Assembly (NCBI GenBank): GCA_034722995.1 | Contig: JAYEOL010000015.1 | Span: 1-37,220 of the forward strand | Direction: 5' to 3' | Source of the DNA: Candidatus Cloacimonadota bacterium | Lineage (GTDB): Bacteria; Cloacimonadota; Cloacimonadia; JGIOTU-2 | Length of the DNA stretch: 37,220 nt | Part shown: positions 1-37,220 of the stretch, piece after piece | Layout of the letters: each line of letters starts with the position of its first letter | Numbering within the stretch: position 1 is the first letter of the stretch | Notes under the pieces: generated by a model | The model's input: the letters and a program-made list of their open reading frames with translations, nothing else | Told to the model about the DNA's origin: nothing | Database searches by the model: none | Made by a program: the position numbers and the translations under genes

Positions 1-329
1 ATCATTTGCTGAAAAGCAATAGCTGTGTCTACTAAATAGTAATACTGACCATTCATAAATCCACTATCCTTTGGGTTTGCACAGAGAACTATAACTACTG
101 CTGCATCTTTAATAAAGAAATTGGCTTTGCTGATAAGTCCAGATTTCAAAGCAAGTTGATGAATTTTTTCCTTATCTTTTACAACTACAAATCGCCAACA
201 TTGTTTATTTTGCCAGGATGGTGCTAATCTGCCTGCTTCTAAAATTGTTTGTAACTTTTCTTCTTCAATATCTCTTAAAGAATATTTTCTTATGCTTCTC
301 CGTGATTTGATAACTTCAAATACTGTCAT
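1..329 (-). CDS. Nitroreductase family protein (partial, C-terminus off window)
   Basis: The reverse strand opens with ATG at 329, preceded by an AGAGGT ribosome binding site, and reads without a stop to the window edge, giving about 109 residues. The N-terminus MTVFEVIKSRRSIRKYS and the following LEAGRLAPSWQNKQCWRFVVV are typical of FMN-dependent nitroreductases: the RRSxRxY motif contacts FMN phosphate and the APSxxNxQxWxF segment lines the flavin site. Such enzymes use NAD(P)H to reduce nitro, quinone or flavin-like substrates; the substrate here cannot be told. It is transcribed divergently from the mtnA-like gene, with two palindromes between them. The family call is firm, the specific function unknown. 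Confidence 0.88.
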   Translation of the reverse strand, partial: MTVFEVIKSRRSIRKYSLRDIEEEKLQTILEAGRLAPSWQNKQCWRFVVVKDKEKIHQLALKSGLISKANFFIKDAAVVIVLCANPKDSGFMNGQYYYLVDTAIAFQQM

Positions 330-352
330 TTTTACCTCTTTATCATTTTGTA

Positions 353-398
353 ACTCAATTGTCCTCAATTGAGTATTTCACAAGTGTGGACACTTGTG
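353..398. promoter_or_regulatory. Two adjacent perfect palindromes in a divergent intergenic region
   Basis: Arms 353-361 and 366-374 (ACTCAATTG / CAATTGAGT) are perfect 9-base complements around TCCT. Four bases later, 379-387 and 390-398 (CACAAGTGT / ACACTTGTG) form a second perfect 9-base pair around GG. They lie 24 bases upstream of the nitroreductase start. They could be operator sites, RNA hairpins in its 5' leader, or a dispersed repeat; the sequence does not decide. The rest of 330-529 holds only AT-rich DNA with a TTGACA at 492-497 but no convincing -10 box. Confidence 0.5.
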
Positions 399-529
399 TT
401 ACAATAATCACTTCTTACCTCTCAAATGACATAAGAGTTGTTAATTAATCTTTTTACTTGAGTTAGTTCTTTAGAAAAATAGTTTTATTTTTTGACAAGT
501 TTTTTATAAATTTAACAAATGAATATGTT

Positions 530-1519
530 ATGAATAAGATAGATATTTGTGCAATTTGGGCAAAGAATGAAATAGTATTTATTATTGATCAGACGAAACT
601 TCCAAGTAAACTTGAAATTTTAAAGTTATTAAATTTTCATCAGACTACTACTGCTATTAAAGAAATGAAACTGCGAGGTGCAGGCACCATCGGAGTTGCT
701 GCTGGATTTGCTATGGCTCAGGCATTCTCAGAATTATCCAATATAGAAGATATTCAAAATGTAAAGCAGTTAATTGAAGACACCAGACCAACCGCTCAGA
801 ATCTCTTTTATGCTACAAATTTAGTTTATAATAAATCCATAAATAGCAACCAACCCAAAGAAACTGCATGGAAAGCAGCTTCCGAAATTCTAAAAATGGA
901 TATTGAAAATTCAAAAATTATGGGCAAGATTGGAGCGAGATTAATAAAAGATGGCGACAGCATATTAACTCATTGTAATGCTGGCAAATTGGCCATTCCA
1001 GGATTGGGAAGTGCTCTTGCTCCAATATATACTGTACATAATCAGGGTAAGAAAATATTTGTTTATGTAGATGAAACCCGTCCTCGTTTGCAAGGAAGCA
1101 GACTTACGGCTTGGGAATTATCTCAAGCAGGAATTCCACATACAATCATAGTAGATAATGCTGCTGGATACTCTATGCAAAAAGGAAAAATTGACATAGT
1201 TTTTGTCGGTGCTGATAGAATTGCAAAAAACGGTGATGTCGCTAATAAAATAGGGACTTATGAAAAAGCAGTGCTGGCAAAAGAAAATAATATCCCTTTC
1301 TATGTTGCTGCTCCAACTTCAACTATAGATATGAGTTGTAATAACGGAGATGAGATAGAAATTGAGGAGCGTCCAAAAGATGAAGTATTAATGATAAATA
1401 ATAACCGAATTGCAAATGAGAATAGTGATGCTCTAAATCCTGCTTTTGATATAACTCCCTCAAAATATATCTCTGGCATTATCACTGAAAAAGGAATCTT
1501 TAGAAATTCAAAATTATAA
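530..1519 (+). CDS. mtnA: S-methyl-5-thioribose-1-phosphate isomerase family protein (MtnA, aIF-2B fold)
   Basis: This 329-residue protein fits the MtnA family, which converts the aldose 5-methylthioribose-1-phosphate to the ketose 5-methylthioribulose-1-phosphate. Visible landmarks are a substrate loop RGAGTIGVAAG (49-59; most MtnA read RGAPAIG), TRPTAQNLFYA (85-95), the catalytic cysteine C149 in THCNAG, the VDETRPRLQGSRLTAWEL core (180-197) and catalytic aspartate D229 in VGADRI. Both catalytic residues are present. No strong Shine-Dalgarno precedes the start; an ATG ten bases upstream runs into a stop, so 530 is chosen. A class II aldolase follows after 20 bases, suggesting a two-step salvage of 5-methylthioribose or 5-deoxyribose phosphates. 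Its last codons lie in an AT-rich dispersed repeat. A related substrate such as ribose-1,5-bisphosphate is possible but less likely. Confidence 0.85.
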   Translation: MNKIDICAIWAKNEIVFIIDQTKLPSKLEILKLLNFHQTTTAIKEMKLRGAGTIGVAAGFAMAQAFSELSNIEDIQNVKQLIEDTRPTAQNLFYATNLVYNKSINSNQPKETAWKAASEILKMDIENSKIMGKIGARLIKDGDSILTHCNAGKLAIPGLGSALAPIYTVHNQGKKIFVYVDETRPRLQGSRLTAWELSQAGIPHTIIVDNAAGYSMQKGKIDIVFVGADRIAKNGDVANKIGTYEKAVLAKENNIPFYVAAPTSTIDMSCNNGDEIEIEERPKDEVLMINNNRIANENSDALNPAFDITPSKYISGIITEKGIFRNSKL

Positions 1520-1540
1520 ATTATAAATTAAAAATTAAAA
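1504..1540 (+). repeat. AT-rich dispersed repeat spanning mtnA stop and next gene start
   Basis: The stretch reads AAATTCAAAATTATAAATTA and then repeats TAAATTA before AAAATTAA. The same unit occurs in reverse orientation inside a coding region at 17021-17056. Here it supplies the last codons of the mtnA-like gene (RNSKL and stop) and fills the gap to the aldolase gene. Confidence 0.55.
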
Positions 1541-2151
1541 TGGAAGAATATTCTGGTGCAAAATTTCAGGTGATTTTTCAGAAAAAAATTATCATTGATA
1601 ACCCCAAGATTTGTGAACTAAAAAAATGGGGTAAGAAATTATCAGACCTTGGATTTATCCAACATTATAAAAATGAAACGGAACCAGAGAGGTTGAGTTC
1701 TGCCGGTAACCTCAGCTTCAGATGTGATAATGGCTTTATTATTACAGCATCCTATTCCGATTTAGCAAACCTAAGAGACACGGACTTTGTTGAGGTTTCA
1801 AAAGCTAATTTACACCAAAAAAAAATTTATGTTAATGGTTTTAGAGAGCCATCATCAGAAACAATGTTGCATTATGCAATTTATCAAAAAAGAAATGATA
1901 TAAATGCAATTTTTCATGGACATGGGCAAAAATTACTTCGGAATTATGAAAAATTAGGCTTAAAGTCTACAAAATATTTTGCACCCTATGGCTCTATGCA
2001 ATTAGTGAATTCTGTTATTGAAGTTTTAGGTAATGAAAATTTCCTTATTATGAAATATCATGGATTTTTGAGTTTGGGGGATACAACTAATAATGCAGGA
2101 AAATATGTTGAAGATGTCTATAAAAGATTAATGGAAATACGAGTTATGTAA
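1540..2151 (+). CDS. Class II aldolase/adducin family protein
   Basis: A 203-residue member of the zinc-dependent class II aldolase family (L-fuculose-phosphate aldolase, ribulose-phosphate epimerase, methylthioribulose-phosphate dehydratase). It shows the phosphate-binding SAGNLS (54-59), the catalytic glutamate in PSSET (E107), the zinc pair FHGHG (H126, H128) and the third zinc histidine KYHG (H174). Because it sits 20 bases after the mtnA-like gene and is probably cotranscribed, it likely acts on the ketose-1-phosphate made by that enzyme. It would do so either as a dehydratase (methionine salvage, MtnB) or as an aldolase giving dihydroxyacetone phosphate plus an aldehyde (the DHAP shunt). 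The family is clear; which reaction is run is inference. There is no usual ribosome binding site because the upstream DNA is the AT-rich repeat. Confidence 0.85.
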   Translation: MEEYSGAKFQVIFQKKIIIDNPKICELKKWGKKLSDLGFIQHYKNETEPERLSSAGNLSFRCDNGFIITASYSDLANLRDTDFVEVSKANLHQKKIYVNGFREPSSETMLHYAIYQKRNDINAIFHGHGQKLLRNYEKLGLKSTKYFAPYGSMQLVNSVIEVLGNENFLIMKYHGFLSLGDTTNNAGKYVEDVYKRLMEIRVM

Positions 2152-2167
2152 AATAGATACTTTAACT

Positions 2168-2197
2168 CTCATTCCCAAGCTGGGGTTTGGGAACGAG
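2168..2197. repeat. Palindromic intergenic repeat (TTGGGAACGAG family), copy 1
   Basis: Arms CTCATTCCCAA (2168-2178) and TTGGGAACGAG (2187-2197) are complementary apart from one mismatch. A second, longer copy lies at 9775-9815. This copy sits between the aldolase stop and the ribosome binding site of the aconitase-like gene, so it is transcribed as a hairpin. Confidence 0.7.
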
Positions 2198-2226
2198 TAG
2201 GCAAATCTCTTAAGAAAGGAATTATT

Positions 2227-3486
2227 ATGGGAAAATCTTTTATTCAAAAAGTATTTGAAAATAAAGTTGGTAAGCCCGTTGCTGAAGGCGAGATTGTTTT
2301 TGTTGAACCTGACTATATCTTAACGCATGATAATACTGCTGCAATAATAAAAAAATTAGCTAAAGTTAAGGAAGGAATAAGAGTAAAATACCCTGATAAG
2401 TTGGTTATAATTTTAGACCATGTAATACCTGCGGCAAGTGTTGCCACCGCAAATAATCACAAGCAAATTCGCAAATTTGTGAGAGAACAAGAAATCGCCC
2501 ATTTTTTTGATATTGGAACTGGAATATGTCATCAGGTTTTACCGGAAATGGGATTGGCAAAACCTGGTAGTGTTATTGTTGGCAGCGATAGTCACACCTG
2601 CACTTATGGAGCATTTGGTGCTTTTTCTACAGGAATTGATAGAACAGAAGCTGCAGGAATTTGGATTACTGGCGAGACCTGGTTCAAAATTCCAAAGTCA
2701 TATAAAATAATCCTGAGAGGAAAATTCCGAAAAAGTGTTTCGGCAAAAGATCTCATTCTAAAAATTATCGGTGATTTAAAAGCAGATGGAGCAAATTATA
2801 AATCAGTTGAATATCACGGGGATGGAATAAAAAATCTGTCAATTTCAGACAGGATGACGATATCAAATATGGCTGTTGAAATGGGAGCAAAAAATAGTGC
2901 CTTCCCTGTTGACGAAAAAACAAGGGTATGGCTCAAAGAAAGAGGAGTTAACAAAGATAATTATGTAGAAATTTGGGCTGATGATGATGTTGAATATGAA
3001 AAGGAATTTTCTTATAATCTTGATGAAATCACTCCACAAATTGCTTTCCCGCATTCAGTTGATAATGTGAAAGATATTTCAGAAGCAGCTGGTATCAAAG
3101 TTGACCAATGTTTTATTGGTACTTGCACGAATGGAAGAATTGAGGATTTACAGATTGCTGCTAAGATTCTTAAGGGCAATAAGGTCAATCCCAACACGAG
3201 ATTATTAATTTTACCTGCATCTCGCAGGATATACCAGGAAGCCGTTCAAGATGGCACTTTAGCTGTTTTGAATGAAAGTGGAGCTGTAATACTGCCGCCA
3301 GGATGCGGACCCTGTCTTGGTGCTCATCAAGGAGTTATGGCAGATGGAGAGGTAACTATTTCAACTGCGAATAGAAATTTCAAGGGAAGAATGGGTAATA
3401 AAACTGCGTTTATTTATCTTGCTTCGCCTGCAACTGTTGCCGCTTCTGCTTTGACAGGAGAAATTACTGACCCGAGAAAAATGTGA
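2227..3486 (+). CDS. 3-isopropylmalate dehydratase / homoaconitase-type large subunit
   Basis: The 419-residue protein is the right length for a free-standing LeuC or homoaconitase large subunit. The three cysteines that hold the 4Fe-4S cluster are visible: C300 in GTCTNG and C360/C363 in PPGCGPCLG. SDSHTCTYGAFGAF (about residue 120) and TANRNFKGRMG near the end are substrate and core motifs. It would isomerise a 2-substituted malate (isopropylmalate in leucine synthesis, homocitrate, or another) with a swivelling small subunit. No small-subunit gene follows, which is unusual because leuC and leuD are normally adjacent. AAGAAAGGA at 2213-2221 gives a good ribosome binding site for ATG 2227. 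The substrate cannot be told from sequence alone. Confidence 0.85.
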   Translation: MGKSFIQKVFENKVGKPVAEGEIVFVEPDYILTHDNTAAIIKKLAKVKEGIRVKYPDKLVIILDHVIPAASVATANNHKQIRKFVREQEIAHFFDIGTGICHQVLPEMGLAKPGSVIVGSDSHTCTYGAFGAFSTGIDRTEAAGIWITGETWFKIPKSYKIILRGKFRKSVSAKDLILKIIGDLKADGANYKSVEYHGDGIKNLSISDRMTISNMAVEMGAKNSAFPVDEKTRVWLKERGVNKDNYVEIWADDDVEYEKEFSYNLDEITPQIAFPHSVDNVKDISEAAGIKVDQCFIGTCTNGRIEDLQIAAKILKGNKVNPNTRLLILPASRRIYQEAVQDGTLAVLNESGAVILPPGCGPCLGAHQGVMADGEVTISTANRNFKGRMGNKTAFIYLASPATVAASALTGEITDPRKM

Positions 3487-3556
3487 GGTGTATAAAATTG
3501 TAATTAATTACTAAATTGTGTTTGTGGACTCTATAAATTTGCTAAAATAAAATTTG

Positions 3557-3588
3557 TTGACAATCAACAATAAAAAATATTTTATACT
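3557..3588 (+). promoter_or_regulatory. Putative sigma70-type promoter for the NifU-domain gene
   Basis: TTGACA at 3557-3562 is followed 17 bases later by TTTTAT (3580-3585); TATACT at 3583-3588 is the alternative -10 with a long 20-base spacer. The gene begins 48 bases further on, in a 149-base gap after the aconitase-like gene. Confidence 0.45.
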
Positions 3589-3635
3589 GTATTATGCATG
3601 AATTTACTAAAGAATAAATTTTCAAAGGAAGCGAT

Positions 3636-3863
3636 ATGGAATTAAAAGAGAAAGTTGAAAAAAGTCTGAATAAAATTCGTCCGATGCTAATAGGTGATAG
3701 CGGAGATGTTAAACTTATTAGCGTTTCTGATGATGGAGTGGTTTCTGTTAAATTGCAAGGTGCTTGCCGAGGCTGCCCTTTCGCAGAGATAACTCTGAAA
3801 TATAGTATTGAGAAAAAATTAAAGGAAGAAATACCTGAAATAAAAACAGTAAAAGCTGTTTAA
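3636..3863 (+). CDS. NifU C-terminal (Nfu) domain iron-sulfur carrier
   Basis: A stand-alone 75-residue Nfu domain. The CxxC motif GACRGCPFA (C44, C47) binds a 4Fe-4S cluster, usually across a homodimer, for delivery to apo-proteins. The leading LNKIRPML and the DVKLISV strand match the family. AAAGGAAG at 3626-3633 is a good ribosome binding site. It is encoded just downstream of an aconitase-type Fe-S enzyme, a plausible client, although a promoter seems to separate them. Length and motif make the assignment secure. Confidence 0.92.
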   Translation: MELKEKVEKSLNKIRPMLIGDSGDVKLISVSDDGVVSVKLQGACRGCPFAEITLKYSIEKKLKEEIPEIKTVKAV

Positions 3864-3875
3864 TATTATAGAAAA

Positions 3876-4064
3876 ATGAAACCTTTAATAAAAAAAACAT
3901 CAGGAATTACTTTAGTTGTATTAGGAATCTTTGGTTTATTTCTGCCATTCTTGCAAGGTATCTTAATGATCGTGGCAGGTTTAACAATTTTAGGTGATAA
4001 ACGAATTGTGAATCTAATTAAGAAAGGGAAAGAGTATTTTAGAAAAAGAAAAAGTTCTCAATAG
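3876..4064 (+). CDS. Small membrane protein, PGPGW-like
   Basis: This 62-residue protein has one continuous hydrophobic stretch broken by a central turn (LVVLGIFGLFLPFLQG then ILMIVAGLTILG), followed by a strongly basic tail (KKGKEYFRKRKSSQ). The layout resembles the PGPGW family of small two-helix inner-membrane proteins, although the signature residues are only partly kept (LPFLQG in place of LPGPG). The role is unknown. It starts 12 bases after the NifU-domain gene and is probably cotranscribed. It ends with TAG, one of two clear TAG stops in intact genes here. Confidence 0.7.
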   Translation: MKPLIKKTSGITLVVLGIFGLFLPFLQGILMIVAGLTILGDKRIVNLIKKGKEYFRKRKSSQ

Positions 4065-4122
4065 AAATTAAACTTTATCTTTCCTTACAAGTTAATTTGT
4101 AACAAATGCAACTCCTCTTTAA

Positions 4123-5379
4123 CTATTTTTGAGGGGATGCGGATGTATCCTCCTCTTGCGGTAAAATTTTCACCAACACTTTTTCTATCTTTTTTGCTGT
4201 TACTTGCTTGATTGTGAATTCGTAATTTTTAATTAGACATTTTTCATTATAGTGAGGAATTCGTTCAAATTTAGTTATAAGTAAGCCTGCTAATGTTTCA
4301 TAGTCACCTTGTTCTATATTCAGATTATAATCTTCAATCAAACGTTCAATTTCTACTTCACCACTAATCATATAAGAGTTCTCATTTATCTTAAAGATAT
4401 CTTTCTCTTCTGCATCATATTCATCTTCAATTTCTCCAACAAGTTCTTCTAAAAGGTCTTCAATAGAAATGATTCCTGCGGTACCGCCATATTCATCAAC
4501 AATAATAGCCAAAGGGGTTTTATTCTTCTGCATTTTTTTTAGAAGAGTTGTAGCTTTCATAACTTCAGGTACAAAATATGCATTCCTCATATATTTCCCG
4601 GCAGGTTCAGAAATGTCAGCTACATCCAATAAGTCGTGTATTACCAGCATACCCTCCACATGGTCAATATCATTTTTGTACACTGGAAATCGTGTGAACC
4701 CTTCTTTCCTTGAAAGTTCAATAACTTCTTTTATTGGAGTTTCAGTTTTTATTCCTATTATATTTGTTCTGGGAATCATAATATTTTTAGCAGTAAGGTC
4801 TCTAAAATCAAGCACTTCTTCAATCAAATCATGTCCATCTTTTCTTACCTCACCATTCTTTTCCGCTTCACCTAAGAGATAAGACAGGTCCTCTTTTGTA
4901 AAAATCTGCGTGCTTTTTCGTCTTGATATTCTTAGAAGTTTCAGAATTCCATAATTAATCTTACTTAATACCCATATAACTGGTGTAAATATAAAAGCAA
5001 AGAATCTTATAATAAAGAACAATTTTGGAATTGCATACTCGGCTTTACTGCGAAGAATTATTTTAGGTATTATCTCAGCAAAGACAAGCAAAGCACCAGC
5101 AAGAATTAAGGTTGCAATAGCTTCGGACAGAACACCTTTTTTTACAATATATGCAGTAAATACAGAAGACACAATTACTACAGAAATATTTGTTCCTATT
5201 AATGTCGTGCCTAAAACCTTATCAGGATTAGATACGAAATTGTAAATATGCTTTTTTTTCTTATCTTTCTCTGATTGATGTTTGAGTTTAAGTTTATCTA
5301 TAGAGATCATTCCAGTTTCTATTCCAGAAAAAAACGCAGATCCTATAAAAAATACTGCTACAATAATAATACTAATCAT
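4123..5379 (-). CDS. CNNM/CorC-type hemolysin family membrane protein
   Basis: The 418-residue protein has the standard order of this family: an N-terminal DUF21 transmembrane domain (about 1-180) starting FFIGSAFFSGIETGMISI, paired CBS domains (about 200-320, with IMIPRTNIIGI and DEYGGTAGIISIEDLLEE), and a C-terminal CorC/HlyC domain (about 335-410, ending EKVLVKILP). Relatives are implicated in magnesium or cobalt transport, and in gliding bacteria the GldE paralogue has the same architecture. It follows prfA by 55 bases and converges on the PGPGW-like gene. Its stop is TAG. A role in ion homeostasis is a family-level inference. Confidence 0.88.
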   Translation of the reverse strand: MISIIIVAVFFIGSAFFSGIETGMISIDKLKLKHQSEKDKKKKHIYNFVSNPDKVLGTTLIGTNISVVIVSSVFTAYIVKKGVLSEAIATLILAGALLVFAEIIPKIILRSKAEYAIPKLFFIIRFFAFIFTPVIWVLSKINYGILKLLRISRRKSTQIFTKEDLSYLLGEAEKNGEVRKDGHDLIEEVLDFRDLTAKNIMIPRTNIIGIKTETPIKEVIELSRKEGFTRFPVYKNDIDHVEGMLVIHDLLDVADISEPAGKYMRNAYFVPEVMKATTLLKKMQKNKTPLAIIVDEYGGTAGIISIEDLLEELVGEIEDEYDAEEKDIFKINENSYMISGEVEIERLIEDYNLNIEQGDYETLAGLLITKFERIPHYNEKCLIKNYEFTIKQVTAKKIEKVLVKILPQEEDTSASPQK

Positions 5380-5434
5380 TCTTTATTCCTTTGTTCATAG
5401 ACAGGGGAACAGGAATGATAGAGATAATAACTTA

Positions 5435-6505
5435 TCATTTTTCTGCGATTGTTTCTTTTTGAATTGCAATGTGTAAAGCTTCAATAAGGTCGTCAAGATT
5501 TCCGTTCATTACAGCTTCAAGATTGTGAGTCGTATAATTTATTCTATGGTCTGTTAAACGAGATTGCGGAAAATTATAGGTTCGTATCTTTGCACTTCGG
5601 TCTCCAGTTCCAACCATAAGCTTTCTTCTATTTGCAATTGATTGTTGCAGTTTTTGTATCTCTTGGTCTAATAAGCGGGAACGCAAGACTGTTAAAGCTT
5701 TTATTTTATTTTTCAGTTGAGATTTCTCATCCTGGCAGGTTACAACCATTCCTGTTGGAATATATGTTATTCTTACAGCAGAATCTGTTGTATTAACACT
5801 TTGTCCACCAGGTCCTGAGGAGTGGAAAACATCAATTTTTAACTCACTTTTATCAATTTTGAAATCAATCTCTTGTGCTTCTGGTAACACGACAACGGAT
5901 GCTGCGGATGTGTGTATTCTACCGCTGGACTCTGTTTCAGGTACCCTTTGAACACGATGAACCCCGCTTTCGTATTTCAATGTGCCATAAGCATTTTTAC
6001 CCATAACTTCAAACGAGATTTCTTTAAATCCACCAATTCCAGTTGGATTAGAATTCATAATATCAATTTTCCAACCCTTGTTTTCAATGTAGTGAGAATA
6101 CATTCTAAAGAGGTCATAAGTGAAAAGGGAAGCTTCTTCTCCACCTGTTCCAGCCCTGATTTCCATTATTGCATTCTTAATATCATTTTTATCTTTAGGA
6201 ATTAAAAGTGATTTAAGTTGTTTTAACAGCCTCTCTGCTTTCTCTTCCAATTCAAAGTTTTCTTCTTCTAATAATTGAATTAATTCCGGGTCATCTTCAT
6301 TTTTGTAAACTTGTTTATTCTCAATTATCGCCTTATTCGTTTTTTCTAATTCATTATAACAATTTAGAATTTCGGAAACATCTTTAAATCGTGCAGATAG
6401 TTCTTTGTATAGATTTAGCTGAGCAATAATTCTTGGAGCTGAAAGCTTTTCTTTCAGTTCATTATATTCTTGTTGAATTTCTCGTATTTTATTCTTGATT
6501 TCCAT
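5435..6505 (-). CDS. prfA: Peptide chain release factor 1
   Basis: A full-length (356-residue) class I release factor that ends translation at UAA and UAG. The peptidyl-tRNA hydrolysis motif GGQ is at 233-235 in SSGPGGQSVNTTDSAVR. HRVQRVPETESSGRIHTSAA shows the codon-recognition tripeptide as PET where RF1 usually has PAT or PVT; RF2 would have SPF, so RF1 is clear. The start overlaps the end of the DUF1385 gene by 17 bases, implying coupling. The rpmE, DUF1385, prfA order is common in bacteria; the usual next gene prmC, which methylates the GGQ glutamine, is not here. An RF1 gene argues against UAG being a sense codon. Confidence 0.96.
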   Translation of the reverse strand: MEIKNKIREIQQEYNELKEKLSAPRIIAQLNLYKELSARFKDVSEILNCYNELEKTNKAIIENKQVYKNEDDPELIQLLEEENFELEEKAERLLKQLKSLLIPKDKNDIKNAIMEIRAGTGGEEASLFTYDLFRMYSHYIENKGWKIDIMNSNPTGIGGFKEISFEVMGKNAYGTLKYESGVHRVQRVPETESSGRIHTSAASVVVLPEAQEIDFKIDKSELKIDVFHSSGPGGQSVNTTDSAVRITYIPTGMVVTCQDEKSQLKNKIKALTVLRSRLLDQEIQKLQQSIANRRKLMVGTGDRSAKIRTYNFPQSRLTDHRINYTTHNLEAVMNGNLDDLIEALHIAIQKETIAEK

Positions 6506-7496
6506 TGTTTTTTAAGAACTCCACATTTAAACAATCAACAGGCATCTCAAGCGCTGCTCTTAAAGCACAAATGGCTGTTTCTAACTGTTCTGCATCCGGT
6601 TCTTTTGTTGTAATTCTCTGTAGCGCCAGACCAGGTGCAGAGAAGATTTTCACTAACCAATGATTGATATTTTTGCCTGAAAATTTTAGTATCTCATACG
6701 AAATCCCTGAAATAATTGGAAGTAGTAAAAGATGAAACAGTATTCTAAGTGGTAATGGTATAATATGACCAATGAGCGATGTAAGAATAGCATCAAAAAT
6801 TGAGAATATCACAATAGCAATTATCATAACTATTAAAAGAAAACTGGTTCCGCACCTTGGATGTAAGGTTTTGAATTTTTTTGTATCATCAAGTGTAAAA
6901 TCTGGATTTGCTTCATACGCAAAAACTGATTTATGTTCTGCTCCGTGATATTCAAACAGTCTTCTAATATCTTTTAATAAGCTGATAACATAAATATAAA
7001 GAAGAAAAAAGACAATGCGTATTATCCCAACAAACAGGTTGAATATTAAACTTGTTTTCTCAATATTTGACCAATAACCTATTTTGTAAGGAAGAAATAC
7101 AAAGAATAAGAATGCTAATCCAAATGCAAAAATATAGGTAAAAGCTTGATATATTTTACTAAATCCTCCTTCTTTTTGCTTACTGGACTTTGAGCCTTTT
7201 GAATTATCTTCTTCATCTTTGATAGCCTCTTCAGCAGAAAAATTTAAGGATTTAAAGCCAATTATCAACATCTCAATTAAAGATACAAATCCCCGTATAA
7301 CTGGAAATCCCAGAAATTTATTCTTTTTAGTTTTTGATATAAATTTCTCTTTTTTTATTAAAATGCTTCCATTTTTTTTACGAATAGCAGTGGCAATATA
7401 AATAGGTCCTCGCATCATTACACCTTCTATAACTGCCTGACCCCCTACTGCGATTTCGGGTTTATTCTTCATATTATTTTCTAAATCCTTATCCAT
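6489..7496 (-). CDS. DUF1385 (YqhQ-like) membrane protein
   Basis: The 335-residue protein opens with IAVGGQAVIEGVMMRGP, the hallmark of the DUF1385 family. It has about four hydrophobic helices (near residues 130-150, 165-190, 235-260 and 265-285) and the conserved EYHGAEHKSVFAYE and LHPRCGTSFLL segments. The histidines and cysteine in these segments suggest metal binding, but no function is established. It lies between rpmE and prfA as in many Firmicutes. The start at 7496 lacks a clear ribosome binding site; ATG 7472 (MKNKPEIAV) is an alternative. Confidence 0.85.
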   Translation of the reverse strand: MDKDLENNMKNKPEIAVGGQAVIEGVMMRGPIYIATAIRKKNGSILIKKEKFISKTKKNKFLGFPVIRGFVSLIEMLIIGFKSLNFSAEEAIKDEEDNSKGSKSSKQKEGGFSKIYQAFTYIFAFGLAFLFFVFLPYKIGYWSNIEKTSLIFNLFVGIIRIVFFLLYIYVISLLKDIRRLFEYHGAEHKSVFAYEANPDFTLDDTKKFKTLHPRCGTSFLLIVMIIAIVIFSIFDAILTSLIGHIIPLPLRILFHLLLLPIISGISYEILKFSGKNINHWLVKIFSAPGLALQRITTKEPDAEQLETAICALRAALEMPVDCLNVEFLKNNGNQE

Positions 7497-7641
7497 TCAA
7501 GGAATGAAAGTTAATTAAATTTGTTAAAAATTCGCTCTCTTGCTAAAAGGAATCTAATTTATATCGGATAGATATTAATATTTTATTCAATGGTGTTTAA
7601 AATCCCCTAAATCTACACTTTGTATTTCATAAAAAAGTATA

Positions 7642-7851
7642 TCAAGATTTCTTGATTTTACTATACTTTCTTCTGAACCGTTCAATACGGCCAGCACTAT
7701 CAACTAATTTTTTCTTTCCAGTATAGAATGGATGACATTGAGAACAGATTTCAACATGTATTTCCGGAACAGTTGAACGGGTTTCAAATGTATTTCCACA
7801 TGCACATTTTACAATACATTTTTGATATTTGGGATGAATTTTCTTTTTCAT
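7642..7851 (-). CDS. rpmE: 50S ribosomal protein L31 (zinc-binding type)
   Basis: A 69-residue L31 starting MKKKIHPKY. It keeps the zinc-binding set: C16 and C18 in KCACGNTF, then C36 and C39 in [13 protein letters not shown], followed by the conserved [14 protein letters not shown]. It is therefore the zinc-containing form rather than the zinc-independent paralogue. GGAG precedes the start by about nine bases, and a promoter is seen at 7896-7925. It heads the rpmE, DUF1385, prfA group, with 145 bases to the next gene. Confidence 0.97.
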
Positions 7852-7895
7852 TTATATTTCTCCAAATTATACTTTATTAATATTCTCTTATATGC

Positions 7896-7925
7896 AATAT
7901 TTTTGATATAGAAAATTACTGTCAA
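7896..7925 (-). promoter_or_regulatory. Putative promoter of rpmE
   Basis: Reading the minus strand, TTGACA (7925-7920) is followed after 18 bases by AATATT (7901-7896). The L31 start is 45 bases downstream of the -10 box. The box layout matches several other gene starts in this window. Confidence 0.5.
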
Positions 7926-7954
7926 ATTTTATTTAGTGTTAAAAGTTATAAAAT

Positions 7955-8416
7955 TCATAAATTCAGGTTTTCTATAAACTTCTTTGCATTTTCCAAATGC
8001 GTCCCAACCCAGTAGACCTTTCCACAAAGTAAACATTGAAAAAATCTATCTTGATTTTGATATACATATTCCGGCACAATATCTTTCACATATTCCTTTT
8101 CAATTTCAGTAGTTTTTCTATTACATATTGGACATCTTGTAAACATTTTGTCTGTTGATAGTCTTACTTCATTATTTAGCTCAAGCAATTGGTCTTTCAG
8201 ATTATCTTTTTTTATGAAAATTATCTTTATTGGGTGCCTTCTTTTTCTAAAAGTATGATTTCTTGTAATTAGGATTCTCTTATCTTTATTTGCAATACTG
8301 AGTAAAGTTGCATTGCTGATTTTGTTTTTGTAGAATGTATCATATCCCAAAACTCGAAGCCATTTGGCTAATTTTCCAAGCATCTTATCAACTGCAAAGC
8401 AAGGACTATTTTTCAT
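7955..8416 (-). CDS. Mut7-C RNase-fold domain protein with zinc ribbon
   Basis: The 153-residue protein matches the Mut7-C family. An N-terminal PIN-like part begins CFAVDKMLGKLAKWLRVLGYD (positions 6-26), with the acidic residue expected of a nuclease, and RILITRNHTF follows at about 48-57. The C-terminal zinc ribbon has two CxxC pairs (CPICN near 97, CLLCGKVYW near 130). Family members are predicted RNases, but the substrate is unknown. It is separated from neighbours by a repeat on one side and the rpmE promoter on the other, so it may be its own unit. Confidence 0.85.
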   Translation of the reverse strand: MKNSPCFAVDKMLGKLAKWLRVLGYDTFYKNKISNATLLSIANKDKRILITRNHTFRKRRHPIKIIFIKKDNLKDQLLELNNEVRLSTDKMFTRCPICNRKTTEIEKEYVKDIVPEYVYQNQDRFFQCLLCGKVYWVGTHLENAKKFIENLNL

Positions 8417-8432
8417 ATAGAAAACCTATATT

Positions 8433-8532
8433 AAATGTCAAATATCAAAAGCCAAAATTCAAATGGTTTGTATCTTTGAAATTTTGTCATTTGGATTTTA
8501 CTTGAACTTTGGATTTTGTAATTTGACATTTT
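8433..8532. repeat. Long imperfect inverted repeat (AAATGTCAAAT termini)
   Basis: The left arm 8433-8464 begins AAATGTCAAATATCAAAAGC and the right arm 8500-8532 reads as its imperfect reverse complement (AAATGTCAAATTACAAAATC), with roughly 80 percent match over 32 bases around a 35-base centre. It fills the gap between the Mut7-C and TIGR04076 genes and looks like a small non-coding repeat element rather than a terminator. Confidence 0.65.
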
Positions 8533-8538
8533 TTTCTT

Positions 8539-8829
8539 CTATTCAATTTTGGTTATTTCAAAAGTTACAGTTCCGCCACCAGTGAAAGCTACCGGGTCTA
8601 AACATTGAACATAAGCTTTATCTCTATCATTTCCTTTTCCAGCTAATCCCCAGACATTTGAGTCAGACACTTTAAGCGCATTGTAATGTGGAAGCAAAGA
8701 AGCCAGAGAGTGCATACAAATCGGTATTTTCGTAACCAACCGATAACCATCTTCCAGCTTAAATGTATCCCCAATTTTATAAACAGGGCAGTTGCCTTTA
8801 ATTTCTTTGACTTTAATAATAAGATCCAT
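8539..8829 (-). CDS. TIGR04076 family protein
   Basis: A 96-residue protein matching the small TIGR04076 family, with GNCPVYKIGDTF near the start, CMHSLASLLPHYNAL in the middle and VQCLDPVAFTGGGTVTFEI at the end. Three conserved cysteines (in GNCP, ICMH, QCLD) suggest metal or redox chemistry, but no function is known. GGAG sits seven bases before the ATG. It is the last gene in the minus-strand run that includes the lipid cluster, 79 bases after the ARMT1-like gene. Confidence 0.82.
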   Translation of the reverse strand: MDLIIKVKEIKGNCPVYKIGDTFKLEDGYRLVTKIPICMHSLASLLPHYNALKVSDSNVWGLAGKGNDRDKAYVQCLDPVAFTGGGTVTFEITKIE

Positions 8830-8873
8830 TTTTTTACTCCGGACTAATTTTTAATTGCTTGGATTCACAACAG

Positions 8874-8909
8874 AAACCCGACTCGAGCAAACTTGCCCGA
8901 CTCGGGTTT
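8874..8909. repeat. Palindromic repeat (AAACCCGACTCG family), copy 1
   Basis: Arms 8874-8891 and 8892-8909 are near-complementary (AAACCCGACTCGAGCAAA against its partner, three mismatches). It abuts the stop codon of the ARMT1-like gene, so it may also act as a terminator, although no T-run follows. A second copy is at 19231-19266. Confidence 0.65.
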
Positions 8910-9751
8910 TATTTAATCCCTTCCAAAATGATATCGCCTACAGACACATTCAAATCCCTGGCAATAACAGGGCATTTTGCCTTTAGTAGGAAAAATATGT
9001 TCTTCTTTTCATCAGATAAAGCTTCATAATTTCCCTGACCTTTACTGATTATAAAATTAGAATTTTCATATATTTTTAAAAACTCATTACTACAGGTGTT
9101 TAATACAAGACCTGGCGCATCAGTGCCAGAAGAAACAATAGTTGCGATCTTATCTATTCCAGAATCAATTGCATCTTGATATGTTACATCATTTATCACA
9201 GGGACTTCTCTAACAACATAGATTGTCGGCTTTTTCAATTGCTCTATCAGTATTTTATCAAATACACTTTCTCCAGCATTATCTCCAATGTATAGAACTT
9301 TGTCTGCTTTTTGTATATTATATTTGAATTGTTCATAATCATAGATAGCAAACTCCATTTTGAAAACCTCATTTAATTCCTTTTCAATTTCACAATCAGG
9401 ATTAATAGCAAGATCTATTACATTTCCCGCAATTGCAGCTTTTACTGCGGTCATCAAAGGGTCAACAGATTTATAAATCTTTTTTTTGATATTAGGATAT
9501 AATCGGAGTGCTTCTTTAATATTCTTTTGTTTTAAATTTTTGTAAGGGTCAGATTTTCCCGTAAGCACACGAATCTTTCCGTAAATTATTTTCCCAAATT
9601 CTGGAGGCGTGCTTTCTATGGGCATTTGATTAATTAATAATCCAATTTCACTTAATAACCTTTTTGTTTCTGAGTCGTTAATATTAGTAATCCTTGCAGC
9701 TCTAAGTGCTTGTTGAAAAAAACAAGGGATGCACTCAAGGTATGTTTTCAT
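8909..9751 (-). CDS. ARMT1-like / DUF89 metal-dependent phosphatase
   Basis: The 280-residue protein belongs to the DUF89 (ARMT1-like) family, whose characterised members are metal-dependent damage-control phosphatases acting on sugar phosphates or other phosphometabolites. Signatures are an N-terminal ECIPCFFQQALRAA (CxxC at 7-10), YIGDNAGESVFDKILIEQL (DNAGE, metal site, about 155-173), SSGTDAPGL (about 208) and SKGQGNYEAL (about 237). It follows the CpsB-like gene by 91 bases, in the same direction as the lipid genes. Whether it serves lipid synthesis, for instance by removing wrong phosphates, is unknown. Confidence 0.85.
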   Translation of the reverse strand: MKTYLECIPCFFQQALRAARITNINDSETKRLLSEIGLLINQMPIESTPPEFGKIIYGKIRVLTGKSDPYKNLKQKNIKEALRLYPNIKKKIYKSVDPLMTAVKAAIAGNVIDLAINPDCEIEKELNEVFKMEFAIYDYEQFKYNIQKADKVLYIGDNAGESVFDKILIEQLKKPTIYVVREVPVINDVTYQDAIDSGIDKIATIVSSGTDAPGLVLNTCSNEFLKIYENSNFIISKGQGNYEALSDEKKNIFFLLKAKCPVIARDLNVSVGDIILEGIK

Positions 9752-9774
9752 GATTTTTTATAACTACAAACTTC

Positions 9775-9815
9775 CGTTCCCAATCCCTAATTCAATTGGG
9801 GAGGGCTTGGGAACG
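9775..9815. repeat. Palindromic intergenic repeat (TTGGGAACGAG family), copy 2
   Basis: Arms CGTTCCCAA (9775-9783) and TTGGGAACG (9807-9815) are perfectly complementary, with an inner CCCTAATTCAATTGGGGAGG adding more pairing. It lies between the CpsB-like and ARMT1-like genes. Copy 1 is at 2168-2197. Confidence 0.72.
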
Positions 9816-9842
9816 AGAGATAAGGTTATTACGAAGTAGAAT

Positions 9843-10637
9843 TTAAATCCTGAGGAACTCTCTTACCTTTTCAATCAACGATCTTTTCCATTTCCCTTCT
9901 TCAAAATATCCTTCAACCATACTTTCAACAGGTTCATTATGAATAACTCTTCCTGGATTCTCTTCTAAAAGCAGTTTGGCTAAGTCTTCTGTATAATTTT
10001 CTGATAAGTATTCATAGGCTTCTTTTAGCATAATTGGTCGTTTATTTATATGATGGACATCAGATGCGATAAAGTGTACACACCCCGTTTGTAAAATCCT
10101 ATAGGCAAGTTTTTGAACATTCGCACCATAATCACCCAAAAAGCTTCCGCTATTTAACTGTATAAGAATTCCGCTGTTGGCAATATTAATCAGACGATTG
10201 AAATCGTTTAAAAATGGTGTAAAGCGTTCAGCATGAGCGAGAATTGGAACATATCCTGCTACCTGAAATTGATATAATGTCTCTTCAAAATTGTCAGGAA
10301 ATCTTTGTAAGTCCGATTCTATCAAAATATAATTACTTCCAGCCAAGTTCAACTCTTCTTGTTTTGTTTTCTCAATAATATTTGGTTCGTAATAAAGCTC
10401 TGCGCCTTTGTATACTTTGATTGGTAACTTGTTTGCAATTATTTCTGATTTTAGTTTTTCTATTTTTTCATCTATGATTTTTTTAGTATTATTATAAACG
10501 CCAGTGATTATATGAGGAGTGGCAATTACTTCAGTAACCTTATTATTTATTAGTTCACGAATTATTGCTAAACTTTCCTCAATATTTTTAGCGCCGTCGT
10601 CTATACCTGGTAAGATATGAGTATGTATATCTATCAA
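9843..10637 (-). CDS. CpsB/YwqE-type PHP-fold tyrosine phosphatase
   Basis: The 264-residue PHP-fold protein starts MIDIHTHILPGIDDGAKN, the signature of CpsB/CapC/YwqE manganese-dependent protein-tyrosine phosphatases that regulate capsule and exopolysaccharide export. Further metal ligands are in VIATPHI (about 39-45), HAERF (about 135) and ASDVHH (about 195). The start codon is TTG at 10637-10635: AAGGAG eight bases upstream lies inside the final codons of the GGGP synthase gene, whose stop is only two bases away, so translation is coupled. That linkage ties this phosphatase to the lipid genes more closely than chance neighbours. Capsule regulation is the family role; a lipid-related substrate is speculation. 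Confidence 0.85.
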   Translation of the reverse strand: MIDIHTHILPGIDDGAKNIEESLAIIRELINNKVTEVIATPHIITGVYNNTKKIIDEKIEKLKSEIIANKLPIKVYKGAELYYEPNIIEKTKQEELNLAGSNYILIESDLQRFPDNFEETLYQFQVAGYVPILAHAERFTPFLNDFNRLINIANSGILIQLNSGSFLGDYGANVQKLAYRILQTGCVHFIASDVHHINKRPIMLKEAYEYLSENYTEDLAKLLLEENPGRVIHNEPVESMVEGYFEEGKWKRSLIEKVREFLRI

Positions 10638-10639
10638 TT

Positions 10640-11395
10640 TTATTTCTCCTTATGGATTGCGTTGACAAATTTTTTGATTAAATCTTTGTCATTATTATCT
10701 TCTATTGCGGAACCGATAACAACAAAATCTGCACCAGCCTTCACTTTTTCTTTTGCTTGCTCTGGTGTTTTTATTCCTCCGCCAACAATCAGAGGTATAT
10801 TGATATTATTTTTTACATTTCTTATCATTTCAGTGGGGACAGATATTTTTGCCCCACTACCTGCATCCATAAATACTAATTTCATACCCAAATACTGAGC
10901 TGCTAAAGCATGTGCAATGCCGATATCATATTTATTTCTGGGGATAGGAACACTGTTGCTCATATATTGTACAGAAGTCAGAGAGCCTGATTCAATGAGC
11001 ATATAACCAGTAGGAATTGTTTCAATTCCTAATTTTTTTATCAAGGGGGCAGCCTTTACCTGGTCCCCTATTAATAGTTGTGGGTTTCTGCTACTTACCA
11101 TACTCATAAACAGAATTGCATCAGCGTAGGAGGAGCACACATTGAAAATTCCTGGAAATATTATAATTGGCATTTTTACGGCTTGTTTGATAGATTTTAT
11201 AGTAGGGTCAAAATTGTCTTCAAGCATAATACTACCGCCTACCAGAATGGCATCTACACCGAAAGAGGCACATTTCACTGCTAATTCTACCACTTTTTCT
11301 GGTTCCTGTTTGTCAGGGTCTATTAAACATAAAAAGCCAGCTCCTTTGGTATTGATAGTTTTTAGCAAAAAATCATAAACTGTTTCGTTATTCAT
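10640..11395 (-). CDS. Geranylgeranylglyceryl phosphate synthase family protein (GGGPS, group II-like)
   Basis: This 251-residue TIM-barrel protein matches the GGGPS/PcrB family, which joins a prenyl diphosphate to sn-glycerol-1-phosphate, the first committed step of archaeal membrane lipids. Visible features are FLCLIDPDK (Mg/diphosphate end), AILVGGSIM, the FPGIFN and TGYMLIESGS loops, MDAGSGAK, and the glycerol-phosphate cage IVGGGIKTPEQA and VVIGSAIED. The length is nearer bacterial/archaeal group II GGGPS than the about 230-residue PcrB of Bacillus, which makes heptaprenyl products. ATG 11395 is chosen because AAGGAG stands eight bases before it; a further in-frame ATG at 11419 lacks one. 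It sits between a UbiA prenyltransferase and a PHP phosphatase. Chain length is inferred from context. Confidence 0.9.
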   Translation of the reverse strand: MNNETVYDFLLKTINTKGAGFLCLIDPDKQEPEKVVELAVKCASFGVDAILVGGSIMLEDNFDPTIKSIKQAVKMPIIIFPGIFNVCSSYADAILFMSMVSSRNPQLLIGDQVKAAPLIKKLGIETIPTGYMLIESGSLTSVQYMSNSVPIPRNKYDIGIAHALAAQYLGMKLVFMDAGSGAKISVPTEMIRNVKNNINIPLIVGGGIKTPEQAKEKVKAGADFVVIGSAIEDNNDKDLIKKFVNAIHKEK

Positions 11396-11403
11396 TTGAA
11401 AAC

Positions 11404-11500
11404 TCCTTGCTTCGCCCAACTGCCAAGCCTTGGCGGGCAGGCCGCAGCCTGTCCACGCTCCGTCGCTCCCTGATTAAATCGGGATGGAAAGCGGGGAGAT
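11404..11500. repeat. GC-rich hairpin-forming intergenic element in the lipid operon
   Basis: In a window that is about one third G+C, this stretch is clearly GC-rich. It holds nested hairpins such as GCCAAGCCTTGGC (about 11423-11435) and CCCTGATTAAATCGGGA (about 11469-11485). It lies between the UbiA and GGGPS genes, just upstream of the GGGPS ribosome binding site, and would be present in the cotranscript. Confidence 0.6.
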
Positions 11501-11506
11501 ACTAAG

Positions 11507-12334
11507 TCATTGTCCAACCCAAAGTAAAGCTAAGCATAGCAGCATATCTATTTTCATAAGCTTTTCGGAAGTTCCTGCAACTTTTTTACTCATCTTCAAA
11601 AATAGAATTAATAAATTTACCAGAAGATAAGCATCGCACAAAACAATTATCAGAATAAAAATAGGGAGTCCATAAAACTTATGAAATCCCAGCACTGTCA
11701 AGATAGTAAGAAATACCCATGATAGAAATAACAAGACAAGCGTGATATTCTCACCATATATAATGGGAACAGTTTGAGCGCCAATCTTCTTATCTCCTTC
11801 AATATCTTCTAAATCCTTTACCAGTTCTCTTATTATGGTATATAAAAATGCACAGCCAAACACGAAGAACGAATTCCCAACATTATTGTTTGCAAAACCA
11901 CCATAGATGAATGTTGAACCAGTAACAAATGCAACCAGAATATTTCCGAGGAATTCCAGCTTCTTTCCTCTATAAGCATAAAGATAAAGTAAAAATGAGT
12001 TACCAATCGCAAGCAAAATTATCCAAGAGTTTTTAATGCAGATACTGATAACAATTCCACCAGCAAATAACAAAAAAGCATATCGTTTGGCATTTAAAGG
12101 TGAAATTATACCACTGGGAATTGGCCTTTCTGGTCTGTTGATTTTGTCAATATCTCTATCAAAAAAATCATTTATCACATATCCACCACTGGCAATCAGA
12201 GCAGCCGACAGTGAAGCTAAATACGGAATAAATTGATGTATGCCTTTAAACCAGAAAGCACCAAAAAGAACAGAAAGGATAACAAAGAGAAAATTGAAAG
12301 GACGAACAATTTTAATATATGAAACGAATTTCAT
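11507..12334 (-). CDS. UbiA-family prenyltransferase, probable digeranylgeranylglyceryl phosphate synthase
   Basis: This 275-residue polytopic membrane protein has about eight hydrophobic helices. It has both aspartate-rich motifs of UbiA enzymes: NDFFDRDIDKINRPERPIPS (55-74) and KDLEDIEGDKKIGAQT (about 173-188). The N-terminus YIKIVRPFNFLF is typical of the branch that adds the second geranylgeranyl group to geranylgeranylglyceryl phosphate in archaea. Its place between a GGPP-type synthase and a GGGP synthase supports that role over quinone or chlorophyll prenylation. ATG 12334 gives the family-like N-terminus; an in-frame ATG at 12352 would have GGAGG directly touching it, too close to serve. 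Acts in the inner membrane. Confidence 0.83.
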   Translation of the reverse strand: MKFVSYIKIVRPFNFLFVILSVLFGAFWFKGIHQFIPYLASLSAALIASGGYVINDFFDRDIDKINRPERPIPSGIISPLNAKRYAFLLFAGGIVISICIKNSWIILLAIGNSFLLYLYAYRGKKLEFLGNILVAFVTGSTFIYGGFANNNVGNSFFVFGCAFLYTIIRELVKDLEDIEGDKKIGAQTVPIIYGENITLVLLFLSWVFLTILTVLGFHKFYGLPIFILIIVLCDAYLLVNLLILFLKMSKKVAGTSEKLMKIDMLLCLALLWVGQ

Positions 12335-12352
12335 TAGACCCGTTCTCTCCAT

Positions 12353-12467
12353 CCTCCGAAGTAGAGAACTTCTACGGAGGACGGGCGTAGTCCCGATTTA
12401 ACCGGGACGAAGGGTGAAAATTAGTCCCGACTGGTCGGGAGTAATTTGTAGTTGCAACGAAGTTGCA
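12353..12467. repeat. Cluster of four hairpins between prenyl synthase and UbiA genes
   Basis: Four inverted repeats follow one another: 12353-12380 (CCTCCGAAG ... CTACGGAGG), 12390-12408 (GTCCCG/CGGGAC), 12425-12440 (TCCCGAC/GTCGGGA) and 12453-12467 (TGCAAC/GTTGCA around GAA). The last ends one base short of the prenyl synthase stop codon. The first belongs to a family also seen at 19305-19360, 27378-27425 and 35197-35246. In the transcript these could slow RNases or attenuate transcription. Confidence 0.65.
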
Positions 12468-13391
12468 TTACGGTACTCTATCTCTTATTGTTTCCAGAAA
12501 TTCCATAAGTACCTGATTGTTTGGCATATATTTGATAATATTATGAGCGTCGTGGATAAGTTTCAGAGCTTGTTTCTTAGATTCTTCAATACCAAGTAAG
12601 ACCGGGTATGTAACCCTTTCATTTCGCTGGTCTTCACCGGATTCTTTTCCCAGCAATTCATCTGCACCAACCTCATCCAGAATATCATCAATTACTTGAT
12701 AAGCAAGTCCAATATTTAATGCAAAATCACTAAGAGCATTAGTAACTTGCTTGGTAGCATTAGCCATCACACAAGCCATCTGCTCGGCACCCTGGAGCAA
12801 TGCGCCTGTTTTTTTTAAATGAATATCTCTAAGCACATGAAGTTTAACTCTTTTCTGCGCAGATGTCAAATCTACTACCTGACCACCTATCATACCACGA
12901 GTAGAAGCAGCATCAAGTAGTATTTCTAAGCATTGCAAAGCTTTCTTGTGATTGTTGAGTTTTAGTATGGTCTCAAACGCTTTTGTAATCAGAGCATCTC
13001 CAGTTAGTATTGCTATAGCATTACCGAATTTTTTGTGACAACTGGATTTTCCGCGCCGTTTATCAGCATTATCAATAAATGGAAGGTCATCATGGATTAA
13101 TGATGCGGTATGAAGCATTTCAATGGCAGCCGCAAGAGGAAGCAATTTCTGGAGCGCTTTACTAGTATGGCGGTTGACTAACATCTCATAAGTAGCTATT
13201 AAGAGAATAGACCGAAGTCGTTTACCGCCTACAAAAATAGAATACCTCATCGCCTTATGAATTTTCTGTGGATATGTATCTGCAGATGTAAGGTACTTAT
13301 CAAGAGCCTTATTTATAATTTTTCTTCTGCCTTCAAAATATCTTTCTAATAACAATCTTCCTCCTGTATTTTGCCCGAATTTTTTGAGCAA
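12468..13391 (-). CDS. Polyprenyl synthetase, probable geranylgeranyl diphosphate synthase
   Basis: The 307-residue trans-prenyl synthase has a first aspartate-rich motif HDDLPFIDNADKRRG (100-114; the two-residue insertion is typical of bacterial short-chain enzymes) and a second, DDILDEVG (235-242). GGKRLR (55-60), the GQVVDL segment (170-175) and KTG (194-196) are also present. Five residues before the first motif is A96 (HTASLIHDD). Farnesyl synthases usually carry a bulky aromatic there, whereas a small residue lets the chain grow to C20, so GGPP is the likely product. It is the first gene of the lipid cluster; TTGACA at 13439-13434 marks a plausible promoter although its -10 box is weak. 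It would feed the GGGP synthase and UbiA enzymes downstream, and possibly quinone or carotenoid paths elsewhere. Confidence 0.88.
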   Translation of the reverse strand: MLKKFGQNTGGRLLLERYFEGRRKIINKALDKYLTSADTYPQKIHKAMRYSIFVGGKRLRSILLIATYEMLVNRHTSKALQKLLPLAAAIEMLHTASLIHDDLPFIDNADKRRGKSSCHKKFGNAIAILTGDALITKAFETILKLNNHKKALQCLEILLDAASTRGMIGGQVVDLTSAQKRVKLHVLRDIHLKKTGALLQGAEQMACVMANATKQVTNALSDFALNIGLAYQVIDDILDEVGADELLGKESGEDQRNERVTYPVLLGIEESKKQALKLIHDAHNIIKYMPNNQVLMEFLETIRDRVP

Positions 13392-13504
13392 TTAACATTT
13401 TCTTTTAGTAAAAAGAAAAATGTTGTGCTTTGTTGTCAATATTTTGAGCCTAAAATTTCTTCTGGTATGAAAATATAATATTTCAAAATTATTTTATTTA
13501 TGTT

Positions 13505-15886
13505 TTACAATAGCGATACAGGATCCATATCAATCTGCATCTTTATGTAACTTGGTATTTTTATATTTTGCTGAAACCAACCAATAAACTTGTAAACTGC
13601 ATTTCTATCTTTTGCTTTAATCACAATATGATAGCGATATTGTTTGCGAATTTTACTTAATGGCGCCGCAACTGGACCTAGAATAATTATATTTTCAGAT
13701 TTTTCAAATTGTTTAAGTTTTCCTCTAATCTTAAATACGATCTCTTTTAATTTGTCTTTGTCCCCCAAAGTAAAAAGCAATCTAACTAATTTTGTATATG
13801 GTGGATAATGAAGTTTTTTTCGTAGTCCAAGTTCATGTTCGGTAAATTCTATAAAATTCTGTTTTTGTGCAAGTTGTATGCTATAATGTTTAGGATTGTA
13901 GGTTTGCACTATGACTTCGCCTTTTTTTTCACTTCTGCCTGTGCGTCCTGCTACTTGTGTAATATGCTGGAAGTTTCTTTCAGCAGCACGAAAATCAGGT
14001 AGATTAAGATTTACATCAGCGGAAATAATGCCAACTAAAGTTACATTTGGGAAATCCAGCCCTTTTATTATCATTTGTGTTCCAAGCAAAATATCAATAT
14101 AACCATTTCTTACTTTATTAAATACCTTTTGATAGACCTGTTTTCCTCTGGTTGTATCTGTATCCATACGGGCAATTCGTGCTGTAGGAAAAAGAAACTC
14201 CAGATTTTTTTCTATCTTCTCGGTTCCCGGAGAGCCAAAGTTAAATATGTATCCTTCACATTCTGGACACTTTTTCGGCAAAGCTTGATTATATCCACAA
14301 TAATGGCAAACCATACGATTGTTATACGAATGATATGTGAGGCTGATGTTACAATCTTTGCATTGAAAAACTTTCCCACATTTTACACATTGGACATAAG
14401 ATGCATAGCCTCTCCTGTTTTGAAAAAGAATTATCTGCTCTTTTTTTATTAATCGGTCTTCTATTTTGTCTTTAAGAAGTTGTGATAAAATTTCAGTATG
14501 ATCCTTTTCTTGTCGCATATCAACGATAGTGAGTTCGGGCAGAATTTGATTTTGTACTCTTTCTTTCATTTCCAACAGCTGATATTTGTTTTGACTTGCG
14601 TTATAGTATGATTCCAAAGAAGGAGTGGCACTTCCTAAAACTACGACGGCATTATTTAATTTTCCTCGCAATACAGCCATATCTCTGCCATTATAAAGAG
14701 GATTCCTTTCAGTTTGCTTGTAAGTGTTTTCGTGCTCTTCATCCACGATTATCAAACCAATATTTTTAAGTGGCGCAAAAATAGCACTACGAACACCAAT
14801 TACGACTTTCTTTTTACTTCTATTAATTTCATTCCAGGAATAAAGTCGTTCTCTATCACTGAGTTTGCTGTGGATAACCGCAATATCATCTCCAAAATGG
14901 GCGTAAAATCTTTCAACAGTTTGTGGAGTTAAGGAAATTTCTGGAATGAGCAGAATCGCAGTCTTCCCTTTTGCCAGCACTTTTTTCATTACTCTGATAT
15001 AAACCTCTGTCTTTCCACTTGATGTAACCCCGTGGAGTAAGAAAGTTTGAAATTTTTTTAAAGAGATTGCTTTTTGAATTTCTGAAACGATACTATCTTG
15101 CTCACCCGTAAGTTCAAATTGTGGGGGAGAAAATTTGTTGATACTTTCAAAAATGTCAGGATAAACTTCTTTTTTGACAAGATTGACCAGTCCCTTCTCT
15201 CTCAACTTATTAATAATACTATAAGAGAATTTTTTAGCAATCTCGGAAACAGAGATTGTCCTTTCCTCACTTTTTAGAAATTCATAAAGCTCTCTTTGTT
15301 TAGAGGTTAGATCTGTGGTTGCTTTTTTCTCAGTTAATGTTAGACAATTAACTATTTTCTTTTCAATTTTTCTTTTGTAACTTCTTTCAATTTCAATAAT
15401 GTTTTTCTTTTCCATCTCTAACAAAGTCTTAAATAGCGAGGGAATTTTTTGTTGAGATAAGACTTGTATATTAACTGGTTGCCCAGATTTTTTCAAAAAA
15501 TCAATTATTTTTTTGTATTGCAGGTTAGTAAAATTTTCATTTTTTAGACTAATTTTCTGAATTGTATTCACATTAAGTCCTGCTGGAAGCATAGCTTTTA
15601 GCACTAAACCAATTGGACAGAAATAATATTTAGAGATCCACTTAGCAAGTTGGAATAGTTCATCCGTCAGCTGACGGGTTGGCTTTTCATCAATAATCTC
15701 TTTTATTTCTTTTACCTTTTCTGGTTCAAAATCAATCTTTTCAGGAAATCCAATTATGATACCAGTTTGCAGTCTGTAATTAAAATCTATTAGAACTCTC
15801 TGCCCAATTTGTGGATGAAGTTTTTCTTCAACCTTATAGGTAAAGGTATTTGGGTTATTTATTGGGATTGCGATTTCTAAATACAT
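13505..15886 (-). CDS. priA: Primosomal protein N' (PriA replication restart helicase)
   Basis: A 793-residue superfamily 2 helicase that reloads the replisome at stalled forks. The N-terminal 3'-end-binding domain (about 1-100) begins MYLEIAIPI. The helicase core shows Walker A GVTSSGKTE (about 284-292), IPEISLTPQ, the VDEEHE Walker B box (about 380), LGSATPSLES, and TDTTRGK and QVAGRTGR in the second lobe. A zinc-binding insertion with eight cysteines spans about 495-545 (CVKCGKVFQCKDC, CHYCGY, CPEC). Length and motifs are complete. It follows the barrel-like gene by 113 bases and has no strong ribosome binding site. Confidence 0.96.
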   Translation of the reverse strand: MYLEIAIPINNPNTFTYKVEEKLHPQIGQRVLIDFNYRLQTGIIIGFPEKIDFEPEKVKEIKEIIDEKPTRQLTDELFQLAKWISKYYFCPIGLVLKAMLPAGLNVNTIQKISLKNENFTNLQYKKIIDFLKKSGQPVNIQVLSQQKIPSLFKTLLEMEKKNIIEIERSYKRKIEKKIVNCLTLTEKKATTDLTSKQRELYEFLKSEERTISVSEIAKKFSYSIINKLREKGLVNLVKKEVYPDIFESINKFSPPQFELTGEQDSIVSEIQKAISLKKFQTFLLHGVTSSGKTEVYIRVMKKVLAKGKTAILLIPEISLTPQTVERFYAHFGDDIAVIHSKLSDRERLYSWNEINRSKKKVVIGVRSAIFAPLKNIGLIIVDEEHENTYKQTERNPLYNGRDMAVLRGKLNNAVVVLGSATPSLESYYNASQNKYQLLEMKERVQNQILPELTIVDMRQEKDHTEILSQLLKDKIEDRLIKKEQIILFQNRRGYASYVQCVKCGKVFQCKDCNISLTYHSYNNRMVCHYCGYNQALPKKCPECEGYIFNFGSPGTEKIEKNLEFLFPTARIARMDTDTTRGKQVYQKVFNKVRNGYIDILLGTQMIIKGLDFPNVTLVGIISADVNLNLPDFRAAERNFQHITQVAGRTGRSEKKGEVIVQTYNPKHYSIQLAQKQNFIEFTEHELGLRKKLHYPPYTKLVRLLFTLGDKDKLKEIVFKIRGKLKQFEKSENIIILGPVAAPLSKIRKQYRYHIVIKAKDRNAVYKFIGWFQQNIKIPSYIKMQIDMDPVSLL

Positions 15887-15999
15887 TATTGGTTAAAAGG
15901 TATATGGTATAAGGAAATAAGGATATAGTGGCTGGGTGGATAATACCAGCCAGAATAAAAAGTAAAAGAAATGTTTAACTTGTTCATTTTTTTTGATAA

Positions 16000-16665
16000 C
16001 TAAAAGTTCCCGCCTAATCCTAACTTTAGCCTTATGGGTGGTAAGCACAAACCCCCACCAATTTCAAAATTTACAAATATACTCTTATATATTCTAAAAT
16101 TATGCCCAGATATAATACCTATCTGTGGTATAATTACATTTTTTGTTTTAAGGGAAGGTGGAGAAAATTTCTTCGATTCAGATGAGATATAACCTAATTC
16201 AACAAAATATCCCCAATATCTACTACTCATGAAATCTGAGAGAATTGATTTTTCTTTATATTCTTTTCTTAAATGGGTATATTTAATACCAAAGTATTTT
16301 ACTCCAATTAAATCTTGAAAATAGGTATCATTATAATAATCCAACATTTTCTCTATTTCAACAATACTAAATTTTAAAGTAAATCTTGTAAGAGTAGAAT
16401 CTGTATTGCTGTAACTGTAATTTATATTGAAAATTCCTAATAAGATGTCAGATAAATTTATATCTATAAAATTTCTTTTCGAATTATCTACTTGAATCGT
16501 ATTTATATTTTTTATCCTATCATTAATATTTATTTTGTAAAACAAGTCTTTATTATTGAAGAGAATTTGACTCATATATAGATCATTAATGTCATTAATT
16601 TTTTCATTAGCAAATGCTATCGAACACAAAATAATTCCTATAATTAGGCATATAAATTTTTTCAT
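16000..16665 (-). CDS. Hypothetical secreted protein, possibly a small outer-membrane barrel
   Basis: No known family is recognised. ATG 16665 gives a clear signal peptide, MKKFICLIIGIILCSIAFA, with cleavage likely after AFA; the in-frame ATG at 16704 would put a basic stretch before it and is not used. The mature part, about 200 residues, is rich in alternating polar and hydrophobic strands and ends in LGLGGNF. A terminal phenylalanine is typical of outer-membrane beta-barrels. A promoter lies at 16763-16791. Base composition resembles that of the neighbours. Barrel topology is inference. Confidence 0.6.
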   Translation of the reverse strand: MKKFICLIIGIILCSIAFANEKINDINDLYMSQILFNNKDLFYKININDRIKNINTIQVDNSKRNFIDINLSDILLGIFNINYSYSNTDSTLTRFTLKFSIVEIEKMLDYYNDTYFQDLIGVKYFGIKYTHLRKEYKEKSILSDFMSSRYWGYFVELGYISSESKKFSPPSLKTKNVIIPQIGIISGHNFRIYKSIFVNFEIGGGLCLPPIRLKLGLGGNF

Positions 16666-16762
16666 TTTTCTTGCTTTATTAAACCGTCTTATAAAAAGAT
16701 ACACTTAAATGGATAGAGGAACTCTGTTCCGTCTGCCACCTGTGAAACTTGCGTTAATTAAA

Positions 16763-16791
16763 ATTTAAATTTAATGAGCTGTTGTTGTCAA
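16763..16791 (-). promoter_or_regulatory. Putative promoter of the barrel-like gene
   Basis: On the minus strand TTGACA (16791-16786) and TTAAAT (16768-16763) are separated by 17 bases. The chosen start codon is about 100 bases downstream. Confidence 0.5.
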
Positions 16792-16811
16792 TTTTTATAT
16801 AAAAATTTGGG

Positions 16812-16851
16812 TTATAAAAGGTCTCCCAGCAACTGGATTTTACCGGGAGAC
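16812..16851 (-). terminator. Rho-independent terminator after the first beta-helix gene
   Basis: Minus-strand GTCTCCC (16851-16845) pairs with GGGAGAC (16827-16821), and CTTTTATAA follows. It lies about 50 bases beyond the stop of the 16904-19210 gene. Confidence 0.6.
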
Positions 16852-16903
16852 TTAAGATTAAGATGCTATCTATTTTAGTAAAGGGGATTTGTTTTCCAGA
16901 ATT

Positions 16904-19210
16904 TTAACGAATTAGAATCATTCTCTTTGTCACTTTAAACTTGTCCATTTTTAGACTATAAAAATAGATTCCACTTGGGACAGGTCTTCCTTTCTCATCT
17001 TTTCCATCCCATACAACTTCATTAATTTTTAATTTATAATTTTGAATTTTTAATTGTCTTATCAGTTGTCCTCTTACATTGAAAATATCCAGATAAATCT
17101 CTCTCTCAAACATCATAGGAATGGATAATAGTTTATTTAAATTAAACGAAATTGTAGTTGAATTGCTAAAAGGATTTGGATAGTTTTGAAGTAAGATATT
17201 GTCTGTTGATCGATTTTGCCAATCATCTACTGCAGGAATATATTGCCATTCATACGCACCCATATCTATTCTGCCTCCGGATATTCTCGGTTTGCCTGCT
17301 AGGTCATATTCCGGCAGGTGTAAGCCAGTTGTATCTATTGTGCCAGAATCTATGCAGGATGAACTATCCGAAAGTGCATAAGGATAATCGCCAGTTCCTA
17401 TCCAGAAAGGGTTTTCATCTATATTGCCTTCCAGCCAGTTAAGTGTATTATTCCCCAAAACCATAATGCCCCACATACCACCCTGTATTAAGCTATTTTG
17501 AACAGTAAGAGTACAAGGCATATCTCTTCCATCAACAACTATTTCTCTCGGAATATCTCCATATAAAATTGAATTAATAATATTTACCTCCGCTCCATAA
17601 TCTAACTTGACTGCTCCACCAGTTGGTGTAGTATTATCACCTATTGTTGCATTAATTACATCAACTGTTGCATTATTCATTACAGTTAATGCTACTGAGG
17701 ACAAAGGCCAATCAGTAGTTACATTGACATTATTGGTAACTTGTACATTCTTAAAAATGCCATAAAAATTATTAGATGTAATCATATCCCCGCCAACAAC
17801 TATACCTCCACCATCACCTACATCAGGATCAGAGTCGGGTAAATTATTTCTAACAACACAGTTCTCTACTGAAAACTGATGAAATATCTGACTATTATTG
17901 TATATTTTCAATGCTTTACCACCTAAATTGTCATAGATATACAAATTCTTCATGAGTAAATTATTTATAGCATTAGTTAAAATACCACTTCCAGCCGAAC
18001 CCCCACAATGATGCAGTGTAATATTTTCTAATAATATATTATTGTTTTTTCTTATTTTTACGCCTCCATAATCACTCATTTCACATTCATATCCTGAACC
18101 ATTTATCATAGTTAAATTTTTAAGCGCATACTCCTCTTCCTCATCTTCTGCTTGGATTAGTTTAGTTAAATGGTCTCCATCAAGAATAGTATTTTCCATA
18201 CTTTCCCCAACAAGAGACACATAACTTCTTAAATTTAGAGGAAATTTTTCTTCATTCACACTTGGCGAATATACACCATCAGCAATATGAATAGTATTTG
18301 GATACAGGCTATCAGATGCTATCTTAGTAAGTGCATAAGAAATTGTCTGGAGGGGTTCGTCTGTGGTTAAACCACTGTTATTATTATCTCCATCCGGGCT
18401 TACATATAAATCTGCATTTACAGGTTCAATTTTTGAATTTAATATACTGGTGGTAACATCGTATAATGGATTACCGTACGCATCCTTAGAAGAAATAAAA
18501 TAATTATCTGGAGCCATTACCGTAAATGTATCAACCACTATTTCCGCAGGTGGACAGGAGGGTGATTTCTGAAAATCCGAACCTATAGGTGAGTAATTCA
18601 AGTAAACATTTGAGAGGATATTATTATTAAAATTAACATGAGAACCACCACTTAACTTAATCCCACCACCAATCCATGTTGCATGATTATTTGTTACTGT
18701 AACACCAGATAAAGTAATATTATTTGAATTACAAATATATAACCCTCCCCCAAAATGTGCTTTGTTGTTTTTTACAAAACACTTTTTTATCGTAGGATTT
18801 GAGTCCTTGATTACTATTCCACCTCCACGTTGAAACCCTAAATTTATTGATCCAACCCCATTTTGTATTGTAAACCCATATAAGAGAGTACTCTCATCTT
18901 CACCTGAAACGATTTTAACTACACTACCTTCATGATTCCCATCAATAATAGTTTGGTGAATAAAGGAGTCTGATTCTGTTATAATGTATAAACTGGCAAC
19001 AGTTATGTTTTTGCCGTTAAAGTTTATGTTTTCATAGTATGTTCCGGGATAGACTAAAACTGTATCTCCATCTGTGGAAGCGTTTATGCCTTCCTGGATA
19101 GTAGTATAGTTTCCTGTTCCTGTTGTATCTACAATGATAGTATTTCCAATTAATGGAAAATTGGAAAATAAAAATATAATAGATAATGATATTATTATTT
19201 CTAATTTCAT
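16904..19210 (-). CDS. Secreted right-handed beta-helix protein with type IX secretion sorting domain
   Basis: The 768-residue protein has a signal peptide (LEIIISLSIIFLFSNFPLIG). A first pectate-lyase-like beta-helix follows: TIQEGINASTDGDTVLVYPG near 35-54, then many short N-rich turns. Next comes a DUF1565-like segment (YVSPDGDNNNSG about 270, DGVYSP about 310) with a second helix region. The C-terminal sorting tail runs LLQNYPNPFSNSTTISF to GIYFYSLKM ... MILIR, about 85 residues. It should cross the outer membrane by the type IX system and be anchored or released at the surface. Relatives are adhesins or polysaccharide-binding proteins; no catalytic site is evident. ATG 19210 is chosen for its AAAGGAG site, which lies in a perfect palindrome. 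Codons 17021-17056 carry a dispersed AT-rich repeat. It stands in tandem with a second such gene. Confidence 0.85.
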   Translation of the reverse strand: MKLEIIISLSIIFLFSNFPLIGNTIIVDTTGTGNYTTIQEGINASTDGDTVLVYPGTYYENINFNGKNITVASLYIITESDSFIHQTIIDGNHEGSVVKIVSGEDESTLLYGFTIQNGVGSINLGFQRGGGIVIKDSNPTIKKCFVKNNKAHFGGGLYICNSNNITLSGVTVTNNHATWIGGGIKLSGGSHVNFNNNILSNVYLNYSPIGSDFQKSPSCPPAEIVVDTFTVMAPDNYFISSKDAYGNPLYDVTTSILNSKIEPVNADLYVSPDGDNNNSGLTTDEPLQTISYALTKIASDSLYPNTIHIADGVYSPSVNEEKFPLNLRSYVSLVGESMENTILDGDHLTKLIQAEDEEEEYALKNLTMINGSGYECEMSDYGGVKIRKNNNILLENITLHHCGGSAGSGILTNAINNLLMKNLYIYDNLGGKALKIYNNSQIFHQFSVENCVVRNNLPDSDPDVGDGGGIVVGGDMITSNNFYGIFKNVQVTNNVNVTTDWPLSSVALTVMNNATVDVINATIGDNTTPTGGAVKLDYGAEVNIINSILYGDIPREIVVDGRDMPCTLTVQNSLIQGGMWGIMVLGNNTLNWLEGNIDENPFWIGTGDYPYALSDSSSCIDSGTIDTTGLHLPEYDLAGKPRISGGRIDMGAYEWQYIPAVDDWQNRSTDNILLQNYPNPFSNSTTISFNLNKLLSIPMMFEREIYLDIFNVRGQLIRQLKIQNYKLKINEVVWDGKDEKGRPVPSGIYFYSLKMDKFKVTKRMILIR
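17021..17056 (-). repeat. AT-rich dispersed repeat inside the sorting-domain coding region
   Basis: On the minus strand this reads AATTCAAAATTATAAATTAA and onward, the same unit as at 1504-1540. Here it is translated in frame as LKIQNYKLKIN, replacing the GxxxAGxH-type turn expected between the two halves of the sorting domain, without changing the length. Confidence 0.55.
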
Positions 19211-19213
19211 AAG

Positions 19214-19231
19214 TCTCCTTTTAAAAGGAGA
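19214..19231 (-). promoter_or_regulatory. Perfect palindrome containing the ribosome binding site of the first beta-helix gene
   Basis: TCTCCTTTTAAAAGGAGA (19214-19231) is an 18-base perfect palindrome. Its minus-strand right half, AAAAGGAG, is the Shine-Dalgarno for ATG 19210. Folded RNA would hide that site, so translation may depend on melting or on a binding protein. Confidence 0.55.
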
Positions 19232-19266
19232 AACTCGACTCGAGTTCAAGAACCCGAGTCGGGTTT
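19231..19266. repeat. Palindromic repeat (AAACCCGACTCG family), copy 2
   Basis: Arms AAACTCGACTCGAGTTC (19231-19247) and GAACCCGAGTCGGGTTT (19250-19266) pair imperfectly, with two mismatches. The sequence matches the element at 8874-8909 at both ends. It stands immediately upstream of the palindrome holding the ribosome binding site. Confidence 0.65.
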
Positions 19267-19304
19267 CATTCGTGTGTGTTTTATCATCAACGCATCAACA
19301 TTTA

Positions 19305-19360
19305 TTCTACGAAGTTTCTTAATATCCGTAGTCTGGACGAAGGATATTAACGAAGTAGAA
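19305..19360. repeat. Nested palindrome overlapping the stop of the second beta-helix gene
   Basis: Outer arms TTCTAC/GTAGAA (19305-19310, 19355-19360) enclose TAATATCC/GGATATTA (19320-19327, 19342-19349) with a core CGTAGTCTGGACGAAGG. The core resembles the CTACGGAG/CCTTCG family seen at 12353, 27378 and 35197. The stop codon at 19347-19349 lies inside it, so the element reaches into the coding region. No T-run follows, so a terminator role is doubtful. Confidence 0.6.
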
Positions 19361-21455
19361 ACATCTTCTTGATTATTCTTTTCTTACCAGCTGATAGCTT
19401 GTAGAAATATATCCCGTTTCCTAATTTTTTGCTATTATCATCTTTCCCATTCCAGATTATGCTATGATTTCCTGCTGAAACTTTTCCTTTCAAAAGGGCT
19501 TTTACTCTTTGTCCTCTGATATTATAAATAGATATCTCAATAACAAATTCTTCTGGCAGGGCATAAGAAATTGTTGTATTATAACCAAAAGGATTTGGGG
19601 CATTTTGTGAAAGAGAAACTTCAGTAGGAATTGTAATACCTCCACCTGTATTCAGACGCACTATTGAATATCCCTGTCTGCCTGCTATGAGTCTTCTCTC
19701 AATATATTCACCTGTTATGAAATCATATACAGAATAATCATTTATCTTCTGCTTATCTCCTCTTCCATAAACAATCTGAAATGTAAGTTCACCAACATCT
19801 TTGTTTACAAAATCAGTATAAGAAAAAATCTGTGCTCTGCCACTATCTACAACAGTTGCACCAACACATATATCATCTTCAAAAACACCAATTTCCATAA
19901 TACTCTCATCAATCTCATCTATATTAATTGCTTCATAATCAGGCTTATCAGTGTAGGTAAAATTCTGAGGATTTTGTTTTTCAGGCACAGAAATCTTTTC
20001 ACCTGAATAATTCCATTGGAAGTCCGTTATAGTCTGATGAACTTGAACCATATATCCTTTTCCATATCTCATAGGGATTGGGTTCGAGGAAATGGGATGA
20101 GTCGCAGTTCTATTTTTTACTTCCATTGAGCCATCAAAGTAGAAATGATCTTCACCCTTGATATATCTAACATTTGACCACTCATCACCAAAAGCAATAT
20201 CTGACATCAGAGTTTGTGGTAACCAATAACCTATCCAGTTCCAATATGGTTCTCCCAATAATGTTATAGGTGTGTCTGGTGCAAGCCTGCTACCATCAAG
20301 TGGTAAGTAGCTATTATCTGTATAACTTGTTCGGAGTTTGTAACCAGATGTGCTTACTATATTCTCCAATCCAACTGGATGCCAAGTCTCATCATAGTAT
20401 TTCAAAACACCGCCTTGTCCTTTCAATTCTATCCAACCCAATGTTGGGAAAGGTTCAATATTCATTAGAACGCTATCTGCTGCAACAGGTTCATTTCCAT
20501 CTCTCTCCAATCTTGGGAAGCTTACCCAGTTCCATTTGTTTTTTATTTTCTTTACATCATACACAGTTGGGTAGCAGCCCATATCTATTCGGGTGCTGTC
20601 AGGATCTTGCATATTGGGGTCACCAGCATCAATGCAGGGGCTTCCTTCAAGGAGATGGTATAGGTGGTTGCCTTCTTCTACAAAGAGAGGGTCTGCATCT
20701 ATGTTACCAGTGCCAGTAAATCCTCCTTCAATATCCGAATAAGTAACATCAGTAATATAAGAAGAAATTTGCATAAACTGATTACCATATGCAATAGAAT
20801 TAATAATTGTAGGACTTTGTTCTTGGAATCGAATGACTCCTTTTTTATTTTCTACGATTGTACAATTGGAAATAACACCTCCAGCCATATAGATACCTGC
20901 ACCTGAACCTACGCCAAAACCGTTATCTATAACTAACGTATTCTCGATCGTACCATTTCTTCTTGGAAAAGGTTCATCCAGAAATATACCATACCATGCA
21001 TTCATTCTAACAATACAATCCTTTATAGTCACTTCAGAATAATCACTAGAACCTATACCACAATATTCATTGTCTTCTGCTATACAATTTACAATGTTAC
21101 AAGTCGCAACAAACATACTTATTCCACAACCACAAGCGTTACAAACCGTCAGGTTAGAAATATTGCATGTGGCGTAATCGATATGCAATGGAGAATATCC
21201 ATAATAATCACTTTCTATTGTTACATCATTTGGATCAAGAGTACTACCTGTTATATCAATATCAATTTCTATATCTAAATGATCATAATAATATCCAGGA
21301 TGGATAACTATTACATCACCTGCTTGAGCAGCATTATATGCTGATGAAATTGTGGGATACTGCTGTCCTGAACCTACATGAAGTTCATCTGCATTGAGGG
21401 AGCTTATATTGGTGCTAATATATACCATCACTAGGATTAAAAATATTTTTTTCAT
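19347..21455 (-). CDS. Secreted beta-helix surface protein with type IX secretion sorting domain
   Basis: The 702-residue protein has a signal peptide (MKKIFLILVMVYISTNISSL). A parallel beta-helix domain (about 25-290) starts YPTISSAYNAAQAGDVIVIHPG and ends SPCIDAGDPNMQDPDSTRIDMG. The middle domain (about 300-590) begins NKWNWVSFPRLERDG and has repeated tryptophan-rich NW turns; I recall this module from Cloacimonadota proteins. The sorting tail runs SLSQNAPNPFGYNTTISY to GNGIYFYKLSAGKKR and LLR. Ribosome binding site AGGAAT precedes ATG 21455. A promoter about 390 bases upstream implies a long leader with abutting hairpins, suggesting RNA-level control. Likely roles are surface adhesion or carbohydrate binding; no enzyme motif is seen. 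Confidence 0.85.
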   Translation of the reverse strand: MKKIFLILVMVYISTNISSLNADELHVGSGQQYPTISSAYNAAQAGDVIVIHPGYYYDHLDIEIDIDITGSTLDPNDVTIESDYYGYSPLHIDYATCNISNLTVCNACGCGISMFVATCNIVNCIAEDNEYCGIGSSDYSEVTIKDCIVRMNAWYGIFLDEPFPRRNGTIENTLVIDNGFGVGSGAGIYMAGGVISNCTIVENKKGVIRFQEQSPTIINSIAYGNQFMQISSYITDVTYSDIEGGFTGTGNIDADPLFVEEGNHLYHLLEGSPCIDAGDPNMQDPDSTRIDMGCYPTVYDVKKIKNKWNWVSFPRLERDGNEPVAADSVLMNIEPFPTLGWIELKGQGGVLKYYDETWHPVGLENIVSTSGYKLRTSYTDNSYLPLDGSRLAPDTPITLLGEPYWNWIGYWLPQTLMSDIAFGDEWSNVRYIKGEDHFYFDGSMEVKNRTATHPISSNPIPMRYGKGYMVQVHQTITDFQWNYSGEKISVPEKQNPQNFTYTDKPDYEAINIDEIDESIMEIGVFEDDICVGATVVDSGRAQIFSYTDFVNKDVGELTFQIVYGRGDKQKINDYSVYDFITGEYIERRLIAGRQGYSIVRLNTGGGITIPTEVSLSQNAPNPFGYNTTISYALPEEFVIEISIYNIRGQRVKALLKGKVSAGNHSIIWNGKDDNSKKLGNGIYFYKLSAGKKRIIKKMFLLR

Positions 21456-21507
21456 CTTATTCCTCAGAAATATTTTATTTACCCTTTTTCTACTTTTCCC
21501 TCTTACC

Positions 21508-21659
21508 TAAGGGTTAGATGCGATGTATTCCCCTTACAGTATTAACTTGAAAATCAATAAGAAACATATCGGCATCATCGGGAAAACAATACTGGCACCT
21601 CTCTACACGGGGAAGAAACAAAAGAGAGAGGCAGGTAGCCGAATGAATTTGTTCTTACC
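21508..21659 (-). ncRNA. Candidate structured 5' leader RNA of the second beta-helix gene
   Basis: Three stems abut each other: 21508-21513 with 21531-21536 (TAAGGG/CCCTTA), 21537-21543 with 21588-21594 (CAGTATT/AATACTG), then after three bases 21598-21604 with 21625-21631 (CCTCTCT/AGAGAGG). A weak fourth pairing (GGTA/TACC) is possible up to 21659. They lie in the 463-base gap 21456-21918, which has no credible gene. No known riboswitch consensus was recognised. The rest of the gap is AT-rich apart from an eight-base G run near 21740. Confidence 0.45.
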
Positions 21660-21852
21660 AATATAAAAAATACCATAAGTAAAGAGTGATATAGTTGAAT
21701 GTATATGTGAAATATTCAGTAAATTGCAAATTCTGGGTGGGGGGGGTGAAACCAAAAATGCAAAATGAAAAATTAGACATAATAGTGATATTTTTTCTTA
21801 ATCCCGACTTTCTTGTTTTAATTCTCATTTTTGCCCTATAATTACACATTCC

Positions 21853-21882
21853 ATTTAATAAAAATAAAAGTAATTTTGTCAA
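21853..21882 (-). promoter_or_regulatory. Putative promoter for the second beta-helix gene
   Basis: Minus-strand TTGACA (21882-21877) is followed after 18 bases by TTAAAT (21858-21853). A transcript from here would carry a leader of about 390 bases before ATG 21455. The same TTTGTCAAA core could serve as a -35 in the other direction for the YraN gene. Confidence 0.5.
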
Positions 21883-21918
21883 ATTTTTGTTTCTCTTGCC
21901 TTATAAAATTTAATATCA

Positions 21919-22302
21919 ATGTTTAAGTTAATTATGGATAGAAAAGAATTCGGCAAATTCGGTGAGGACATTGCCACCAAATTTTTAGAACATAACGGCT
22001 ATAGAATCATTGAAAGAAACTACCATTCTATTTACGGTGAAATTGACATAATCTGCAAAAAGAACAATCAACTTATTTTTATTGAAGTCAAAGCAAGAAA
22101 ATCTCTCAAATTTGGGGAGCCATTAGAAGCAGTCACTGAAAAGAAAAGGGAGAAAATCATAAAAACTGCCTATCATTTTATTACAAAGCATCAGCTTGAT
22201 TTATCCATTAGATTTGATATTATAACAATTCAATATATTTCAAAAGAAAAAAGGTATAAATTTGAACATATCAAAAATGCCTTTTTAGGAACTCCTATCT
22301 GA
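21919..22302 (+). CDS. YraN family (UPF0102) endonuclease-like protein
   Basis: The 127-residue protein has the restriction-endonuclease fold signature of YraN/UPF0102: GKFGEDIATKFLEHNGY near the start, then RNYHSIYGEIDIICKKN and IFIEVKARK, giving the E, D and ExK acidic-lysine catalytic set. EAVTEKKREKI is also conserved. Family members are thought to act in DNA repair or uptake, but the role is not established. Neither ATG 21919 nor ATG 21934 (MDRKEFGKFGED) has a ribosome binding site; the second fits the family length better. It converges on the GWxTD gene across a palindromic repeat. Confidence 0.88.
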   Translation: MFKLIMDRKEFGKFGEDIATKFLEHNGYRIIERNYHSIYGEIDIICKKNNQLIFIEVKARKSLKFGEPLEAVTEKKREKIIKTAYHFITKHQLDLSIRFDIITIQYISKEKRYKFEHIKNAFLGTPI

Positions 22303-22308
22303 ACTTTT

Positions 22309-22434
22309 GCCACGGATTTTTACTGATTTTTTTTATTCGCCACAGATTTTCACGGATATTCACGGATAATTTTTCGTAATTTTTTTTCAAATATTTAAAC
22401 ATATCTGTGCTTATCCGTGAGAATCTGTGGCAAA
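22309..22434. repeat. GCCACAGATTTTCACGGAT repeat with inverted arms
   Basis: The unit GCCACAGATTTTCACGGATA at 22339-22358 recurs in reverse at 22412-22431, and a degenerate direct unit (GCCACGGATTTTTACTGATT) precedes it at about 22309-22328. It fills the gap between convergent genes and could form a long hairpin serving as a two-way terminator. Confidence 0.7.
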
Positions 22435-22447
22435 TTTTTAGGAAGTC

Positions 22448-23782
22448 CTATTCCAACTCTCTTTCATCAAAATATTCTCCCAGATAATCCAGCCAGTTGG
22501 GGTCAGTAAATTCCTTCTCATCATTTTCACTGTAAACCAGTTTATAATTACCCTGACCAGTGAAGTCTACAAAGATATATATCCTCTTTCCACCCTGATA
22601 ATATTTCCATATTATATATGGTTTAGCTTTAAACTCATAACCCTTTTCAATTATTTCAGCTGGTTTACCTCTGCGAATATAGATTCTACCTCTATCGGTT
22701 TTCCATCCATCCTTAAAATGTGAGAAATGTTCATCAGCATATTGAGTCCGTCTTATAACCTCTTCCTTGAACTCATTCTTTTCAGTTATAGGATTAGGGT
22801 CGTTTTGTCGCCAGAATCTTTCTATAAATTTTAATTTGGCTTTGTTACTCAAATCCTGATAAATCTTATTATCCTGACGGGTCAAAAAATATTTTACATA
22901 TCGGTATTCTGCTTCCACATCAGCTTCTGTAACCTTCTTTTCTGGTTCTGATATGAAGAAAATCTCTTGAGTAGAAACATTTTCAGGAATCTCAACGACT
23001 ATTTTGTAAGTTCCAGGATTCCAATCAGAAATTGATATTGAACCCCAAAATGCCTTTTTATCACTTTCAATAGGAAAATCTTGGGATTTTTGATAGCATA
23101 TAGAATCGTTTTCTCTACCAGAGGTAGATCCTTTGGATGAGAAAATTGCAATTTGCCAATTAGCAGTTTTAGGATCTATTGTATCAAGGTTGTAAACTTC
23201 AAAATAATATGCGAAACTCGGATTTTCGGAAGGATTTATAAGATGATTTGGATTAACAAGAAAGATGATATTGTCTCTTTTAAAATTGGTAAAACTTTCT
23301 GTGGTGTCAGATTTATAAAATGAGTCTATTTCCAGGTCACTGATAATTAGATTCTCAGTATCTAAGGTTTTCAATTTTTTGTCCCAGCGAATTTTATTCT
23401 TACTAAGCCTATCTGATATTTCAATAGCAAATTCATAAATTCCTGGCGTGACCTGAGCAATGATTTTATCAATGAAGAATCCATCAGGTTCAATTGTGGT
23501 TTTTCCCGCTTCCCCGGAAATCAGTTGAGAATAATCTTTGGTGTATAACTCTTTTCCCTCTTTATTATAAATTGAAAATTTAATATCAAGCTGAGCGCAA
23601 AAACGATTTTCAAATAATTTAAACCGTAGATTCTTATGGTAAATTTTATACGAAATTTCAAAGATTGTATTGTTTTCTTCTGAAAGAAAACGATTACAAT
23701 CAAATAGCACTGGCAAGTCAGCAGAAAGAATAATTGGCATTATTAAAGATACAAAAACTAAAATTATAATTTTATTTTTCAT
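22448..23782 (-). CDS. GWxTD domain-containing secreted protein
   Basis: The 444-residue protein begins with a signal peptide (KIIILVFVSLIMPIILSA). An N-terminal beta-sandwich-like region of about 270 residues is followed by the GWxTD domain: FIERFWRQNDPNP near 318, then DGWKTDRGRIYIRRGKP near 355 and PYIIWKYYQGGKRIYIFVDF. The domain is widespread in FCB bacteria and of unknown function. Its ATG overlaps the dnaE stop (ATGA), so the two are cotranscribed and coupled, an odd pairing of a secreted protein with a replication enzyme. Residues near 220 (SSKGSTSGREN) are encoded by a dispersed palindromic repeat. Confidence 0.85.
   Translation of the reverse strand: MKNKIIILVFVSLIMPIILSADLPVLFDCNRFLSEENNTIFEISYKIYHKNLRFKLFENRFCAQLDIKFSIYNKEGKELYTKDYSQLISGEAGKTTIEPDGFFIDKIIAQVTPGIYEFAIEISDRLSKNKIRWDKKLKTLDTENLIISDLEIDSFYKSDTTESFTNFKRDNIIFLVNPNHLINPSENPSFAYYFEVYNLDTIDPKTANWQIAIFSSKGSTSGRENDSICYQKSQDFPIESDKKAFWGSISISDWNPGTYKIVVEIPENVSTQEIFFISEPEKKVTEADVEAEYRYVKYFLTRQDNKIYQDLSNKAKLKFIERFWRQNDPNPITEKNEFKEEVIRRTQYADEHFSHFKDGWKTDRGRIYIRRGKPAEIIEKGYEFKAKPYIIWKYYQGGKRIYIFVDFTGQGNYKLVYSENDEKEFTDPNWLDYLGEYFDERELE
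23114..23139. repeat. Palindromic repeat inserted in the GWxTD coding sequence
   Basis: CTCTACCAGAGGTAGATCCT and the next bases TTGGAT match 32585-32610 at about 21 of 25 positions. It holds the inverted repeat CTACC/GGTAG. It is read in frame as SSKGSTSGRE, in the same frame as the other copy. Confidence 0.6.
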
Positions 23783-26700
23783 TTTATGCCTAAGGCAGAT
23801 TCTTCGGAGAAATCAACCTTTATACCTTTGATAAAATATTCTTCATCATTAACAAAATCATGTAGAGTTTTTCCCGGAAAGATTTTATATTTTTGTGAAA
23901 TAATATCTAATACACCAAAGAGTTGTGTTTTGACTTTAAAGTGAACTGTAAAATTACCTGGCTCAGAAACAAAGCATTTTTTTACAAAATCCTTTAGTTT
24001 GTTGTTATCTATATTTTCTTCAGAGATGTTGAGATAGACATTACCAGATAATTTATTTGATAATTTATCTATCGGGATAATTTCCCTTGCTATTAATCTT
24101 AATTTATTACTATCCTGAAATTCTCTGTCCGACAGATGACCTGTGATATACAATATTTCGCCTTCTTTAAGTGTATTATGATACTTAGAATAAATAGATG
24201 CGAATAAAATTACTTCAAATTTATCATATAGATCTTCGCATTGTAAGAAAGCCATAAGATTATTATTCTTATCATTTTTTTTTGAGATGTTATTCAAAAG
24301 AGAAAATATTCTTAATGGGCTGGGCAATTTCTTTATTGTTTCCTTTTTGCTTAGATATTCATCATATTTTTTTGTATCAAAATTAGATAAAAACTCAATT
24401 TCTCCCTCATGTTCTTTAAATGGATGTCCAGAAACATAGAAACCAAGAAGTTCTTTTTCTTTTTCTAATTTATAGTTTAAAGTCCAGTCTTTAACTTTTG
24501 GCATTTTGGGATATTTATCAACATCTTCAGTCAGTTTACTATCAAATAGTGAAACTTGTCCTTTAATTCTTTCCCTATTTTTCTGTGTGCCGAAGTTTAA
24601 AGCAGATTCAATCGCAGTGTATTGTTGAGCCCGATTTCCTTCAAGACTGTCCATAGCACCGGCGCCGATTAAACTCTCAAGTGTTGTTTTATTGATGTGA
24701 TTTATCTCAATATTTTCACATAATTCATATATGTTTATGAATTTTTTCTGCCTTTTTCTGCCATCTACAATTGCATTGGCAGCATTCTCTCCAACATTCT
24801 TAATAGCTTTCAGTCCAAAGATGATTTTGCCATCTTTCACATTAAAGTTATATTCACTGAGATTAATATCTGGATGTAGGACTTCTATGCCCATTCTGTG
24901 GCAATCATCAATGAATTTTGCAACTTTCTCACTATCTGATTCAACTGTCATAAGTGCAGCCATAAATTCTGCTGGATAATTTGCTTTTAGATATGCGGTC
25001 TGGTATGAAATAATGCTGTATGCTACGCTATGAGATTTGTTAAATCCATACTGTGCAAATTTTTCAATTAGTTTGTAAATTTCTTCAGCGGTGTTCTGGC
25101 TGACATCATTTTTTAAAGCACCTTCAACGAATTTTGGTTTGAGTTTATTCATTACTCTTTTTTGTTTTTTTGCCATTGCCTTTCTGAGAATATCAGCTTC
25201 ACCGAAAGAAAATCCAGCAAGTTTATGTGCTATTTGCATTACTTGTTCTTGATATACAATAACCCCATAAGTTGGTCTTAAAATTTCCTCAATTAAGGGA
25301 TGTAGATAAATAACTTCTTCTTCGTTATTTTTTCTTCTTATATATACTTTATGCATACCGCTATTCAAGGGACCAGGTCTATACAATGCTGTGCAAACCG
25401 CAAGGTCATCAATACAATTTGGTTTTATTTGCATAAGAACATTTCTCATTCCAGTGCCTTCAAATTGAAATACGCCATCAGTATCGCCTCTACATAGAAG
25501 CTCATAGGTGCTTATATCATTTAAATCAATATTATCAATATCAATTTCTTTATTGTAATTTGTTTTAATTAGTTCAAGGGCTTTTTCTATTACCGTAATG
25601 TTTTTTAGTCCAAGGCAGTCTAATTTAAGAAGTCCGATTTTTTCAAGCCATTTTCCTTCATATTGAGTAACCACACTATTATCTTTTACAGATTTTGCAA
25701 GAGGAACATAATTTACTAAATTATCTGGTGCGATAACCAGTCCTGCAGCATGCACTCCTGAATGGCGGAGCAAACCCTCTATTGTCTTTGAATATTCTAT
25801 TAATTTTTTGTATTCCTTTTTACTATTGATGAGTTCTTTGAGTTCTGGATTCTCTTCTATAGCATTCCCAAGAATTATTCCTGGTCTGGAACTTATTTTT
25901 TTTGCAATCTGGTCAACCTCCCCCTGGGATAGTCCCATTACTCTACCGACATCTCTAACAACCATCTTAGCCCCGAGGCTTCCAAAAGTAATTATCTGAC
26001 TCACATTCTTTCTACCATATTTTTTTACAATGTAATCTATGACAGCATTGCGTTTTTCAGCGGAAAAGTCAATATCAATATCTGGCATACCTACTCGTTC
26101 AGGATTAAGAAATCTTTCAAAAATCAAATCGTATTTTAATGGTTCAATGCGAGTTATATCTGTTAGATAAGATACAATGCTTCCTGCGGCTGAGCCTCTG
26201 CCCGGACCGACCATAACACCCATTTTTCGGGCAGAAGAAACAATATCCCTTGTTACCAAAAAATATCCAGCAAATCCTGTATCTTTAATAACCTGTAATT
26301 CGTAATTAATCCTTTGCTTTATTTCGTCTGTAATAGAGTCGTATTTTTTCTCAACGGATTCAAAGACTATATTGCTTAAGTATTCATCCATATCTTTATA
26401 TTGAGAAGGGATGGATACTTTCGGCAGCAAGAATTTGTCAAAGTGTAATTTTAGATTGCATTTTTCAGCAATCTTATTCGTATTCTCTATAGCTTCAGGA
26501 AGGTCCTTAAAAAGTTCTCGCATCTCCTGTTCGGATTTGAAATAAACCTGGTCGGTATTAAATCTCATTCTGTTTTCATCTTTAAGTAATTTTCCTGTTT
26601 GAATGCATAAAAGTATATCGTGTGCTACAGCATCTGATTTTTTTAGATAGTGATTATCATTTGTACAAACGAGTTCAGCATTAGTTTCTTTTGATAATTT

Positions 26701-27267
26701 CTTTAGGCCATTGATGAGTTTCTCCTCATTTTCTAAGCCCAATCTCATTATTTCCAAGTAAAAGTTATCTTGCCCAAAGATTTCTTGATAGTCATGCACA
26801 ACCTTTATTGCACTTTTATATTTTCCAGAGAGAATCAATTGTGGAATTTCCCCTTTCATGCAACCACTTAATGCGATGAGACCTTTTGAATACTGTTTTA
26901 GTAATTGCCTATCAATACGGGGCTTGTAGTAAAATCCATCAAGGAAACCAATACTTGAAAGTTTTACAAGGTTTTGGTATCCAGTCATATTTTTTGTTAG
27001 AATTGTGAGATGATATCGGGTATTTTTTTTAGAATTTTCAGAATATATATTTCCATTGATTACATAGGCTTCCATTCCAATGATTGGTTTTAGTTTAGCA
27101 TTTTTTGCTTCTTCATAAAAGTCTATTGTGCCACACATATTGCCGTGGTCAGTTATTGCTATGGCTGGCATACCATTTTTAGCAGCCATTTTTATCATAT
27201 CCTTAACACGGCAAGCACCATCCAAGAGGCTGTACTGCGTGTGGTTATGTAAATGAACAAACGGCAT
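23779..27267 (-). CDS. dnaE: DNA polymerase III alpha subunit (replicative polymerase)
   Basis: A complete DnaE of 1162 residues. An N-terminal PHP domain starts FVHLHNHTQYSLLDG, and its putative metal ligands look intact (HxH, ITDHGN, NDNHY), so proofreading activity is possible. The palm has GRGSAAGS (about 350), the catalytic PDIDIDF (about 395) and, further on, HAAGLVIAP. YRPGPL and KSHSVAYSIISYQTAYLKA lie in the fingers, followed by a helix-hairpin-helix (LIGAGAMDSL) and a C-terminal OB fold (DLYDKFEVILFASIY). A good AGGAG precedes the start. It is the type with an E. coli-like domain order rather than PolC. Confidence 0.96.
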   Translation of the reverse strand: MPFVHLHNHTQYSLLDGACRVKDMIKMAAKNGMPAIAITDHGNMCGTIDFYEEAKNAKLKPIIGMEAYVINGNIYSENSKKNTRYHLTILTKNMTGYQNLVKLSSIGFLDGFYYKPRIDRQLLKQYSKGLIALSGCMKGEIPQLILSGKYKSAIKVVHDYQEIFGQDNFYLEIMRLGLENEEKLINGLKKLSKETNAELVCTNDNHYLKKSDAVAHDILLCIQTGKLLKDENRMRFNTDQVYFKSEQEMRELFKDLPEAIENTNKIAEKCNLKLHFDKFLLPKVSIPSQYKDMDEYLSNIVFESVEKKYDSITDEIKQRINYELQVIKDTGFAGYFLVTRDIVSSARKMGVMVGPGRGSAAGSIVSYLTDITRIEPLKYDLIFERFLNPERVGMPDIDIDFSAEKRNAVIDYIVKKYGRKNVSQIITFGSLGAKMVVRDVGRVMGLSQGEVDQIAKKISSRPGIILGNAIEENPELKELINSKKEYKKLIEYSKTIEGLLRHSGVHAAGLVIAPDNLVNYVPLAKSVKDNSVVTQYEGKWLEKIGLLKLDCLGLKNITVIEKALELIKTNYNKEIDIDNIDLNDISTYELLCRGDTDGVFQFEGTGMRNVLMQIKPNCIDDLAVCTALYRPGPLNSGMHKVYIRRKNNEEEVIYLHPLIEEILRPTYGVIVYQEQVMQIAHKLAGFSFGEADILRKAMAKKQKRVMNKLKPKFVEGALKNDVSQNTAEEIYKLIEKFAQYGFNKSHSVAYSIISYQTAYLKANYPAEFMAALMTVESDSEKVAKFIDDCHRMGIEVLHPDINLSEYNFNVKDGKIIFGLKAIKNVGENAANAIVDGRKRQKKFINIYELCENIEINHINKTTLESLIGAGAMDSLEGNRAQQYTAIESALNFGTQKNRERIKGQVSLFDSKLTEDVDKYPKMPKVKDWTLNYKLEKEKELLGFYVSGHPFKEHEGEIEFLSNFDTKKYDEYLSKKETIKKLPSPLRIFSLLNNISKKNDKNNNLMAFLQCEDLYDKFEVILFASIYSKYHNTLKEGEILYITGHLSDREFQDSNKLRLIAREIIPIDKLSNKLSGNVYLNISEENIDNNKLKDFVKKCFVSEPGNFTVHFKVKTQLFGVLDIISQKYKIFPGKTLHDFVNDEEYFIKGIKVDFSEESALGIK

Positions 27268-27322
27268 CTTGACTCCTAATAATAATCTTTAATATGAGAT
27301 ATGCAAAATAGTATTTTTTTGA

Positions 27323-27466
27323 CCTCACCTCAATCCTCTCCTAAAGGAGAGGAAGACAAGATTCTCCTTCTCCTTGCCCGTTCTCCGTAGTATCCATTCT
27401 CCGTAGCAAGACTGCGAAGGATGAACTACGAAGGATGAATAGGAGAAGGAGTTAGGGGTTGAGGTT
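27323..27466. repeat. Composite palindromic intergenic repeat downstream of L27
   Basis: Outer arms CCTCACCTCAATCCTCTCC (27323-27341) and GGAGAAGGAGTTAGGGGTTG (27442-27461, plus AGG) are near-complementary. Nested inside are CCTCTCC/GGAGAGG (around 27335-27352) and the CTACGGAG-family unit 27378-27425. The 387-base gap 27268-27654 holds this, the terminator 27553-27592 and otherwise AT-rich DNA without a gene. Confidence 0.65.
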
Positions 27467-27552
27467 ATGAAAACAATTTCTTTAAAATTAATCGGAAAAA
27501 CTCAAAATCATCTATTTTACATAACTCATTCAGGAAAGAATAATCTAAATTT

Positions 27553-27592
27553 AGAAAAAAAATAAAGGCAGTCAATCTTTATTTTGACTGCC
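27553..27592 (-). terminator. Rho-independent terminator of the rplU-rpmA operon
   Basis: Minus-strand GGCAGTCAA (27592-27584) and TTGACTGCC (27575-27567) form a perfect 9-base stem with an 8-base loop, followed by TTTATTTTTTTT. It lies about 60 bases past the L27 stop, ending the ribosomal protein unit. Confidence 0.88.
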
Positions 27593-27654
27593 AGTAAATT
27601 ATGAGCAATAAATCCGTATATAATCGGGACAATTATTTATAAGATTTAATTGAT

Positions 27655-27930
27655 TTATTGATAGACGCTTACCTGTCGTCTCTTTTTTCTTAAAGATTTG
27701 CATCCGGGAAATTTGTATGATTCAAATTTTACATAACCATCAATAAGTGAGAATATTGTATAATCATTTCCCAGTCCAACATTCTTACCGGGATGAATTT
27801 TTGTCCCTCGCTGTCTAATAAGTATATTTCCAGCTCTAACAAATTCACCAGCATATTTTTTTACACCCAAAAATTTAGGATTACTGTCTCTTCCGTTTTG
27901 TGTGCTGCCAACACCTTTTTTATGTGCCAC
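27655..27930 (-). CDS. rpmA: 50S ribosomal protein L27
   Basis: A 91-residue L27 beginning [16 protein letters not shown], followed by [20 protein letters not shown] and [17 protein letters not shown], all canonical. The flexible N-terminus reaches the peptidyl transferase centre. It has the short form without the cleavable leader found in Firmicutes. The start is GTG at 27930, with GGAGG six bases upstream. It follows rplU, with a 173-base gap filled by a palindromic repeat, and ends at a strong terminator. Confidence 0.97.
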
Positions 27931-27952
27931 TTTATCCTCCTAAAAATTATTT

Positions 27953-28073
27953 AGCCACGAAATTACCCCAGTTAAATAGAAAAAAGGATTTAACGGGACA
28001 GACACGAAAAAGACACAAAAGATTCAAATTTAATAAGGTGCATTCAGTGTGCTTTTGTGTGTTTTTTGTGGCT
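27953..28073. repeat. AGCCACGAA ... TTTTGTGGCT repeat between L21 and L27 genes
   Basis: Outer arms AGCCACGAA (27953-27961) and TTTTTGTGGCT (28063-28073) pair, and the inner GACACGAAAAAGACACAAAA is answered by TTTTGTGTGTTTTTTGTG. A nested hairpin GTTAAAT/ATTTAAC around 27970-27995 resembles the one at 12390. Unusually, it separates rplU and rpmA, which are normally close. Confidence 0.65.
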
Positions 28074-28103
28074 CACTTCATTTCTTCTCCCAAGAGGGAT
28101 TTA

Positions 28104-28421
28104 TTATTCTTTTACAATGTCTTTAACTTTTACTTCTGTATATTTTTGTCTATGACTTTGCTTTCTACTATAACCTTTTCGTTTCTTTTTCTTAAAAACG
28201 ATTATCTTTTTATCTCTGCCATGAGAAAGAACCTCAGCAAGAACCTTTGCCTTTTTTACATAAGGTTTTCCAATTTTTGGTCTTTTGTCGCCTTCTAAAG
28301 CTAAGACCTCATTAATCTCAAATTCTGCTCCAACTTCTTTACCATCAATATATGGGACCTTAACGATATCGTCTTTTTGAACCTTGAACTGCTGTCCTTT
28401 ATAATTTATTATTGCGTACAT
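28104..28421 (-). CDS. rplU: 50S ribosomal protein L21
   Basis: A 105-residue L21: MYAIINYKGQQFKVQKDDIVKVP is the canonical start and GRDKKIIVFKKKKRKGYSRKQ the canonical basic RNA-binding tail. It binds 23S rRNA with L20. AAGGAG precedes the start. It has its own promoter overlapping the end of rng, so it can be expressed apart from the upstream RNase G and radical SAM genes. Confidence 0.97.
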   Translation of the reverse strand: MYAIINYKGQQFKVQKDDIVKVPYIDGKEVGAEFEINEVLALEGDKRPKIGKPYVKKAKVLAEVLSHGRDKKIIVFKKKKRKGYSRKQSHRQKYTEVKVKDIVKE

Positions 28422-28442
28422 TATTCTCCTTGAAATTAAGAA

Positions 28443-28471
28443 ATAAAATTTTTTTGTATAATAACTGTCAA
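28443..28471 (-). promoter_or_regulatory. Putative promoter of rplU-rpmA
   Basis: Minus-strand TTGACA (28471-28466), overlapping the rng stop codon, is followed after 17 bases by TTTTAT (28448-28443). The L21 start is 21 bases further on. Confidence 0.55.
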
Positions 28472-29979
28472 GTTTTGTATAAATTAGTTATATCCCTTTT
28501 TGATTTCATAGACATTATTTTAAACTGGTTATAATCTAATTCATTATCAAGAACAAATTTCCAGGCGAAATGATAATCTGTGCGTAAAGATATATGATTG
28601 TCAACGACATAATCATATAGCCATTTATTGATATGAATTTCCAGTTTATCTTCTGGATGATATTTTTCAGCACGGTTAAACCAATGAAAAATGTTATTGA
28701 GTACACTGCTACGAGCCGGCACCCTTCCAACTCCCTGGCAGCAGGGACAACTTTCAAAGAAGGAGGAAAGGAGATTAGACCTTCCTCGTTTCCTTGTCAT
28801 TTCAACCATATTTAAAGGACTGGATGAGAAAATTTTATGCGGTGAATAATCCTTGCTCATCTCTTCACGAAAAGTTCGTATGACTTTTTGGCGATTTTCA
28901 ATATTTTGCATATCAATAAAATCTATAAATATCATTCCAGTTAAGTCTTGCAGACGGATCTGACGAGCTATCTCCTTTGCTGCTTCTATGTTTGTAATCG
29001 TTACTGTATTCTCTAAATTTTTATCTCCGACAAAGCTACCAGTATTCACATCAATAGAAACGAGAGCTTCTGTTTGCTGGATAACTATAAATCCGCCTCT
29101 GCTAAGGTATATTCTTGAACGCATGATTTTTGATATCTCCTTTTCAATGCCGAATGCATCAAATATTCCAGATTCTTCTCTAAATAACTTAATCTTCTTA
29201 ATCATTTCAGGTGCAATTCTCTTCAGTCTTTTAATAATCTTGCTTCGTATTGCTTTGGAATCAATTATTATATGATTGAGATTTCTATTAATAAGTTCTC
29301 TTATTATAATTGAGCTTAGATCATTCTCATCATATATACATTCCGGGGCTGTATAATTTTTATATCTTTCTTGAATATCTTCCCAGATTCTTTTGAGATT
29401 TAAATATTCTTTTCTAAACTCTGCCTCACTATGTAATTCAGCATTTGTACGAATGATGATTCCAACATCGTCATCTTTAATTTTATGGAAGATTCTTTTC
29501 AGCCTTTTTCTTTCCTTTATAGATGTAACTTTTCGTGAAACAGCCATATAACTCTTATAAGGCATATAAACCATAAACCTTCCAGGGATTGAAATTTGTC
29601 CTGTAAGTCTTGCACCTTTTTTACCAAGAGGGGCTTTTTCTACCTGTACCATAACTTCCTGCCCGACTTCTAATAGTTTCCCCATTTTATAGACATCATT
29701 TTTTACTTCTTTGAGGAAACTTTCATCTTCTAACTCCTCTAAATCCAGGAAATCAGGAATGGCATCTCGGAAATGCAAAAGTGCTGTTCTGTCTAAACCA
29801 ATATCAATAAACGTAGCTCCCATTCCAGGCACATTGTCTTTAACAATTCCCTTGTAAATATTGCCTATTATTTCTTTCTTATTTTGTTTATGAATAAGCA
29901 ATTCTACCAATTGATTATCTTCTAATACTGCCAATCTGTTTTCAAAAGAGCCAATATTAATAATCATTTCATTTTTCAT
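28468..29979 (-). CDS. rng: Ribonuclease G (RNase E/G family)
   Basis: The 503-residue protein has the RNase E/G catalytic core without the long RNase E scaffold tail. The S1 domain region includes GNIYKGIVKDNVPGMGATF and IDIGLDRTALLHFRD (about 40-75). Catalytic metal ligands are in SIDVNTGSF (about 309-317) and FIDFIDM (about 352-358), and the zinc-link CPCC (about 415) holds the dimer. It processes rRNA 5' ends and takes part in mRNA decay. AAAGGAC precedes the start and it lies 13 bases after the radical SAM gene. The order radical SAM, rng, rplU, rpmA is conserved in many bacteria. Confidence 0.93.
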   Translation of the reverse strand: MKNEMIINIGSFENRLAVLEDNQLVELLIHKQNKKEIIGNIYKGIVKDNVPGMGATFIDIGLDRTALLHFRDAIPDFLDLEELEDESFLKEVKNDVYKMGKLLEVGQEVMVQVEKAPLGKKGARLTGQISIPGRFMVYMPYKSYMAVSRKVTSIKERKRLKRIFHKIKDDDVGIIIRTNAELHSEAEFRKEYLNLKRIWEDIQERYKNYTAPECIYDENDLSSIIIRELINRNLNHIIIDSKAIRSKIIKRLKRIAPEMIKKIKLFREESGIFDAFGIEKEISKIMRSRIYLSRGGFIVIQQTEALVSIDVNTGSFVGDKNLENTVTITNIEAAKEIARQIRLQDLTGMIFIDFIDMQNIENRQKVIRTFREEMSKDYSPHKIFSSSPLNMVEMTRKRGRSNLLSSFFESCPCCQGVGRVPARSSVLNNIFHWFNRAEKYHPEDKLEIHINKWLYDYVVDNHISLRTDYHFAWKFVLDNELDYNQFKIMSMKSKRDITNLYKT

Positions 29980-29992
29980 AATTTTAGTCCTT

Positions 29993-32458
29993 TCAAAATA
30001 TTCTTATTCTTTCAATTTTTAATTTATCTATTTCATCCATCGGATAATGAAAAACTTTATCTAAGATATCAAAGACTCCAGCTCCGGATATTTTTTTGTT
30101 AATCAAAACACCATTTTGCTGTAATTTCATATCTGAAACTACTTCTTTTAGATTTATTTTTCTCTCTTTTTTCTGGATAAAATGAGAATGATTTTTAAAA
30201 TATACAATTCTATCATTCCAGTTAAAATTCTCTTTTGAAGAAACTCTCACCAATTCATTCTGGAAATTTGAGATTTTTTTGGAAAAATTAGAGAGTGATT
30301 CTACTTTTTTAAGACGAAAACCTTTAGGGAGATTAAACTTTAGTTTATCAAGGATTTTTGGCTCCTTAATCTTTTTCGTTAAACTAATTTCAAAAAATTC
30401 ATTGCAGCCAATAAGTCCAAGGCTTAATGGCGGGCATAAAGAGATTTTAGGATTTGGTCTAAAACCTTTTGTGAAATAAATAGGGAGGCAACTCCTACGA
30501 ATAATTTTGTATATCATATTTAACAAATTTCTATGTGAGAAGAAGCGTAGAGCCTTACCTTTCTCATAAAATATTCTAAATTTAGAAATCGGCAAGTTAT
30601 TTTTGATTTTTTGTGATGGTGGAACTGAGTTCACAACTATTTTATTTTGCACATATTTTGGTGGGGTTTTTAAGCAGACTCCGCAATCCTGACACTCGTA
30701 ATGCCGACAATCCGGGCTGGTTTTTCCTTCTTTTGACCTTTCATATTCCTTTTGCAGAAAATCTTCTTTAATTCCACAATCAATATGACTCCAGCAAAGC
30801 TTTTTGTTAAATTCCTTTAAGCCTGTATAGTTTTCAAAATTTATGTTATTTTTTTGTGCGGATTTTGTCCAGCGAGAATACTCAAAATGCTCACTCCATG
30901 CATCAAATATTGCTCCATTTTTGTATGCGTCGTAAATCAATTTTCCAACCTTTCTATCTCCTCTTGATATAACTGCTTCAAGAATAGAGTGCTCAATTGA
31001 ATGGTATTTTATTCTAACCTTTTTGTTAGCCTTAAAGTAATTTTTGATAAATCGGACTTTTTGTATCAGATTTTCCTTTTTATCCTGAGCACACCACTGG
31101 AAAGGTGTGAATGGTTTAGGCACGAAAGCTGAAATACTGACATTTATTTTTACTGCTTTATAAGGATGAAGTTTGAATATTTTTTCTATCAAATTAACAA
31201 TTGCTACAATGTCATTATCGGTTTCAAATGGAAGACCAACCATAAAGTATAATTTAATCGTTCGCAGTCCAAAAGATATTGCTGATTTAATAGATGAAAG
31301 AATGTCATCTTCATTTATTTGCTTGTTAATTTTATCCCGCAATTTTTGTGTTCCAGCCTCTGGTGCAAATGTTAAATTACTGCCCGATAGATTTGTAATT
31401 AATTTAGAAAGATTTTTATTAAAAGTATCTATTCGCAAAGAGGGAAGAGATAATGAAGTGCAGGTTTTTGGCAAAAATTTGTTCAAATTAATGGTTAGAG
31501 TTTTAATAGCAGAATAATCTGAACTGGAAAGTGAACTAAGTGAAATCTCATCCCAGCCATTCAATTGAATTTCTTTTTTGACTATTTCTTCAATAACTTT
31601 TTCATCTCTCTCTCTTACAGGTCGGTAAATCATTCCGGCCTGGCAGAATCTACAGCCTCTGCTACAACCACGCATAATCTCCACAGAAAGGCGGTTATGA
31701 ATTACATCAACCAAAGGAACTAATTGTGGTGAATGAATTTTTTCCGGATCATCAAAATCAATAAAGATGTTCTTCTCAATTTTTGATGAAACATTTTTGG
31801 TTTTTGGAACGATATAACATCCGTTATAATTTTCTACTTGTTTGTAAAATTTCGGTATATAGATTCCTTTTAGCTGAGCGAGTTTAAGAAGTTTTTCATT
31901 TTTGCTTGCATTTTTATTTTGTAATAAACAATTTGCTAATCTAAGTATTACATCTTCACCATCTCCAATAACAAATACATCAAAAAAATCTGAAAGTGGT
32001 TCTGGATTAAAAGCGCCGGGTCCTCCAGCAATAATGAGTGGCGAATCATCTCCTCTTTCTTCTGCAAAGACTGGAATATTGCTTAACTCAAGCATCATTA
32101 AAATATTTGTATATGAAAGTTCGTATTGTAGAGTAAATCCAATGGCATCAAACTGATTAATTGGGATTTTATCTTCTATGGAAAATAGAGGTATATTATT
32201 TTTGCGTAAGATATTGGCTAAGTCTATGTCTGGTGCATAGACTCTATCTGCAGCAAATTTTTGTTCCCTATTTAATATTGTATAGAGAATTTTCAAACCG
32301 AGATGACACAAACCAACTTCATAAAGGTCTGGAAAAGCCAAAACAAAATTTAAAGTCTTATCTGAAATCCTCTTCTGCTTAGTGTTTAGTTCATTATCTG
32401 AATATCTTCCCGGTTTTTTTACATAGTATAAAAAATTGCTAATATCTACCTGTTGCAC
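29993..32458 (-). CDS. TIGR03960-type B12-binding-like radical SAM protein fused to DUF2344 domain
   Basis: An approximately 821-residue fusion. The N-terminal B12-binding-like part has FPDLYEVGLCHLGLKILY and IAGGPGAFNPEPLSDF. The radical SAM domain has the cluster motif CSRGCRFC near residue 263 and LTFAPEAGTQKLRDKINK. A zinc-like CxxC cluster follows (CRHYECQDCGVC), and a C-terminal DUF2344 (TIGR03936) domain begins RIFYEKGKALRFFSHRNLL. The substrate is unknown; linkage to rng, rplU and rpmA suggests rRNA or tRNA. The start is GTG 32458, six bases after AAGGA, giving MQQVDISNFLYYV. An in-frame ATG at 32554 would overlap the upstream gene by 116 bases and lacks support. Some bacteria encode the two halves separately. 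Confidence 0.88.
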   Translation of the reverse strand: MQQVDISNFLYYVKKPGRYSDNELNTKQKRISDKTLNFVLAFPDLYEVGLCHLGLKILYTILNREQKFAADRVYAPDIDLANILRKNNIPLFSIEDKIPINQFDAIGFTLQYELSYTNILMMLELSNIPVFAEERGDDSPLIIAGGPGAFNPEPLSDFFDVFVIGDGEDVILRLANCLLQNKNASKNEKLLKLAQLKGIYIPKFYKQVENYNGCYIVPKTKNVSSKIEKNIFIDFDDPEKIHSPQLVPLVDVIHNRLSVEIMRGCSRGCRFCQAGMIYRPVRERDEKVIEEIVKKEIQLNGWDEISLSSLSSSDYSAIKTLTINLNKFLPKTCTSLSLPSLRIDTFNKNLSKLITNLSGSNLTFAPEAGTQKLRDKINKQINEDDILSSIKSAISFGLRTIKLYFMVGLPFETDNDIVAIVNLIEKIFKLHPYKAVKINVSISAFVPKPFTPFQWCAQDKKENLIQKVRFIKNYFKANKKVRIKYHSIEHSILEAVISRGDRKVGKLIYDAYKNGAIFDAWSEHFEYSRWTKSAQKNNINFENYTGLKEFNKKLCWSHIDCGIKEDFLQKEYERSKEGKTSPDCRHYECQDCGVCLKTPPKYVQNKIVVNSVPPSQKIKNNLPISKFRIFYEKGKALRFFSHRNLLNMIYKIIRRSCLPIYFTKGFRPNPKISLCPPLSLGLIGCNEFFEISLTKKIKEPKILDKLKFNLPKGFRLKKVESLSNFSKKISNFQNELVRVSSKENFNWNDRIVYFKNHSHFIQKKERKINLKEVVSDMKLQQNGVLINKKISGAGVFDILDKVFHYPMDEIDKLKIERIRIF

Positions 32459-33179
32459 ATTGTTCCTTATGCCGGTTTTTATAACTCCTGCCAGGTGCGG
32501 TTTTTCTGGATTTGATATATTTTGGCATAATATACCAAGGACTGTGCTTATCATTTAAAATATATTTTTTTAATAATTTTTCTTCTCCACCAAAGGTGGA
32601 TCCTTCGGATTTATATTTAAATTCTATTTGCTTAATTGAAGTTGTATCCCCCAAGGTTTCTTTTATTTTATCCATTTCCGATTCTTTTGCAGCTTCTTGT
32701 TCAGATAAATATTTTTGGGGTTCTTTGAAAATATTTCTTTGCAGTTCACCTTTTTGGTGAAGGTAATAACCGAGTCCAAAAAGAGCGCCCACAAAAATTA
32801 TTAATATCAAAACTTGAAAGACAATTCTTGGTATAAGTATTTTTTTTTCATAATCTTCTTTCTTATTTATTCTAAATCCAATGACTTTCTTTGCAGGTCT
32901 TTTTTGTATGTTCTTATTAAACAGATTTAGAGTTTCGGTTAAATTTGCACCCACATATCTTGCATAATTTAACACAGTTAATCTGGCATATGCTAAATCT
33001 GTTATGTCTTTTATTTGTTCATCCTCAATTGCTTTTAGAAAATGAAGTTTAATTTTTGTAGATTTTGATATTTCATCTAATGAAATATTTTTTTGCTCAC
33101 GGATATTTCTTAAGTATTCTCCAACAGTCTCATATTGCATAGAAGAATATTTTATTGTCATAATATTTCCATTTATCAT
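32439..33179 (-). CDS. RodZ-like helix-turn-helix membrane protein
   Basis: The 246-residue protein has an N-terminal HTH_25 domain (about 15-95; GEYLRNIREQKNISLDEISK, then KAIEDEQ and YARLTVLNYARYVG) and one membrane helix at about 118-140. A charged region follows instead of the DUF4115 beta-domain of full RodZ. RodZ links MreB to the cell wall machinery in rod-shaped cells; this shorter form may do the same or be a distinct regulator. Start ATG 33179 overlaps the previous stop as ATGA, though ATG 33161 with GGAAA upstream is as good. Its residues near 198 (SEGSTFGGE) come from a dispersed palindromic repeat, and its end overlaps the radical SAM start by 20 bases. Confidence 0.75.
   Translation of the reverse strand: MINGNIMTIKYSSMQYETVGEYLRNIREQKNISLDEISKSTKIKLHFLKAIEDEQIKDITDLAYARLTVLNYARYVGANLTETLNLFNKNIQKRPAKKVIGFRINKKEDYEKKILIPRIVFQVLILIIFVGALFGLGYYLHQKGELQRNIFKEPQKYLSEQEAAKESEMDKIKETLGDTTSIKQIEFKYKSEGSTFGGEEKLLKKYILNDKHSPWYIMPKYIKSRKTAPGRSYKNRHKEQCATGRY
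32585..32610. repeat. Palindromic repeat inserted in the RodZ-like coding sequence
   Basis: CTCCACCAAAGGTGGATCCT and the next bases TCGGAT form an inverted repeat (TCCACC/GGTGGA) and match 23114-23139. It is translated in frame as KSEGSTFGGE. Confidence 0.62.
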
Positions 33180-33523
33180 CTAACAGATTGATAAAGCATT
33201 AAGCCTAAAAAATTTCCTAATGTATCAAAGAGTAAATCTTTATAGCTAAAATGATTACACTTCTTTTTTGAATCATAGATTTCTTTTATCAAGCCGTAAA
33301 ACTCGGTTAAGCTTATTGCGAGAACCTGACTTTGTCCTCTTTTAATTTGACACACATTGTCTAGAATTTCATAATGCCAGCAAAAAAGAAATGCGGAAGC
33401 GGTCAAATGAGAGAACTTGTCTTTGCTTAGCCATAAGTCAGCTGCTTGTTTATTAACTTTCCCAGATAAAGGAATATACAAAAACATAAGTATTAACAAG
33501 GGCAAAACAATTTTTCTTAACAT
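33176..33523 (-). CDS. DUF2279 (YfiM-like) small membrane or secreted protein
   Basis: This 115-residue protein has an N-terminal hydrophobic segment (IVLPLLILMFLYIPLSG) that is a signal peptide or anchor. The pattern DKFSHLTASAFLFCWHYE, then GLIKEIYDSKK and SYKDLLFDTLGNFLGLMLY, matches the DUF2279/YfiM family. No function is known; the conserved D, H, KE and D residues could bind metal. TTGACA at 33557-33552 suggests a promoter, but the -10 box is poor. It is the first gene of the RodZ-like, radical SAM, rng run, joined to the next by an ATGA overlap. Confidence 0.72.
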   Translation of the reverse strand: MLRKIVLPLLILMFLYIPLSGKVNKQAADLWLSKDKFSHLTASAFLFCWHYEILDNVCQIKRGQSQVLAISLTEFYGLIKEIYDSKKKCNHFSYKDLLFDTLGNFLGLMLYQSVR

Positions 33524-33565
33524 ATTACAAATTTAAATTCTTGAATTTTTCTGTCAAATAATGGG

Positions 33566-35140
33566 TTATTTCTTTACCCAAATAGGATTGGTCCAGCAAA
33601 ATTTTTTCTTATCAGTATAAATTTCTACCCGGAAATAGGATTGATTATTATTGCTTAATCTAATAGATTCAGCAAAATTATAATTAGAAATTTTCCAGCT
33701 TTTTTCAAGTTTTTCTTTATTTCCTTTTTTAATTCCGTAATAAACCAATACTCTATTAATGTGCCCAAATTCAGAGGATGATAATGCTCTAATTTTGCAT
33801 TCATAATTATCTGAATATTTTACATCTGCACCGATTTCAAAGTCATTGATTGTGAAAGTTACAAAAGGACCATTAGAAACGATAATCCGATTTTTTCTAA
33901 ATTCATTAATAAAATTTTCTGAGGTTATCTTACAATTAGATTTAAAATATGTTTTAAAATTCCCAAAGATTTGATTTCTGGAAGCAAAAAGTGAGATGAA
34001 TGGAATTCCAACTTCTCGTTTAATATTAAAATATCCATGTGCATCATTCCCTGCTAATATTATTGTCTTATAACCATTTAACAAAAGATTAATCCATTTC
34101 TTTTTTGCTTTTGCAATTGCCCACCTACTTGAACGATTTATTATTTGAAGGTATTGAATATTATTTTCTGTAATATCTTTTTCTGTCCATATTCCTCGTC
34201 GTAGAAGTATTTTACTAATAGGATTGAATTGAGTTTCAAATGGATGTGCAGCGATAATTAAGGAATTATTATCAATCATTTTACACACTTTTGATAAAGA
34301 AAAAGTTGGCTTATTGTGAAGCCATTTCTCAGCACTATCTCCAAATCCGCTAATAAAATTTTTATTATTAACAATTAAGAGGTGAATATTTTGATTATTT
34401 AGATTTCCACAAGAGAGCTCTTCTCCAAACAAGACAGGAAATTTTTCATCTGTTTGGACTTTCTTAACGGTTTGCTTTAACTCTTTCCATTTAGGCAATT
34501 CAGGGTCATTTTTCAGATAATTATCTTCTTCATCATCAAGGTCATATGAATGGTCAGTGATGAAAAGCCAATCAATGTCCATTCTCTTTGCCAGTTTCAC
34601 GGCAGAATTAACATCAGCCCCAAACTCAGCCTGGTCTTCTGTAAAATTAGAATGAAAGTGCGGCTCCCCCGCATACCAATCTGGGAGCGAGGGAAGAGGT
34701 TCTCTACTGAGAAATGTATTTAACTTATTATGAAGACCTGGCAAATCATCATTTTTGATTACGAATTCTCTGCCGTCTTTAACACGGGTTATGTAAAAAG
34801 TAATTGTTATTTCTGCTGATTGTGAAATATCTATATCTGGAATATCTAAAGTAATAATCTTGCTAAAATATTTATCTTGAAGTGAAAGGTTTAGTTTAAT
34901 TTCTTTTTGTATGTTTATCTCTTTAGATAGAATTGTAATAATAACCTGATTTAACAAAATTGGGAATTTATGGGCATCCTTAATTATTAGTAAAATAGGT
35001 ATTGAGGATTCTCTTTTTATATTTATTCTATACGGCAAATCAGCAATAATTTCTGGCAATCTTCTAAAATATAATGGATATATCAGTCCAAGATGGTAAT
35101 GTATCTCAGGATAGAGAATTATTGGTAAAAAATTTAACAT
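33566..35140 (-). CDS. CehA/McbA-like PHP metallohydrolase
   Basis: The 524-residue protein has an N-terminal beta-rich region of about 150 residues. A PHP domain then begins WYAGEPHFHSNFTEDQAEFG (about 155-174), with LFITDHSYDLDD near 193-204, LIAAHPFETQF near 290 and AGNDAHGYF near 355, supplying the metal-binding histidines and aspartates. The C-terminal region is again beta-rich. Relatives hydrolyse carbamate or phosphate esters, but the substrate here is unknown. No signal peptide or ribosome binding site is obvious. It lies alone, with 225 bases of mostly repeat DNA upstream. Confidence 0.85.
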   Translation of the reverse strand: MLNFLPIILYPEIHYHLGLIYPLYFRRLPEIIADLPYRINIKRESSIPILLIIKDAHKFPILLNQVIITILSKEINIQKEIKLNLSLQDKYFSKIITLDIPDIDISQSAEITITFYITRVKDGREFVIKNDDLPGLHNKLNTFLSREPLPSLPDWYAGEPHFHSNFTEDQAEFGADVNSAVKLAKRMDIDWLFITDHSYDLDDEEDNYLKNDPELPKWKELKQTVKKVQTDEKFPVLFGEELSCGNLNNQNIHLLIVNNKNFISGFGDSAEKWLHNKPTFSLSKVCKMIDNNSLIIAAHPFETQFNPISKILLRRGIWTEKDITENNIQYLQIINRSSRWAIAKAKKKWINLLLNGYKTIILAGNDAHGYFNIKREVGIPFISLFASRNQIFGNFKTYFKSNCKITSENFINEFRKNRIIVSNGPFVTFTINDFEIGADVKYSDNYECKIRALSSSEFGHINRVLVYYGIKKGNKEKLEKSWKISNYNFAESIRLSNNNQSYFRVEIYTDKKKFCWTNPIWVKK

Positions 35141-35190
35141 AAATTTTGAGCTTTAAAACTGTTAAAATAATTATATTATTAAAAATTCAG

Positions 35191-35257
35191 TCCCGATTCA
35201 TCCTTCGCAGTAGCCTGCTACGGAGAATGGATACTCCGGAGAACGGATATATCGGGA
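35191..35257. repeat. Nested palindromic repeat (CTACGGAG family)
   Basis: Outer arms TCCCGAT/ATCGGGA (35191-35197, 35251-35257) enclose 35197-35246, whose reverse complement matches 27378-27425 at about 45 of 48 positions. An inner GTAG/CTAC hairpin lies at the centre. Poly-A follows on the plus strand, so on the minus strand the T-run precedes the hairpin and does not make a terminator for the pilin gene. Confidence 0.72.
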
Positions 35258-35365
35258 TTAAAAAAGTGTTGGAATTAAACTAATTTTTTAGTTTTACAAT
35301 TTTAATATAAAAAATTTATTACTTAGTTTTCTTCCCAATGATAAAATTTTTAACTTTTAAAATAA

Positions 35366-35767
35366 TTATGGTAACCAGTTTATATCTATTACCCCTTCTG
35401 TACCTTCAACTGACCATGTATCAGTTATAAGGTTATAAATAATTTTCGCACCGGGCTTACCGAATTTACGATTTGTTATAGCAAAAATTGTTGAATCAGT
35501 AACGCCGAACTCAAAATATTTCTTATCCTTAATTTCATCAAGATTCAACTGACTTACATCAAATGCATATTCTCCATACTGTTCAAGAAATTTTTCATCA
35601 GCAGTCTTTATGAGTTTAAAAGTAGGGAAAATTTCTTCATTTATTTTCTTTTTCTTTTGATTATTAACAATTGTGGGAAGTATTAGTATTACAATAATTC
35701 CTACAATTAAGATCACCATTAAAACTTCAATAAGACTAACTTTACTTGCTGCTTTTTCCTTTGCCAT
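35366..35767 (-). CDS. Type IV pilin-like protein with atypical prepilin motif
   Basis: The 133-residue protein has the N-terminal prepilin pattern: a short basic leader, then VSLIEVLMVILIVGIIVIL with the conserved glutamate at position 5 of the mature form, followed by a globular domain ending WSVEGTEGVIDINWLP. The residue before the predicted cleavage point is lysine (ASKVSLIE), where prepilin peptidase normally needs glycine, so the protein may stay uncleaved as a membrane anchor or be processed differently. GGAGG precedes ATG 35767, and a promoter lies at 35843-35871. No other pilus genes are nearby; it could be a pseudopilin of a secretion or adhesion system encoded elsewhere. Confidence 0.78.
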   Translation of the reverse strand: MAKEKAASKVSLIEVLMVILIVGIIVILILPTIVNNQKKKKINEEIFPTFKLIKTADEKFLEQYGEYAFDVSQLNLDEIKDKKYFEFGVTDSTIFAITNRKFGKPGAKIIYNLITDTWSVEGTEGVIDINWLP

Positions 35768-35842
35768 TCAGCCTCCGATAAAATATTTATGTCTCTTTTT
35801 GACTATTGATACTCATTTTATTTTCTTGCAAACTTTGAAGCT

Positions 35843-35871
35843 AATTTAGAAAATTGAAATATGATTGTCAA
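35843..35871 (-). promoter_or_regulatory. Putative promoter of the pilin-like gene
   Basis: Minus-strand TTGACA (35871-35866) and TAAATT (35848-35843) are 17 bases apart. The start codon is about 75 bases downstream. Confidence 0.55.
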
Positions 35872-36008
35872 AATATTTGTTTAGATAAGGTAAGAAATTC
35901 CATAAGCTGTTCTAATCAGAAATGAAATAAAGGAATAAAAAAATTATTTGACATATTTCTGAATAAATAAAGAATGACTTCAAATTTTAAATAGAGTGGA
36001 GGTATATT

Positions 36009-37031
36009 ATGATTAAAAGAATTTTCTACACGGGCAAGAAAGTGTTAATTATAATCCCGATTTTTCTTCTAACTCTTTATTCTCTTTGCATTGCCGATGA
36101 TTATGATTCTTTATTAGTAGCGGGACCTCCTCTATCCGGAGAAATTAATACTTTTAATTATTATTACCAACCATAGGTGAATTTTAGAGGCGATCTGTAT
36201 GTTGGTGATAATGGTATGCCATGGATTCCGCCTTATGTTCCTAATGCTACTTTTAGATCTTACCTAACTTTCTTACTTGATAGTTTAAATGTTAGTAGAA
36301 TTGACTCAGTTAAGTTGAGATTGAGAGGATATTATCATGGAAATGATACACTTTATGTCTGGCCTATCTGGGATATTCCTAATGGTGATACCATAAAATT
36401 ATGTATTGACCATGTAGATTATGGTGATTATCTTGATGTAGGAGATTGGACAGCAGGTAATCCTGGTGACCCACAAACTCTACAATCTAAATTCTGCTTT
36501 ATTACCCCTGAACATCAGAATCCTGAACATTACTTTTTTATTGATGTTACCGATGCCATTCTAAATGATATTCACAATCAGAGAGATAAAAGTCAATTTA
36601 GGATAAGATTTGAAATTTCTACCGATATGGATAGTTTATGTGATGATGTCGTATTTACTTATTATAATACTACAAGTATAAAAGATAGACCTCATCTATT
36701 AATTTATTATCACGATTCTACAGCAGTAGAGCACCAGTATGAATTATCAACTAATCAGATTTTGTTAGAAAATTATCCTAATCCTTTCAATCAGGAAACA
36801 ACAATTCAATATCAATTACCATCTAATATAAAAAACTCATTTCTAGAGATCTTTAACATCAAAGGTCAATTAGTAAAAACTATTGTAAATGAGCATAAAG
36901 AAAAAGGTTATTATACAGAAATCTGGGATGGTAGAAATGACAATGGCAAGAAACTGGCAAATGGCATTTACTTCTATAAGATAAAGATTGAAGGCAAATC
37001 AAGGGTAAAAAAGATGCTATTACTGCGCTAA
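36009..37031 (+). pseudogene. Type IX-secreted surface protein gene interrupted by an in-frame TAG
   Basis: GGAGG six bases upstream of ATG 36009 begins a frame with a signal peptide (KVLIIIPIFLLTLYSLCIADD) and a linker. TAG at 36174-36176 interrupts codon 56, and the same frame then continues without a break to 37031. The downstream part is a DNRLRE-like beta-sandwich (VKLRLRGYYHGNDTLYVWP, WTAGNPGDPQTL, FFIDVTDAIL) and a complete sorting tail (LLENYPNPFNQETTIQY to NGIYFYKIKIEGK and LLLR). One base change (for example from CAG) would explain it. The 3' part alone, from GTG 36177, would lack the export signal. A sequencing error or UAG readthrough cannot be excluded. A strong terminator follows. 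Confidence 0.8.
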
Positions 37032-37062
37032 CGCGTTAACTGTATTTTAGTAGCTAATATTC

Positions 37063-37093
37063 CAGGGGTGGTTTTATCCACCCCTGTTTTTTT
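37063..37093 (+). terminator. Rho-independent terminator after the interrupted surface protein gene
   Basis: CAGGGGTGG (37063-37071) and CCACCCCTG (37078-37086) form a perfect 9-base stem with a 6-base loop, followed by seven T. The retained terminator suggests the upstream gene was active recently or still is. Confidence 0.92.
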
Positions 37094-37164
37094 ACAGAGG
37101 AAAAACAAAATAATTGACACGAAAAAGTGGTAAAGGGATTTTATATTACAAAAAAGGAGTAAGT

Positions 37165-37220
37165 ATGAATCATCAAATTTCAAAGAGAGCTATTATTGGA
37201 AAAGAAACAAAAATTGGCTT
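37165..37220 (+). CDS. Hexapeptide-repeat acyltransferase (partial, start only)
   Basis: ATG 37165, with AAAGGAG seven bases before it, begins MNHQISKRAIIGKETKIG and runs off the window. The IIGKETKIG pattern is the start of a left-handed beta-helix of hexapeptide repeats, as in LpxA-type UDP-N-acetylglucosamine acyltransferases, whose N-termini look alike. LpxA is a reasonable guess but 18 residues cannot settle it. TTGACA at about 37115-37120 may be its -35 box. Confidence 0.5.
   Translation, partial: MNHQISKRAIIGKETKIG

Follow-up and report, generated by a model that had tools for sequence, protein, structure and literature searches.

In the genome of a Cloacimonadota bacterium we identified three consecutive genes whose products very probably catalyse successive reactions of an archaeal-type isoprenoid ether-lipid pathway (Table 1). 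The genes lie within a 37,220-nucleotide stretch of DNA (hereafter the window), which begins an 82 kb contig of a 1.89 Mb MAG estimated to be 96.9% complete. In the proposed pathway, the prenyl synthase would supply GGPP, which the GGGP synthase (GGGPS) would join to glycerol phosphate in a first ether bond; the UbiA protein would then add a second geranylgeranyl chain, yielding unsaturated archaetidic acid (digeranylgeranylglyceryl phosphate). Saturation of the chains by a geranylgeranyl reductase encoded on another contig, and attachment of head groups by bacterial CdsA and PgsA-type enzymes, would presumably follow, and the outcome would be a membrane mixing these lipids with ordinary fatty-acid phospholipids; the isomer of glycerol phosphate used could be either of two. 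Gene presence, family assignment, conserved gene order, co-occurrence and decay of the synthase upon loss of its partners were all observed in the genomes, and GGGPS and DGGGP synthase (DGGGPS) activities have been demonstrated on close relatives (PMC7852524). Bacteria that possibly make archaeal lipids bear on the separation of the two membrane types.

Table 1. Features of the candidate ether-lipid gene cluster and its flanking genes, with positions in the window
Feature	Position	Strand	Length	Remark
priA helicase	13505..15886	-		bacterial anchor gene upstream of the cluster
Prenyl synthase	12468..13391	-	307 aa	predicted GGPP synthase, short-chain trans-prenyl diphosphate synthase type
A96 codon	13104-13106	-		prenyl synthase, position -5 of FARM
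FARM motif DDLPFID	13071-13091	-		prenyl synthase, intact
Second Asp motif DDILD	12675-12689	-		prenyl synthase, intact
UbiA-superfamily protein	11507..12352	-	281 aa	predicted DGGGP synthase (second ether bond)
Group II GGGP synthase	10640..11419	-	259 aa	first ether bond
F183 codon	10871-10873	-		GGGPS
D185 codon	10865-10867	-		GGGPS
PHP-domain phosphatase	9843..10637	-		CpsB/YwqE type, PF19567, 210 bits

Genomic context and published precedent

The cluster runs from priA through the prenyl synthase, UbiA and GGGPS genes to a PHP phosphatase gene, the last two separated by 2 bp. The three same-strand open reading frames on which an earlier note on this DNA had based its proposal were recovered as described, as were the bacterial surroundings: prfA and the type IX sorted proteins were recognised by family searches, and priA by its match to relatives, a homologue adjoining the cluster in loci L011 and L070-L072. 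All of the nearest named loci belong to Candidatus Cloacimonadota, including NIOZ-UU1 from the Black Sea. The window was also found, in agreement with the note, to lack a glycerol-1-phosphate (G1P) dehydrogenase, a geranylgeranyl reductase and CarS in all searches, the reductase being located elsewhere in the genome.

The phenomenon itself is already known, and the window cluster constitutes another member of the case described by Villanueva et al. (PMC7852524), who in 2020 reported co-localised GGGPS and DGGGPS genes in Ca. Cloacimonetes MAGs from the Black Sea, with a polyprenyl synthase and PriA beside them on a NIOZ-UU3 scaffold that was resequenced by PCR. Given that this array beside priA has been published for the same phylum, the remark in the earlier note that such gene sets are not wholly new is correct as far as it goes but understated. 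As described in that paper, Ca. Cloacimonetes MAGs possess geranylgeranyl reductases and lack egsA, araM and CarS; the GGGPS of NIOZ-UU3 made GGGP from G1P and also from sn-glycerol-3-phosphate (G3P); and expression of a Cloacimonetes GGGPS and DGGGPS in E. coli led to unsaturated PG-archaeol. The same source reports that E. coli makes G1P without AraM, that CarS can be replaced by bacterial CdsA, that Bacteroidota GGGPS is active with G1P, and that archaeal lipids in the Black Sea exceed the amount explained by the archaea there. NIOZ-UU3 and its relatives share with the window genome the phylum, the priA-side genes and the reductase, likewise without egsA/araM and CarS, and as they are described there nothing essential differs. 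NIOZ-UU1 (L013, L040 and G117) belongs to the window's own family, with a GGGPS 83-84% identical. New in the present analysis are the co-occurrence across 125 genomes together with the lack of a detected G1P dehydrogenase in every carrier, a natural deletion accompanied by synthase decay in one family (f3), and a Phe/Asp residue pair in the GGGPS of the window's family; neither this pair, nor the wider operon, nor the decayed synthase of families without the pathway was found in the main-text sections consulted of PMC7852524.

Family assignment of the cluster proteins

Placement of the GGGPS relative to the heptaprenyl enzyme PcrB was by profile scores. The window protein exceeds the cut-offs of NF003198 (304 bits, cut-off 247) and of TIGR01769, phosphoglycerol geranylgeranyltransferase (221 bits, cut-off 161.6), and fails the PcrB heptaprenyl equivalog NF003197 (33.9 bits, cut-off 260), thus grouping with GGGP synthases; the group II assignment stands, and the grouping with PcrB that the note had named as evidence against its proposal is not seen. 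It is the only PF01884 protein in the genome, and the solved structures nearest to it are those of GGGPS from archaea and Bacteroidota. D34, corresponding to the Mg-binding D25 of MtGGGPS, is kept, and the GSG, GGGI and GSA phosphate-binding motifs align with those of structure 4MM1. Among known systems, the group IIb GGGPS of Bacteroidota (F. johnsoniae, 4JEJ) shares both group II membership and bacterial origin, but retains a Tyr/Glu pair where the window protein has Phe/Asp; also, UbiA was not detected near GGGPS in Bacteroidota loci L015-L020, unlike in the window cluster. The Bacillus PcrB/AraM pathway likewise places a distant GGGPS homologue in a bacterium, but involves a C35 chain, a single ether bond and AraM as G1P dehydrogenase.

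For the UbiA protein, the best models were the DGGGP synthase PRK12882 and its relatives, all under their strict cut-offs. Its score of 200.6 bits against the DGGGPS equivalog, where the cut-off is 296, is still the highest among UbiA models, ahead of ChlG (89 bits), UbiA (57), haem O synthase (48), MqnP (33) and MenA (31). The closest PDB match is the M. jannaschii DGGGPS 6M31 (E=4e-38), an archaeal enzyme from a host cell possessing a G1P dehydrogenase, and the window motifs NDFFDRDID, YAYRGKK and DLEDIEGD align with the three motifs of that protein (D-x3-D, Y-x5-K and the second Asp-rich motif). A UbiA tree with three reference chains gave very long reference branches and served motif and distance comparison only. 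Because the protein scores under the equivalog cut-off, and support comes from expression of a relative, we describe it as probably working like a DGGGPS rather than as a member of the NCBIfam DGGGPS equivalog. The genome contains one GGGPS and one detected UbiA-family protein, so the latter is no spare quinone or haem enzyme, and the prenyltransferase is DGGGPS-like, as the note had it.

The prenyl synthase matches PF00348 with 199 bits and scores 288 bits against the NCBIfam model FPPsyn (cut-off 275), compared with 266 against CrtE (cut-off 460). The small residue at the chain-length position was confirmed exactly: A96 is the fifth residue before the first Asp-rich motif, followed by S97 at -4, and this Ala-Ser pair occurs in all readable cluster copies. 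The FARM motif carries a two-residue insert of bacterial type. The only other prenyl synthase in the genome (C26:59052) has Tyr at -5, the usual signature of FPP synthases. These residues suggest that the cluster enzyme makes GGPP.

Distribution and natural loss across the phylum

A survey of 125 phylum genomes identified GGGPS in 67. UbiA was found in every one of these carriers versus, over its cut-off, 5 of the 58 other genomes, and geranylgeranyl reductase in 61 versus 7, with Fisher values of 6e-30 and 2e-20, respectively, that ignore shared ancestry, family f3 being one clade. In 60 of the 67 carriers the UbiA gene immediately precedes GGGPS, often overlapping it, and in 64 the PHP gene directly follows GGGPS; the remaining cases comprise stretch ends, undetected genes and genes located elsewhere. 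The GGGPS tree follows the families. An arrangement that is found again in dozens of genomes is not a product of chance. The position of the PHP phosphatase gene raised the possibility of an enzyme dedicated to the pathway; this was rejected, because the gene is present in essentially all phylum genomes with or without GGGPS, and it is best described as a conserved operon neighbour with a putative role in the lipid pathway. Also rejected, by Pfam, was an oligopeptide transporter further downstream, where the run of 326, 280, 337 and 336 aa proteins corresponds to an NAD epimerase, a methyltransferase, a UPF0104/LPG-synthase-TM protein and a MoxR ATPase.

Family f3 (50 genomes, none with GGGPS) provides independent evidence for a real pathway, in that the loss of two genes goes with decay of catalytic residues in a third. 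Its operon comprises the prenyl synthase, PHP, NAD epimerase, methyltransferase, UPF0104 and MoxR genes as in carriers, and misses exactly UbiA and GGGPS. The residual prenyl synthase lacks the third Asp of FARM and the second motif's DDxxD in 38 of 38 genomes, versus both Asp motifs kept in every carrier copy read; single members of f5 and f10 that lack the pathway have a damaged prenyl synthase too. Because the f3 operon is that of carriers minus UbiA and GGGPS, with the synthase motifs lost, the set behaves as one pathway to which the synthase appears dedicated. The orphan synthase has a median dN/dS of 0.12 (28 pairs, simple count) and so looks like a conserved pseudoenzyme rather than junk. 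On the synthase tree the orphan state requires about two changes; when the tree is rooted with the FPPS paralogue, family f1 falls apart, probably through a long-branch effect. The most parsimonious interpretation has the cluster synthase working for GGGPS and UbiA, in a pathway already present in the ancestor of the phylum and since lost on about two occasions. These natural losses offer ready controls for lipid analysis.

Alternative explanations for the array fare differently against this evidence. Since the source genome is a MAG, misassembly or archaeal contamination might be suspected, but can practically be dismissed given an 82 kb contig with bacterial genes on both sides, a cluster GC of 0.36 beside 0.33 for the window, recurrence in 67 genomes with trees consistent with families, and the PCR resequencing of the Black Sea scaffold (PMC7852524). 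A UbiA enzyme acting in quinone, haem or other prenylation, its neighbourhood coincidental, would account for the score under the DGGGPS equivalog cut-off; this is highly improbable, as DGGGPS models and 6M31 rank far ahead of the other matches, the three DGGGPS motifs are all kept, UbiA accompanies GGGPS in every carrier, and the neighbouring prenyl synthase decays where both are lost. Alternatively, the product might be a signal lipid or an ether lipid of low abundance, as with Bacillus PcrB, and not a bulk membrane component, possibly dephosphorylated by the PHP protein. The position of the PHP gene directly 3' of GGGPS in 64 carriers and the failure to find a dedicated CarS fit this view, which we nevertheless regard as unlikely: the PHP gene also occurs in genomes without GGGPS and is therefore not specific to this pathway, the presence of a second prenyl transfer step and of a reductase speaks for full archaeol, and Black Sea archaeal lipids are reported to surpass what the archaea there explain (PMC7852524).

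Remaining pathway steps and backbone handedness

Genome-wide searches for the enzymes outside the window recovered the geranylgeranyl reductase on contig C56 (C56:17054-17953), with 212 bits against TIGR02032 (cut-off 158.8); its best model, the Thermoplasmatales digeranylgeranylglycerophospholipid reductase, scored 287 bits, under that model's own cut-off. CarS was not found, and bacterial CdsA is present. No Fe-ADH_2 protein occurs in the window genome, and hence no EgsA/AraM (13 of 14 control genomes match). Likewise, none of the 67 carriers has a full-length Fe-ADH_2 (PF13685) match and thus a recognisable G1P dehydrogenase; three non-carriers have such matches, and the two inspected (L052 and L053) look like GldA, a glycerol dehydrogenase. 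Other bacterial lipid enzymes in the window genome include GpsA, PlsX, FabH and UppS, together with two PgsA-like and three PlsY-like proteins. The points that speak against the best explanation are the missing G1P dehydrogenase and CarS, the scores of UbiA and the reductase under strict equivalog cut-offs, and the shared ancestry behind the co-occurrence counts, with f3 a single clade and only about two changes needed for the orphan state.

From the reaction scheme of the earlier note, GGPP formation and addition of the second chain are supported, but attachment specifically to G1P is only one possibility, given that no G1P dehydrogenase was found in any carrier. The lack of any G1P source in the complete genome had been named as grounds for refuting the proposal, and the missing dehydrogenase touches on this. 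The pathway is not thereby refuted, and either backbone isomer may be used, because the Cloacimonetes enzyme assayed earlier accepted G3P as well as G1P, and G1P is formed in E. coli even though AraM is lacking there (PMC7852524).

The GGGPS sequence bears on this choice. A review lists Y134, Y178 and E180 of MtGGGPS as strictly conserved residues that chiefly determine catalysis and the stereospecificity for G1P (PMC9385802). In the window protein the first is kept as Y139, while F183 replaces Y178 and D185 replaces E180. Phe/Asp is found in all 16 members of the window's family, NIOZ-UU1 likewise, and in Bacteroidota loci L015-L020; Tyr/Asp occurs in f12 and f6, and Tyr/Glu in the rest of the phylum, in sampled archaea and in F. 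johnsoniae. When these columns are left out in building the GGGPS tree, five changes are required at the Glu/Asp site and three at the Tyr/Phe site. Because NIOZ-UU1 and Bacteroidota share the Phe/Asp change, the strict Tyr/Tyr/Glu rule fails, and we treat the pair as a variant within the GGGPS family rather than as grounds for exclusion from it. A strict tie between Phe/Asp and the missing G1P dehydrogenase was also tested and fails, since Tyr/Glu persists in seven carrier families that likewise lack the enzyme.

From its position at these sites, the Phe/Asp pair may relax the choice between G1P and G3P. The same pathway could then build mainly on G3P supplied by GpsA, so that the membrane would be mixed in its chains and not in handedness. 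This is possible, though not the outcome we would expect. It agrees with the presence of GpsA, the lack of a detected G1P dehydrogenase throughout the carriers, the replacement of both stereo-determining residues (PMC9385802) across the window's family, and the use of G3P by the published Cloacimonetes enzyme (PMC7852524). However, f2, f4, f7-f9, f11 and f13 retain Tyr/Glu and equally lack the dehydrogenase, so that residue change and dehydrogenase loss do not simply go together; the Bacteroidota loci also carry Phe/Asp, and Bacteroidota GGGPS activity has been reported with G1P; and E. coli forms G1P without AraM (PMC7852524). It is doubtful, as a combined scenario, that the window's family makes G3P-based ether lipids through its Phe/Asp GGGPS without any G1P enzyme while another family lost the pathway and retained the synthase as a conserved pseudoenzyme; if true, archaeal chains and ether bonds would sit on a bacterial backbone. 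For the archaeal-type ether-lipid pathway as such, the source of G1P is a puzzle, now narrowed by the lack of a detected dehydrogenase in all 67 carriers and by an altered isomer-choice site in one family, and whether the lipid is built on G1P or on G3P has become testable.

Orphan prenyl synthase and the PHP phosphatase operon

In the family lacking GGGPS and UbiA, an orphan polyprenyl-synthase-like gene adjoins the gene for the CpsB/YwqE-type PHP-domain phosphatase. Its product lacks the catalytic Asp motifs, is conserved (dN/dS ~0.12) and is probably a pseudoenzyme with a new role. The operon running from the PHP gene to MoxR is kept phylum-wide, whether the lipid genes are present or absent. 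In the window's genus, however, DUF89/ARMT1-like and Mut7-C genes follow the PHP gene, replacing the NAD epimerase-to-MoxR portion.

Coordinates of the features discussed (L, retrieved loci; C, contigs of the window's own genome)
Feature	Coordinates	Contig
PHP phosphatase, NAD epimerase, methyltransferase, UPF0104 flippase-like protein, MoxR ATPase (operon)	L079:10460-15169; L168:8317-12903	
DUF89/ARMT1-like damage-control phosphatase and Mut7-C RNase-domain gene	window:7955-9751	
Polyprenyl-synthase-like protein without catalytic Asp motifs	L168:7402-8313; L169:7199-8086; L171-L210	
PlsY-like acyltransferases (3)	L131:1483-2142; L132:1261-1854; L134:1474-2055	C73, C22, C44
Serine palmitoyltransferase-like protein	L088:18457-19629	C56
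CTP_transf_1 protein, dolichol/phytol kinase-like	L088:13706-14359	C56

Other lipid-related genes

The window's own genome, which is small, holds three PlsY-like acyltransferases, with altered motifs in two and a DegV/FakB-like gene adjoining one; PlsY reportedly accepts both G1P and G3P (PMC13400652). On C56, the geranylgeranyl reductase gene lies a few genes from that of the CTP_transf_1 protein, which may function in CDP-archaeol or polyprenol metabolism. The serine palmitoyltransferase-like protein, scoring 611 bits (below the cut-off of 640), hints at sphingolipid synthesis in this genome. A few relatives also encode further members of the UbiA family that are only distantly related and of different types (e.g. 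locus L098, contig C176 of genome G099).
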